Origin: an uncultured Verrucomicrobia subdivision 3 bacterium
GTDB lineage: Bacteria > Verrucomicrobiota > Verrucomicrobiia > Limisphaerales > UBA11358
Length of the DNA stretch: 48,622 nucleotides
Direction of reading: 5' to 3'
NCBI GenBank assembly: GCA_903917705.1
Contig: CAIXBQ010000160.1
Coordinates: 1 to 48,622, forward strand
The notes beneath the pieces were generated by a model. It saw only the letters and a program-made list of their open reading frames with translations. It was not told where the DNA came from and did not search any database. Both the position numbers and the translations under genes were made by a program. Shown here piece after piece: positions 1 to 48,622 of this stretch (its first letter is position 1; every line of letters starts with the position of its first letter).

Positions 1-757
1 GGGCAGGTTTCAGATATTTTTGTAGATTTAAGCAGAAAGATAATTCCATCGGCTCAAAACTGACAATTTCACTGACAGTGGCCACCTTTCTTGTCACGAA
101 ACCCTTTATTCATATGGGCTTAAACAAGCATGCCAAGGAAACGGTAAAGTTTTTTAACCTCTATCAAGGACTTACAAAAGCTGAGCCATGGGGTGGTAAA
201 GAAAACGGTAGCGATAAAGTTTTTTGCCTGGTCGTGAAGTTCCGGACCCTTTCCCATTCGCGCCAATTCGTGAAATTCGTGTCTGCTTTTCATCTTTCCC
301 CCATGCGCTGGGCGCTTAGCGCTTGGCATTTGGCCCGCACTTTCCGCCTTCCGCTATTTTTCCACGGGTCTACTTCCTCACCGAAGCACCGAAGCACTGA
401 AGCACCCCGTGCCCTTGGTGCCTTGGTGGTTAATTTTCGTTTTCAGTTTTCCAGGTTGGCCCGTGCGGCCCGCCCTTTCCGCCTTCTGACCTCTGACCTC
501 CGACCTCTGACCTCAAATTTTTCTTTTCCGGTCTGGTTTGGTCTGGTTTGGTCTGGTCTCCGGTCAGGGCTGGACCGGTTTTTGTACCGGTTTTGTACCG
601 GTTTTGTCCGCTCGGCCCCTGGCGCCTATCGCAGTTTATTGACCGACTGGTCGGGCCGATTCCGGGGTGGCCGGGAACTGCTATATGAGCACTTGAGATT
701 TAGCGGAACCGGGAGCAGTATTACTTGAAGACTGATGATGATTGTTTTTAGACGAGT
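1..757. other. Non-coding, repeat-rich intergenic region
   Basis: I find no convincing gene here. The long plus-strand reading frame is composed of low-complexity repeats and has no recognisable protein pattern. The stretch holds a near-duplicated AT-rich motif (AAACGGTAAAGTTTTTTAAC near 138-160 and a relative near 203-228), a GAAGCAC repeat near 383-405, and short tandem repeats at 485-609. The ATTCGTGAAATTCGTGTC-type string near 266-284 is a kind of spacer I associate with Verrucomicrobiota genomes. That association comes from memory and was not searched. Confidence 0.6.
485..609. repeat. Three adjacent short tandem repeats
   Basis: Three different imperfect microsatellites lie end to end. 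CTGACCTC-type units occupy about 485-514, GGTCTGGTTT units about 530-559, and TACCGGTTTTG units about 573-609. They are followed by the promoter side of the receiver-domain gene at 758. The units differ in length and sequence, so this is not a CRISPR array. Confidence 0.75.
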
Positions 758-1201
758 ATGAACACGCCTGCCGTCATGTCTCGGTTGCAGCCGCCGCGCA
801 TCGTCCTGCTGGATGATGAGCGGCACATGTTGCAACTGTACGAGCTGTATCTCCGCGACTGGTTTCATGAGCCGGAGCTGGTCGGGTTTCGTAATGGCGA
901 CGCCGCGTGGCTGGAACTGGAGCATGCTGCCGCGGACCTCCTCATCACGGACTGGCGGCATCCGGGCCTCGACGCCGGGGATCTGGTGCGAAAACTGGCG
1001 GCGGCGAGGATGAAGGTTCCGGTGCTGATCGTTTCGGCCTGCGATGCCGACTGCGTCCGGGAACTCGGCGGTTTGGGCTTCAAGGTGGCTTTCCTGCAGA
1101 AGCCCTTCGGTTATAAGCAGCTCTGGAAGGCGGTCAATGAGCTGGCCGGCCCGTGCGATTTTCCCGCCCACAGCACGGAATACATCCGGCAATTCGCCTG
1201 A
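758..1201 (+). CDS. Stand-alone response-regulator receiver domain protein
   Basis: This 147-aa protein has the CheY-type receiver fold and no output domain, so it should act through protein contacts after phosphorylation by a histidine kinase. Visible landmarks are the acidic pair D19-D20 after the first beta strand (IVLLDDE), the likely phosphoacceptor D65 in LLITDW, the switch residue S93 in LIVSA, and the conserved K115 in QKPF. No kinase gene is nearby. The first ATG is used, but a second in-frame ATG six codons later (776) is also possible. It ends 19 bp before the convergent GH2 gene. The partner and the pathway cannot be told from the sequence. Confidence 0.8.
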   Translation: MNTPAVMSRLQPPRIVLLDDERHMLQLYELYLRDWFHEPELVGFRNGDAAWLELEHAAADLLITDWRHPGLDAGDLVRKLAAARMKVPVLIVSACDADCVRELGGLGFKVAFLQKPFGYKQLWKAVNELAGPCDFPAHSTEYIRQFA

Positions 1202-1220
1202 CGGTGGGCGCGGGACGGGT

Positions 1221-3257
1221 TTAATCAGTTTTCAAGTTCCAGACGCATTCATCGTGTAGCTCCTGCCCGTTGTGCTTCGCGCGGGCCTCGACGTGGTTGG
1301 TGCCGGGCGCGAGCTTCACGCCGGGCCAGCGGAAGATGCCGTTGGTGCCGTCCTGTTTTTCGCCGAGCGAGACGCCGTTGAGGCTCAGTTCCACTTTCTC
1401 GGCGTTGGCGTAGATTTTCACCTCGGTGACGGCGTTGGTGCGTTCGGTGAACCGCCGGCTGGTGAGGTGGAGGACGGATTCATCCGACCAGTTGGCCTTG
1501 TAAAAATAGAAGGAATCTTTCTTCGTCTGCCGGTCGTAGGTGACTAGTCCCTTGGTGTTGCGGCCGGGAATCCCGCCTTCGTGCCGTGTGTCCACGGCGA
1601 AGTCGAACATGTTCCAGACAAACGTGCCCCAGACAAAAGGTCGCGCTTTCATCTGCGCCCAGGTGATTTCATGGACGACGTTCTGCCATTCTTCGGGATG
1701 CCACTGGCCGGTGGTCTTGGGACGCTGGGGATTGTCCTCGTGCTGGGCGATATTGGCACCCGCGCCGTATTCGCTGATGGCGATGCCGCCGTGCTGGCTG
1801 GAATCGCGGTGGCGGTTGAGCAGCCCCGCCATGTTGGTCGGCGGGCCGCCATACCAGCCCGGATAGACATTCCAGGCCAGCAGATCCAGGGTGCGATAGG
1901 CGTCGGCCCACGCCTTTTTCTCCACGCTCGCGGCGGCGATGGTGGGGCGGGTCGGGTCTTCCTGGTGCGCGAGCAGGTTGAGGGCGGCGATGTTGGTGTG
2001 TGGGTCGTCGGTGGACCCGTTGCCGATTTCGTTGAACAGGCTCCAGGCGAAAATCGCCGGGTGATTGATGTTTTGCCGGATGAGGTCGCGAAGCTGGCTG
2101 CTGCTGGTGGCCAGGAATTCGGAATTCTCGCGGACGGTGTTGACCTGCGGGATTTCCGCCCAGACGAGGATGCCGGCCCGGTCGCACAGGCTGTAAAAAT
2201 AATCGCTGTGCTGGTAGTGGCAGCAGCGGATGACCGTTGCCCCGATTTCTTTGAGCAGCGTGACGTCGCGTTCCATGTCGGTCTCGGAAATGGCCCAGCC
2301 CTTGTCCTGCATGTCCTGGTGACGGTTGACGCCATGCAGATGATACGGCTGGCCGTTCAGGAAAAATCCCAGCTCGGGATCCACCCGGTAAAAGCGCAGG
2401 CCGAGCGGCTGTTCGACGGAATCAACGATCTGGCCGTCCGCGCTCAGCTCCACGATGGCGCGGTAAAGGTATGGGTCCTTGCGCCCGTTCCACAAATGCG
2501 GGTTTGCCAGCGTGATGTGCAGCGACTGGTTTGCCGGTGCGGACGAAAGCGTGATTTCCCGGCTTTCCGCTGCGACTGTCTTCCCATCCGCGTCCATGAC
2601 TTTGGCGGTGAACTGCAACGGGCGATGATTTTTTGCGGCGCTTGAAAGATTTGCATTTATGTCCAGTTCGGCCTGCTTGGCCGAGACGCTGGTTTGCAGC
2701 CACGCGACTCCCGGCGAACCGTGGTCGGTCAAGGCGAAATGTTCTTCGCTGGTGACAATTAGATGGACCGGGCGATACAGCCCGCCATAGACGGAAAAAT
2801 CACCGCCTAATGGGGCGACGTCGGGAAACTTCTCGTTGCTGACCCGTACGGCCAGGAGATTCTTGCCGCTCGCATTCAACTGGGTGGTGATTTCAAAACC
2901 GAACGCGCCGAAGCCGCCGCGGTGTTCGCCCAAAAGCTTTCCGTTCAGATAAACCTCGGCCACCAGGCTCGCCGCCTCGAACCGGAGAAAAAATCTTTTC
3001 CCGTTTTCCGGCGTCGCGTCGAGCTCGCGGCGGTACCAGCCCGGCCCGCGATAATAGGATTTTCCCTGTTGCGCGTCCTGCCAGCCCCAGCAGTGCGGCA
3101 CGGAAACCGCCTGCCAGCTGGTGTCATTGAAATCCGCCGCCGCCGCGTTGGTGTGTTCGCCCGGGTTGAATTTCCAGCCGGCGTCGAGTAGCCGGTTTTC
3201 GCGGGCGAATGTGTTGAGGGAAAGGGCCAGCACCGCGGCGAAAGCTATTATGCGCAT
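1221..3257 (-). CDS. Secreted glycoside hydrolase family 2 (beta-galactosidase/glucuronidase type)
   Basis: This 678-aa protein starts with a signal peptide (hydrophobic residues 3-15). A sugar-binding jelly-roll domain follows at about 25-170 (motifs VPHCWGW, AEVYLNGK). Next come an immunoglobulin-like domain (about 180-290), a TIM barrel (about 295-590) and a short C-terminal beta domain. The GH2 catalytic residues are visible: acid/base E410 in WSLFNE and nucleophile E496 in ISEYGAG. The family removes terminal beta-linked galactose, glucuronic acid or mannose from plant or microbial polysaccharides. The exact sugar cannot be read here, and there is no polysaccharide-utilisation cluster around it. 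It probably works in the periplasm or outside the cell. Confidence 0.9.
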   Translation of the reverse strand: MRIIAFAAVLALSLNTFARENRLLDAGWKFNPGEHTNAAAADFNDTSWQAVSVPHCWGWQDAQQGKSYYRGPGWYRRELDATPENGKRFFLRFEAASLVAEVYLNGKLLGEHRGGFGAFGFEITTQLNASGKNLLAVRVSNEKFPDVAPLGGDFSVYGGLYRPVHLIVTSEEHFALTDHGSPGVAWLQTSVSAKQAELDINANLSSAAKNHRPLQFTAKVMDADGKTVAAESREITLSSAPANQSLHITLANPHLWNGRKDPYLYRAIVELSADGQIVDSVEQPLGLRFYRVDPELGFFLNGQPYHLHGVNRHQDMQDKGWAISETDMERDVTLLKEIGATVIRCCHYQHSDYFYSLCDRAGILVWAEIPQVNTVRENSEFLATSSSQLRDLIRQNINHPAIFAWSLFNEIGNGSTDDPHTNIAALNLLAHQEDPTRPTIAAASVEKKAWADAYRTLDLLAWNVYPGWYGGPPTNMAGLLNRHRDSSQHGGIAISEYGAGANIAQHEDNPQRPKTTGQWHPEEWQNVVHEITWAQMKARPFVWGTFVWNMFDFAVDTRHEGGIPGRNTKGLVTYDRQTKKDSFYFYKANWSDESVLHLTSRRFTERTNAVTEVKIYANAEKVELSLNGVSLGEKQDGTNGIFRWPGVKLAPGTNHVEARAKHNGQELHDECVWNLKTD

Positions 3258-3276
3258 GATTAAATCATGCCAAAAC

Positions 3277-4644
3277 TCACGCCGGCGGCAAACGCAAAGT
3301 GGCGTCCAGCGGCGGCAGTTCCGTCAAAACTTTCCCGCCCGTGCCGCCGCCGAGCCGCTGCAGCTTTTCGCCCGAGGGTTTGATGCGGGATTCATAGCTG
3401 CCCACGGCCTGGTTGAATGCCTTGTTCGCCGTCTCCAGGCCGCCCCGGATTTTTTCCAGATGCTCCGTGAAGGTGACGACGCGGATGAACAGTTCCTGCG
3501 CGGCTTCGGCAATCTTCTGCGCGTTCTCCGTCTGCGCGTGTTGCTGCCAGCTTACGCTTACCGAACGCAGCAGCGCGATGAGGGAGGCCGGCGTCGCCAG
3601 CAAGATCCGTTTCTCCGCCGCCCAGATGATCAGGTCGTGGTCGCCCTCGAGCGCCGCGCTGAACAGCGATTCCGCCGGCACGAACAGCACCACATAATCC
3701 AGCGCGTTCGGAAACTGGCGCGGATAATCGCGCTCGGCCAGCGCCTTGATGGTGCCCTTCAATTTCGCCGCGTGCGCCGCCAGCGCCTCCGCGCGTTTCA
3801 CCGGCTCGGCGGATTCCAGCGCGGTGAGAAAATCAAAGTCCGGCACTTTTGCGTCCACGATGATGAAGCGGTCCCCCGGCAGTTTGACGATGAGGTCCGG
3901 CCGGTTCTCGCCGGACGACGTCTGCTCCGTGAAATCGCAGTGCGCGCTCATGCCCGCCGCCTCGACGACGCGCCGCAAGGTTTCCTCGCCCCACCGGCCG
4001 CGCGCCTGGTTCGAGTGCAGCACCAGTCGGAATTGCTGCGTTTCCTGCGCGAGCGTGGTGCTCTGTTGCGAAAGCAGCTCCAGCTGTTTTTTCACTTCGC
4101 CCAGCGTCGAGGATTGCGCCGCGCTGCTTGACTGCAAATTCTTCTGGTAGGTTTCCAGCTGCTGTTTGAGCGGTTCGACCAGCCCTTTGATGGCCTCCTG
4201 CCGCTGCGCGAGCTCGCCTTTGGCCGTCTCTTGAAACTTGCCGAACGACTGTTCCGCCAGCCGTAAAAATTCCGGGGCGGACTGTTTAAGCGCATCGGCG
4301 CTCAGCGCCTTGAACGTGTCGCGCAGATCGGCCAGCGCCTTTTCCTGCGCGGTTTTCGCTTCCCTCAGGGTCTGCTCGTGAAGCTTTTTTTGTTCGGTCA
4401 GTATCTTCTCCGCGGCCGCCTGGTTTGCTTGCGCGGTGGCATGGGCGGTTTTGGTTTGGGAGAGCTGTTCCCGCGTTTCGGCGATCTCCTTCTCGCGCTG
4501 GGTGAGCTGCTGGCGTAATTCGTTTTCCAGACGCGCATCGGCCGGCGCCGCCGGCGCCTGTCCGCGTCCCAGCAGCCAGCCGATGAGCAGGCCCAGCCCG
4601 CCGCCGAGGGCGAGGCCGATAAAAAGGTAGGCGCCGTTGGACAT
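3277..4644 (-). CDS. rmuC: DNA recombination protein RmuC
   Basis: This 455-aa protein matches RmuC, which limits inversions and rearrangements at short inverted repeats and has been linked to phage restriction. It has an N-terminal membrane helix (about residues 5-25), a long coiled coil (about 38-205) and the C-terminal nuclease-like RmuC domain (about 210-420). The family signatures RGRWGEETL (215-223), RPDLIVKLP (248-256) and IIVDAKVP (261-268) are present. The last carries a D-x-K of the PD-(D/E)xK fold. It lies 2 bp downstream of the MGMT-like gene on the same strand, so the two are probably cotranscribed. That would pair two DNA-maintenance functions. Confidence 0.93.
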   Translation of the reverse strand: MSNGAYLFIGLALGGGLGLLIGWLLGRGQAPAAPADARLENELRQQLTQREKEIAETREQLSQTKTAHATAQANQAAAEKILTEQKKLHEQTLREAKTAQEKALADLRDTFKALSADALKQSAPEFLRLAEQSFGKFQETAKGELAQRQEAIKGLVEPLKQQLETYQKNLQSSSAAQSSTLGEVKKQLELLSQQSTTLAQETQQFRLVLHSNQARGRWGEETLRRVVEAAGMSAHCDFTEQTSSGENRPDLIVKLPGDRFIIVDAKVPDFDFLTALESAEPVKRAEALAAHAAKLKGTIKALAERDYPRQFPNALDYVVLFVPAESLFSAALEGDHDLIIWAAEKRILLATPASLIALLRSVSVSWQQHAQTENAQKIAEAAQELFIRVVTFTEHLEKIRGGLETANKAFNQAVGSYESRIKPSGEKLQRLGGGTGGKVLTELPPLDATLRLPPA

Positions 4645-4646
4645 GG

Positions 4647-5078
4647 TCAGTGCAGTTTGGTGAAAAGCTTGGTTTCGTAATCGGCCACCAGCCTCCGTTT
4701 GCCTTTGGCGATGATCTCATGCCCTTCGGCGCGCAGGCGGCTGGCGACCCCTTCGATGCCGCCGGGATATTTCGGGTTGATCTCCCCGCCGGTCTTGAGT
4801 GTGCGCCAGTACGGCGTGACGCGTTTCGCGCCTTCCGTTTCCGCCTCGGCGGCGGCATGCGCGGCAATCCACGAAAAAACCCCGGTCGTCAGCGGACAGG
4901 CGAACGTCACTTGATGTTTGGTGGCCAGGGCGACGCGGAGCTCGTTGATGGTGACCACGCGGCCCTTGGGCACCTGTTTCATCAGCGCATCCACCTCCAA
5001 TGGGGCGGGGATGACCATGGTTTTGGGCAGGTCTTTGCTGGTGGCCAGTTTTTCGCGCCAGGACTTTTTAGGTTTCAT
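4647..5078 (-). CDS. MGMT/alkyltransferase-like DNA-binding protein without active cysteine
   Basis: This 143-aa protein resembles the DNA-binding domain of O6-alkylguanine alkyltransferases. A winged-helix portion (residues about 25-75, KGRVVTINELRVALA) is followed by a VTPYWRTLK...GGEINPKYPGG segment. The family's PCHR active-site motif is missing, and TPYWR stands at about that place. It may therefore act like alkyltransferase-like (ATL) proteins, which recognise alkylated guanine and pass it to nucleotide excision repair without repairing it themselves. That functional reading is inference. It is followed 2 bp later by rmuC and is preceded by ridA on the same strand. Confidence 0.75.
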   Translation of the reverse strand: MKPKKSWREKLATSKDLPKTMVIPAPLEVDALMKQVPKGRVVTINELRVALATKHQVTFACPLTTGVFSWIAAHAAAEAETEGAKRVTPYWRTLKTGGEINPKYPGGIEGVASRLRAEGHEIIAKGKRRLVADYETKLFTKLH

Positions 5079-5161
5079 AGACGGCGTTTATTGGTGGCCG
5101 GAATTCCTGCGGGCCGGACCCAAAACTGACGGCCCGCCGGGGTCCCCGTCCTGTCGGTGAA

Positions 5162-5545
5162 TCAAAAGTGTGCCACCACTTCAATTTCCACGCCGGCGCC
5201 CTTGGGCAGGCCGGCGACTTGGATCGTCGAACGCGCCGGGAAATTATCCGTGAAATACTTCGCATAGACTTCATTCATGCCGGCGAAGTTCGCGAGGTCG
5301 GTGAGAAACACCGTGCTTTTCACGACGTTGGCAAAGGTGAGGTTTTGGTCGTCGAGGATGGCCTTGACGTTTTCCAGCACGCGTGTGGTTTGCACCTTGA
5401 TGTCGCCGGTGAGGAGGTTGCCATCCTTCGGGTCAATCGGGATCTGGCCGGCGCAGAACAGCAGGTCGCCGACGCGGACCGCATGGTTGTAGGGGCCGAC
5501 GGCGGCCGGTGATTTCGCGGGTTTGATGATGGTTTTGGTGGCCAT
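5162..5545 (-). CDS. ridA: RidA family enamine/imine deaminase
   Basis: At 127 aa this has the usual RidA length. RidA hydrolyses reactive 2-aminoacrylate and other enamines made by PLP enzymes, releasing ammonia and preventing damage to PLP-dependent proteins. The conserved arginine falls exactly at R105 in PARSTIQVAGLPKGA, and E120 follows in GVEIEVVA. The ATG at 5545 is chosen over a TTG seven codons upstream because it gives the family length and the MATKTIIKPAKSPAAVGPYN start. It lies 83 bp upstream of the MGMT-like gene, and the divergent rnr gene begins at 5730. Confidence 0.92.
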   Translation of the reverse strand: MATKTIIKPAKSPAAVGPYNHAVRVGDLLFCAGQIPIDPKDGNLLTGDIKVQTTRVLENVKAILDDQNLTFANVVKSTVFLTDLANFAGMNEVYAKYFTDNFPARSTIQVAGLPKGAGVEIEVVAHF

Positions 5546-5729
5546 AAGATGATTTGTTTGGTTCAAAAAGGCGCTGCCAGTCTGTCCCTTTTGTGCGCCA
5601 GCGTCAAGGTGCGGCGGTGGGGCCGGGTCGTCGCTTGAATTCGCGGCTTCACTTCCGGCCGGCTTGGGCCTAGCCTTCCGGTTAAGGGATGCTGGGGTAC
5701 AATGCCTGCGCCTTGGGGCGAAATAATAT

Positions 5730-8120
5730 ATGAACGATCAAATCCTCCGTCTGCTGGCCCAAAAAAACTATGCGCCGGCGAATGTGCCGGAACTGCTGCG
5801 GCTGCTGCGGCTGCCGCCCAATCGCCAGCAGGAGTTGCAGGCCGCTTTGCAGAAGTTGGAGCTATCCGGCGGGGTCGCCCGCATCAAGGGGAACCGCTAC
5901 ATCTGTCCGCGCGAGGCGGATTTGATTCCCGGCCGCATCCGCATGAATCGGGCGGGCAAGGGTTTTCTTCAGCCGGACGATTCCTCGCTCAAGGAGATCG
6001 CCATCCCCGAAAGCGCCACCGGCACGGCATTGCACGAAGACCGCGTGCTGGTGCGCCGCGACGTGCGGCGGGCAAATTTCCGCGCCGATGATCCGGAGAC
6101 CGGCACGGTCGTCCGCATTTTGGAGCGTCAGCGCACGCAGATCGTCGGCACATTGCAGCAGAGCAAGCAGTTTCTCTATGTCATCCCCGATGACCCGCGG
6201 ATTCCGCATGATGTTTATGTGCCGCCGCCGCGTGACACCGGCCGGCCCGCGCGCGTCGGCGACAAGGTGGTGGTTGAACTGCGCGAATGGGAATCGCGCC
6301 ACACCAATCCCGAAGGCGAAATCGTGGAGGTGCTCGGCGCGCCGGACGCGGAAGGCGTGGACATGCTGTCCGTGCTCCGCCAATACGACCTGCCGCTGCA
6401 TTTTCCCAAGGCGGTGCTCGCCGAGGCGCATGCCATCGGCTCAACGGTTCATCCGCACGATCTCGCCGGCCGGCTGGATTGCCGGTCCCATCAGGTCGTC
6501 ACGATTGATCCCGATGATGCGAAAGATTTCGACGACGCGATCTGCCTGGAGCGCGTGTCGCCGGAGCAATGGCGGTTGTGGGTTCATATCGCGGATGTCT
6601 CGCACTACGTCAAGCCCGGCACGGCGCTTGATGAGGAGGCGCGCCGGCGCGGCAACTCCACCTACCTCGTGGATCGCGTCATCCCCATGCTGCCGGAAGC
6701 GTTGAGCAATGAGCTGTGTTCGCTCAAGCCGGACGTGGATCGCCTGACCAAGTGCGTGGAATTTCTCGTTTCGAACGATGGGCGCGTGTTGCACACGAAG
6801 TTTCATGCCGCAGTCATCCATTCGCACCGCCGCTTCGCCTACGCCCAGGTGCTGGCAATTTTGCAGCGCGAACCGGCGGCCGATCCGGTTGAGCAGATGC
6901 TGCATTCGGCGCATCAGCTCGCGCAGAAGATCCGCCGGCACCGGTTCAAGAACGGTTCGCTCGACCTGGATTTTCCGGAAACCAAAATCCGGCTGGATGA
7001 ACAGGGAAAAATCCTGCGCATCGAGAAGAACGAGAACGACGTGTCGCACCAGTTGATTGAGGAATTCATGCTGCTCGCGAACGAGGCGGTCGCCGCGCGC
7101 CTGATGAGTTTGCGGGCGCCCGCGATTTACCGCATCCACGAGGAGCCGGATGCGCGGCGCCTGCAGGAATACCGGCAGGAAGTGATGGCGCATCACGTTC
7201 CCTGCGGCAACTTGAGCCAGCCGGCGGAAGTTCAAAGGCTGCTTCAGAAACTGGGCACGCTGCCGATTGGCTCGGCGTTGAAGATTGGTTTTCTCAAGTC
7301 GCTCCGGCGGGCTTGCTACTCAGTGGAGCCGCTCGGCCATTACGGATTGGCCAAACAGAAATACACGCACTTCACCTCCCCGATCCGCCGTTACGCGGAT
7401 CTCGTGGTCCATCGCGCGCTGTTTGACCAGCGCGCGGTGAAGGGCGCCGCGCTCAAGGAGGTTGCCGAACATATCTCGGTGACGGAGCGTAATTCTGCCG
7501 ACGCCGAGCGTGACAGCAAGGACGTGAAGCTGTTCGCGTTCCTGAAGGCGCAGCTGGCTTCCGGCGCGCCGGTGAAATATCCCGCGCTGGTGACCGATGT
7601 GCGGAATTTCGGTTTCTTCGTGGATGTGACCGGCCTGGCGATGAGCGGCCTCGTGCCGTTGTCGCTGATTGAGGACGATTTCTATGTGTTCGACGAAATG
7701 CGGCGGAACCTCGTCGGCCGCCGCACGCGCCGGATGATCCGGCTCGGCGACCGGCTCACCGTGCAGGTCGCGAAAGTGGATATGTTCAAAAAACAGGTGG
7801 ATTTCTGTCTGGCCGTGGCCGAGCGCAAGCCGGCTTCGCCGCGCCCGCAGATGGCCCGGCCCGCGCCCGCGCGGCCGCAGCCGTTTCAGCCGCGCAAAAA
7901 GTCTCCTCCGTTCCGGACCGAAACCCGGCGCCCGCCTTCGGCGCGACGGGAAGATTCGCGCCGGCCCGGTTCGTCCCCGTCGTCCTCGCGCCCGGAGGCG
8001 TCCCGCCCGTCGGATGCGCGGCCGGCGATGTTTCGCACTTCGGGTTCTCAGTTGCCGACCTCGCAGCGACCGCTGCTGAAATCCAGCGGCAGCCGCAGTT
8101 TTTCAAAACGTCGGCGCTGA
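5730..8120 (+). CDS. rnr: Ribonuclease R (VacB/RNB family exoribonuclease)
   Basis: This 796-aa protein is a 3'-to-5' exoribonuclease that degrades structured RNA. It has a winged-helix start (residues 1-60) and cold-shock-like OB domains (about 65-205). The RNB catalytic domain runs from about 247 to 575, with the aspartate cluster IDPDDAKDFDDA at 259-270. An S1 domain lies at about 615-695 (YPALVTDVRNFGFFVDVTG). The last 90 residues are a basic tail rich in Pro, Arg and Ser, probably disordered and RNA-binding. The length fits RNase R rather than the shorter RNase II. The ATG at 5730 is the only well-placed start. Confidence 0.95.
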   Translation: MNDQILRLLAQKNYAPANVPELLRLLRLPPNRQQELQAALQKLELSGGVARIKGNRYICPREADLIPGRIRMNRAGKGFLQPDDSSLKEIAIPESATGTALHEDRVLVRRDVRRANFRADDPETGTVVRILERQRTQIVGTLQQSKQFLYVIPDDPRIPHDVYVPPPRDTGRPARVGDKVVVELREWESRHTNPEGEIVEVLGAPDAEGVDMLSVLRQYDLPLHFPKAVLAEAHAIGSTVHPHDLAGRLDCRSHQVVTIDPDDAKDFDDAICLERVSPEQWRLWVHIADVSHYVKPGTALDEEARRRGNSTYLVDRVIPMLPEALSNELCSLKPDVDRLTKCVEFLVSNDGRVLHTKFHAAVIHSHRRFAYAQVLAILQREPAADPVEQMLHSAHQLAQKIRRHRFKNGSLDLDFPETKIRLDEQGKILRIEKNENDVSHQLIEEFMLLANEAVAARLMSLRAPAIYRIHEEPDARRLQEYRQEVMAHHVPCGNLSQPAEVQRLLQKLGTLPIGSALKIGFLKSLRRACYSVEPLGHYGLAKQKYTHFTSPIRRYADLVVHRALFDQRAVKGAALKEVAEHISVTERNSADAERDSKDVKLFAFLKAQLASGAPVKYPALVTDVRNFGFFVDVTGLAMSGLVPLSLIEDDFYVFDEMRRNLVGRRTRRMIRLGDRLTVQVAKVDMFKKQVDFCLAVAERKPASPRPQMARPAPARPQPFQPRKKSPPFRTETRRPPSARREDSRRPGSSPSSSRPEASRPSDARPAMFRTSGSQLPTSQRPLLKSSGSRSFSKRRR

Positions 8121-8187
8121 TGGCCTCCGGCTGTGCTTTTCATTCGCCCGCCATCCATGGGGCTGCTATCCTGCGCCGCCAATTTGA

Positions 8188-9756
8188 ATGTCTGCCCAGC
8201 CCCACAACGACCACGTCAGCGCGGCGAAGAAAACCGAGGTTCTCGCCGCGCAGTTGAAAGCCGCCGCCGGGATTCTTGAACAGGCGGCGGCCAACCGCGC
8301 GCTCCTTGCCGGGCTTTCTGTCGAGGACCGCACGCGGTTGCTCAAGGCGGCGGGGGACATCTACTGCCCCGACGTGGCGCAGCGCCGTCGGCTCGTGAAG
8401 GCCAGCGTCAAACAGCGCAAGGCTGAGAAAACCCGCCGCGACCAGTCGAAACTCCACGAAACCGGCATCCGCAAATTGCGTCGCGAAAAAGTGTTCACCA
8501 CGCCGAACGTCTTTCCGCCGAAAGAATTCGCCCAGCAGGAAGTCGCCGGCAACCCCGATTTCCGCGAAGTCGTCGAGCCGCAGAACTGCTACATCTGCAA
8601 ACAGGATTACTCGCAGATCCATCACTTCTACGACCAGCTTTGCCCGAAGTGCGCGGACTTGAACTTTTTCAAGCGCACCGAATCGGCGGATTTGCGCGGG
8701 CGCGTGGCGCTGCTCACCGGCGGTCGCGTGAAAATCGGCTACCAGGCGGGTATCAAGCTTCTCCGCGCCGGTGCCCAGCTCATCGTCTGCACCCGCTTTC
8801 CGCGCGACTCGGCCATTCGCTACGCGGCGGAACCGGATTTTCAGGACTGGGGCCATCGGCTGGAGATTTTTGGTTTGGATTTGCGCCACACGCCCAGTGT
8901 GGAGGCGTTTTGCAAGCATCTGCTCGCGACGCGCTCGCGGCTCGATTTCATCATCAATAACGCCTGCCAGACCGTGCGGCGCCCGCCGGACTTTTACGAA
9001 CACATGATGGAGCGTGAGAACGGGTCGTTGCACGACCTGCCACCGGAAGCAGCCAAATTGCTCGGAGCCTATGAAGGTTTGCGCGGCTACCACATGCTGC
9101 CGGAAGGCGACGCGGCGGTGGCCACCCGGCGCATGTCGCAGGTCGCCGGACTCACGCACGCGGCGGAGTTGTCACAAATTCCCATGCTGCCGGACGAGCT
9201 TGCCGCCCAGAAAGATTTGTTTCCCGAAGGCAAATTAGACCAGGATTTGCAGCAGGTGGATTTGCGCGAGCGCAATTCCTGGCGGCTCCTCATGCACGAG
9301 GTCCCCGCCGTGGAACTGCTCGAAGTGCAACTCGTCAACGCCATCGCGCCGTTCATTCTCAACGCGCGGCTCAAGCCGCTGATGCTCCGCGCGCCGGAGC
9401 GCGACAAGCACATCGTCAACGTCTCGGCGGTGGAGGGGCAGTTTTACCGGAAGTTCAAGACCACCCGGCATCCACACACGAACATGGCCAAGGCCGCGCT
9501 CAACATGATGACCCGCACCTCGGCGGCGGACTACCATGCCGACGGCATCCACATGAACGCCGTGGATACCGGCTGGGTGACGGATGAGGACCCGGTGCAC
9601 ATCGCCGAGCGCAAGGTGGCGGAGCACCGCTTCCATCCGCCGCTGGACATCGTGGACGGTGCGGCGCGCATCGTGGACCCGATCATCGCCGGTTTTAACA
9701 CCGGCGAACACATCTGGGGAAAATTCCTGAAGGATTACCGCGAGACGGATTGGTGA
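8188..9756 (+). CDS. Short-chain dehydrogenase/reductase with an N-terminal zinc ribbon
   Basis: This 522-aa protein is about twice the size of a classical SDR. A helical N-terminal part (1-125) is followed by a four-cysteine zinc-ribbon-like segment (C134, C137, C152, C155; CYIC...LCPKC). The Rossmann domain begins near 170 with a GGRVKIG nucleotide-binding turn (178-184), an NNA motif (257-259) and an active-site-like Ser413. The catalytic YxxxK is altered: the lysine is K435 (MAK), but threonine 431 stands at the tyrosine position. I recall similar uncharacterised proteins in bacteria and eukaryotes. NAD(P) binding is likely, but the substrate is unknown. It follows rnr by 67 bp on the same strand. 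Confidence 0.8.
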
Positions 9757-9768
9757 GGAGTGTTCCGC

Positions 9769-11010
9769 TCAAGGCAAGAGTGCTCCGCGGTAAAACCGCG
9801 CCGGATTGGTGGCCGTGGCATCGGTCCACATGTAAAGCGTGTTGGTCAATTGCAACGTGGCATTTGTGTGCCAGTTGTTCGACCCGGCCGGCAGGGCGTC
9901 AGTGGACAGAATTTGATACCTACGCCCGACCAGACCGGAGAGCGCGACTTTCGGTGTGGGAGCATTTGTCATCCGGATTCCACCCAGGACATCCGCGGTG
10001 TAAATGAATCCATTGAACGAATTGGGATTAAAACTATTGGGTGATTGATATCCCGCGCCGACCGTCACCAGGCGGATGCCGTCCGTCGCCAGACTGACGT
10101 CATAGTTGGGAGCGTCGCCGATCGCGCAGAAATTCGGCAGCTTTTTTACATATTGAAACCAGTTGGTTCCGTCGGTCGAAGTTGCCAGATAACTGCCCGA
10201 TGAGGCTATCCCGCATTGCGCCATGAAGATGCCGTTGCCATACGTCACTGCGCCCAGCAGGTTCGTCAACCCCGTGGCTTTCGGGTTCCAATTGATTCCG
10301 TCCACTGATAGCAGATTGGTTTTTTCATTGAGCGGCACAAAAAACAGCCCGTTCGCAAAGCTGATGGTGTTGCCGCCGGACAGGCTGCTTTTGGCCCAAG
10401 TGCTTGTTCCCGTGGTCGAGGTGTATTCAAGCCCGTCATTGTTGCCGACGGCGACAAATTTACCGGCGCCGTAGGTCACGCTGTTGAGGGGGCCGCCCGG
10501 ACTTGTGCTGGCTTTCCGATAGGTCCACGTGGTGCCATCGGGTGAAGTCATGATGCAGGCGAAGCTGCTATTGGTGGCACCAACGACAACATACATACTG
10601 TTCCCGTAAGTGGCGGCGAGCGGGGCAAAAGCAGCCGTGCCATCGGGAAAGAACGTTGTGGTCCAATTGGTTCCATCGGCTGACACATTTGCAATGCTGG
10701 CCCAACTTAAAGAGGAACGCACCGAAGCATAGTGGCCTCCGACATAAATTAAATTGGCACCCCAGGAACTTGACTCTGTATACGCAAGCTTCCAATGCGA
10801 ATTATCCGTGGAGTAATAATACCCACTGCTGTCACCGGACTCACCCACGGCAACAAAAAGGCCATTGCCGTAAACAATATGGTGCATGCCAAATATGTTG
10901 GTGCTGATTTGGTTCGTCGTCCAGTTGTCCAGCACATCGGCGCGGGCAGAGGCGGGGAAGCAGATATGAAAAACGCCCGCCAACAGAATTATAATACTAA
11001 GTTTTTTCAT
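9769..11010 (-). CDS. Secreted beta-propeller-like repeat protein
   Basis: This 413-aa protein has a clear signal peptide (MKKLSIIILLAGVFHICFPA, cleavage near ARA-D). It is built from about six repeats of 45-55 residues with the pattern TYGNGxFVAVG ... STDGTNW, which suggests a sialidase-like (BNR-type) beta propeller. The last 60 residues (from about SGLVGRRYQILST) form a separate beta domain, similar to C-terminal domains I associate with exported Verrucomicrobiota proteins. No catalytic residues are apparent. The likely role is surface or extracellular binding, but no ligand can be named. It converges with the SDR gene, ending 12 bp from it. Confidence 0.75.
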   Translation of the reverse strand: MKKLSIIILLAGVFHICFPASARADVLDNWTTNQISTNIFGMHHIVYGNGLFVAVGESGDSSGYYYSTDNSHWKLAYTESSSWGANLIYVGGHYASVRSSLSWASIANVSADGTNWTTTFFPDGTAAFAPLAATYGNSMYVVVGATNSSFACIMTSPDGTTWTYRKASTSPGGPLNSVTYGAGKFVAVGNNDGLEYTSTTGTSTWAKSSLSGGNTISFANGLFFVPLNEKTNLLSVDGINWNPKATGLTNLLGAVTYGNGIFMAQCGIASSGSYLATSTDGTNWFQYVKKLPNFCAIGDAPNYDVSLATDGIRLVTVGAGYQSPNSFNPNSFNGFIYTADVLGGIRMTNAPTPKVALSGLVGRRYQILSTDALPAGSNNWHTNATLQLTNTLYMWTDATATNPARFYRGALLP

Positions 11011-11329
11011 GACAATCCTGAGCGGTGATCCGAATAAGACAATATTACTCTCCTCTCCACGTAGTTCAAAGGAAAGAATTGGTTCGGGTCTGAGTGGGTT
11101 TTAGGCATGACGCCGTCTTGCGATGCTCCTGCCCGGACCCAACCGCGCGAACCAGCTATCCAGTCAAAAACCGGCTGGTTGCGGTTCCCAACCACATTCA
11201 CCCGGTTCAAAACCGCGTTGAGTCGGTTTCCAACCGCTTTGACCCGTTCATAAACCGCATTCAGGCGGTCGGGAACCGGGTGGATTCAGTTCGGAGGCGG
11301 GGAAAGCGCCTTACGCCGTCGCTACCAGA
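11011..11329. other. Intergenic region containing a minisatellite
   Basis: This gap separates the start of the propeller gene from the 3' end of the broken DUF1570-like gene. Its main content is the 21-bp tandem repeat at 11169-11294. The plus-strand frame running through it encodes heptads beginning with Asn-Arg, but that is the expected by-product of a 21-bp repeat. I see no ribosome-binding site or protein family in it. Confidence 0.6.
11169..11294. repeat. Six-unit 21-bp imperfect tandem repeat with AACCG...CGGTT arms
   Basis: Units start at 11169, 11190, 11211, 11232, 11253 and 11274, and each is exactly 21 bp. Every unit begins with AACC (five of six with AACCG), and the first three contain CGGTT at positions 14-18 while the others carry variants. 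Each unit can therefore form a small AACCG/CGGTT hairpin. The sequence between the arms varies freely while the length is fixed, which argues that the spacing of the arms matters. Confidence 0.85.
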
Positions 11330-12063
11330 TCATTTCCCGTTCGCCGGCTGGTCGGACGCTTCAAACGGTTTGGAAATTTGCTTGTTCTTGAAAAACTCGC
11401 GGTCTTTGCCGGCCAGCGCGGCTTTCAGCCGCCGCACATAGGCGTGCCATTCGGTTTGCACCGGCTCCACCGGGCCGATGATCTTCTTGAAGGCGTCCAG
11501 TCCGCCGCCGCTTTGCGCGAGCCGCAGGGCGCGGGCATGGTATTTTTCACTCTCAAAAATGAAGTGGGTGAGGGTCCACCAGTGGAGATAGTAGAGGTTG
11601 AATTGTTGGTCCATGCCGGGGCCGCCGCTGCCGGTGATGATGGCCCGCAGCGGAATGACGCTGCCGTTGGTGAGGTTCGCCGTGAGGTTGGAGCTGGTGG
11701 CCAGATCATCAATCCACCAGACGGGATAGGTGTTCAGATCGATCCGGCCCACGGCGAGTTTGTCGGCCATGATCCGGCTGGTGGAAAAATATTCGGCCAG
11801 GCCTTCGTCCAGCCGCTCACGCTGCCGAGGCGGTTGGAATACGCGGTGTAAAGCCGTTCCAATGCGTGCGCCGTATCCTCGACTTGCTGGCGGGTGGCGG
11901 TGGAGAAGATCTTGTGATGGGGCGTTTCGAGGATCAGCGTGGAATGCCAGGGGCGCGGCATGAACCTCCATGCGCCCACGGCCAGCACGACGGCCAGATA
12001 GATCAGCCACCGGATTTCGCGCGGCTGCAATTTCCGGCGGAAAAATGACTTTGGCGGCGGCAT
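11330..12063 (-). pseudogene. DUF1570-like membrane-anchored metallopeptidase gene with internal deletion
   Basis: Two minus-strand frames together look like one gene. The N-terminal part (from ATG at 12063) has a membrane helix (WLIYLAVVLAV) and reads ...LILETPHHKIFSTAT...LYTAYSNRLGS. Near 11815-11830 the frame changes, and the rest reads ERLDEGLAEYFSTSR...YPVWWIDD...LYYLHWWTLTHFIFE down to a stop at 11330. In relatives known to me, about 80-100 residues lie between these segments, including an HExxH zinc motif just before the DEGLAEYF stretch. Here that segment is absent and the frame shifts, so the product should be inactive. A collapsed assembly could give the same picture. The upstream gene on this strand is the GreA/B-like gene. 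Confidence 0.72.
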
Positions 12064-12141
12064 CGTGTCACCAGAATCTCCGGTATTCTGTCCGGTCACA
12101 AGTCAAAGCGGTATTGGCCCGTCGGCGGCTTGCCGCGCAGG

Positions 12142-12621
12142 TTATTCCACGCTGATGATCTTCGCCGCGCGCACTTCGTGGCCGAGTTTTAGCTTTGGCT
12201 GTTCACCGGTTGTTTTGCCCATGAGCTGTTCGCCCAGCGGCGATTGCGGGGTGATGACGAGGATTTCCTTCCGGTCATGGATCACTTCCGTGCCGCCCGC
12301 GCGCGGGCCGAGGAAGTAAAACGATTTTTCGCCGAGTTGCTCCAGTTCCACCAGCGCGCCCACGGCGATGGGATCGGTGGCGGCGAATTTCTTCGCGCCG
12401 AGCTTCTGGTATTCTGCGATGGCGGATTCGAGCTCCGCCGCCTGCTTGGATTGTCCGCGCGCCAGGTAGGAGGCTTCCAGGCCGCGCGTGTCGTATTTGT
12501 TCTCGGCCTTGTTGGATTCGTGCGTGGCCTCGGCGCGGGAGAATTGCGCGGCGCGAAAATAGATTTCCAGCTCGCCGGCCAGCTTGGCGGTGATCTTCTG
12601 GATGATGGCGCGCTTGTTCAC
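12142..12621 (-). CDS. GreA/GreB-like transcription elongation factor family protein
   Basis: This 159-aa protein has an N-terminal helical hairpin (residues about 5-80; THESNKAENKYDTRGLEASY) and a C-terminal FKBP-like domain (about 85-159; ILVITPQSPLGEQLMGK), as in Gre factors that rescue backtracked RNA polymerase. It belongs to a divergent branch, not classical GreA or GreB, so cleavage-stimulating activity is not certain. The start is a GTG at 12621 whose bases overlap the mtnP stop codon (GTGA). That overlap decides the start and implies translational coupling with mtnP. A longer frame upstream would lie inside mtnP and is not used. Confidence 0.8.
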   Translation of the reverse strand: MNKRAIIQKITAKLAGELEIYFRAAQFSRAEATHESNKAENKYDTRGLEASYLARGQSKQAAELESAIAEYQKLGAKKFAATDPIAVGALVELEQLGEKSFYFLGPRAGGTEVIHDRKEILVITPQSPLGEQLMGKTTGEQPKLKLGHEVRAAKIISVE

Positions 12622-13481
12622 AGGTATTTCGCGATGATGGGCTTCAGTTCGGCGATGGTTTTTTTCGGCCAGGCTTTGCGTTCGGTCATGATGGCGTTTT
12701 TCAGCGCGCCGTGACAGGGCCAGTTGGGTTCGGCCGGAATCTGCGGAATGACTCGGGTGATGACGGCTTTGGCCGTGGCGGCGTTTTGCGTGACGTTGGC
12801 GACGACCATTTCCACGGTCACGTGCGCCTCGTCCTCTTTCCAGCAGTCGTAATCGGTGATCATGGCCATGGTGGCATAGGCGATCTCGGCTTCGCGGGCG
12901 CACTTGGCTTCGCCGAGATTCGTCATGCCGATGACGTCGTAGCCGAGTATATGGTTGGTCATGGATTCGGCGCGCGTGCTGAACGCCGGGCCTTCCATGT
13001 TCACGTAAGTACCGCCGTCGTGGACGCGGGCCTTGAGTGCGCGGGCTGATTTCAGGAGTAGCCGGCGCAGTTCCTCGGCAATCGGGTCGGCAAAGGCCAC
13101 GTGTCCGACGATGCCGCGTCCGAAGAAGGTGTGTTCCTGGTCGCGCTTGGTGCGGTCAAGGAACTGATCCACCAGCACAATGTCGCAGGGCCGGTATTCT
13201 TTCTGGAGCGAGCCGACGGCGCTGACGCTGATGATCCACGCCACACCCAATTGTTTCATGGCCCAGAGGTTGGCGCGATGGTTCAGCTCGCTGGGCAGGA
13301 TGCGGTGGCCGCGGCCGTGGCGCGGCAGGAAAACCACCTCGCGTCCGGCCAGCCTGCCGGTGAGAAATGCGTCCGAGGGCGCGCCGAAAGGGGTTTTGAC
13401 GGTCACCCATTTCTGGTGGGTGAAGCCTTCAATGGAATAGAGTCCGCTGCCGCCGATGATGCCGATTTTGTGTTTGGACAT
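12618..13481 (-). CDS. mtnP: S-methyl-5'-thioadenosine phosphorylase
   Basis: This 287-aa enzyme cleaves methylthioadenosine with phosphate to adenine and 5-methylthioribose-1-phosphate, the first step of methionine salvage from polyamine synthesis. Family landmarks are the phosphate-binding IIGGSGLY (8-15), the LPRHGRGHRILPSELNHRAN block (52-71), the substrate loop NMEGPAFSTRAES (161-173) and GMTN (185-188). The TDYD motif near 209-212 is typical of MTA/adenosine specificity, where guanosine-type PNPs have Asn. It is cotranscribed with the overlapping Gre-like gene and is divergent from pilT. It complements metK and ahcY elsewhere in the window. Confidence 0.94.
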   Translation of the reverse strand: MSKHKIGIIGGSGLYSIEGFTHQKWVTVKTPFGAPSDAFLTGRLAGREVVFLPRHGRGHRILPSELNHRANLWAMKQLGVAWIISVSAVGSLQKEYRPCDIVLVDQFLDRTKRDQEHTFFGRGIVGHVAFADPIAEELRRLLLKSARALKARVHDGGTYVNMEGPAFSTRAESMTNHILGYDVIGMTNLGEAKCAREAEIAYATMAMITDYDCWKEDEAHVTVEMVVANVTQNAATAKAVITRVIPQIPAEPNWPCHGALKNAIMTERKAWPKKTIAELKPIIAKYL

Positions 13482-13603
13482 GGGTGATTTTTAACCCCGC
13501 CGCGCGCGAAACACACGAAAAAATTCCGCCGAATCTGGAGCCGTTGCGTCGGGGATGCAATTTCGTGTCTGGTGTTCGGCGGGAAAACGGTTACGCTGGG
13601 CGC

Positions 13604-14692
13604 ATGGAACTTTTCAATAAAATCTTGAAAACGGCCGTCGATGGCGGTGCGTCGGATATCCACATCAAGATCGGTACGCCGGTGGTTTTTCGCATCAACC
13701 GCGAGCTGATTTCCATCGAGTGCCCCATGCCGACCACGCAATGGATGAATCAGGTGGTGGAGACCGTCACCCCGGTGCATTTGAAGAAGCGGCTGGAGGA
13801 TGATCGCGAGGTGGATTTTTCCTATTACATTCCGAATGTGGGCAGGTTTCGCACCAATCTTTTCCAGCAGCGCGGCCAATGGGCGCTGGCAATGCGCCAC
13901 GTCAAGAGCCACGTCGCGAGCTTTGAGGAGCTTGGCCTGCTGGAGCAGGTCAAATCCATCGCGGAGGAGCATCGCGGCATCGTGCTCGTGGCCGGCTCGA
14001 CCGGCTCCGGCAAGTCCACGACGCTCGCCGCCATGATCGAGCACATCAACGCCAATTTCAAAAAGCACGTCATCACGCTGGAGGACCCGATTGAATTTGT
14101 TTTCGAGGACAACCAGTCCGTCATCGAGCAGCGCGAAGTCGGCCTCGATACGGTGTCTTTTCATCACGCGCTCAAGCATGTCCTCCGCCAGGACCCGGAT
14201 ATCATCATGCTCGGTGAAATGCGCGACGACATCAGCTTCTCGGCGGCGATGAGCGCGGCGGACACCGGACATCTGGTCTTGTCCACGTTGCACACGACCA
14301 CGGCGGCGCAGTCCATCACCCGCATTTTGGATTTCTTCAAGGCGGAGGAGCGCGAGCAGGTCCGCCGCCAACTCGCCGGCACCTTGCGCGCCGTGATTTG
14401 CCAGCGCATGGTCGGCACCGTGAGCGGGAAGATGACCCCGGCGCTGGAAATTTTGATCAACTCGCCGCTGATCAAGAAGATGCTCGAGGAAAACCGCCTC
14501 GATAAATTGTCTGCGGTCATCGAAACAAGCGCGGACGACGGCATGCTTACGTTTAACCAGTCGCTGTTCAATCTGGTCAAAGCTGGGCTTGTGACCGAGA
14601 AAGAGGCGCTCGCCAAAGCCACCAACCCGCAGGCGCTGGAAATGAATTTCAAGGGCATATTCCTCAATGAGGGCGGTCGCATTGTGAGCTGA
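13604..14692 (+). CDS. pilT: Type IV pilus retraction ATPase PilT
   Basis: This 362-aa hexameric ATPase powers pilus retraction and twitching motility at the inner membrane. Visible motifs are Walker A GSTGSGKST (131-139), the Asp box ITLEDPIEF (about 158-166), Walker B MLGEMRD and the His box HLVLSTLHT. GEMRD and TAAQSITRILDFF fit PilT better than PilU. The ATG at 13604 is chosen because MELFNKILKTAVDGGASDIH is the canonical start; the 40 upstream codons have no counterpart. No other pilus genes are in the window, which is common because pilT is often unlinked. A strong terminator follows at 14714. Confidence 0.93.
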   Translation: MELFNKILKTAVDGGASDIHIKIGTPVVFRINRELISIECPMPTTQWMNQVVETVTPVHLKKRLEDDREVDFSYYIPNVGRFRTNLFQQRGQWALAMRHVKSHVASFEELGLLEQVKSIAEEHRGIVLVAGSTGSGKSTTLAAMIEHINANFKKHVITLEDPIEFVFEDNQSVIEQREVGLDTVSFHHALKHVLRQDPDIIMLGEMRDDISFSAAMSAADTGHLVLSTLHTTTAAQSITRILDFFKAEEREQVRRQLAGTLRAVICQRMVGTVSGKMTPALEILINSPLIKKMLEENRLDKLSAVIETSADDGMLTFNQSLFNLVKAGLVTEKEALAKATNPQALEMNFKGIFLNEGGRIVS

Positions 14693-14713
14693 TTGCCCTG
14701 AGGTTGAGAAATT

Positions 14714-14750
14714 ACCCGGTTGACTAATCATCAACCGGGTTTATCGTTTT
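14714..14750 (+). terminator. Rho-independent terminator after pilT
   Basis: A perfect 10-bp inverted repeat (ACCCGGTTGA at 14714-14723, TCAACCGGGT at 14731-14740) with a 7-nt loop is followed by TTATCGTTTT. It begins 22 bp after the pilT stop. Because it ends only 17 bp before the Rrf2 start codon, it could also serve as an operator for that gene. Confidence 0.75.
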
Positions 14751-14756
14751 TATAGT

Positions 14757-15218
14757 ATGCGAATTTCGAAAAGAACCGATTACGCTTTGCGCGCCTTGTT
14801 CACGCTGGTGGATCATTATGGCGGCAGTCCGATCCCCATCCGTGAACTGGCCCGGCGCAACGATGTTCCCAAGCGGTTTCTCGAACAGATCATGCTCGGT
14901 CTGAAGACGCAAGGCTGGGTGGGTAGTTCAGCTGGGATTCGCGGCGGATATTTCCTCGCGAAAAGCCCCGCCAAAATCACGATGGGCGAGGTGGTGCGGC
15001 ATTTTGACGGCATTTTGGCACCAATTGATTGTGTTTCGGTAACAGGCTACCAGCGCTGCTCTCAGGAATCACTCTGCCGTTTTCGCCGGGTTTTCTTGGA
15101 CGTGCGCAATTATGTCGCCAGTTTGATGGATCGGACGACACTGGCTGAAGTTGCCAGGGGACTGCCGGTTTCCCGGCAGGAGGTTTCGACAGGCTTTATG
15201 GGTGGCGAGGGTATTTGA
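14757..15218 (+). CDS. Rrf2 family transcriptional regulator
   Basis: This 153-aa protein has the Rrf2 winged helix (MRISKRTDYALRALFTL at 1-17, recognition region RRNDVPKRFLEQIMLGLK) followed by a dimerisation helix. Three cysteines, C92, C101 and C107, sit where IscR-type members bind an Fe-S cluster, so it may sense Fe-S or cysteine status. In other bacteria Rrf2 members control cysteine synthesis (CymR) or Fe-S assembly (IscR). The gene directly precedes a sulfate uptake and cysteine synthase cluster on the same strand, so it is the likely local regulator, acting at the repeats near 15266 and 15370. That assignment is inference from context. Confidence 0.85.
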   Translation: MRISKRTDYALRALFTLVDHYGGSPIPIRELARRNDVPKRFLEQIMLGLKTQGWVGSSAGIRGGYFLAKSPAKITMGEVVRHFDGILAPIDCVSVTGYQRCSQESLCRFRRVFLDVRNYVASLMDRTTLAEVARGLPVSRQEVSTGFMGGEGI

Positions 15219-15236
15219 AATATTTTCATTTGGCAG

Positions 15237-15264
15237 TTGACAACAAAAAGATGTGGACGATAAT
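15237..15264 (+). promoter_or_regulatory. Sigma-70-like promoter of the yezD-sulfate operon
   Basis: TTGACA at 15237-15242 and GATAAT at 15259-15264 are separated by 16 bp, close to a sigma-70 consensus. The start point would fall within the operator-like repeat at 15266-15282. The predicted untranslated leader is about 130 nt to the yezD GTG. Confidence 0.6.
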
Positions 15265-15282
15265 AACGACATAATAAGTCGT
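15261..15282. promoter_or_regulatory. Operator-like inverted repeat, site 1
   Basis: TAATAACGAC (15261-15270) is followed by a 7-nt spacer and GTCGT (15278-15282). The arms ACGAC and GTCGT are perfect inverted copies. The site overlaps the predicted transcription start, where a repressor such as the neighbouring Rrf2 protein would block transcription. Confidence 0.6.
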
Positions 15283-15364
15283 CTATATATGGCGATATGC
15301 TGGTAGGTCGGCTGGGCGGTTTACGGGTGAATTGAGATCGCAGGGTTTGTTTTTTATTTGGATT

Positions 15365-15386
15365 TAATAACGACAATAAAGGTCGC
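15365..15386. promoter_or_regulatory. Operator-like inverted repeat, site 2
   Basis: The identical ten bases TAATAACGAC recur at 15365-15374, with the same 7-nt spacer and a GTCGC arm at 15382-15386. It lies 104 bp after site 1 and 14 bp before the yezD start codon. Confidence 0.55.
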
Positions 15387-15400
15387 ACATAATTAAGACT

Positions 15401-15586
15401 GTGAGAACGATCAAGAATGAGACAGATTTACCAGGCATCGCCGCGGTGCCTGCGTGGGTGGAATTGGTGCGGCGGCAGGTGGGGTCTCTGCGCTATGGCG
15501 TGGTTCAGATTGTTCTCCATGATTCGCAGGTGACGCAGGTGGAGAAGACTGAGCGTGTGCGGCTGGACCGGAACAAATTTAGCTGA
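15401..15586 (+). CDS. YezD family small protein (DUF2292)
   Basis: This 61-aa protein matches the YezD/DUF2292 pattern: a short helix (VPAWVELVRRQVGSLRYG) then a beta hairpin ending VVQIVLHDSQVTQVEKTERVRL. The family is small and uncharacterised, and in many genomes lies beside sulfate assimilation genes, as here. The only in-frame start is GTG at 15401. It is the first gene after the predicted promoter and operators and precedes the porin gene by 75 bp. Its function is unknown; a regulatory or accessory role in sulfur uptake is inference. Confidence 0.8.
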   Translation: MRTIKNETDLPGIAAVPAWVELVRRQVGSLRYGVVQIVLHDSQVTQVEKTERVRLDRNKFS

Positions 15587-15661
15587 CCAGAAATCTGGAG
15601 GCGCATTAACAATAAATACATCGGCGGCTGACCGGCAAACGGAAGCCGTCCAGGAAACAAG

Positions 15662-17044
15662 ATGAAACTCAATCGATGGATATTCGGGACAATTCTCGGC
15701 TCACAATTCGCCTTCGCGTCATTCGCGGCGGATGACGCGGACATTCAGGCATTGAAAAAGCAAATCCAGGATCTGGACCAAAAAGTTCGTGTGCTCGAGC
15801 GCGAGCGGGAGATTGACCAGGATGGTGCGGCGGTGGCAGCCAAGGTCGCGCCGAAGATATCGCTGGGCGCAAGCGGGTTCAATTTTAGTTCGGGTGACTC
15901 GAACTTTGTCGCACAATTGCATGCGGTGGTGCAGTTTGACAGCCGGTCGTTTTTCAATGACGGCGGCGTCAATGGCAATGACGGTTTTCTGCTCCGCCGC
16001 GCGCGCCCGATTTTTTCCGGCACGGTGTTCCACGATTTTGATTATAACTTCACGCCGGATTTCGGCGGCAGCACGGTGCAGATTCAGGACGCATATGTGA
16101 ACTACCGTTTCCGCCCGGAATTCCAGGTGCAGGCGGGTAAGTTCAAGTCTCCCATCGGGCTGGAGCATTTGGTGGCTGACAAGGACACCTTGTTTAACGA
16201 GCGTTCGCTGGCCACGGCGCTCGTGCCAAACCGGGACCTCGGCTTGGACTTGCACGGCGACCTGTTCGGCGGTGTGGCGAGCTACGCTGTGGGGGTTTTC
16301 AACGGTGCTCCTGATTATTCCAGCACCACGACAAACCTCTCGTTTCAGGACAGCAAAGCGTTCGTGGGCCGCGTGTTTTTCCAGCCCTGGAGAAACACCG
16401 ACGTGAACGTGTTGCGCGGGCTGGGCTTCGGCCTCGCCGGCAGTTACGAGGCGAACCATCCCAACACAAATTCAGCGACGGGCCTGACTCCGGGCTATGT
16501 GACCGATGGTCAGCAGAAGTTCTTTACCTACAGTTCCGGCGTGAACGCCAGTGGCGCGCAGTGGCGCATTTCCCCGCAGGCGTATTATTACTACGGCCCG
16601 TTTGGATTGCTGGCGGAATATGTCCTCTCCGACCAGTCGGTGAAAAAGGCGGCCAGCCATGCCGATCTGCAAAACCAGGCCTGGGAAATTTCCGGTTCCT
16701 GGCTGCTGACCGGCGAAGATGCGGGCTACAACGGCGTCACGCCCTTGCATCCGTTTGACCCGCGCAGCAACGAATGGGGCGCCTGGCAGCTGGTCGCGCG
16801 GTACGGTGAATTGAACGTGGACCGCCATGCCTTCGCCGGCGCCGTCTTCGCCGATCCGGCGAAATCCGCCTCCGGCGCGCAAGCGTGGTCCGTCGGCCTG
16901 AACTGGTATCTCAACAAAAACCTTCGCGCCAACTTGAGTTATGCGCGGACCACGTTCAGTGGTTTTACTGGTTCGACGACGGCGGGATTGGTGCCGGCCC
17001 AGGCTGAAAACGTCCTGTTCTCGCGCCTGCAACTGGCCTTTTAA
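15662..17044 (+). CDS. Outer-membrane porin of the O/P type
   Basis: This 460-aa protein has a signal peptide (cleavage near ASFA-A, about residue 22) and a periplasmic coiled coil (about 26-50, QALKKQIQDLDQKVRVLERE) of the kind that trimerises such porins. A 16- to 18-stranded beta barrel follows, resembling OprP/OprO phosphate-selective porins. Typical landmarks are FLLRRARPIFSGTVFHDFDY and VQAGKFKSPIGLE, and the chain ends in a C-terminal Phe, the BAM recognition signal. Its place between yezD and the sulfate-binding protein suggests it admits sulfate or another sulfur anion across the outer membrane. The substrate is inferred from context only. Confidence 0.87.
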   Translation: MKLNRWIFGTILGSQFAFASFAADDADIQALKKQIQDLDQKVRVLEREREIDQDGAAVAAKVAPKISLGASGFNFSSGDSNFVAQLHAVVQFDSRSFFNDGGVNGNDGFLLRRARPIFSGTVFHDFDYNFTPDFGGSTVQIQDAYVNYRFRPEFQVQAGKFKSPIGLEHLVADKDTLFNERSLATALVPNRDLGLDLHGDLFGGVASYAVGVFNGAPDYSSTTTNLSFQDSKAFVGRVFFQPWRNTDVNVLRGLGFGLAGSYEANHPNTNSATGLTPGYVTDGQQKFFTYSSGVNASGAQWRISPQAYYYYGPFGLLAEYVLSDQSVKKAASHADLQNQAWEISGSWLLTGEDAGYNGVTPLHPFDPRSNEWGAWQLVARYGELNVDRHAFAGAVFADPAKSASGAQAWSVGLNWYLNKNLRANLSYARTTFSGFTGSTTAGLVPAQAENVLFSRLQLAF

Positions 17045-17070
17045 CCTGAAACAACTTATCCCATTTATCT

Positions 17071-18063
17071 ATGAAAACCCTATTGAAAATTCTCCTCGCT
17101 GCGTCGCTCGCGGTCTCCGCCGGCGCGAAGGAAATCAAGCTTCTCAATGTCTCCTATGACCCGACTCGCGAATTGTATGCCGAATACAACAACGCGTTCG
17201 CCAAATACTGGAAGGCCAGGACCGGTGACGATGTCGTGGTCTCGCAGTCGCACGGCGGTTCTGGCAAACAGGCGCAATCCGTTATCAACGGGCTCGAGGC
17301 CGACGTCGTCACGCTGGCGCTGGCGTATGACATTGATGCCATTTCGACGCAGGCTCGCTCGCTGCCGGCGGATTGGCAGAAGCGGCTGCCGAACAATAGC
17401 ACGCCTTACACTTCGACGATCGTTTTCCTCATCCGCAAAGGCAATCCCAGGCAGATCAAGGACTGGGATGATCTTGTGAAAAAGGGCGTGGGCGTGGTGG
17501 TGCCGAATCCGAAGACTTCCGGCGGCGCGCGCTGGGCCTATCTCGCCGCCTACGCCTACGCGTTGGAGCATAATAATAACGACGATGCCGCGGCGCGCGG
17601 CTTCATCCAGAAGCTTTACAAGAATGTGCCGGTGCTCGATTCCGGCGCGCGCGGTTCCACCGTCACATTTGCCCAGCGCCAGATTGGTGATGTGCTGCTC
17701 GCGTGGGAAAATGAGGCGCATTTGGCGCTGAAGGAGTTCGGCGCGGATAATTTTGAAATCGTTACACCGTCCCTGAGCATTCTCGCGGAGCCGCCGGTTT
17801 CTGTGGTGGACAAGACCGTCCGCCGCCACGGTACGGCGGAAGTGGCAAAAGCCTACCTTGAGTATTTGTATTCCGACGAGGGTCAGGACATCGCCGGTAA
17901 AAACTTCTATCGGCCGCGCAACGAGAAAGCGGCTGCGAAATACGCCAGCCGGTTTGCCAGTTTGAAACTGGTCGGAATAGATCAGGTATTCGGCGGCTGG
18001 GCAAAGGCGCAGAAAACGCACTTCGCGGACGGCGGGGTTTTTGACCAGATTTTTCAACCCTAA
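17071..18063 (+). CDS. sbp: Periplasmic sulfate/thiosulfate-binding protein
   Basis: This 330-aa protein has a signal peptide (residues 1-19) and the family 1 sulfate-binding fold. Visible family motifs are [13 protein letters not shown] (24-36), [10 protein letters not shown] near 60-70, [11 protein letters not shown] and [16 protein letters not shown]. It captures sulfate or thiosulfate and delivers it to the CysTWA transporter encoded downstream. It starts 26 bp after the porin stop. I cannot separate sulfate (Sbp) from thiosulfate (CysP) preference by eye. Confidence 0.93.
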
Positions 18064-18161
18064 AACGCGTTTGGGGTTCCTCCGGTGTGGGCGGCGGTTC
18101 GTCCGGTCTGCTAAGCCGCCGCCCGGCCCGGGAAAACTAGATCAAAACCTGGTTAAAAAAT

Positions 18162-18986
18162 ATGACTGCCGCTACCACTTCAACAATTGTTACCCAACCT
18201 GCGCGTCCGTACCGCCGCGACCTCGCTGAACTGCTGTCGCCGTTGGAAAAAATGGCCGCAGACTCCGCTAATCTTGTTGCCAATCACGAGGCCAAATTTG
18301 AGGTCGGCGGCGAGCGGTGCGAACTGCCGCGCTATCTTTTCATCGGGCCGCGCGGAGGCGACACGCCGGTTCGCGTTGGCATTTTCGCCGGTATTCACGG
18401 CGACGAACCGGAAGGCGTTCACGCGCTGATCCAGTTCATCCAGTTGCTGGAAGCGCGGCCAGAACTGGCGACCGGTTACTATCTTTCGATTTATCCACTC
18501 GGCAATCCGACCGGTTTTGAGGACAACACGCGCCATTCCCGCGGCGGCAGGGATTTGAATCGCGAGTTTTGGCGCAGTTCGGCCGAACCGGAGGTTCGTT
18601 TGCTGGAGGCGGAGCTTCTGTCACGCTCATTTCATGGAATTATTTCACTGCATACCGACGACACGAGCGCGGGCTTTTATGGGTTTGCGCACGGTGCGAC
18701 GTTGACGAAAAGTCTGATTGAACCGGCCTTGGCCGCGGCGGAAAATTTCCTGCCGCTCGATGGCCGGCCGGTGATTGACGGCTTTGCCGCGCGCAATGGC
18801 GTCATTCGCGCCGGCTACGCCGGCATCTTGAGCGGTCCGCCTAGAGTGCGCCCGCGCCCGTTTGAGATCATCTTGGAGACGCCGTCCGCGCCGCCGGAAT
18901 ACCTGAAGCAATGCGCGTTTGTCGCCGCGTTGCAAACGATTTTGGTCGAATACCAGAAATTCATTGCTTACGCCCCGAATCTGTAA
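18162..18986 (+). CDS. M14 family zinc carboxypeptidase-like (succinylglutamate desuccinylase/aspartoacylase type)
   Basis: This 274-aa protein has the zinc site of the aspartoacylase branch of M14: H79 and E82 in GIHGDEPEG, and H164 in ISLHTDD. It also has substrate-type residues in GGRDLNREF (128-136) and a probable catalytic glutamate near E239 (FEIILET). Members remove acyl or amino-acid groups from small molecules. It has no signal peptide, so it should be cytoplasmic. It is embedded in the sulfate operon, 98 bp after sbp and 31 bp before cysK. That is an unusual position; a role in sulfur metabolite turnover can be proposed but not shown. Confidence 0.8.
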   Translation: MTAATTSTIVTQPARPYRRDLAELLSPLEKMAADSANLVANHEAKFEVGGERCELPRYLFIGPRGGDTPVRVGIFAGIHGDEPEGVHALIQFIQLLEARPELATGYYLSIYPLGNPTGFEDNTRHSRGGRDLNREFWRSSAEPEVRLLEAELLSRSFHGIISLHTDDTSAGFYGFAHGATLTKSLIEPALAAAENFLPLDGRPVIDGFAARNGVIRAGYAGILSGPPRVRPRPFEIILETPSAPPEYLKQCAFVAALQTILVEYQKFIAYAPNL

Positions 18987-19017
18987 AAATCAAACACCAT
19001 AAACCAACCACTAGACC

Positions 19018-19995
19018 ATGAGCCGCATCTACAACGACATCACTGAAACCATCGGCAACACCCCGCTCGTGCGGTTGCACCGCACGGCCCGGCAATTCGG
19101 CGCCGTCGCCGACGTGCTGCTGAAGCTCGAATTCTCCAACCCACTTTCCAGTGTCAAGGACCGCATCGGCGTGGCGATGATTGAAGATGCTCTGAAATCC
19201 GGCGTGATTAACCAAAAAACTATTTTAATCGAGCCGACCAGCGGTAATACCGGCATCGCCTTGGCGTTCGTCGCGGCGGCGAAAGGCTTAAAACTGGTAT
19301 TGACGATGCCCGAAACGATGAGCATCGAGCGCCGCAAGCTGTTGAAGATTCTCGGCGCCAAACTGGTTTTGACCGAGGGCTCCAAGGGCATGAAAGGTGC
19401 GATTGCCAGAGCCGAGGAATTGAACCGGCAGATTCCGAACAGCGTCGTCCTTCAGCAATTCTCCAATCCATCGAACCCGGCGATTCACCGCCAGACCACC
19501 GCCGGGGAAATCTGGCGCGACACGGATGGCAAAGTGGACTTCGTGGTCGCGGGTGTGGGGACCGGCGGCACGATCACCGGCGTTGCTGAGACGATCAAGA
19601 AGCTGAAGCCGGAGTTCAAGGCCATCGCCGTCGAGCCACTGAAGTCGCCGGTGATTTCCGGCGGTGCGCCCGGGCCACACAAGTTGCAGGGCATCGGCGC
19701 GGGCTTCATCCCTGGAAACCTGAACACCGGCATCATTGACGAAATCATCCAGGTGAGCGAAGACGACTCCGGCCCGGTGTCCAAACTGGTCAATACGCTG
19801 GAGGGAATTCCCGTCGGCATCTCTAGCGGCGCAGCCATCTGGGCGGCCTTCCAGGTTGCCAAACGCCCAGAAAACAAGGGCAAAACCATCGTCGCCATCG
19901 TGCCATCGTCCAGTGAGCGCTATCTGTCGACGTGGCTGTTCGCCGACATCGGCACCGAGTCGGATGATATTAGCGGCTTGCTAAACCCGGCCTGA
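19018..19995 (+). CDS. cysK: Cysteine synthase A (O-acetylserine sulfhydrylase)
   Basis: This 325-aa PLP enzyme makes cysteine from O-acetylserine and sulfide. The Schiff-base lysine is K47 in [11 protein letters not shown], the substrate loop is TSGNTG (74-79), and the PLP phosphate loop is GTGGT (181-185). Its length is standard. It lies inside the sulfate uptake cluster, 31 bp after the M14 gene and 6 bp before the cysT reading frame. This places sulfide incorporation under the same control as sulfate import. No sulfate reduction genes (cysD, cysN, cysH, cysI) are in the window. Confidence 0.96.
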
Positions 19996-20001
19996 ACGTT
20001 T

Positions 20002-20871
20002 TTGCTGGATATCACTATTGTGGCAAACCGACTGTTCCGTTACCGAAAAAACAGTGTGCTGCCGGGCTTCCGGCTGACGCTCGGCTTCACCCTTTTTTAC
20101 CTCGGCCTCATCGTGCTCATCCCGCTAGGCGCGGTGTTCTGGAAAACCAGCACGCTGACGTGGTCGCAGTTCTGGCAGACCATCTCCATGCCGACGGCTA
20201 TGGCCTCGTATCGACTGACCTTCGGCGCCTCGTTTTTGGCCGCGCTGGTCAATGCTTTCTTTGGCCTCATTGTCGCGTGGGTTTTGGTGCGCTACGAGTT
20301 TTTTGGAAAAAAAATCATCGACTCGTTGGTGGATTTGCCGTTCGCGCTGCCGACCGCCGTGGCCGGCATTACCCTGGCTTCCCTCTACGCGCAAAATGGC
20401 TGGATCGGCCAGCTGCTCGCTCCGCTCGGCATCAAGGTGGCCAACACGCAGATAGGCGTTTTTATTGCGCTGACGTTTATTGGCCTGCCGTTCATTGTCC
20501 GCACCGTCCAGCCGATTCTCGAAGACCTTGATCCGGAACTGGAGGAGGCCGCCGCCAGTCTCGGTGCGAACCGCTGGCAGGTTTTTTGGCGTGTGATTCT
20601 GCCGATGCTCACGCCGGCGTTGCTCACGGGTTTTGCGCTCGCCTTCGCCCGCGCGCTGGGCGAATACGGCTCGGTCATTTTCATCGCTGGCAACATCCCG
20701 ATGAAAACGCAGATCACGCCGGTCATCATCATGGGCGAGTTGGATATGTTTGACTACGGCAAGGCCACGGCCATCGCCGTCGTGATGCTCGTCGTTTCGT
20801 TCTTGCTCCTGCTCGGCATCAACGTGCTGCAGTGGTGGACGAACCGCTACAACACGACCAACCTCGCATGA
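20002..20871 (+). CDS. cysT: Sulfate ABC transporter permease CysT
   Basis: This 289-aa inner-membrane permease has about six membrane helices and the EAA loop [20 protein letters not shown] near the cytoplasmic face. It matches CysT (CysU): [22 protein letters not shown] near the start and a sulfate-permease [16 protein letters not shown] segment. It pairs with CysW to form the channel. The start is uncertain: no ATG is available, and either TTG at 20002 or GTG at 20020 could serve. Its stop overlaps the cysW start codon (ATGA). Confidence 0.93.
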
Positions 20872-21773
20872 CGCCCGTCGCGACCACTTTTCATGCGCCG
20901 CCGCGCGTCGGGCATCGCCGCTCCACCAGCGAGCCGCCCGCCGTGCGCCGCCTGCTCATCGGCACGGCGCTGGTGTTTATGGCGCTGTTTCTCGTGCTAC
21001 CGCTCGTGTTCGTCTTTACCCAGGCGTTTGCGAAGGGAATCGGTTTTTATTTCAAAACGCTGGGTGACCCGAACGCTTGGAGTGCTATCAAGTTGACCTT
21101 CACGGCGGCGGGCATCGCCGTGCCGTTGAACTGTGTTTTCGGGGTGGCGGCGGCGTGGGCGATCGCCAAGTTCGATTTTCCCGGCAAAAACATTCTCCTT
21201 ACGTTGATTGATCTGCCCTTCTCAATTTCGCCGGTGATTGCGGGCTTGATTTACGTTCTGGTTTTTGGCGCGAACGGGTGGCTCGGGGTCAAATTCCCGC
21301 AGTTTGCGGATTGGCTGGTGGATCACCACCTCAAGATCATTTACGCCGCGCCGGGGATCATTCTCGCCACCCTCTTTGTCACCGTTCCGTTCATCGCCCG
21401 TGAATTGATTCCGCTCATGCAGGCGCAGGGCCGTAGCGAGGAGGAAGCCGCGCGCGTCCTTGGCGCCAGCGGCTGGCAGACGTTCTGGCGTGTGACCGTG
21501 CCAAACATAAAATGGGGTTTGATCTATGGCGTGATTTTGTGCAATGCGCGCGCGATGGGCGAATTCGGCGCGGTCTCCGTCGTCAGTGGCCACATCCGCG
21601 GTCAGACGGATACCATTCCCTTGCACATCGAGGCGCTATATGATGATTACAATTTTACCGGCGCATTTGCCGTGGCCTCCCTACTGGCGCTGCTGGCGCT
21701 CGTCACACTTGGTTTGAAGTCCTGGGTGGAATACAAAAATGCGCGGCTGTACGAAACGGAGATTCCCCAATGA
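20868..21773 (+). CDS. cysW: Sulfate ABC transporter permease CysW
   Basis: This 301-aa permease partner of CysT has about six membrane helices. Its EAA loop reads [22 protein letters not shown], and it has the [20 protein letters not shown] segment of the family. The ATG at 20868 is chosen because it overlaps the cysT stop (ATGA); a frame extending 36 bp upstream lies within cysT. Its own stop overlaps the cysA start in the same way. The three transport genes are thus translationally coupled, as expected for a 1:1:2 complex. Confidence 0.94.
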
Positions 21774-22849
21774 GCGTTGAAGTCAAAAATGTCACGAAAA
21801 AATATGGCGGCTTTTCCGCGCTCGCCGGCGTCAGTCTGAAAGTAGAGTCCGGCGAACTCGTAGCGCTGCTCGGCCCGTCCGGTTCCGGCAAGACGACATT
21901 GTTGCGCACCATCGCCGGCTTGGAATTTCCCGACAACCCCGGTGAGGCGCAAGTTTTATTTTACGGCGAGGATGTGACCCAGATTCCTGCGAGCGAGCGT
22001 AAGGCCGGGTTTGCTTTTCAGCACTACGCGCTCTTCCGCCATATGAGCGTGTTCGAAAATATTGCTTTCGGACTGCGCGTGCGTCCGAAGCCCACGCGCC
22101 CGGCGGAACATGAAATCCGTGCTCGCGTGGAGAAATTGCTCAAGCTCATCCAACTCGAGCCGCTGGCCGGACGGTTTCCGTCCCAGCTTTCCGGCGGCCA
22201 GCGCCAGCGCGTCGCGCTTGCCCGCGCGCTCGCGGTGGAGCCGAAGGTTCTCCTGCTTGACGAACCGTTCGGCGCGCTGGATGCAAAGGTGCGCAAGGAA
22301 CTGCGCCGCTGGTTGCGGCAGTTGCACGAGGAGATTCATATCACGACGCTGTTCGTCACGCACGACCAGGAGGAGGCGCTTGAAGTTGCCGACCGCGTGG
22401 CCATTTTGCGCGACGGGCGCATCGAGCAGATCGGCACCCCGGAGGAGATTTATGACCAGCCCGCGTCGCCATTTGTCTATGACTTTCTCGGCAACGTGAA
22501 TTTGTTTAGCGGCCGCGTGCGCGACGGCGCGGTGACGATTGGCGGATCGAAATATGACACGCCTGAAACCGCTGGCGAGACCGATACGGATGCCATCGCT
22601 TTCGTCCGCCCGCACGACATCCGCATCACGCGGGGGGCGGATGGGCAGAAAACTTTTCCTGCGCGCATCCTTCGCTGCAATACCGCCGGGCCGGTGGCAA
22701 ATCTGGAATTGGAACGGCTTGATGGCAGCGGAAACTTCACCGCGCAGTTGAGCAAGGAGGAATTCCAGCAATTGCAATTGAAAGCGGGTGAATCGGTGTT
22801 TGTAGAATTGAAGAACGTGAAAATCTTCTCCGAGGATTTTTCGATTTGA
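21770..22849 (+). CDS. cysA: Sulfate ABC transporter ATP-binding protein CysA
   Basis: This 359-aa ATPase drives sulfate import through CysTW. Walker A is GPSGSGKTT (35-43), the Q-loop is near Q84, the signature is LSGGQRQR (140-147), and Walker B is VLLLDE (160-165), followed by the FGALD D-loop and the switch His in [11 protein letters not shown]-terminal TOBE-like regulatory domain covers about 245-359. The start codon overlaps the cysW stop. It is the last gene of the cluster; 171 bp separate it from the next gene and no strong terminator is evident there. Confidence 0.95.
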
Positions 22850-23020
22850 AGTTGTACCCGCTTTCGTTCTTTGGCGCTGTGACGGAGTTTGACCGCCCCG
22901 GACTCGCGGCGATGAAACCTTTGTTTCACCATTGACCGTGTTGTTTTCAGTGGTTTAAATTCCTCCATCGGCCAGCCCGTCTGGCTTGGTTATGCCAAAG
23001 TGCGGTCTCCCCAACCCATT

Positions 23021-24241
23021 ATGAAGATGATTAAATCTGGAGTGGCCGTGTGGCCATTGGCCCTCTGCCTGTCGTTGTTGGTGTTGGTTCCGGTCTTTGC
23101 ACAGGTGGGTCCGAAGTTCCAGTCGGGAATGGAGCCCCCGCATCTTCTGGCTGGCCCCTATCTGCAAAATCCCGGTGAAGATTCGATGACAGTCGTGTGG
23201 CTGACCGATAAAAACACGACCGCCTCGGTGGAATATGGCGCGAATGGACTTTTGGATCAAAAGGCCGTGGCAATCCATGCTGGACTCATTGATGCCAACA
23301 CGCGCCTCCACCGGGTCAGGCTGACCGGTCTCAAGCCCGGCACGCCGTATCAATATCGCATCTCCTCCACCGAGATTGTGAAATTCGGGCCCTATAGTGT
23401 GACCTTCGGGACCAATGTGACCAGCCCGCCGGCGGCATTTAAAACCCTCTCTCGCCAGTCCGACCAGGTCTCCTTTGTTGTGATGAATGACCTTCACCAG
23501 AATTTGCAAACCATGCAGGTGTTGTGGGGCTTCGCAAAGGTCAATCCGGTGGACTTGGTCTTCTTCAATGGCGACAGCTTGGACTACCTGGAAAACGAGG
23601 ATCAGATCGTCAAGTTTCTGTTGCAGCCCGTCACTGGGTTGTTCGCCCAATCTACCCCCTTGATGTATGTTCGTGGCAACCACGAAACCAGGGGCCGGTA
23701 TGCCCGGTTCCTGCACGACTTCCTCGACACGCCTGGCGGGGAATACTATTACTCCTTTGATGCCGGCCCGGTTCATTTTGTCGTGCTGGACACCGGCGAA
23801 GACAAGGAGGACTCTCATCCGGCTTACAGCGGGTTGAACGGCTTTGCCGGCTATCGCGACGGGGAAAAACAGTGGCTGGCGCAAGAGGTGAAGAGCCGGG
23901 CGTTTCGGAGCGCCCGTTATCGTGTCGTGTTCATGCATATCCCGCCTTTCAGCGCCCGCGAGGGAAGGGGGCGGAGCGGGGGCGCACAGGATTGCTTCGA
24001 AAAATTCACCCCGTTACTCAACCGGGCGAAGGTGGATCTGCTGATTACCGCGCACACCCACCATTATGCCTATCTTGAACCCAAGCCGGGCGAGCATGAT
24101 TATCCCATGGTTAATGGGGGCGGACCGAGTCAGGAAGGCGCCACCCTAATCCGCTTGGACGCGGACAAACAGCGGCTTCATCTGACGGTCACGCAGGGCG
24201 ACGGCGTGATTTTGCACCAGCGTGATTATCCGGCTAAATGA
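23021..24241 (+). CDS. Secreted metallophosphoesterase (purple acid phosphatase-like)
   Basis: This 406-aa protein has a signal peptide (cleavage near VFAQ, about residue 28) and an N-terminal fibronectin-like domain (about 38-140; GPYLQNPGEDSMTVVWLTD). A calcineurin-type phosphoesterase domain follows. Metal-site motifs are FVVMNDLHQN, FFNGDSLDY, YVRGNHETRG, VFMHIPPFS and ITAHTHHY, matching the usual D-x-H, GD, GNHE, H and GHxH blocks. The first block reads ND-x-H. It should hydrolyse phosphate esters outside the cytoplasm. The ATG at 23021 is chosen over an upstream GTG at 23000 because it directly precedes the signal peptide. Confidence 0.87.
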   Translation: MKMIKSGVAVWPLALCLSLLVLVPVFAQVGPKFQSGMEPPHLLAGPYLQNPGEDSMTVVWLTDKNTTASVEYGANGLLDQKAVAIHAGLIDANTRLHRVRLTGLKPGTPYQYRISSTEIVKFGPYSVTFGTNVTSPPAAFKTLSRQSDQVSFVVMNDLHQNLQTMQVLWGFAKVNPVDLVFFNGDSLDYLENEDQIVKFLLQPVTGLFAQSTPLMYVRGNHETRGRYARFLHDFLDTPGGEYYYSFDAGPVHFVVLDTGEDKEDSHPAYSGLNGFAGYRDGEKQWLAQEVKSRAFRSARYRVVFMHIPPFSAREGRGRSGGAQDCFEKFTPLLNRAKVDLLITAHTHHYAYLEPKPGEHDYPMVNGGGPSQEGATLIRLDADKQRLHLTVTQGDGVILHQRDYPAK

Positions 24242-24336
24242 GGTGTGTGTTCTTAAGCTGAACTCCGGTTTGAGCCTTCCGTTCTAAAGTCCGGCGGCGA
24301 ATTCAGGAGCGGCTGATTAAAGACGCGCCGCACGGA

Positions 24337-24356
24337 GTGTGTGTGTGTGTGGGGGG
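24337..24356. repeat. GT dinucleotide run followed by G run
   Basis: A (GT)7 microsatellite at 24337-24350 is followed by six G. It lies 17 bp outside the left attachment repeat of the integrated element. Confidence 0.8.
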
Positions 24357-24372
24357 AAGCTGAAAAGTCAGA

Positions 24373-24401
24373 AATGGGGTGGCCAACGGGACTCGAACCC
24401 G
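24373..24401. repeat. Left attachment repeat (29 bp)
   Basis: This copy is identical to 32561-32589 over 29 bp (beginning AATGGGGTGGCCAACGGGAC and ending TCGAACCCG). The flanking base on each side differs between the copies. It contains the acceptor 3' strand and half of the T arm of tRNA-His, and no complete tRNA can be folded around it. Confidence 0.92.
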
Positions 24402-24757
24402 TTCCGTCAATTGCGCGACTACGCCCCAAACAGGCACCTTCCCCGCGTGAACAAATGCGATAACGGCACTTTAGCCAAAACTCAGGAAACGACCGAATCA
24501 CGCACCGTTTCACACTTCCGGTGTTGCAATCTGTTGCACGGAAAGCCGCTGGTTTCCGCTCCGGCGGCGCGGTGCCGGATTTTCTGTTTTTGCGGTGCAA
24601 GCCAGCCGTGCAACACCTGTTTGTTGCACTCGCTTTAGACGGGGCAACGGCGCGCGCTGGCGGGGCGCTGGCGAGCGTTTCGAGTGCGGGACGGGGAAAC
24701 GTCCGGCGGATGGCCCGGCGCGTCCTGGGGCGACGTGGACAACGATGCCTTGGCCGG
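24402..24757. other. Left end of the element: non-coding with integrase-arm-like octamers
   Basis: No convincing gene lies between the left attachment repeat and the 86-aa gene. Four octamers related to TGTTGCAC occur here: 24522-24529 (TGTTGCAA), 24532-24539, 24608-24615 (inverted) and 24622-24629. The tandem pair is spaced 10 bp, about one helical turn. Confidence 0.6.
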
Positions 24758-25018
24758 TTAATTCTTGTCGGGCCGTTCCCGAAACGCCTTCTCGATCTCG
24801 GCGACGGCGGCGTTCACCTCTTTGAGATACCCCTGAATGCCGGCGAATTCCAGTGCCGCCATGCTTTCGATGGACGGGCAGTTTTTGGGAATCTTGCGCG
24901 TGCCGGACAACATTTTTTCGACGTAAGGAAGAGTTCTTTTGACTTTGAGGTGCAGGGATTCGGAGTATTGGCGAAGCCGGTTGAAACTTTGCAGGAGGTT
25001 TTCATCATTTGCCAGCAT
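24758..25018 (-). CDS. Hypothetical 86-aa helical protein of the element
   Basis: This small protein is predicted to be almost all helical and has no recognised family. The ATG at 25018 has an AAAGG sequence seven bases upstream that may serve as ribosome-binding site. It is the last gene of the leftward element operon, 50 bp after the HEAGH gene. By position alone it could be a structural, regulatory or cargo protein; nothing in the sequence decides. Confidence 0.55.
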   Translation of the reverse strand: MLANDENLLQSFNRLRQYSESLHLKVKRTLPYVEKMLSGTRKIPKNCPSIESMAALEFAGIQGYLKEVNAAVAEIEKAFRERPDKN

Positions 25019-25068
25019 AAGGTGCCTTTCGTTTTAGAATCGAATCGTCATGGAACGACTTCACCAAG

Positions 25069-25845
25069 TCAAGTTGCCAGCGCGGCACGGGTTGACTTTC
25101 TGCGCGTTGCCCACGCTTTGAAAGCCCGCGCCCTGTTGCGCCAGCTTCCCGCATCGGGGAAGCCTTGCTGAAATTCCGCCAGCCGCGCCGCTGTCCAACT
25201 TTCAAGCCCTTGCTTGTGTTGCGCAGCGTCGAGCGGGAGTTTCATTTCCACGAAATACTTTTCAACACCGTCGGAAACGAAGGCGCGCAGTCTTTCGGCT
25301 GGTTCGGCGACGCCATCGGCGGCAACCACCAACTGCAAAAAGTCGGCGAGCGTGGCGGGGAATTTCGGCGGCATCGGCACACTTTGCCAGCCGCCGCCGG
25401 TCATGGCCCGCGCCAGACGGATGATTCTTGCGCGGTTGCGGCACACGATGGCGAACGCGCTTTTGCAGGCCCGCCACGATTGCCGATAGCAACCGTCAAT
25501 CCCGGCGCGGTCGCTGGCGGAAAAGCGATTGATTTGCACTTCCATGCCGGCCCACCAATCCCGCAACAGCAGAGCCGTCGGCTTGAACGGCGGCGCCCAG
25601 TCAGGCGGTGTGCCGTAGAGACATTGCGCCAGTTGCCCGCCCCACGAAATAATCGCGAATTGCAGCGGCGAGATTTTCCGTTCGCTGTAGGAGCACAATC
25701 CGGCAGCGTCGGGGTGTGTCATTTCCGAGGCGATGCTGCGGCCTTCATTCAGAATTTCAGGCAGAGCCGCGATTTTGAAGTGAGTGGCGCAAACGCTGTG
25801 CCCGGCTTCATGCACCGCCACGCTGAAGGAGTCGTCGGGATTCAT
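25069..25845 (-). CDS. HEAGH-motif metallopeptidase-like protein (M41/FtsH-peptidase-like)
   Basis: This 258-aa protein begins with MNPDDSFSVAVHEAGHSVCATHF. The zinc motif HEAGH is at residues 12-16, as in the M41 peptidase domain of FtsH, but without any AAA ATPase or membrane helix. A second region (SDRAGIDGCYRQSWRACKSAFAIVCRNRARIIRLARAM) resembles the helical part that supplies the third metal ligand region in such domains. The ATG at 25845 overlaps the stop of the upstream protease gene (ATGA), which fixes the start. Related HEAGH proteins occur in prophages, but their role is unknown to me. It occupies the slot where a capsid gene is usually found after a Mu-like protease. Confidence 0.65.
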   Translation of the reverse strand: MNPDDSFSVAVHEAGHSVCATHFKIAALPEILNEGRSIASEMTHPDAAGLCSYSERKISPLQFAIISWGGQLAQCLYGTPPDWAPPFKPTALLLRDWWAGMEVQINRFSASDRAGIDGCYRQSWRACKSAFAIVCRNRARIIRLARAMTGGGWQSVPMPPKFPATLADFLQLVVAADGVAEPAERLRAFVSDGVEKYFVEMKLPLDAAQHKQGLESWTAARLAEFQQGFPDAGSWRNRARAFKAWATRRKSTRAALAT

Positions 25846-26870
25846 GGCTGAAGTTGAAGTTGCGGTTGCGGTTGCACGTTTTTCCAAAGCGGACTCATCG
25901 CGCCGCCGAATGCCGGATCGTTTTCCAGCGCGCCCATGTTCAATTTCGCGTTCGCGTAGCAAACCACTTGTGCGGGCCGCGCCGGGTCGGTGGTCACTCG
26001 ATCCACGAAAAATGTCGGGCTGAAAGAGCGGAAATTTTTCCCCTCCACGGCTTCACGGCCGGCCAGTGACCAATCGCCGTCCGCCCAAACGCCTTCAACC
26101 AGCTTGCCGGTTGCATCAAGCCGGGTATCCCACACGAAACGAGTCGGCCAGAATGCGGCAATCTGTGTCGAATGTTGCACGCTGAAAAACGGACGGTTGC
26201 CGGACGCGGCGAGCAATTCGCGCTGTTGCTCCAGTAGTTCCGCCGATTGCTGATTCACCTCCACAAGCACGGTCACGGGCCGGCCAGATTGTGACGGGGT
26301 AATCAGGTGCAAACCCGCCGGCATATAATGCAGGTATTGCGGCAGCCCTTCGCCATCAGACAAAAGCGAACACGCCGCCCGTGCGCAGTCAATCGGCTCG
26401 GCCTGTTGCGGTTCCTGCGCGGCGGCGGGTGTTTCGTCCGCGCCTGCGTCGGCGGAGTCGGCAACTTCCGCCGGTTGCGAAAGATTGGCTTTGCCGGCGT
26501 GATACGTTTTTTGCGCCTCGTGATAATCGGCAAGGGACCGCGCTGCGCACGCGGCGGCGAAGTGCGCAAGGTGCGCGTCAAAATGCGCCTGCGGTGTATC
26601 GTCCAATTCCGCGTCGCGGCTGGCACTGGCTGCGCGGCGGCTGGCGCTGGCGGCTTGCACGCTTTTTTGCGTGCGCCCGCGCCGCCCGGCGGTGAGCGGC
26701 TCGCCAATCAGATGCTCGGCGATTTCTGTTTCCGTCAGGCGCAAGCAATCGAGCTTCAGCAATTCGGTTTGCACGTCGGCCAGCCACGGATTGTGCCCGG
26801 CGGCAACAAGCTCGTCATGCCGACGGCGGACAAGTCCGGTGGGGATTTGCGGGATATAATTCTCATTCAT
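25842..26870 (-). CDS. Mu gpI-like phage head maturation protease/scaffold
   Basis: This 342-aa protein has a C-terminal half resembling Mu-like prophage protease I. The pattern is RPFFSVQHSTQIAAFWPTRF, then GVWADGDWSLAGREAVEGK, then FRSFSPTFFVD, ending in GALENDPAF, which matches the family's L(T/E)N(N/D)PA element. The N-terminal half (1-165) is different, with an HTH-like part and an Ala/Glu-rich linker. The family processes scaffold and capsid proteins during head assembly. No capsid gene follows, so either a helper phage capsid is the target or the gene is a remnant. It starts 33 bp after terL and overlaps the HEAGH gene. Confidence 0.6.
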   Translation of the reverse strand: MNENYIPQIPTGLVRRRHDELVAAGHNPWLADVQTELLKLDCLRLTETEIAEHLIGEPLTAGRRGRTQKSVQAASASRRAASASRDAELDDTPQAHFDAHLAHFAAACAARSLADYHEAQKTYHAGKANLSQPAEVADSADAGADETPAAAQEPQQAEPIDCARAACSLLSDGEGLPQYLHYMPAGLHLITPSQSGRPVTVLVEVNQQSAELLEQQRELLAASGNRPFFSVQHSTQIAAFWPTRFVWDTRLDATGKLVEGVWADGDWSLAGREAVEGKNFRSFSPTFFVDRVTTDPARPAQVVCYANAKLNMGALENDPAFGGAMSPLWKNVQPQPQLQLQP

Positions 26871-26903
26871 GGTGTTGTTTGGTTTGGTTGTTTTGGTTTG
26901 TGT

Positions 26904-28322
26904 CTAAAGAAGTCCACGGGACTTCAAAATTGATTGGAGATTGCCTTGCTCGTTTGAAAATTGGCGCGTGAACCTGGGCTGAAAGGTTCGCGGGGCAAAT
27001 CGGTTGTCGTCGCCGACAAACACGCCTCGAATTGAAACTTCATCGAATCCACCAGCACGCGCCGGCATCATGCAGCCCAGCACCGCGTCCGCCCGGTCTG
27101 GGGACGATAAGCCACGGCTGCGCATATCGGCTTTGGATTCGAGTTGCAACCGGCCTTTGCTGTCCGGCCAGCCACGGCGCGACGTGAGTTGCGCGATTAG
27201 CTCCGGGTCGTTTGGCAGGATGATTTCGCCCTTTTCAATTTGCACGCGGCCTTCAAACCAGATTTCCGCGCCCTTGTTCGCGTAGGCTTCCGGCTTGTCG
27301 GCGGCGCTGCCGTTGTTCACGCGGTTGACGGGCCAGCCGTTTTCCGCGAGCCGGTCGCAAATGACGATGCCCAGCCCGCCCTCGTCGGCGCTGATTTGTT
27401 CGGGCGTCAGCTTTTGCTCGCGGAATAGCATGATGAATTTGCCGACGGCCTTCATGGTGTCCGTCTCGCGCCACGCGGCGACGATTTCCACGCGGTTGCC
27501 ACGGCGCACGGCTAAAACATTCTCGTCACTACCGGCCGCGAAGTCGCAAAACGCGCTTGGCGTGCCCTCGTCTTTGAACGCGGGCGGGCTGGCAAGGTTG
27601 CGTTCAACGAACACCAGCGGCACAACGCAGCCGTCCGCGTCGCCGCTCATAAACTCGCCGAAAATCATGGATTGAATCAGGGGATGCTCGCGCCCATATT
27701 TCGCAATCTGCCCGTCAATCCATTCGGCGGAAATGTGCGGGCAGTCGTAAGCCGTGACGACGTGCTGCCGGAAAAACTTCCGGCGTGAGTGAAACGCCGC
27801 GTGAAAGAATCCAAAGCAGCCGCCCGGCGACGACATACATAAAAACCGCGTCGGCGCGCAGCGTTCCACCGCCTCAAAAATCGCGTCGGGAATGCCCTTG
27901 CTTTCGTCGGCGATAATCAGCAGGTGCGGATTGTGCCAGCCTTCAAACTTGTTCGCCTCATCGGTTGCGAATCCGAATATCTTGCTGCCGTTCGCCAGCG
28001 TCACGTCGGTTGAATTGAACACGCCGCCCGGAAATTTGCCCGCGTGCCGGTGAAGCGCGGGGAATAGCTGTTCGCTAACCTGACGAAAAACACCAGCGGT
28101 GCAGATCGTGAGCGAGCCGGGAAACGCGCTGGCGTGCCACAATGCCGCCGCCGCGCCGACAACGGCGGTCTTGCCGCTGCCATTCGCCGCTCGCAACGCA
28201 ACCGCGCCGGGCAAATTCAGATCCCAAAGCACGCGCTCTTGCCACGGGTAGAGCTTCAAGCCCAGCACGCCCAGCGCGAATCCGACGGGCGTTGTCAGGT
28301 AGTCGGCGAGTTGGTTTGACAT
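26904..28322 (-). CDS. Phage terminase large subunit (TerL)
   Basis: This 472-aa protein has the terminase ATPase and nuclease architecture. A YPWQERVLW adenine-contact motif (25-33) is followed by Walker A ANGSGKT (46-52), Walker B LLIIADE (134-140) and a coupling motif LCMSSPGG. The RNase H-like nuclease domain starts near 260 (FCDFAAGSDENVLAV, with acidic residues again near SADEGGLG and SPDRADAV). TerL pumps DNA into a procapsid and cuts it. It overlaps the TerS-like gene by 28 bp. Its length and motifs look intact, so the packaging motor appears functional although no capsid genes are present. Confidence 0.88.
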   Translation of the reverse strand: MSNQLADYLTTPVGFALGVLGLKLYPWQERVLWDLNLPGAVALRAANGSGKTAVVGAAAALWHASAFPGSLTICTAGVFRQVSEQLFPALHRHAGKFPGGVFNSTDVTLANGSKIFGFATDEANKFEGWHNPHLLIIADESKGIPDAIFEAVERCAPTRFLCMSSPGGCFGFFHAAFHSRRKFFRQHVVTAYDCPHISAEWIDGQIAKYGREHPLIQSMIFGEFMSGDADGCVVPLVFVERNLASPPAFKDEGTPSAFCDFAAGSDENVLAVRRGNRVEIVAAWRETDTMKAVGKFIMLFREQKLTPEQISADEGGLGIVICDRLAENGWPVNRVNNGSAADKPEAYANKGAEIWFEGRVQIEKGEIILPNDPELIAQLTSRRGWPDSKGRLQLESKADMRSRGLSSPDRADAVLGCMMPARAGGFDEVSIRGVFVGDDNRFAPRTFQPRFTRQFSNEQGNLQSILKSRGLL

Positions 28323-28696
28323 AAATTTTTCTCCTCGTAACGGCGGCGGGCTTCCGCGATTTCGTTTAGCACTTGCGGCGACACGCTGACGGCGGTGCGC
28401 CGGTCTGAAGCATCAATGTTGACGGCAAAAAATCCCGTTCCCTTGTGACCGTCCAAACGCTCGAATAAAAGGCGGGCTGCCGACACGTCGCCGGCAATGG
28501 CCGCGTCAACCAAAGTGCGGGCGACGGATTCGAGCTTGTCCGGTTCGTTCACAAGCAGCCGTTGCAACGCAGCCGCGAGTGACACGCTGCCCTTACGCCG
28601 TCCGGCGGGATTGCCTGACACGCCTTTTTTCCACTTGAACGGGGCGACGCTCGCGCTGCGGTCGGTTGGTTGCGTGGTGTTCATCGGTTCATTCAT
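28295..28696 (-). CDS. DUF5681-type terminase small-subunit-like protein
   Basis: This 133-aa protein carries the FKWKKGVSGNPAGRRKGS motif (20-37) typical of DUF5681 proteins, which are often found just upstream of TerL and are believed to serve as small terminase subunits or DNA-binding packaging factors. The rest is helical. The gene overlaps the replication-type gene by 8 bp and terL by 28 bp. The ATG at 28696 is used; a second ATG four codons later (28684) is equally plausible. The TerS role is inferred from position and the motif. Confidence 0.7.
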   Translation of the reverse strand: MNEPMNTTQPTDRSASVAPFKWKKGVSGNPAGRRKGSVSLAAALQRLLVNEPDKLESVARTLVDAAIAGDVSAARLLFERLDGHKGTGFFAVNIDASDRRTAVSVSPQVLNEIAEARRRYEEKNLCQTNSPTT

Positions 28697-29399
28697 CGGT
28701 TAAAATTTCTGGATTCCAATTTTCCGGCACGCTGGAAACACCGCCGGGGCTGTCAGCGGCCATTTCTGCGAAATTCACAAAAGCACCGCGCCAGTCATCC
28801 ACCGGCCAGTCGCGTGAATTGTTGTATCTCACAAACCGCGCTGCCACGTCGCTCTCGAAACCTTTTTTCGCTGCGAATTGTTCAACGTCCTGAAAGGTCT
28901 CCGGTCTCTTTTCAACAGGAGGAAGGCGGCGGCGAGTTTGCGAGCCGTCGCCAGTCTTTCCTGTCCCTTGTTTCCTTGTTTCCTTCTTCCCTTCTTTGTT
29001 AGTCGTCGGTTGTCCGTCGGCTGCCCGTCTTTTGTCCGTCGGTCGGGTGTCATTCTGTCCGTCGGCTTGGATGTTCAACGGGTCAAAAAGCCGCGTGTCC
29101 ATTAGCTTTCCAAGCGTTCCTTTGTTCGTCGTTTTGAACGTCGCAAAATGCCATTTTGTAAGCTGCTCCTTCGCGGTTCGGTATTGCCTTTCGGTCATTC
29201 CGTAGCTTTCAAAATCGCCAAGCATTGCTTCCCCGCGTTCAAGCCCGTCGGCGTTGAATCCATCATGGAAACGGGCACGGTGCGCGATGACGTAAGCGAG
29301 AATGAAGGCGTTCGGATTGGCACGGATCAATTCAATTACTTCACGCGAACGCACCGCCTTAAACCACCCCACGGTTCCGCTGGATGTAAATTCATTCAC
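28689..29399 (-). CDS. Winged-helix phage replication-type protein
   Basis: This 236-aa protein has an N-terminal winged-helix region with a pattern that recurs in phage and plasmid replication proteins: RGEAMLGDFESYGMTERQYR, then KWHFATFKTTNKGTLGKL and RLFD (residues about 55-107). A charged, low-complexity linker follows (about 112-165), then a helical C-terminal domain (FQDVEQFAAKKGF, WPVDDWRGAFVNFAE). The layout is like replisome organisers, where one domain binds origin DNA and the other a helicase loader. The start is a GTG at 29399, overlapping a small upstream frame. No helicase or loader gene is in the element, so host or helper proteins would be needed. Confidence 0.6.
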   Translation of the reverse strand: MNEFTSSGTVGWFKAVRSREVIELIRANPNAFILAYVIAHRARFHDGFNADGLERGEAMLGDFESYGMTERQYRTAKEQLTKWHFATFKTTNKGTLGKLMDTRLFDPLNIQADGQNDTRPTDKRRAADGQPTTNKEGKKETRKQGTGKTGDGSQTRRRLPPVEKRPETFQDVEQFAAKKGFESDVAARFVRYNNSRDWPVDDWRGAFVNFAEMAADSPGGVSSVPENWNPEILTDE

Positions 29400-29523
29400 A
29401 AAAACCTTTCCGCCGGGCGGCGCGCCGGGCGATGGCTTTGGCAGAATACTTCCCGCGCCCTAGAACGATGTCCTCGACACGGCGGCGCATTGTGCCCGTG
29501 CTGCGGCTGGATTTGATTTTCAT
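29392..29523 (-). CDS. Possible 43-aa basic protein
   Basis: This short frame starts at ATG 29523 and encodes MKIKSSRSTGTMRRRVEDIV followed by a strongly basic tail (KAIARRAARRKG). Its stop overlaps the GTG of the replication-type gene by 8 bp, the same overlap style used elsewhere in the element. That is the main reason to believe it. No family is recognised. A short basic protein in this place could bind DNA or simply couple translation. It may also be chance, since the reading frame is short. Confidence 0.4.
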   Translation of the reverse strand: MKIKSSRSTGTMRRRVEDIVLGRGKYSAKAIARRAARRKGFCE

Positions 29524-29642
29524 AAGCAATCAGGCTGCCCGTTCAAAAAGGTTTTTCCCCGCCGGCTGACGGGAAACAAGCAACAAAAACCGTCGCGGCG
29601 CGCGCCGCTTCCATGCCGGCGGGAAAATTGAAATTGGGGTGT

Positions 29643-30176
29643 TCACTGGAGCAACGAATCAATTTCGGCCAGCGCGATAGCAACGCGACTTTCCAGCGTG
29701 TGACCGGCCATGAAGGGCAATTCCGACGTTTGGCGGCGCGGCTGGATTTCGCCGAAAAGCCGTGACAAATCCGTGAGCGCGGCACCGACTTCTTTTTCAG
29801 CCGCCCGGCGCGATGCTGGATAGTTCGCCAGAAAACTTTTCAGCAGGTCTAGCCGGATTCTTTCGGCTGCGTAGTCCAAAATCTCGTCACGGCCAGCATC
29901 GGGATTCACGGCAGATTCGAGCGCGTCCAGTTTGTGCTGCGCATCGGGCAGGCGTTCGCGGAAATTGGTTGCGCGGCTGTCCAGAGCCGCCAGATCGTCG
30001 CGCCGCAAAACCAAGACGCCGCGCATATCGCGCAACCGGTGGGCATGGCCTGGCGCGAGCGGCGGTGCCATTGTCGGCGCGGCGGATTCGGCCCGGCTGA
30101 TTTCCTCCAGCCGCAGTGACCGGGCGTGAGCCGATGTCAGCGACGCATCGGCGGCCAGAATTTCGGCGCGGTTCAC
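29643..30176 (-). CDS. Hypothetical helical protein of the element
   Basis: This 177-aa protein is helix-rich, with likely coiled-coil parts (NFRERLPDAQHKLDALES; AERIRLDLLKSFLANYPASRRAAEKEVGAALTDLSRLF). No family is recognised. The start is GTG at 30176, which overlaps the stop of the HTH gene (GTGA). A longer frame upstream would sit on top of that gene and is not used. The coupling suggests it works with, or is made in proportion to, the HTH protein. Confidence 0.55.
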   Translation of the reverse strand: MNRAEILAADASLTSAHARSLRLEEISRAESAAPTMAPPLAPGHAHRLRDMRGVLVLRRDDLAALDSRATNFRERLPDAQHKLDALESAVNPDAGRDEILDYAAERIRLDLLKSFLANYPASRRAAEKEVGAALTDLSRLFGEIQPRRQTSELPFMAGHTLESRVAIALAEIDSLLQ

Positions 30177-30436
30177 GACGCACCGCCCTTCACCGCCCGG
30201 CGTTGTGTGCGGAAATTGTCGGCGAGCCATTGCCGGACTTCCGCCATGTCGAAACGCACGCGGCGTTTGCCCAGCTTCAAATGCGGGCAGCCTTGCGCAA
30301 CGAAGTTGTCCACGCTGCGCACAGACATTTGAACCATGCTCGCCACGTCGCGTTTGCCGCCGTAGCGTTGCACTGCCGCCAACGAAGTTTGATTGCTGGT
30401 GGCGGTTTCCAGCGGTTGAATGTTTTTCGCAATCAC
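30173..30436 (-). CDS. Helix-turn-helix DNA-binding protein, excisionase/AlpA-like
   Basis: This 87-aa protein has a MerR-type winged helix-turn-helix of the excisionase family: VASMVQMSVRSVDNFVAQGCPHLKLGKRRVRFDMAEVRQWLADN (residues about 30-75), with the family's wing and W motif. Such proteins direct excision by bending attachment-site DNA, or activate integrase genes. The only start is GTG at 30436. It is the first gene after the terminator that ends the integrase unit, so it heads the leftward operon. It may control that operon as well as excision. Confidence 0.72.
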   Translation of the reverse strand: MIAKNIQPLETATSNQTSLAAVQRYGGKRDVASMVQMSVRSVDNFVAQGCPHLKLGKRRVRFDMAEVRQWLADNFRTQRRAVKGGAS

Positions 30437-30478
30437 ATGGCAACAATGCCACGCCCTGCGCGAATCAATCAGGACAGT

Positions 30479-30504
30479 AAAAAAACAGGAATTGTCCGCA
30501 ATTC
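30479..30504 (-). terminator. Terminator after the integrase transcription unit
   Basis: On the minus strand GAATTG and CAATTC (30504-30499 and 30494-30489) form a 6-bp stem with a 4-nt loop, followed after three bases by seven T (30485-30479). It starts 8 bp after the stop of the 201-aa gene. It separates the integrase unit from the operon headed by the HTH gene. The stem is AT-rich, so efficiency may be partial. Confidence 0.55.
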
Positions 30505-30511
30505 TGCGGTG

Positions 30512-31117
30512 TCAGGATGTTTTGCGGAGTCGCCCCGGCTTGCCAGGTAAGTAGGGAATGCCGATTGCATCGCAAGCCCGGCGGACGGTGCGCTGAAATT
30601 CCGCGTCCCCCTGATTTGAGTTTATCTTGTATCGCTTTTTCAGAATGTCGCAAATTTCGGCGATGGTATAACGCGGCTTCAGTGCCACGGTTTCACCAGC
30701 GGCGTTTTCGGGATAGATCAAATCAGCGCGACGGATTTTCGGCGCACCGTGAATTTCCAGCAACGCCTTTTGCAACGGGTAGGTGTCCTGCGATGTTTTT
30801 TCCGCTCTGATAGCGTCGGCCATTGCTTGAAACCAGTCGGGCTTAAAATCCCAAAGCGCATTCACCATTTGCTGTTGAAAGCGTTCAAGCAAGTCGGGCG
30901 TTCGCTTGTCCACAAACTCGTGGTTGCGTGAATCCTTCGCCATGTCGCGCCAGTGACGAAACCAGCGCACGCGCTCCGCCAGTTGGTTGCCAGCCGTCCG
31001 CCCGTAGGTGAGCAAGATTTGTTTTTCCAACGGGCTGCTTTTGGGGTCAATGTTTTTCAGAACGCCGTCGCCGGGCTTGCGTCCGCGCCGTTCCGTTCTG
31101 TGAGTTTTCTTTTTCAT
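30512..31117 (-). CDS. Hypothetical 201-aa protein downstream of the integrase
   Basis: The protein is basic at its start (MKKKTHRTERRGRKPGDG) and helical in the middle, and ends with a region that may be a helix-turn-helix (YTIAEICDILKKRYKINSNQGDAEFQRTVRRACDAIGIPYLPGKPG, about 150-195). It begins 6 bp after the integrase stop, so the two are cotranscribed. I do not recognise the family. The layout suggests a DNA-binding partner of the integrase or a regulator of the element, which is inference. Confidence 0.55.
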   Translation of the reverse strand: MKKKTHRTERRGRKPGDGVLKNIDPKSSPLEKQILLTYGRTAGNQLAERVRWFRHWRDMAKDSRNHEFVDKRTPDLLERFQQQMVNALWDFKPDWFQAMADAIRAEKTSQDTYPLQKALLEIHGAPKIRRADLIYPENAAGETVALKPRYTIAEICDILKKRYKINSNQGDAEFQRTVRRACDAIGIPYLPGKPGRLRKTS

Positions 31118-31123
31118 GGTGGT

Positions 31124-32449
31124 TCAATTCGCGGCGGTGGTTCCCACTTGCGGCAGCCGGCCGACATTCGGCGATGATTGGCGACGGGTGACGACGGGGA
31201 CGGGCTTGATTGTCGCGGGCGCGACTTCACCTTGCGGCAGCACGGCGAACCATGCCAGCCCGTCGGCGGGCTTCACCAGTTCGCGGTAGTGCCGGAAGAT
31301 CATTTGCGGACTGTTGCCGGCTTCAAGCGAAGTTTTCGCCGCGTCATGCGTCACGGCGAGCCGGTAGCTGCAAAACGAATGGCGCAAGGCGTTGTCTTTC
31401 CACTTCACGCCGGACGCCCGCAACATTTCACGCCGGGCGCGTTTGCGCTCGCGTTCACTGTGCGGCCAAACCATACCCGTCCGCCCCGCGTAAGGTTTCA
31501 ACCATGCCGACAGATTCGGCAGAATCGGCACCAGCCGGCGGGCGCGAGTCTTGGCCTTGTCCGCGCCGACGTGAATGAAGCCGCCTTCAAAATCAATGTT
31601 GCTCCATTCCAGCCGCTCGGCTTCAGCGGTGCGAAGTCCGGCGAACGCGCCCAAAGCCAGCAAGGGCAAATAATCTTCCGGCGCGTGAGTCAGCAGCGTG
31701 GTGATTTCCTTTGGCGTGAAAATTTCAATCGCGCCGTCGCTGTTGCCGGAAATTTGTTCCGTGTCGTCAACCGGATTGCAGCCTTTGGCGAGATAGCCGC
31801 GCGATTCGGCAAAACTGAAAAGCGTTTCGATGGCGGCGCGGAAGTTTTTCACGCTGCGCGGCGCGAGCTTCATGCCGTCCAACCAGCCTTGCAATTCCGG
31901 CGTCGTCACGTCGCCGATGTTTTTCTGAAATGTCTCGGCAAACCGATTCAGCCGGAAGTTCAAGTCGCGCAAGTAGCGCGGGCTTTTGCCGCGTGCCTGT
32001 TTCAACGCCAGCAATTCGGCTACCACGTCGGCAACGCGCTTTGGCGTGACGCTCCGGTGCCGTTGGTTGAAAAACTTTGCCGCTGCCACGATACCGGGTA
32101 GGTCGCTGACAAACTTCAAGGCTTGCGCCACGGCGTCAGCGGCGGACAGCAAGCCGACGTTGAACGGCTTCAGCTTTTGGACACTGGCGGCATATTCGCC
32201 GGCTTGCTCGTTTGTCATGGCAGCCGCCAGAACTTCGCACTCGCTCAATTGCCGGGCGAGCTTGCCCGCCGCTTCAAGCGCAAGGGATTCGTCGGCGTAA
32301 GAGTCAAAGCGGCGTTTTCCGTCCGCGTAGTTGGAAACCATGAAGGCAAAGTTGCCCGTCGGCGTCCGGCGACGATAGACGGTGACACTGACTCGCCCCA
32401 AAGTGATTTTGCGCGGCCAGTCCGGTTTGCGTGAACGGTGCGTTTTCAT
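31124..32449 (-). CDS. int: Tyrosine recombinase/integrase
   Basis: This 441-aa protein has an N-terminal arm-binding type domain (1-60), a core-binding helical domain (about 140-235) and a C-terminal catalytic domain (about 245-400). The catalytic residues visible are R273 (FAGLRTAEAERLEW), a K near 298-300, R356 in NALRHSF, and the nucleophile Y388 in IFRHYREL. The two histidine positions of the usual set are Asn here (N353 in place of HxxR His, and N379 in AGNSPQ in place of GH). Such changes occur in active family members. It lies 111 bp from the right attachment repeat, as is typical for tRNA-targeting integrases. Confidence 0.92.
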   Translation of the reverse strand: MKTHRSRKPDWPRKITLGRVSVTVYRRRTPTGNFAFMVSNYADGKRRFDSYADESLALEAAGKLARQLSECEVLAAAMTNEQAGEYAASVQKLKPFNVGLLSAADAVAQALKFVSDLPGIVAAAKFFNQRHRSVTPKRVADVVAELLALKQARGKSPRYLRDLNFRLNRFAETFQKNIGDVTTPELQGWLDGMKLAPRSVKNFRAAIETLFSFAESRGYLAKGCNPVDDTEQISGNSDGAIEIFTPKEITTLLTHAPEDYLPLLALGAFAGLRTAEAERLEWSNIDFEGGFIHVGADKAKTRARRLVPILPNLSAWLKPYAGRTGMVWPHSERERKRARREMLRASGVKWKDNALRHSFCSYRLAVTHDAAKTSLEAGNSPQMIFRHYRELVKPADGLAWFAVLPQGEVAPATIKPVPVVTRRQSSPNVGRLPQVGTTAAN

Positions 32450-32458
32450 GCGTCACAC

Positions 32459-32477
32459 TGTTGCACAGGTGTTGCAC
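32459..32477. promoter_or_regulatory. Right-end integrase-arm-like octamer pair
   Basis: TGTTGCAC occurs at 32459-32466 and 32470-32477, spaced 11 bp, between the integrase start and the right attachment repeat. The same octamer clusters at the left end of the element (24522-24629). Position and helical spacing fit integrase arm-type sites. The pair may also overlap the integrase promoter. Confidence 0.5.
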
Positions 32478-32521
32478 AAAGTCCACTACAAACACAATTT
32501 CGCACCCTTCAAACATGAATA

Positions 32522-32555
32522 AAACCCTTGAATCCACTATCGGAAACAAGGGTTT
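32522..32555 (-). terminator. Hairpin downstream of tRNA-His, supplied by the element
   Basis: AAACCCTTG (32522-32530) and CAAGGGTTT (32547-32555) are perfect 9-bp inverted copies with a 16-nt loop. On the minus strand the stem is followed by TTATTC. It lies 7 bp beyond the tRNA 3' end, within the integrated element, and could terminate tRNA transcription before the integrase gene. Confidence 0.5.
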
Positions 32556-32560
32556 GAAAG

Positions 32561-32589
32561 AATGGGGTGGCCAACGGGACTCGAACCCG
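32561..32589. repeat. Right attachment repeat (29 bp), inside tRNA-His
   Basis: This is the tRNA-side copy of the direct repeat also found at 24373-24401. It covers the CCA end, the acceptor 3' strand and part of the T arm of tRNA-His, so integration keeps the tRNA sequence intact. Confidence 0.92.
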
Positions 32590-32638
32590 CAACAACAAGC
32601 TCCACAAGCTTGGACTCTACCATTGAGCTATAGCCACC
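32563..32638 (-). tRNA. tRNA-His (anticodon GTG)
   Basis: The minus strand folds as a 76-nt tRNA: acceptor GGTGGCT with the extra 5' G typical of tRNA-His, a D arm (AGCTCAATGGTAGAGT), an anticodon stem CAAGC/GCTTG around TTGTGGA with GTG at 32605-32603, the T arm GCGGGTTCGAGTCCCGT, and an encoded CCA. The sequence is close to the E. coli tRNA-His that I recall. It begins 34 bp downstream of the transaldolase stop on the same strand. It is the integration target of the element. Confidence 0.97.
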
Positions 32639-32672
32639 AACCAAGGTTAACAGACTATGTTTTATCGGGGCC

Positions 32673-33626
32673 CTAGTCAAGTTTCGCCGCGACGAATGCC
32701 GCCAGCTTCTGCGCGTCAGCGTTAAAGAGCCGGATGCCTTCGGCGGTTTTTTCCGTGGCCATCGCGTTGTCGTTGAAGTGCCAGCGAAACCTCTTCTCGT
32801 CCAGCGGCAGCTTCTCGATCTTGGATTCGCGCGCGAGTTCCGGGCTCAATTTGCGCGCCAGCGGTGCAGTGTTTTTCTGTAAATCCGCGAGCAGTTGCGG
32901 GCTGATGGTCAGCAAATCGCAGCCGGCCAGCTCCTGTATCTCGCCAACGTTGCGAAAGCTCGCGCCCATTACCTCCGTGGCATGGCCGAATTTCTTGTAA
33001 TAGGAATAAATTTCCTTCACCGACAGCACGCCGGGGTCTTCGGCGGGCGCAAATTCCTTTTTCTCCTTCGCCTTGTACCAATCCATGATGCGGCCGACGA
33101 ACGGCGAGATGAGTTTCACCCCGGCTTCGGCGCAGCCAACCGCTTGGGCCAGCGAGAAGAGCAGGGTGAGGTTGCAGTTGATGCCGTCGCGCTGGAGGAT
33201 TTCCGCGGCGCGGATGCCTTCCCACGTCGAGGCGATCTTGATGAGGATGCGTTCGCGCGCGATGCCGTTTTCCTCGTAAAGTTTGATGAAATGACGGCCC
33301 TTGGCGACCAGCGCGTCGGTGTCGAAAGACATGTTCGCGTCGGTTTCAGTCGAGACGCGGCCGGGGACAATCTTTAAGATCTCCAGACCAAACCGGATCG
33401 TCAAATCATCGAGGACGTGCGCCAGCAATTCTTTGCCGCTGAATTTCGTCCGGCTGTCGGCGATGGTCTTCTCCACGACAAATTGATATTCCGGCATCTG
33501 CGCCGCCTTGAGGATGAGCGAGGGATTAGTCGTGGCGTCGCGCGGGGCGAACTGCTTGAGCGAGGCGAAATCACCCGTGTCGGCGACGACCGTCGTGATT
33601 TGTTTGAGTTGGTCGAGTTGATTCAT
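32673..33626 (-). CDS. tal: Transaldolase
   Basis: This 317-aa enzyme of the pentose phosphate pathway transfers a dihydroxyacetone unit between sugar phosphates. The Schiff-base lysine is K130 in [11 protein letters not shown]; other markers are D16 in [15 protein letters not shown] (30-37) and E94 in [13 protein letters not shown]. Length and motifs match the E. coli TalB type. The ATG at 33626 is chosen because [20 protein letters not shown] is the canonical start; a frame running 144 bp further upstream has no homologous content. It lies directly upstream of tRNA-His and is divergent from the sugar kinase gene. Confidence 0.95.
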
Positions 33627-33802
33627 GGCTATATGGTTCCGGCTGCGGTCAAAATACGCGGGGAATCGCCGCTGGTAAATCTTTTGGTGAAATATTCTAT
33701 TGCGGCCTGCGTGAAGGTCCGGGCGTGACCGGCGCTGTTCAACCCACGTGCATCCCATTTGACACTTCACCCGCTTGCCTTAAAATACGCCCGAGTTTCA
33801 TT

Positions 33803-35263
33803 ATGCCCACACATTATCTCGCCTGCGACCTTGGTGCGGACAGCGGCCGGCTCATCCTCGGCACGCTCAATGACGGGAAGATTTCACTCGAAGAACTACA
33901 TCGCTTCCCCACCGGCGCGACGAAGGTGGCGGGCGCGCTCCACTGGGAATTTGACCGGCTGCTGAACGAGTTGAAGGCCGGCCTCAAAAAGGCCGCCGCC
34001 AAAAACCTGCCGATCGCCAGCATCAGCACCGATTCGTGGGGTGTGGACTATGTGCTTTACGACGAGCGGGGTCTGCCGCTGTCGCCGGTCTGGTGTTACC
34101 GCGACTCGCGCACCGCGCAGGGCGTTGAGGCCGTGAAGGAAAAAGTCGAATGGCCCACCATCTATTCCATCACCGGCATTCAGTTCATGGCGCTCAACAC
34201 GATTTACCAGATCGTCACCGAGCCGCCGGAGCGATTGGCCAAGGCTAAACACCTGTTGCTCATCGGCGATGCGTTCAACTATTTCTGCTCCGGCGTCGCG
34301 CGCAACGAGGTTTCCCTCGCCAGCACCACGCAGCTCTACAACCCCACCTACAAGCGCTGGTCCAAGCGTCTCTTTGCCGCGCTGGGATTGCGCGAAGGCT
34401 TGTTTGCGCCCATCTGCCCGTCCGGTACCCGGCTGGGCCCGATGAAGAAAAATCTCGCGGCCGAAGTGGGCCTGCCGCCGATCGAGGTCGTCGCCAGTTG
34501 CTCGCACGACACCGGGGCGGCGGTCGCGGCGGTGCCGGCCAGCGGCGAAAACTGGGCTTACTTGAGTTCCGGCACCTGGTCGCTCATGGGCGTCGAATGG
34601 CCGCAGCCCGTCATCAACGACCAGAGCCGCAACCTCGGCTTCACGAACGAAGTCGGCTATGGCGACACCGTGCGTCTGCTCAAGAACATCGTCGGCCTCT
34701 GGCTCATCCAAGAATCGCGCCGCCATTGGAACAAGGCCGGCAAAAAACTGGAATTTGCGGAGTTGGAATCCCTGGCCGTCGCCGCCCCTCCCTTCGTCTC
34801 GCTCATCAATCCCGACGATCCGCGCTTCCTGAGTCCCGACGACATGCCCCAGAAGATTGCCGAGTTCTGCCGTGAAACCGGCCAGCCCGTGCCCGCGGGC
34901 ATCGGCGCCTGCGTGCGCTGCATTTACGAAAGCCTTGCGCTGTTCTACCGCGTCACCCTGCGGCGCACCGAGCGGCTCATTGGGAAAAAGATCGAACGGC
35001 TGCACATCGTCGGCGGTGGCAGCAAGGACGCCACGCTGAATCAGTTCACCGCCAACGCCCTGAAAATTCCCGTGCTCGCCGGCCCGACCGAATGTGCCGC
35101 CCTCGGCAACATCCTGATTCAGGCCATCGCCCTCGGTCATCTTGAATCGCACGAGGCCGCCCGCGAGGTCGTCCGGAATTCGTTCGAGTTGAAAACCTTC
35201 ACTCCCCGGGATGCCGAGCAATGGGATGCTGCCGCCGCGCGGTTCGAACAATTGCTGGGCTGA
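33803..35263 (+). CDS. rhaB: Rhamnulokinase (FGGY family)
   Basis: This 486-aa carbohydrate kinase has the two FGGY domains. The N-terminal phosphate motif is DLGADSGR (9-16), followed by SISTDSWGVDYVLYD and CWYRDSR-type residues of rhamnulokinases (PVWCYRDSR). The C-terminal ATP site shows HIVGGGSKDATLNQFTAN and AGPTECAALGN. It phosphorylates L-rhamnulose, or a related ketose such as L-fuculose. No isomerase or aldolase gene is beside it, so the exact substrate rests on family resemblance. The ATG at 33803 is used because upstream codons have no family match. Confidence 0.88.
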   Translation: MPTHYLACDLGADSGRLILGTLNDGKISLEELHRFPTGATKVAGALHWEFDRLLNELKAGLKKAAAKNLPIASISTDSWGVDYVLYDERGLPLSPVWCYRDSRTAQGVEAVKEKVEWPTIYSITGIQFMALNTIYQIVTEPPERLAKAKHLLLIGDAFNYFCSGVARNEVSLASTTQLYNPTYKRWSKRLFAALGLREGLFAPICPSGTRLGPMKKNLAAEVGLPPIEVVASCSHDTGAAVAAVPASGENWAYLSSGTWSLMGVEWPQPVINDQSRNLGFTNEVGYGDTVRLLKNIVGLWLIQESRRHWNKAGKKLEFAELESLAVAAPPFVSLINPDDPRFLSPDDMPQKIAEFCRETGQPVPAGIGACVRCIYESLALFYRVTLRRTERLIGKKIERLHIVGGGSKDATLNQFTANALKIPVLAGPTECAALGNILIQAIALGHLESHEAAREVVRNSFELKTFTPRDAEQWDAAAARFEQLLG

Positions 35264-35723
35264 GAATGGCGCAGCTCCTTTTCCATGGCCGCAGTGGATA
35301 TCAAGCGGCCGCAATAGAGGGGGCATTTTCGCCTGATCCTTTCCGGTCGTAAACGATTCTCCCCCGGCCAAAGCCTATCAGAACTTGATGTTTTAATGGT
35401 AATAAACAAGATTTATTATCATTAAGTTGACGTTTTCTGATCAGCGGACGCCAGTTGCATATCGGCAGGCGACGTTTTCTTATCGGAAATCGCCATCCGC
35501 TGATAGGATTGCCTGGATTTCCTATCAGCCCGCCGCGTATTCCGATCAGAACTGCCCGAGAGCTGATAGGAAACCGTCGTTTGAAAGGAAATAAAAATTG
35601 ATTATTGCCATGAAAACGACATGATTCATAGAGTTTTCAAATGAATTCATCAGGCTTTTCATCCGTTCGGAACGTTCCATCGCGCCCAACGGTTGACCAG
35701 ACCTGCCCATCCACCAGACAATT
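35264..35723. other. Intergenic region with a cluster of CTATCAG-type repeats
   Basis: No gene is evident in these 460 bp. The left 100 bp look unremarkable. From 35374 to 35573 a short element recurs in both orientations (see the repeat entry). The last 150 bp, AT-rich near 35590-35620, probably contain the promoter of the FN3-domain gene. Confidence 0.6.
35374..35573. repeat. Seven dispersed copies of a TTTCCTATCAG-like element
   Basis: Copies in forward orientation are at 35374-35381 (CCTATCAG), 35433-35444 (TTTTCTGATCAG), 35475-35486 (TTTTCTTATCGG), 35518-35528 (TTTCCTATCAG) and 35540-35549 (TTCCGATCAG). Inverted copies are at 35499-35508 (GCTGATAGGA) and 35562-35573 (GCTGATAGGAAA). Two copies are preceded by the same GACG (35429-35432 and 35471-35474). 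Spacing is irregular, which excludes a CRISPR and suggests clustered protein-binding sites or degenerate repeats. Confidence 0.7.
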
Positions 35724-36350
35724 ATGACCCGCTTCAAACTTGGCTTCGGCAATCGCACCATCCTCGAACAAATCGCCATCTGCCGGCGCGTGGCCGATGG
35801 CATCGCCCGGTTGCCCGTCGAGCAACGCGAAGCCCTCACCCGCCATCCCGTGGCCGACAGCGTCGTCGCCGCCGCCGCCGCGCACGGCGAGGTGGAGACG
35901 ATGAAGACGGCCTTGAAAGCCGCCTTGCGCCGGCGGGACGCGAAAGTGCGCGCCATGCGCGACTGCGCCAACGACGCCGGCCTGGCCATTTTCAGCGACA
36001 CCTCCGGTGATCCGGCGGCGCTGCTCGCGGCGGGACTGGACCTTGAGAAAGCCAGACAGCCGGTGGGCCAGCCGGCGGCGCCCACGCAACTGCGCGCCTC
36101 CGCCACGGAGTTTGAGGGCCGGGTGCGGCTGCGCTGGAAACGGCCCATCCGCCGCTGTGTCTTTATCATTGAAATGACCACCGACCCGGCCGCGCTGACC
36201 GGCTGGCGGCAGGTGGCCGTCAGCGGCAACCGGCAATCGTGCGAAGTGGCCGGACTGGAGAGCGGGCGGAAAGGCTGGTTCCGCGTGGCCGCCACCAACG
36301 CCCACGGCCAAGGTCCTTGGAGCCAGCCGGTGTGCGCGCGGGCCAAGTGA
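35724..36350 (+). CDS. Small fibronectin type III domain protein
   Basis: This 208-aa protein has no signal peptide. Residues 1-100 are helical (MTRFKLGFGNRTILEQIAIC; an Ala-rich segment near 40-75). Residues about 118-205 form an FN3 beta sandwich (APTQLRASATEFEGRVRLRW ... GWFRVAATNAHGQGPWSQP). Small FN3 proteins of this layout are, in my recollection, common and often duplicated in Verrucomicrobiota. The function is unknown; it may bind other proteins. It is preceded by a repeat cluster and converges with lemA. Confidence 0.72.
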   Translation: MTRFKLGFGNRTILEQIAICRRVADGIARLPVEQREALTRHPVADSVVAAAAAHGEVETMKTALKAALRRRDAKVRAMRDCANDAGLAIFSDTSGDPAALLAAGLDLEKARQPVGQPAAPTQLRASATEFEGRVRLRWKRPIRRCVFIIEMTTDPAALTGWRQVAVSGNRQSCEVAGLESGRKGWFRVAATNAHGQGPWSQPVCARAK

Positions 36351-36375
36351 GCATTCTGACTGTTTATTATTCCAG

Positions 36376-36948
36376 CTACGACGTGGCAAAATCCACGTTC
36401 GGCACGTCGCGCACCGAAGGCGGCACGCTGAAGAAATCGCCCTCGGGCTTGAAGCCAAACAGGTTCGCAATGAGGTTGCTCGGAAACGATTCGCACTTGT
36501 TCCGGTAGTCGCGCACGTTGCCGTTGTAAAACCGGCGCGCGGCCTGGATGCGGTCCTCGGTGTTCACCAGTTCCTTTTGCAGCGCGAGAAAATTCTGGTC
36601 GGCCTTGAGCTGCGGATAATTTTCCACGACGACCAGCAGTTGCTTGAGCGCATCCACCAGCTGGACTTCATCGCGGGACTGGTCGGTCACCGGGCCATTG
36701 TTGGCGGCGCAGCGGTTGCGCAGTTCGGTCACGCGCTCCAGCACCTCCCGCTCGTGCGCGGCGTAGCCCTTGACCGCGGCCACGAGGTTGGGGATGAGGT
36801 CATAGCGGCGCTTTAATTCCGTGTCCACGTTGCTCCACGATTCGCGGATGTAATTGCGCAGCCCGACGAGCGCATTGAATTGCGCGATGACGAAAATGAC
36901 CGGCAACAAAATGACGGCGGCGGCGATGATGAGCGGAATCGGGTTCAT
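36376..36948 (-). CDS. lemA: LemA family protein
   Basis: This 190-aa protein has an N-terminal membrane helix (residues 3-20) followed by the helical-bundle LemA domain: FNALVGLRNYIRESWSNVDTELKRRYDLIPNLV, with YAAHEREVLERVTELR and the terminal NLFGFKPEGDFF. LemA proteins are membrane-anchored with an unclear role, often paired with a second membrane protein. Here the start codon overlaps the stop of the preceding membrane-protein gene (ATGA), so the two are coupled. Confidence 0.93.
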   Translation of the reverse strand: MNPIPLIIAAAVILLPVIFVIAQFNALVGLRNYIRESWSNVDTELKRRYDLIPNLVAAVKGYAAHEREVLERVTELRNRCAANNGPVTDQSRDEVQLVDALKQLLVVVENYPQLKADQNFLALQKELVNTEDRIQAARRFYNGNVRDYRNKCESFPSNLIANLFGFKPEGDFFSVPPSVRDVPNVDFATS

Positions 36949-37640
36949 GCGTTGGTGAACAGATATTCCGGCAATCGCGAGCGGATTTCAACCAGCCGTT
37001 GCAGGTCGAGTTCAAATTGTTCGGCGGCGAGCCGCGTGTCGAACGCCAGCGCGATGACGTTGTTTTCGATTTCCACGCTCAAGTCGCGGTTGGCCAGCAG
37101 ATATTCCATCATCTGCGGGTTGCAGACGTCGTAGGCGAATTTTTTGTCCGGCGAGCGCACGCAGAAGGTCTTGGAAAACTCGGCGGATTCGAATTTGATG
37201 TCCTGATAGCCGAACACCTCGGCGATTTTCGTGAGGAAATTCTCGCGCCGGATGGTCAGGTCCGGAAAATCCACCGGCAGGGTGAGGATGAAAAAGGAAA
37301 ACCAGTGGTGCTCCGTGTGGCGCCCGGTTTTGTCGTAGGTGTAGGTTTCGTAGTGGTAATCGAACGCGAGAATTTCGTTATGCCGGTAATTGCCGGACAG
37401 CACATTGGTGGCATAGCGGTTGTCGCCCTGGTCGAGCTGCTTCAGGAAACCGAATCTCCCGGGGACGCCGAAATCCTGCCCGGCGTCGAAGTCCAGTTTC
37501 AGCCGCTGCGCGAGCACAAAAAGGGCTTCCCGCCGCTTGCGTGCCATGATCGCGCTGTAAATGACCCCGGCCAGCATCAGGCCGACGAAGAGAATGGCGA
37601 TGGCCGGCGCGATGGGGAAGTCGGACTGGTGGTTGTACAT
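36945..37640 (-). CDS. LemA-associated membrane protein of unknown function
   Basis: This 231-aa protein has one membrane helix (about residues 10-30) followed by a soluble domain with several beta strands (NEILAFDYHYETYTYD; HHWFSFFILTLPVDFPDLTIRRENFLTKIAEVFGYQDIKFES). It resembles DUF3137-type proteins that occur beside LemA. It is translationally coupled to lemA by a 4-bp overlap, so a shared envelope function is likely. No catalytic motif is seen. Confidence 0.7.
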   Translation of the reverse strand: MYNHQSDFPIAPAIAILFVGLMLAGVIYSAIMARKRREALFVLAQRLKLDFDAGQDFGVPGRFGFLKQLDQGDNRYATNVLSGNYRHNEILAFDYHYETYTYDKTGRHTEHHWFSFFILTLPVDFPDLTIRRENFLTKIAEVFGYQDIKFESAEFSKTFCVRSPDKKFAYDVCNPQMMEYLLANRDLSVEIENNVIALAFDTRLAAEQFELDLQRLVEIRSRLPEYLFTNA

Positions 37641-37756
37641 GCGGTTTTTCTAAACCAAAGCAGCGTGGTCGGCCATTACAAATTCAAACGATTTTCCGAA
37701 CTGCCGGCCTCGGGTTTTTTCTTTCCCCGGCTGCGCTTCGCCCGCATCTTGTCCCC

Positions 37757-38606
37757 GTGGAACTTGCCACCGCAGAAATCCGCCGCGCCGTCCGCGCCGC
37801 GCTCGCCGAAGATCTCGGCGGCGGCGATGTGACCACGCTGGCCACCGTACCGCTGAATGCCCGGTCCGTCGCGCTCATGCGCGCGCGAGCCGCTGGTCGT
37901 CGCGGGCTTGGAATTCGCCGTCCTCGCTTTTCAAGAACTGTCGGCGAAAATCCAAATCAAGAGGCTGGTCGGCGACGGCCAGCGCGTCCGGACTGGCGAT
38001 GCGCTGCTGATGATCTCCGGTTCGTCCCGCGCCCTCTTGAGCGCCGAGCGGGTCGCGTTGAACTTTGTCCAGCGCCTTTCCGGCGTCGCCACGGCGACGG
38101 CGCGATTTGTGGATGCCGTCAAAGGGACGTCCGCGAAGATTCTCGACACGCGCAAGACCACGCCCGGCTGGCGACGCTTTGAAAAATATGCCGTTGTCGC
38201 CGGCGGTGGAAAAAACCATCGCCTCGGTTTGTTTGATCTGGTGCTGATCAAGGACAATCACCTCGTCGCGTTGCAACGCGAAAAGCCCAATGCCATCGCT
38301 GCCGCCGTCGTTCGCGCCCGCAAAAAATTCCCAAAGCTGAAGGTCGAGGTTGAAGCCGACACGCTGGCGCAGGTCGCGCAGGCCGCCGCCGCCCGGGCGG
38401 ACATCATTCTGCTCGATAACATGACGCCTGCCCGGATGCGCCAAGCTGTGAAAATGGTCGGCACTCGCGCGAAAACCGAGGCTAGCGGCGGAGTGAACCT
38501 GAATACCGTCCGCGCCATCGCGGCGACCGGCGTGGATTTTATTTCTGTCGGCGCCATCACCCACTCCGCCCGCGCCGTGGATATCGGTCTGGATTTTAAA
38601 CACTGA
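37757..38606 (+). pseudogene. nadC: nadC (quinolinate phosphoribosyltransferase) with a frameshift
   Basis: NadC makes nicotinate mononucleotide from quinolinate and PRPP, the entry step of NAD synthesis. The N-terminal frame (GTG at 37757; ELATAEIRRAVRAALAEDLGGGDVTT ... ALMRAR) stops matching at about 37880-37888. The match resumes at once in another frame (EPLVVAGLEFAVLAFQELS ...) and continues to the stop at 38606. All active-site blocks are present downstream: DTRKTTPGWRRFEKYAV, GGGKNHRLGLFDLVLIKDNH and EVEAD. The break falls in a CGCGCGCG run at 37880-37887 and is explained by loss of one CG unit. Because the rest is intact and the gene is important, a sequencing or assembly error is as likely as a real mutation. 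Confidence 0.88.
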
Positions 38607-38639
38607 ATCTGTCCCCCCGATGAAGCCGGATGAAATGAC

Positions 38640-39620
38640 ATGACGACCGACGCCAAAATCCTTTCCGCCTTGCGGGCCCATCCCGATGGCGTGTCGGGCG
38701 CGCAGCTGGCGGAGCAGTTGGCCATCAGTCGCGCTGCGGTCTGGGCGCGCATGGATGAACTGCGCCAGGTGGGTTTCGCCATCGAGGCCGGCCCGCACTT
38801 CGGCTACCGGCTGGTGGGCGAGCCGGACGCGCTGCTGGCGGACGATTTGCTCGCGCGTCTGGGCGAAACCAAAGTCGTGGGGCGCGACATCCGCGTGTTT
38901 GAGGAGACGACTTCGACGAACGACGTGATTGAAAAACTGGCGCGGGACGGCGTGAAGGAGGGAGTGGTTATTTTTGCGGAATCGCAGACGAAAGGGCGCG
39001 GCCGGCTGGGTCGGAAATGGTTGTCACCCGTGCGCCAGGGTCTTTGGTTCTCGATTTTGCTGCGGCCGGAATTGCGCCCGCAGGAAACGACGCAGTTGAC
39101 GGTTGCGTCGGCCATTGCGCTGCGCCGAGCCATCAAAACCGTCACCGGCCTTACGGCCGAAATCAAATGGCCGAATGATCTGTTGATCGGCGGGAAGAAG
39201 GTCGTGGGCATTCTCACTGAGCTGAGCGCGGAAGTGGACCGCGTGCGCCATGTCATTCTGGGCATCGGCGTGGATGTGAACCAGGGTGTGGCGGAGTTTC
39301 CGGCGGAGCTGCGGAAGCTGGCCACGTCGTTGAAGCTTGCGGCCGGCGGGGGTGAAATATCCCGCGCTGAACTCGCGACGGAAATCCTGCGCGAGCTGGA
39401 TTTCGATTACGCGCGGATTTGCGGCGGAAAATTTTCCGCCGTGGCCGACGAATGGGAGGCCGGCTGCGCGACGATCGGCCGGAATGTTTCAGTGCAAATG
39501 GGCGTGCGGTTCATCCGTGGCCGGGCGGAATCGCTCGACGACGACGGCGCGCTGCTCGTCCGCACGGAGCACGGCCATCTGGAGCGCATCATCGGCGGCG
39601 ACGTCACTTTGGAAAAATGA
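38640..39620 (+). CDS. birA: Bifunctional biotin ligase/biotin operon repressor BirA
   Basis: This 326-aa protein attaches biotin to acetyl-CoA carboxylase carrier protein. It has an N-terminal winged helix (ILSALRAHPDGVSGAQLAEQ, about 5-60), so it may also regulate biotin genes. The central catalytic domain shows ETTSTNDV (about 90-97), the biotinyl-AMP loop KGRGRLGRKWLSP and IKWPNDLLIGGKKVVGIL. A C-terminal SH3-like domain follows (about 280-326). It follows nadC by 33 bp and overlaps coaX by 4 bp (ATGA), making a cofactor operon of NAD, biotin and CoA. Confidence 0.94.
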   Translation: MTTDAKILSALRAHPDGVSGAQLAEQLAISRAAVWARMDELRQVGFAIEAGPHFGYRLVGEPDALLADDLLARLGETKVVGRDIRVFEETTSTNDVIEKLARDGVKEGVVIFAESQTKGRGRLGRKWLSPVRQGLWFSILLRPELRPQETTQLTVASAIALRRAIKTVTGLTAEIKWPNDLLIGGKKVVGILTELSAEVDRVRHVILGIGVDVNQGVAEFPAELRKLATSLKLAAGGGEISRAELATEILRELDFDYARICGGKFSAVADEWEAGCATIGRNVSVQMGVRFIRGRAESLDDDGALLVRTEHGHLERIIGGDVTLEK

Positions 39621-40363
39621 TCTTACTCTTCGATATCGGCAACACGCACACGCACATTGGTCTGGCGGATGCCCGGCGCGTTTTGAAACAAACCGACATT
39701 CCGACCCTCACCTGGTTTGGCGGCGGCGCGCCGGCGCTGGTGAGAAAATTTGCCGGAAAAAACGAGATTGCGGGCGCGGCTTTGTGCAGCGTTGTGCCGC
39801 GCGCCACGCCGCTCGTCCGCAAAGCCGTGCGATCTGTCTGGCGGCTGGATGCGCTGGCATTGAATTCAAAAACCATTCGCGGCGTGGGAGTAGATTATCC
39901 GCTGCCGGCTTCCATCGGTCCGGACCGGCTGGCCAATGCCGTGGCCGCCCGCCGGCGCTTCGGCGCCCCGGTGGTCGTGGTGGATTTTGGAACAGCGGTC
40001 ACCTTCGACGTGGTGAACGCTCGCGGCGATTATATCGGCGGCATCATCGCGCCGGGGCTGGCGGCGATGACGGATTATTTGCACGAGAAAACGGCGTTGT
40101 TGCCGAAAATCAGGATCCGTGAGATTAAGTCCGCCATCGGCAAAAGTACGGAACAGGCTATGCTCGTTGGCGCGGTGCATGGCTATCGCGGCTTGGTGCG
40201 CGGACTGATCGCGGAGTTGAAGCGGGAGCTGCGTGCGGAAAATCTGCCGGTGGTTGCGACGGGTGGTTACGCGCGGTTGATCGCCGCGCGGCTGCCGGAA
40301 ATTTCCGCCGTTGCGCCGGATTTGACCCTCGAGGGTTTGCGGCTGGTCTGGCAGGCAAAGTAA
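39617..40363 (+). CDS. coaX: Type III pantothenate kinase
   Basis: This 248-aa enzyme phosphorylates pantothenate in the first step of coenzyme A synthesis. The ASKHA-fold motifs are LLFDIGNTHT (3-12), GVDYPLPASIGPDRLANAVA (pantothenate site, conserved GxDR) and VVVDFGTAVTFDV (about 120-132), followed by GGIIAPGL. The ATG at 39617 overlaps the birA stop codon and gives the canonical start; a longer upstream frame lies within birA. It completes the nadC-birA-coaX cofactor group. Confidence 0.94.
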   Translation: MILLFDIGNTHTHIGLADARRVLKQTDIPTLTWFGGGAPALVRKFAGKNEIAGAALCSVVPRATPLVRKAVRSVWRLDALALNSKTIRGVGVDYPLPASIGPDRLANAVAARRRFGAPVVVVDFGTAVTFDVVNARGDYIGGIIAPGLAAMTDYLHEKTALLPKIRIREIKSAIGKSTEQAMLVGAVHGYRGLVRGLIAELKRELRAENLPVVATGGYARLIAARLPEISAVAPDLTLEGLRLVWQAK

Positions 40364-40438
40364 TCGACGCTCGGTTTTGCCCCGTTTCTACTCGGGATTG
40401 TCCGGTTCCGGCGTAATGGATGCGTGAACAGGGGAGTT

Positions 40439-40936
40439 CTACGAAAGGGTCTTTACGGTTTCAGCGCGGGTGATGCGCCACGTGCCGTCTGTTTTCTTCA
40501 TCTGGAAGTGCATTTCCTGCACGCCAAAATCCTTGTTGTCGCCGGCGCTGACACGGGCGGTGCAACTCACCTCGGCGGTCTGCTTGTCCGCCCCGATGCG
40601 GACGGTCACATCGAGGAACTGGACTTTCAGGGAGGTCAGGCTGGCAAATCCTCCCAGGGCAGTCTCCCGGATTTCATCGCGTCCGGAGAGGGTGTGGCTG
40701 GCTTGCCCGGCCACTTCGAGGATGACCTGGGCGTCGTCGGCAAAAAAAACGGTGAGGTTGGTCGCTTTGGCGGCGCGGGTGATGTTGCTGTCGCCCGCTC
40801 TGACGGTGGCGGTGGTGGCGACGCTGGCGATGATCTGCCGCACCACTTTTTCCGGGCTGGGGAAAATAACGGTCCAGAGCCAGAAGCCGGAAACCGCGAC
40901 GGCGGCCAGCAGTGCGAGGCGGATTGTGTTTTTCAT
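40439..40936 (-). CDS. Membrane-anchored NTF2/SnoaL-like protein of unknown function
   Basis: This 165-aa protein has an N-terminal membrane helix (residues 5-25) and a periplasmic domain of about 135 residues. Its alternating helix and strand pattern ends VQEMHFQMKKTDGTWRITRAETVK, which is typical of the NTF2/SnoaL fold. No catalytic residues are evident. It is coupled to lepB by a 4-bp overlap (ATGA), so it may be made together with signal peptidase I. A direct functional link is unproven. Confidence 0.65.
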   Translation of the reverse strand: MKNTIRLALLAAVAVSGFWLWTVIFPSPEKVVRQIIASVATTATVRAGDSNITRAAKATNLTVFFADDAQVILEVAGQASHTLSGRDEIRETALGGFASLTSLKVQFLDVTVRIGADKQTAEVSCTARVSAGDNKDFGVQEMHFQMKKTDGTWRITRAETVKTLS

Positions 40937-41502
40937 AAGGCTAATTTGCCGACGATGTGATTACGTTCGGCGCGGCCCTTCGTGTGGAACTCGAAGGGCA
41001 TGGAACGGTTGTCGCCGACCACATAGTATTGCGTCGGGCTGCATTGGACCGGCTCTTTTTCCCAATCACAGGAGAATATGACGTAGGGCTCCGCAAGTTG
41101 CCGGTCGTTGATGAAGGCGTGTCCGTTGTGAAATGCGACCGTTTCGCCGGGCAGGCCGATGATGCGTTTCATATACATGACGCTGGTGCCGGCCAGGCGC
41201 ACGGAGACGATGTCGCCGCGTTGCGGTTCATGGCGCAGGTAGGCGAGGCGGTTGACGCAGTTTACCTGGCCGGTGTGATAGGTCGGCATCATGGAAATGC
41301 CGTCAACGCGAATGGGCAGGAGGATGAACTTGAACGTGACCAGGCATGTGATTCCCAGCACTGCGATGCGTCCAAGGGTGGCTTTGGGGCGCCGGCCAAT
41401 GAGCGCCACGCGGAGCCAGTGGGGCCGGATTGGTTCTTCGGTTGCGCGCGACACGCTTGTATTAAAACGGAAAACGGTGAAAAGTTGCGAGCAAACAATC
41501 AT
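40933..41502 (-). CDS. lepB: Signal peptidase I
   Basis: This 189-aa serine-lysine protease removes signal peptides from exported proteins. A single membrane helix (about 43-62) precedes the catalytic Ser70 in VDGISMMPT. The general base is Lys112 in MYMKRIIGLPGE, and the C-terminal box YYVVGDNRSMPFEFH is present. It is a short form without the large insert of E. coli LepB. The ATG at 41502 is the first in frame; it is divergent from leuS with 44 bp between the starts. Confidence 0.92.
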   Translation of the reverse strand: MIVCSQLFTVFRFNTSVSRATEEPIRPHWLRVALIGRRPKATLGRIAVLGITCLVTFKFILLPIRVDGISMMPTYHTGQVNCVNRLAYLRHEPQRGDIVSVRLAGTSVMYMKRIIGLPGETVAFHNGHAFINDRQLAEPYVIFSCDWEKEPVQCSPTQYYVVGDNRSMPFEFHTKGRAERNHIVGKLAL

Positions 41503-41546
41503 TCCGCGATTGAGTCCGCGCCTTCTTCCCGTAGAATCTACACTCT

Positions 41547-44270
41547 ATGGCAAGCAGTCGCAGACAATATCCGTTTCACCTGATCGAGCCCAAGTGGCAG
41601 CAGGCTTGGGAGCAACAGCAGGCCTTTCGCGCCTTTAATCCCGGCGACGCCGTGCCGGAGGGGCATCCGTTTGGGATCCGTCATGGTCTTTCGGGAAAGG
41701 TGGCCGACCGTCGGACCCTGCCCGGTAAATTTTACATCCTCGACATGTTTCCGTATCCGAGCGGCGCGGGGCTGCATGTGGGGCACCCGGAAGGCTACAC
41801 GGCCACGGACATTCTCGCGCGCTACCGCCGCGCCTGCGGCTTCAATGTGCTGCATCCGATGGGGTGGGATTCATTCGGCCTCCCTGCCGAGCAATACGCC
41901 GTCAAGACCGGCCAGCATCCGCGCGTCACCACCGAGTCGAACATTGCCAACTTCACGCGCCAGATCAAAAGCCTCGGCTTCAGCTACGACTGGTCGCGCG
42001 AGCTCGCCACCACGGATGTGGACTATTTCAAATGGACGCAGTGGATTTTCCTCAGGCTTTACAACTCGTGGTTCAATCCGGACTCAAACCTGGCGGAATC
42101 GATCGAGACCTTGAAGTTTCCCGCAGATTGCGCGACGGAAGAAAAGCGGCGCAGTTTTCGTGATTCCAAACGCCTCGCCTACGTCAGCGAAGCACCGGTG
42201 AACTGGTGTCCAGAGCTCGGCACGGTGCTGGCCAACGAGGAAGTGATTGACGGCAAGAGTGAAGTCGGCGGCTATCCGGTCATCCGCAAGCCGATGCGCC
42301 AATGGATGCTGCGCATCACCGCCTATGCTGAGAAATTGCTGGCCGACCTTGACATGATTGACTGGAGTGATTCGCTCAAGGAAATGCAGCGGAACTGGAT
42401 TGGCCGCAGCGAGGGTGCCGAGGTGGATTTCAAGGTTGCCGGTTCGGACGAGCTGATCCGCGTGTTCACCACGCGGCCCGATACTTTGTTCGGGGCGACT
42501 TACATGGTGCTCGCGCCGGAGCACCGTTTGGTGGACGAAATCGTCACCGAGGAACAATGCGACGCGGTTGAGAACTACCGTGCTCACACTGCGCGCAAGA
42601 GCGACCTTGAGCGCACGGAGCTGGCCAAGGAAAAATCCGGCGTGTTCACCGGTGCCTTTGCCGTCAACCCGGTCAACGGCGGAAAGATTCCCATCTGGAT
42701 CGCCGACTACGTCCTCGCCAGCTACGGCACCGGCGCCATCATGGCGGTGCCGGCACATGATACGCGTGATTTTGAGTTCGCGACCAAGTTCAAGCTGCCC
42801 ATCGTGCAAGTTGTCCAGCCGCCGGACGGCAAAACGGAATGGCAGGGCTTCACCGACGACGGCACATCGGTGAATTCAACCGGGGCGGAGGTTTCCATCA
42901 CCGGCCTGCCCACGCCGGACGCCAAAAAGCAAATCACCGCCTGGCTCGGCGAAAAAGGTCTCGGCAAAAAAACCATCAATTACAAGCTGCGCGATTGGCT
43001 GTTCAGCCGGCAGCGTTACTGGGGCGAGCCGTTTCCGATTGTCTGGAAAAAGGACGCCGCTGGAAACCTGTATCACGAAGCGTTGCCGGAAAGCTCTTTG
43101 CCGCTGCTGCCGCCTTCGCTCGAAGATTACAAGCCCACCGCCGACGGCCAGCCTCCGCTCGCCCGCGCGCAAGATTGGTTGAATCTCCCCGATGGTTCCG
43201 TACGCGAGACCAACACCATGCCGCAATGGGCCGGTTCGTGCTGGTATTATCTCCGCTACACCGATGCGAAGAACGCCCAGTCGTTCGTCGGCCGGGACGC
43301 GGACAATTATTGGATGGCGTCGAATGGCCGGGCGGCTGGCGTGGATCTCTACGTCGGCGGCACCGAGCACGCCGTATTGCATCTGCTTTACGCGCGGTTC
43401 TGGCACAAGGTTTTATTCGACCTCGGCTGCGTCTCGACCCCGGAGCCGTTTTTCAAACTCGTTAATCAAGGCATCATTCTGGGTGAGGACGGGCAGAAGA
43501 TGTCCAAGTCGCGCGGCAATGTGGTGAATCCCGATGACGTGCTCGTGGAATATGGCGCGGATGCGTTCCGGCTTTACGAGATGTTCATGGGCCCGTTGCA
43601 GGACACCAAGCCGTGGAACACCAAGGGCGTTGAGGGCGTTTATCGTTTCCTTGGCCGCGTGTGGCGCTTGTTCGTGGATGCGCAGGCGGAAACCGCCTTT
43701 GAACAGGCGGAGGCCACCGCCGTTACGCTGGATGCCGGACTGCTTGACCACCTTCTGCTCGATGGCGCGATCATGGATGTCGCTGCGACGGCCGCGCAAC
43801 TCAAGGCGCTGCACGCATGCATCAAGAAGGTCACCGAGGATTTGGATGGGATGCGTTTCAACACCGCCATCTCGGCGATGATGGTTTTCACCAACGAGGC
43901 GATGACCTGGCCGACGAAGCCGTTGTCCGTGGTAAAACTTTTTCTGCAATTGCTCGCGCCGTTTGCGCCGCACCTTGCCGAAGAACTTTGGGCGCGCTTG
44001 CATTCTACGTTCGGTCTGGCGGCGACCTCTCTCGCCTATGCACCTTGGCCAAAATTTGATGCGGCGCTGCTCGTCGAAAGTGTGATTGAAATTCCCGTGC
44101 AGGTGAACGGCAAGTTCCGCGATGTCATCAAGGTGGCGGCGGATGCCGATAACGCGACGATTGAGGCGGCGGCGAAGGCCGTGGAAAAAGCGCAGCCGTT
44201 TCTTGCGGGCAAAACCATCAAGAAAGTGATCATTGTGCCGAAGAAGATGGTGAACCTGATCGTCGCCTGA
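41547..44270 (+). CDS. leuS: Leucyl-tRNA synthetase
   Basis: This 907-aa class I synthetase charges tRNA-Leu. The HIGH motif is HVGH (77-80) in the context [15 protein letters not shown], and KMSKS is at 651-655 in [17 protein letters not shown]. Between them lies the editing domain (about 250-450) with [19 protein letters not shown] and [13 protein letters not shown], including the threonine-rich patch and the conserved Asp. The C-terminal anticodon-binding part ends in a VNGKFRD ... [15 protein letters not shown] domain. A short insertion after residue 30 precedes the catalytic fold. The gene is complete. Confidence 0.97.
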
Positions 44271-44292
44271 TGTGGCCGCCGACTCCTGTAAT

Positions 44293-45222
44293 TTATTTTT
44301 CCCCGCTCGCCAGAATGGTCTGGAAATGCGGTGGTTGCTCCTCGGCGGCCACGATGCTGATTTCAATTCGTTTGAGGCCTGCGGCCTCCAGCCAGCGGTG
44401 CAGGTCGCTTTCCGCGAAGCCGGGCCAGCGGTCGCCATAGAGTTCGCGTGCCTTGTCGAAGTTGTGCTTTAATAAATCCAAAATTAGAATCTGGCCGTTC
44501 GGTTTCAGCAGCTTCGCTGCGCTGGCTAGCGCGGCCGCCGGGTCTTCCGCGTGATGCAGGGCCTGGCTCAGGATCACCAGGTCAACGCTGTTCGCCTCGA
44601 TCGGCGGATTTTGCAGATCACCCTGCCGGAATTCGAGATTCTTCAGGCCGTTCTTCTTCGCCTTGGCCGCGCCGAACGCGACGATCTTCTCCGAATTGTC
44701 CACGGCGATGACCTTCTTGCAGCGGCGCGCCAGCAGTTCGCTCAACAGCCCTTCGCCCGCGCCCAGATCGGCCACGGTGATGGCCGGCAGGATGCGCAGC
44801 AGCAAATGGCCGAACGCCTGCCAGGACCGGCCCGGTCCGTAAACGCGGTCGAAGCGGCCGGCGACCTGGTTGAAAAATACCTGCGCCTGTTCTTTGCGGC
44901 GGGCCATGACGCGTTTGAGATTGATCTGATCGCCGCCGTGTTCGGCGAGTTCCTTCGCGCCCCGGATGGCCAGTTGGATGAACTCGCCCGCCACCGCGTC
45001 CGCTTCGGGGTTGAGCCGGTAAAACGTCCGCTTGCCCTCGCGGCGTGATTTCACCAGCGCGCAGTCCGCCAGCAGGCCGAGGTGCGTGGAGATACGCGAT
45101 TGGCCGAGGCGCGTGATTTCCTGAAGCTCGTTGACCGAGAGTTCATCCTTCTCTAGCAGCGCGATGATGCGAAGTCGCGTCGGGTCGGACAGGGCGCGCA
45201 GTGATTTTAAGGTGGAGGTCAT
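44293..45222 (-). CDS. sahR: SahR-like regulator: ArsR winged helix fused to a methyltransferase-type domain
   Basis: This 309-aa protein has an ArsR winged helix (residues 5-75; [20 protein letters not shown], then [12 protein letters not shown]) followed by a SAM-dependent methyltransferase fold. Motif I is [11 protein letters not shown] (150-160), and the downstream motifs are [16 protein letters not shown] and [15 protein letters not shown]. The same fusion occurs in SahR of Desulfovibrio, which responds to S-adenosylhomocysteine and controls SAM-cycle genes. Here the gene is divergent from metK and ahcY, which strongly suggests the same job. Whether the methyltransferase domain is a sensor or still an enzyme cannot be seen. 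Confidence 0.85.
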
Positions 45223-45260
45223 GTTGGTTTCGACGCGCCCAAATTATTTCAGAAAATCAT

Positions 45261-45306
45261 TTGACGCGCTTGAAAAATTATATATCATCCTATCTTGATG
45301 CGTCAA
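45261..45306. promoter_or_regulatory. Putative SahR-type operator region upstream of metK
   Basis: Between the divergent regulator and metK lies an AT-rich stretch with TTGACGC (45261-45267) and its exact inverted copy GCGTCAA (45300-45306). Nested between them is ATCA-N8-TGAT (45284-45287 and 45296-45299). TTGACG could also be a -35 box. These are the only clear symmetric elements in the 119-bp gap, and so the best candidates for the regulator's binding site. Confidence 0.5.
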
Positions 45307-45341
45307 TATGTTGTTGGCAAAAAATTGAAAGACCAAATACC

Positions 45342-46520
45342 ATGAGCAAGAACTTCATCTTTTCCTCGGAGTCCGTCGGCGAAGGTCATCCGGACAAAGT
45401 GTGCGATACCATTTCCGATGCCGTCCTGGACGCCTGCCTGACCCAGGACAAGTTCAGCCGCGTCGCGTGTGAAACTTACGCCAAATCGAACCTCGTCGTT
45501 GTGGGTGGCGAGATCACGACCAAGGCCAGGCTCGATTTCAACCAGATCGCCCGCGATGCCATCCGCGAGATCGGCTACACGCACGATGACGACGTGTTTC
45601 ACGCCGATAAGGTTTTGATCATGAACGCCATCACCTCCCAGTCGCCCGACATTTCCCAGGGCGTGGATGCGAAGGCCGCCGAGGGCAAGGAAAAGGCCGA
45701 GCAGGGGGCTGGCGACCAGGGGTTGATGTTTGGTTATGCCTGCAATGAAACGCCGGAGCTGATGCCCGCGCCGATCATGTATGCCCACCAGCTTGGCCGC
45801 GAATTGACCCGCCTGCGCAAGGCGGGCAAGGCCAAATGGCTTCGCCCCGACGCCAAAAGCCAGGTCTCTGTTCAATATCGCAATGACCAGCCTGTGGCGA
45901 TTACGAATGTGGTCGTTTCCACCCAGCACGCGCACGATGTGTCGAACAAGACCATCCGCGAATTCATCACCGAGCAGGTCATCAAACAGGTACTGCCCAA
46001 GTCCATGCTCACCCGGCAGACCAAGATTCTCATCAATCCCACTGGCCGCTTCGTCGTCGGCGGACCGCAGGGCGACACTGGTTTGACTGGCCGCAAGATC
46101 ATCGTGGATAGCTACGGCGGCATGGGCCGTCACGGCGGCGGCGCCTTCTCCGGCAAGGACCCGAGCAAGGTGGACCGTAGCGCGGCCTACATGGGCCGTT
46201 ACGTTGCCAAAAACATCGTGGCCGCCGGTCTCGCGACCAGCGCGGAAATCCAGTTCGCTTACGCCATCGGCTATCCCGACCCGGTCAGCGTCTGCGTGAA
46301 CACTTTTGGCACGGCATCGAACGGGTTGACCGACGAGCAGATTGAAAAGGCGGTTTGTGAAGTGTTCAGCTTCAAGCCGGCGGCCATCATCAAGCAGCTT
46401 AACCTGCTTCGCCCGATCTACGGCAAAACCACCAACTACGGCCACTTCGGCAAGACCGACAAGGACATCACTTGGGAACGCACCGACAAGGTTGCCGCGC
46501 TCCGGAAGGCCGTTAAATAA
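45342..46520 (+). CDS. metK: S-adenosylmethionine synthetase
   Basis: This 392-aa enzyme makes S-adenosylmethionine from methionine and ATP. Signature blocks are [18 protein letters not shown] (4-21), [12 protein letters not shown] (hexapeptide region), and the phosphate-binding [19 protein letters not shown]. The ATG at 45342 is used because [15 protein letters not shown] is canonical; 47 codons of open frame before it are without family content and overlap the divergent gene. No SAM riboswitch is recognisable upstream, so control is probably by the SahR-like protein. It is followed by ahcY after a 72-bp gap with a hairpin. Confidence 0.97.
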
Positions 46521-46529
46521 TTACCCCGT

Positions 46530-46565
46530 TGAAGGGTTGAAGAGGCTTTCCTTTTCAACCCTTCA
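46530..46565. terminator. Long hairpin between metK and ahcY
   Basis: TGAAGGGTTGAA (46530-46541) and TTCAACCCTTCA (46554-46565) are perfect 12-bp inverted copies with a 12-nt loop. There is no long T run after the stem (GCGTTTC), so it may be a partial terminator, an attenuator or an RNA-stability element that sets the metK to ahcY ratio. Confidence 0.55.
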
Positions 46566-46592
46566 GCGTTTCAAACCGCCACCCTTATCCAT

Positions 46593-48095
46593 ATGTCCAA
46601 ATCCAAAAAATCCGTCTGCGATTGCGCCTGCTCCTGCCTCAGCGAGGTCAGCAAAACTTTCGCCCAATACGCCGCGCAGACGCCCGCCGGCAAAGATTAC
46701 ATCGTTCGCGATTTCTCGCTCGCCGATTGGGGCCGCAAGGAAATCGCCGTGGCCGAGCACGAGATGCCCGGCCTGATGTCCGTTCGCAAGAAATACGCGA
46801 AGACCAAGCCGCTCAAAGGCGTGCGCGTCACCGGTTCCCTGCACATGACCATTCAGACCGCCGTGCTCATCGAAACGCTCGTCGCCCTTGGCGCGAATGT
46901 CCGCTGGGCTTCGTGCAATATCTTTTCCACGCAGGACCATGCCGCCTCCGCCATCGCGGCAACCGGCACTCCCGTCTTCGCCTGGAAAGGCGAAACGCTC
47001 GAGGAATATTGGGAGCTCACCCTCAAGGCGATTCTCTTCCCCGGCGGCCAGGGCCCGCAGCTCGTCGTGGACGACGGCGGGGATGTCACGCTGCTCATCC
47101 ACAAAGGCTACGAGCTCGAAAAAGGCTCCAAGTGGGCCTACCAGACCAAGGGCGACAGCCATGAAGTTTCCGTTGTGAAAGCGCTCCTGCGCCGGCTCGC
47201 GACCGAGCAACCCGGCCTTTGGACTAGGATTGTCAAGGACTGGAAGGGCGTTTCCGAAGAGACCACCACCGGTGTCCATCGCCTCTATCAGATGAAGGAA
47301 GCGGGCAAATTACTCGTACCTGCTATCAATGTGAATGATTCGGTTACCAAGTCCAAGTTCGACAATCTATACGGCTGCCGCGAATCCCTCGCGGACGGCA
47401 TCAAGCGCGCCACCGACGTCATGCTCGCCGGCAAAGTCGCCGTCGTCTGCGGCTATGGCGATGTCGGCAAAGGCTGTGCCCATTCGCTCCGGGCTTATGG
47501 TTCGCGCGTCGTGGTCACTGAAATTGATCCCATCAACGCGTTGCAGGCCGCCATGGAAGGCTTCGAGGTCAACACCGTCGAAAGCACGCTGGGCGTCGGC
47601 GACGTCTACGTCACCACCACCGGCAACTGCGATATCATTACCGCCGCGCACATGCTCGCGATGAAAGACCAGGCCATTGTTTGCAATATCGGCCATTTCG
47701 ACAACGAAATTCAGGTGGACGCGCTCAAGCAGGTCAAGGGCCTCCGCATTGAGAACATCAAGCCGCAATACGACCGTTACCATCTGCCCGGCGGCAAGAG
47801 CATCTATATGCTCGCCGAAGGCCGGCTCGTGAACCTCGGCTGCGCCACCGGCCATCCGAGCTTTGTGATGAGCAACTCGTTCACCAATCAGACCCTCGCG
47901 CAGCTTGACCTCTGGGCGAACCGGGAGAAATACGAGCCGACCGTCTATCGCCTCTCGAAGAAGCTGGACGAGGAAGTCGCCCGCCTGCACTTGGAAAAAA
48001 TCGGCGTGGTGCTTACCCGGCTGTCCAGGAAGCAGGCCGAATACCTCGGTGTGTCGCCGGACGGCCCGTATAAGCCCGAGCATTACCGTTATTAA
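46593..48095 (+). CDS. ahcY: Adenosylhomocysteinase
   Basis: This 500-aa NAD-dependent enzyme splits S-adenosylhomocysteine into adenosine and homocysteine, removing the inhibitor left by methylation. The NAD-binding [10 protein letters not shown] begins at residue 287. Substrate-site blocks include [30 protein letters not shown] residues (here [13 protein letters not shown]), [10 protein letters not shown] and the terminal KPEHYRY. It has the insert near 150-190 common in bacteria. The N-terminus carries an unusual extension with four cysteines (C9, C11, C13, C15). It follows metK in the SAM-cycle unit and is closed by a strong terminator. Confidence 0.97.
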
Positions 48096-48154
48096 GCGGC
48101 ATGCCGCGCTGTGGCGTCCGGTCGGCGCGCCACGCCGGCCCTGCCAGGCAATTC

Positions 48155-48187
48155 AAAAGGCGAACGGACATTCTGTTCGCCTTTTTT
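48155..48187 (+). terminator. Strong Rho-independent terminator after ahcY
   Basis: AAAAGGCGAAC (48155-48165) pairs with GTTCGCCTTTT (48175-48185) as a perfect 11-bp stem with a 9-nt loop and a TTTTTT tail. It ends the metK-ahcY unit 60 bp after the ahcY stop. Confidence 0.88.
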
Positions 48188-48578
48188 CGTTGCCTGCATC
48201 CGGCCGGTGGGGGGCTGGTGATCGGCGTTCACTTTGCTGCGGGATCCAAGGCATGCCATCCGCGTGATTGGTGGTGGTTGACAACTAGCGGACCTCGTTT
48301 TGATTAAGGGTGGTCGGCTAGCGGCTTTTTTTTTGGGGGGGGATTATCAGATTGGGCACGGCCGCTTGGGCTTGCTACTTGCGCCAAACCCTCCAAAATT
48401 ATTATCGTAAATTGTTCTTTGGTTTCGCAGTAAATCGCCTCCGCTTTTGGAAGTGATTTCTGGATTGTTGGAACGAATCCACTGAGCTTGTCCCCGAAAT
48501 TCGGACCAGTGGCTAAGTAAGACTTTTTGGTGTCTGATGGACAACCGCCGATGAAGGCGGTAGAAAAAAGACAACCAA
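48188..48578. other. Intergenic region before an insertion sequence
   Basis: No supported gene is seen. The region contains a T9G8 homopolymer junction (48326-48342) and, near the right edge, a short CCGCC/GGCGG hairpin (48546-48560) just before the transposase start. TGTCTGATGGACAACCGCC (from 48532) could be near the left end of the insertion sequence, but without the right end this cannot be confirmed. Confidence 0.5.
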
Positions 48579-48622
48579 ATGAAAGCGAAACGACAGAGAC
48601 ATCAATCGGCCTTCAAGGCCAA
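48579..48622 (+). CDS. Transposase OrfA (IS3-like), first 14 codons only
   Basis: The window ends inside a frame starting MKAKRQRHQSAFKA. This strongly resembles the start of IS3-type OrfA transposases (M-K-x-K-R-x-R-x-x-x-x-F-K-A, usually followed by KVALEA). Only 44 bases are present, so the family call rests on this short string. If right, an insertion sequence lies immediately beyond the window, downstream of the metK-ahcY unit. Confidence 0.55.
   Translation, partial: MKAKRQRHQSAFKA

Follow-up and report, generated by a model that had tools for sequence, protein, structure and literature searches.

An 8.2-kb integrative element in the genome of an uncultured Verrucomicrobia subdivision 3 bacterium (Limisphaerales; UBA11358) is probably an intact phage satellite that encodes its own packaging motor and a protease, has no recognizable genes for the shell, portal or tail, and relies on a helper to supply them. 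The element occupies positions 24373..32589 of the window, that is, the whole stretch of 48,622 nt that was analyzed (assembly GCA_903917705.1, contig CAIXBQ010000160.1), and is probably spread by phage-derived particles. Relatives of like composition suggest that such elements recur and that this is not one broken virus; on our best reading, they form a group in one verrucomicrobial order for which we found no previous description. To our knowledge, no satellite has been described from this phylum; the papers matched in a literature search have titles on defence systems and gut viromes.

Borders and gene content of the element

The borders proposed in a preliminary description of this DNA hold. 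The attL core (24373..24401) is an exact copy of the tRNA-His 3' end and is identical at 29 of 29 positions to the attR core (32561..32589), which covers the 3' end of the intact tRNA-His (GTG) gene itself (32563..32637, minus strand), the attachment site and the sole tRNA detected in the window. The tyrosine integrase (441 aa; 31124..32449; PF00589, 1.3e-8; phrog_1, 6.7e-30) is encoded, like the other genes of the element described below, on the minus strand. The left att arm (24402..24690) contains TGTTGCAC at 24532(+), 24608(-) and 24622(+), with a further copy that has one mismatch at 24522, and the right arm (32459..32478, plus strand) contains two TGTTGCACA repeats with a spacing of 11 bp. 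The window holds seven copies of TGTTGCAC, five of them within 260 bp of the two cores, and 1 of 100 shuffles of the window reached this number. The related tRNA-His element L104 (see below) has nine copies, six of them at its two ends, with a pair at 17917 and 17928, and none of 200 shuffles reached nine; clusters of TGTTGCAC are found on each att arm in both tRNA-His copies of the element. The stretch 24375-24690 aligns with the attL end of L104 at 76%. No empty att site could be shown because the gene on the left flank lacks close relatives: its best match among 48 further genomes searched within the genus is 33%.

As first noted, the reading frames look intact and are tightly overlapped: 88% of the element is coding, and the overlaps amount to 4 bp between the HExxH and protease genes, 28 bp between the genes for the large terminase subunit (TerL) and the DUF5681 protein, and 8 bp between the latter and the putative replication gene. 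A 243-bp non-coding gap (29400..29642) is a candidate origin or packaging site.

TerL (472 aa; 26904..28322) matches phrog_2 (2.5e-17) and no Pfam family. Its ATPase and nuclease motifs are complete, as its intact appearance had suggested, and the Walker A and B and nuclease acidic residues are invariant in 20 of 20 aligned TerLs. In a sequence search against solved structures, the nuclease end matched 'Gene 2 protein' entries, which we take to be those of phage Sf6, at up to 4.2e-7, and another large terminase at 2.1e-8. The DUF5681 protein (28295..28696; 8.1e-15), recognized from the outset, is the presumed small subunit, TerS, judging from its gene position.

The assignment of the 342-aa protein encoded at 25842..26870 as a Mu-I-like head protease is supported by phrog_328 (2.2e-5) and by alignment to phage proteases; the match to PF10123 (1.1e-3, 19 bits) is below the 25.2 cut-off. 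The protein consists of an N-terminal helical domain (residues 10-131), a low-confidence linker (132-173) and the protease domain (about 176-330) and, unlike the phage versions, has neither a scaffold nor a capsid part at its C-terminus. In the related loci L105 and L106, the helical part may be separate from the protease. His233 and Ser284 are invariant in three element and nine phage proteases and in all 36 rows of an alignment of the window protein with 35 of at least 53 database matches; the 18 that were left out include long proteins with other Pfam domains, one of which might contain a fused capsid.

The gene for the HExxH protein (258 aa; 25069..25845) is the marker of the group. The protein has an N-terminal part with the HExxH motif, which is conserved in an alignment of 35 sequences, and a helical C-terminal part; its AlphaFold2 model is confident and nearly all-helical (pLDDT 90.5, pTM 0.66). 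Profile scans gave no family above the cut-off for this protein, and a sequence search of solved structures yielded nothing credible for the HExxH or protease profiles. The HExxH protein is absent from 50,697 phage and 72,556 plasmid records, and its gene is present in one IMG/VR contig.

PICIs carry an AlpA-type HTH protein and a replication gene in a characteristic gene order, with Stl/AlpA-type regulation. In the element, the AlpA/excisionase-like HTH protein (87 aa; 30173..30436) retains its original label on the strength of phrog_66 (excisionase/regulator, 1.7e-7), qualified by an almost equal match to the TerS family phrog_57 (2.1e-7); the AlpA-type match is weak, and no repressor was seen. 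For the 236-aa protein (28689..29399), previously read as a replication-type winged helix, profile scans matched no family, whereas its position and the primase-type genes in the same slot of relatives are consistent with a role in replication; it is 35% identical to an L105 protein, and the slot in L104 holds a BT4734-like protein. The remaining genes encode a 201-aa protein (30512..31117; 79% identity to its L002/L104 counterpart), a 177-aa coiled-coil protein (29643..30176) with relatives in L104 (211 aa, 39%) and L106 (215 aa, 24%), the start of which is best placed at the GTG at 30176, with a 4-bp overlap with the HTH gene, and an 86-aa protein (24758..25018) that has no family above the cut-off and lies outside the stretches that align with L104.

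Related elements without recognizable structural genes

Related genomes were searched as the preliminary description had proposed, and an element of the same composition was found at tRNA-His in another metagenome-assembled genome (MAG) of the genus (G612:C131; locus L104, also L002), with 27-bp repeats and without recognizable structural genes. The two TerLs are 79% identical and the other shared proteins 39-79%. The dN/dS ratios between the two copies are 0.17-0.36 for six genes (0.17 for TerL) and 0.43 for a seventh, with dS near saturation for the protease (1.7) and HExxH (1.6) genes. A third element, in the same MAG (G612:C185; L105), is located at tRNA-Pro between 53-bp repeats and carries type I restriction cargo, in a 29.6-kb region that may be composite. 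Its protease is 60% identical to that of the window over residues 176-329 and its HExxH protein 49%, and it encodes a different terminase pair (TerS, phrog_4102, 1e-14; TerL, phrog_979, 1.6e-152). There are two further, divergent relatives: G583:C108, for which no flanking repeat was found (a 29-bp direct repeat at 29628 and 36044 is not around the element), and G405:C22, in which the HExxH protein is divergent and the protease is absent.

These relatives bear on the possibility that the element is a deletion derivative, that is, a decaying prophage that has lost its portal, capsid and tail genes. TerL and the protease do have tailed-phage relatives, and Akkermansia phage Chantilly carries both inside a full structural module. 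However, the capsid-less set occurs again in the second element, with its own 27-bp repeats and the divergence given above, and in the third with another terminase; simple decay would not yield a terminase pair of another family. Furthermore, the core genes are open, with the dN/dS ratios of six genes pointing to purifying selection, and at least six contigs of 3.5-4.9 kb seem, by eye and with presumed contig identity, to combine the HExxH gene with TerL or the protease, a length that leaves no room for a head module between these genes. Capsid or tail genes at the protease-HExxH junction of relatives had been set beforehand as the refuting observation. In L104 and L105, this junction contains none: L104 has a 109-aa ORF, and L105 encodes a 327-aa low-complexity coiled-coil protein, the only PHROG match of which is Rz-like (0.065). 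We therefore consider decay improbable and, as originally argued, prefer the satellite.

Another unlikely scenario is that of an integrative element that spreads by other means and employs the terminase and protease for other ends, such as phage interference. The restriction-modification genes in related elements (a type I system in L165 and a C5 methyltransferase in L161) would fit such a role, and a scaffold-less protease could serve as an inhibitor, but the conserved ATPase and nuclease sites of TerL and the joint exchange of TerS with TerL point to selection for DNA packaging.

Search for portal and capsid genes

The original observation that no portal, capsid, tail or lysis gene is recognizable extends to a family scan of the ten element proteins to E = 1. 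By comparison, among the 34 viral-contig relatives of TerL with at least 2.5 kb downstream (18 of 52 loci, with less than 2.5 kb, were left out), a portal ORF was detected in 33 and a capsid ORF in 27, with the counted loci L005, L010 and L028 having also been used in building the portal or capsid profiles. L054, alone in lacking a portal match, matched nothing in this test and is by eye a full phage of another type; none of the 34 contains the protease or HExxH gene of the element. The same test gave no portal or capsid match in the five elements. Of 8 phage loci outside profile building, 7 contained a second portal type and 5 the capsid type paired with it, neither of which matched any of the 439 ORFs from the five elements; the profiles span few types, and the Chantilly and L190 capsid profiles matched nothing even in control loci. 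The 41 otherwise unassigned element ORFs matched 8 PHROG families in total, none of them structural, in a rescan that fills the gap left by earlier scans of 53 (without two L106 ORFs) and 36 ORFs, which covered the best 25 families out of 52 and 47, respectively; the ORFs were picked longest-first, and small overlapping genes may be missed.

Portal proteins are usually longer than 400 aa, and the HK97 capsid fold is not nearly all-helical. That the element is a capsid-forming satellite, with a portal and capsid too diverged to recognize and a structural role for the HExxH or 201-aa protein, is very unlikely: the HExxH gene does occupy the place that the capsid gene has after the protease in phages, and the hhalign comparison of the HExxH and 201-aa profiles with capsid and portal profiles, which gave no match, is uninformative given that its positive control failed too, but the HExxH model, with its conserved motif, is unlike the HK97 fold, no protein above 400 aa is left besides the integrase and TerL, and neither the two profile tests nor the 41-ORF scan produced a match.

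Comparison with known satellites and possible mode of propagation

The element has an integrase and an att site and is devoid of the full structural gene set, as is characteristic of satellites; the portal, capsid and tail genes of a complete prophage were not found. In the available text of PMC10690885, described satellites either use the large terminase of the helper or carry a head kit. Like the cf-PICIs covered there, the element is integrative, with a presumed TerS, TerL and head protease, and would use helper tails, but cf-PICIs encode capsid, portal and connectors, so that the element, in which no capsid or portal was found, is by these features not a cf-PICI. Classical PICIs and SaPIs, in the same text, are likewise small and integrative, borrow particles and in some cases encode TerS, but they use the motor of the helper; the element differs in having its own TerL, along with the head protease. 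The Streptomyces phage satellites MulchRoom and MiniFlayer have their own terminase subunits but, within that text, possess portal, capsid and scaffold and no obvious replicases. SaPIbov5 encodes Ccm, which is homologous to a head protein of the helper and redirects shell assembly (PMC8569155); it is a precedent for the Mu-I-like protein, with the difference that Ccm is a capsid-protein homologue and the element protein a protease homologue. The PICMI description does not mention terminases. Chantilly (ON453895.1), with TerL and Mu-I protease identities of 34% and 30%, is a complete phage with annotated portal, major head protein and endolysin, in the gene order TerS-TerL-portal-protease-capsid.

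To the extent that gene content is a guide, a satellite-like way of working is supported. A helper phage would trigger excision through the integrase and the HTH protein, and the element would be replicated by its own initiator. DUF5681 and TerL would then recognize the element DNA and attach to the procapsid portal of the helper, whose shell would thus be filled by the motor of the satellite. The protease protein might enter these procapsids through its N-terminal helical domain and act as a substitute or competing scaffold-protease, tilting assembly or maturation in favour of satellite particles. The probable target of the HExxH protein is a protein of the helper or host, and tails and lysis would come from the helper. 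More tentatively, these elements might represent a satellite class with its own motor, a scaffold-protease with the helical part N-terminal or separate, helper-derived shell and portal, whole terminase pairs exchanged to match helpers, and restriction cargo. If true, the satellite brings a motor without the portal on which it docks, and this motor would have to work with a foreign one; the specificity of motor for portal and the matching of satellite to helper would then become testable.

No capsid-fused Mu-I protease was detected in the four element-bearing genomes (G000, 66% complete, G612, G583 and G405). Among 16 phage-type loci with the protease domain in the stretches examined, only L159 has a TerL of the window family, and only L113 has one resembling the L106 TerL; these are tentative helper candidates at best because no stretch exceeds 20 kb and TerL may lie outside.

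The HExxH gene can serve as a marker for finding further members of the group. Strong matches were found in 3 of 320 genomes of the order, including that of the window, which was the only one among 384 genomes of the class; the database matches for HExxH, TerL and protease, drawn from at most 8000 scored candidates, are lower bounds. The search of the order also gave seven weak matches (L160 to L164, L198 and one in G496). Of these, we retained L161 (G405), a divergent relative. The proteins L162 and L198 are encoded next to an integrase and are similar to the HExxH protein in the C-terminal half only, L164 has nothing but an integrase-like ORF, and L160 and L163 are possible relatives at most. 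L196 (G734), from the search of the class, shows no element. In L163, the matching gene is followed by ORFs of 182 and 444 aa, the latter with a start that, by eye, is P-loop-like.

Borders and gene content of the element

The element occupies positions 24373-32589 of the window contig, which belongs to a genome that is 66% complete and consists of 167 contigs. Its two border copies of the tRNA-His 3' end, 29 bp each, are identical; the borders read from the sequence (exact repeats, integrase and tRNA-His) hold. Ten assigned genes on the minus strand lead from the integrase, beside the tRNA, to attL, in the order integrase, 201-aa protein, AlpA-type HTH protein, 177-aa protein (GTG start at 30176), 236-aa replication-type protein, DUF5681 protein, TerL, Mu-I-like protease, 258-aa HExxH protein and 86-aa protein. 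The frames are indeed tightly packed, with 88% of the element coding and three overlapping gene pairs (four with the GTG start of the 177-aa gene), and the GC content is the same as that of the flanking DNA. Searches of the ten proteins against Pfam and PHROGs, with hits considered to E = 1, and against NCBIfam, to E = 0.1, returned no portal, capsid, tail or lysis family, in agreement with the absence of structural and lysis genes noted in the preliminary description.

Related elements

A TerL scan of 84,980 species genomes yielded one relative. It shares 79% identity and lies on contig CAINLR010000131.1 of a MAG assigned to Verrucomicrobia subdivision 3; the proteins of this contig are identical to those of contig G612:C131, from a MAG of the window's genus. 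The same gene order recurs there at tRNA-His: the G612:C131 element spans 11.2 kb between 27-bp repeats, with a BT4734-like protein (PF08800, 8.6e-19) in the replication slot and an extra gene for an ankyrin protein. Another contig of this MAG, G612:C185, carries a 29.6-kb region between 53-bp repeats at tRNA-Pro that encodes an integrase and a replication protein (35% to the window's), terminases different from the window's (TerS phrog_4102, TerL phrog_979), a protease (60% to the window's over the aligned part), an HExxH protein (49%) and a 327-aa coiled-coil protein. This att-flanked region also encompasses a type I restriction-modification operon (HsdM, HsdS, HsdR-like; L165:7956-15644), accompanied by a protein with matches to the HEC-05 and PDC-M55C models.

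Two more distant relatives come from other genomes of the order. Contig G583:C108, where a flanking repeat was sought and not found, encodes an integrase, a primase-like protein, another TerL, a 177-aa-type protein and an HExxH protein. The G405:C22 element lies at tRNA-Asn, where 33-bp repeats enclose 13.1 kb; it encodes a TerL with 70% identity to that of G612:C185, a divergent HExxH protein and a C5 methyltransferase, and lacks the protease.

Within the order, 3 of 320 genomes, counting that of the window, gave strong HExxH matches; among 384 genomes of the class, the window's genome alone did. A collection of 5.8 billion proteins (8000 candidates scored for each query) gave at least 35 HExxH and at least 53 protease matches. 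By eye, 15 contig sizes recur across the TerL, protease and HExxH match lists, for example, 3,675 bp (TerL and HExxH) and 3,496 bp (protease and HExxH), and we infer that equal-sized database contigs are the same contig. A database protease 98% identical to the window's (P0157) and an HExxH protein with only 66% identity (P0127) are both on contigs sized 103,767, a pairing that suggests mosaic exchange within the element. For the HExxH gene, IMG/VR returned a single contig (IMGVR_UViG_3300014492_000528), and its ORFs appear the same as those of the G583:C108 element.

Beside attR, TGTTGCACA is present in two copies 11 bp apart, and beside attL, TGTTGCAC is present in three copies within about 100 bp. 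Five of the seven window copies of this octamer adjoin the att cores, and a count of 7 was reached in 1 of 100 shuffles. The G612:C131 element has four copies at its left end and two, 11 bp apart, at its right end (6 of 9 copies; a count of 9 was reached in 0 of 200 shuffles), and the attL-side 316 bp of the two elements align at 76%. Integrase arm-type sites, as in lambda, have this look, and the clusters, which mark both ends of both copies, may be such sites.

Contrast with phage loci and selection on element genes

IMG/VR yielded 52 loci whose TerL shows 39-51% identity, and the 34 with at least 2.5 kb downstream were counted: a portal ORF is present in 33 and a capsid ORF in 27, and none has the element's protease or HExxH gene. 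In the same profile test, the five elements (those of the window, G612:C131, G612:C185, G583:C108 and G405:C22) gave protease and/or HExxH matches and no portal or capsid match. Because the first profiles cover one phage type, a second portal and capsid pair was built from Mu-I-protease phages; these profiles found the portal in 7 and the capsid in 5 of 8 phage loci outside the building set, and matched none of the 439 ORFs of the five elements. Single-sequence capsid profiles of Akkermansia phage Chantilly (ON453895.1; order TerS-TerL, portal, protease, capsid) and of L190, a stretch of G612:C176, matched neither the elements nor the control loci and are therefore uninformative. PHROG scans of the elements returned terminases, integrases, protease, primases, methyltransferases and unnamed families (among the best 25 of 52 and of 47 families), and a control scan of two phage loci returned portal, capsid and tail-fibre families. 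The 41 otherwise unassigned element ORFs hit eight PHROG families: one excisionase, four small-terminase and three unnamed. The second profile pair and the latter scan agree with the satellite reading, which is supported for this element; placing it among the PICIs or cf-PICIs is not supported.

Decay of the element, already disfavored in the preliminary description, is rejected. Between the window and G612:C131 elements, dN/dS is 0.17 for TerL, 0.22 for the HExxH protein, 0.25 for the protease, 0.28 for the DUF5681 protein, 0.30 for the integrase and 0.36 for the 201-aa protein, the loosest gene being that of the 177-aa-type protein (0.43, 39% identity). The catalytic TerL motifs (GKT 50-52, DE 139-140, Asp260, Asp313, Asp409 and Asp412) are the same in all 20 TerLs of the alignment, which includes phage TerLs. 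Furthermore, the terminase pair differs between elements that have the protease and HExxH genes in common, which points to selection for carrying a motor.

Protease, HExxH protein and other terminase loci

In nine aligned phage versions, the protease is near the N-terminus and is followed by further sequence, in several cases a fused capsid, whereas the element protein ends directly after the protease domain; the missing part is presumably the scaffold, as in Mu. His233 and Ser284, presumed to be the catalytic residues, do not vary in the alignments. The structure prediction (pLDDT 75.8, pTM 0.49) gives the element protein an N-terminal helical domain, which contains a long hairpin (68-90, 93-131), and a linker of low confidence. 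A protein similar to this domain stands alone in G583 (161 aa), and the protease of G612:C185 is short at its N-terminus and adjoins a separate coiled-coil-like gene. The N-terminal part might thus be scaffold-like and would direct the protease to helper procapsids.

The HExxH protein is modeled with confidence as nearly all-helical with two short strands (pLDDT 90.5, pTM 0.66). It has no match in phage or plasmid collections, and the window's version none in Pfam at 0.1; 3 of 35 relatives weakly match Peptidase_M50B (best 8.8e-4). Our best guess is a peptidase whose target is a protein of a helper or of the host. In L162:1022-3180 (at tRNA-Thr) and L198:2919-4945, an integrase sharing 54% and 34%, respectively, with that of the window adjoins a protein of 238 or 229 aa whose similarity to the HExxH protein is confined to the C-terminal half. 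A similar protein in L163:5629-8396 (G489:C84) precedes 182- and 444-aa ORFs, the latter with a P-loop-like start (by eye).

In the window's genome, L186:9249-11502 (G000:C129) contains a TerL-like gene (phrog_2, 1.2e-27) with an overlapping upstream partner. By eye, a glutamyl-tRNA-synthetase-like ORF adjoins it and no further phage gene is recognizable in 20 kb. In L187 (G000:C114), L188 (G612:C90) and L189 (G612:C92), TerL follows a possible TerS and the contigs end soon past it, with an integrase-like gene upstream in L188 and a primase-like gene upstream in L189; these are possibly further motor-carrying elements. Finally, L190:4834-10919 (G612:C176) encodes TerL (phrog_2) and portal-, protease- and capsid-like ORFs in an HK97-like order (by eye), and is a possible helper prophage.
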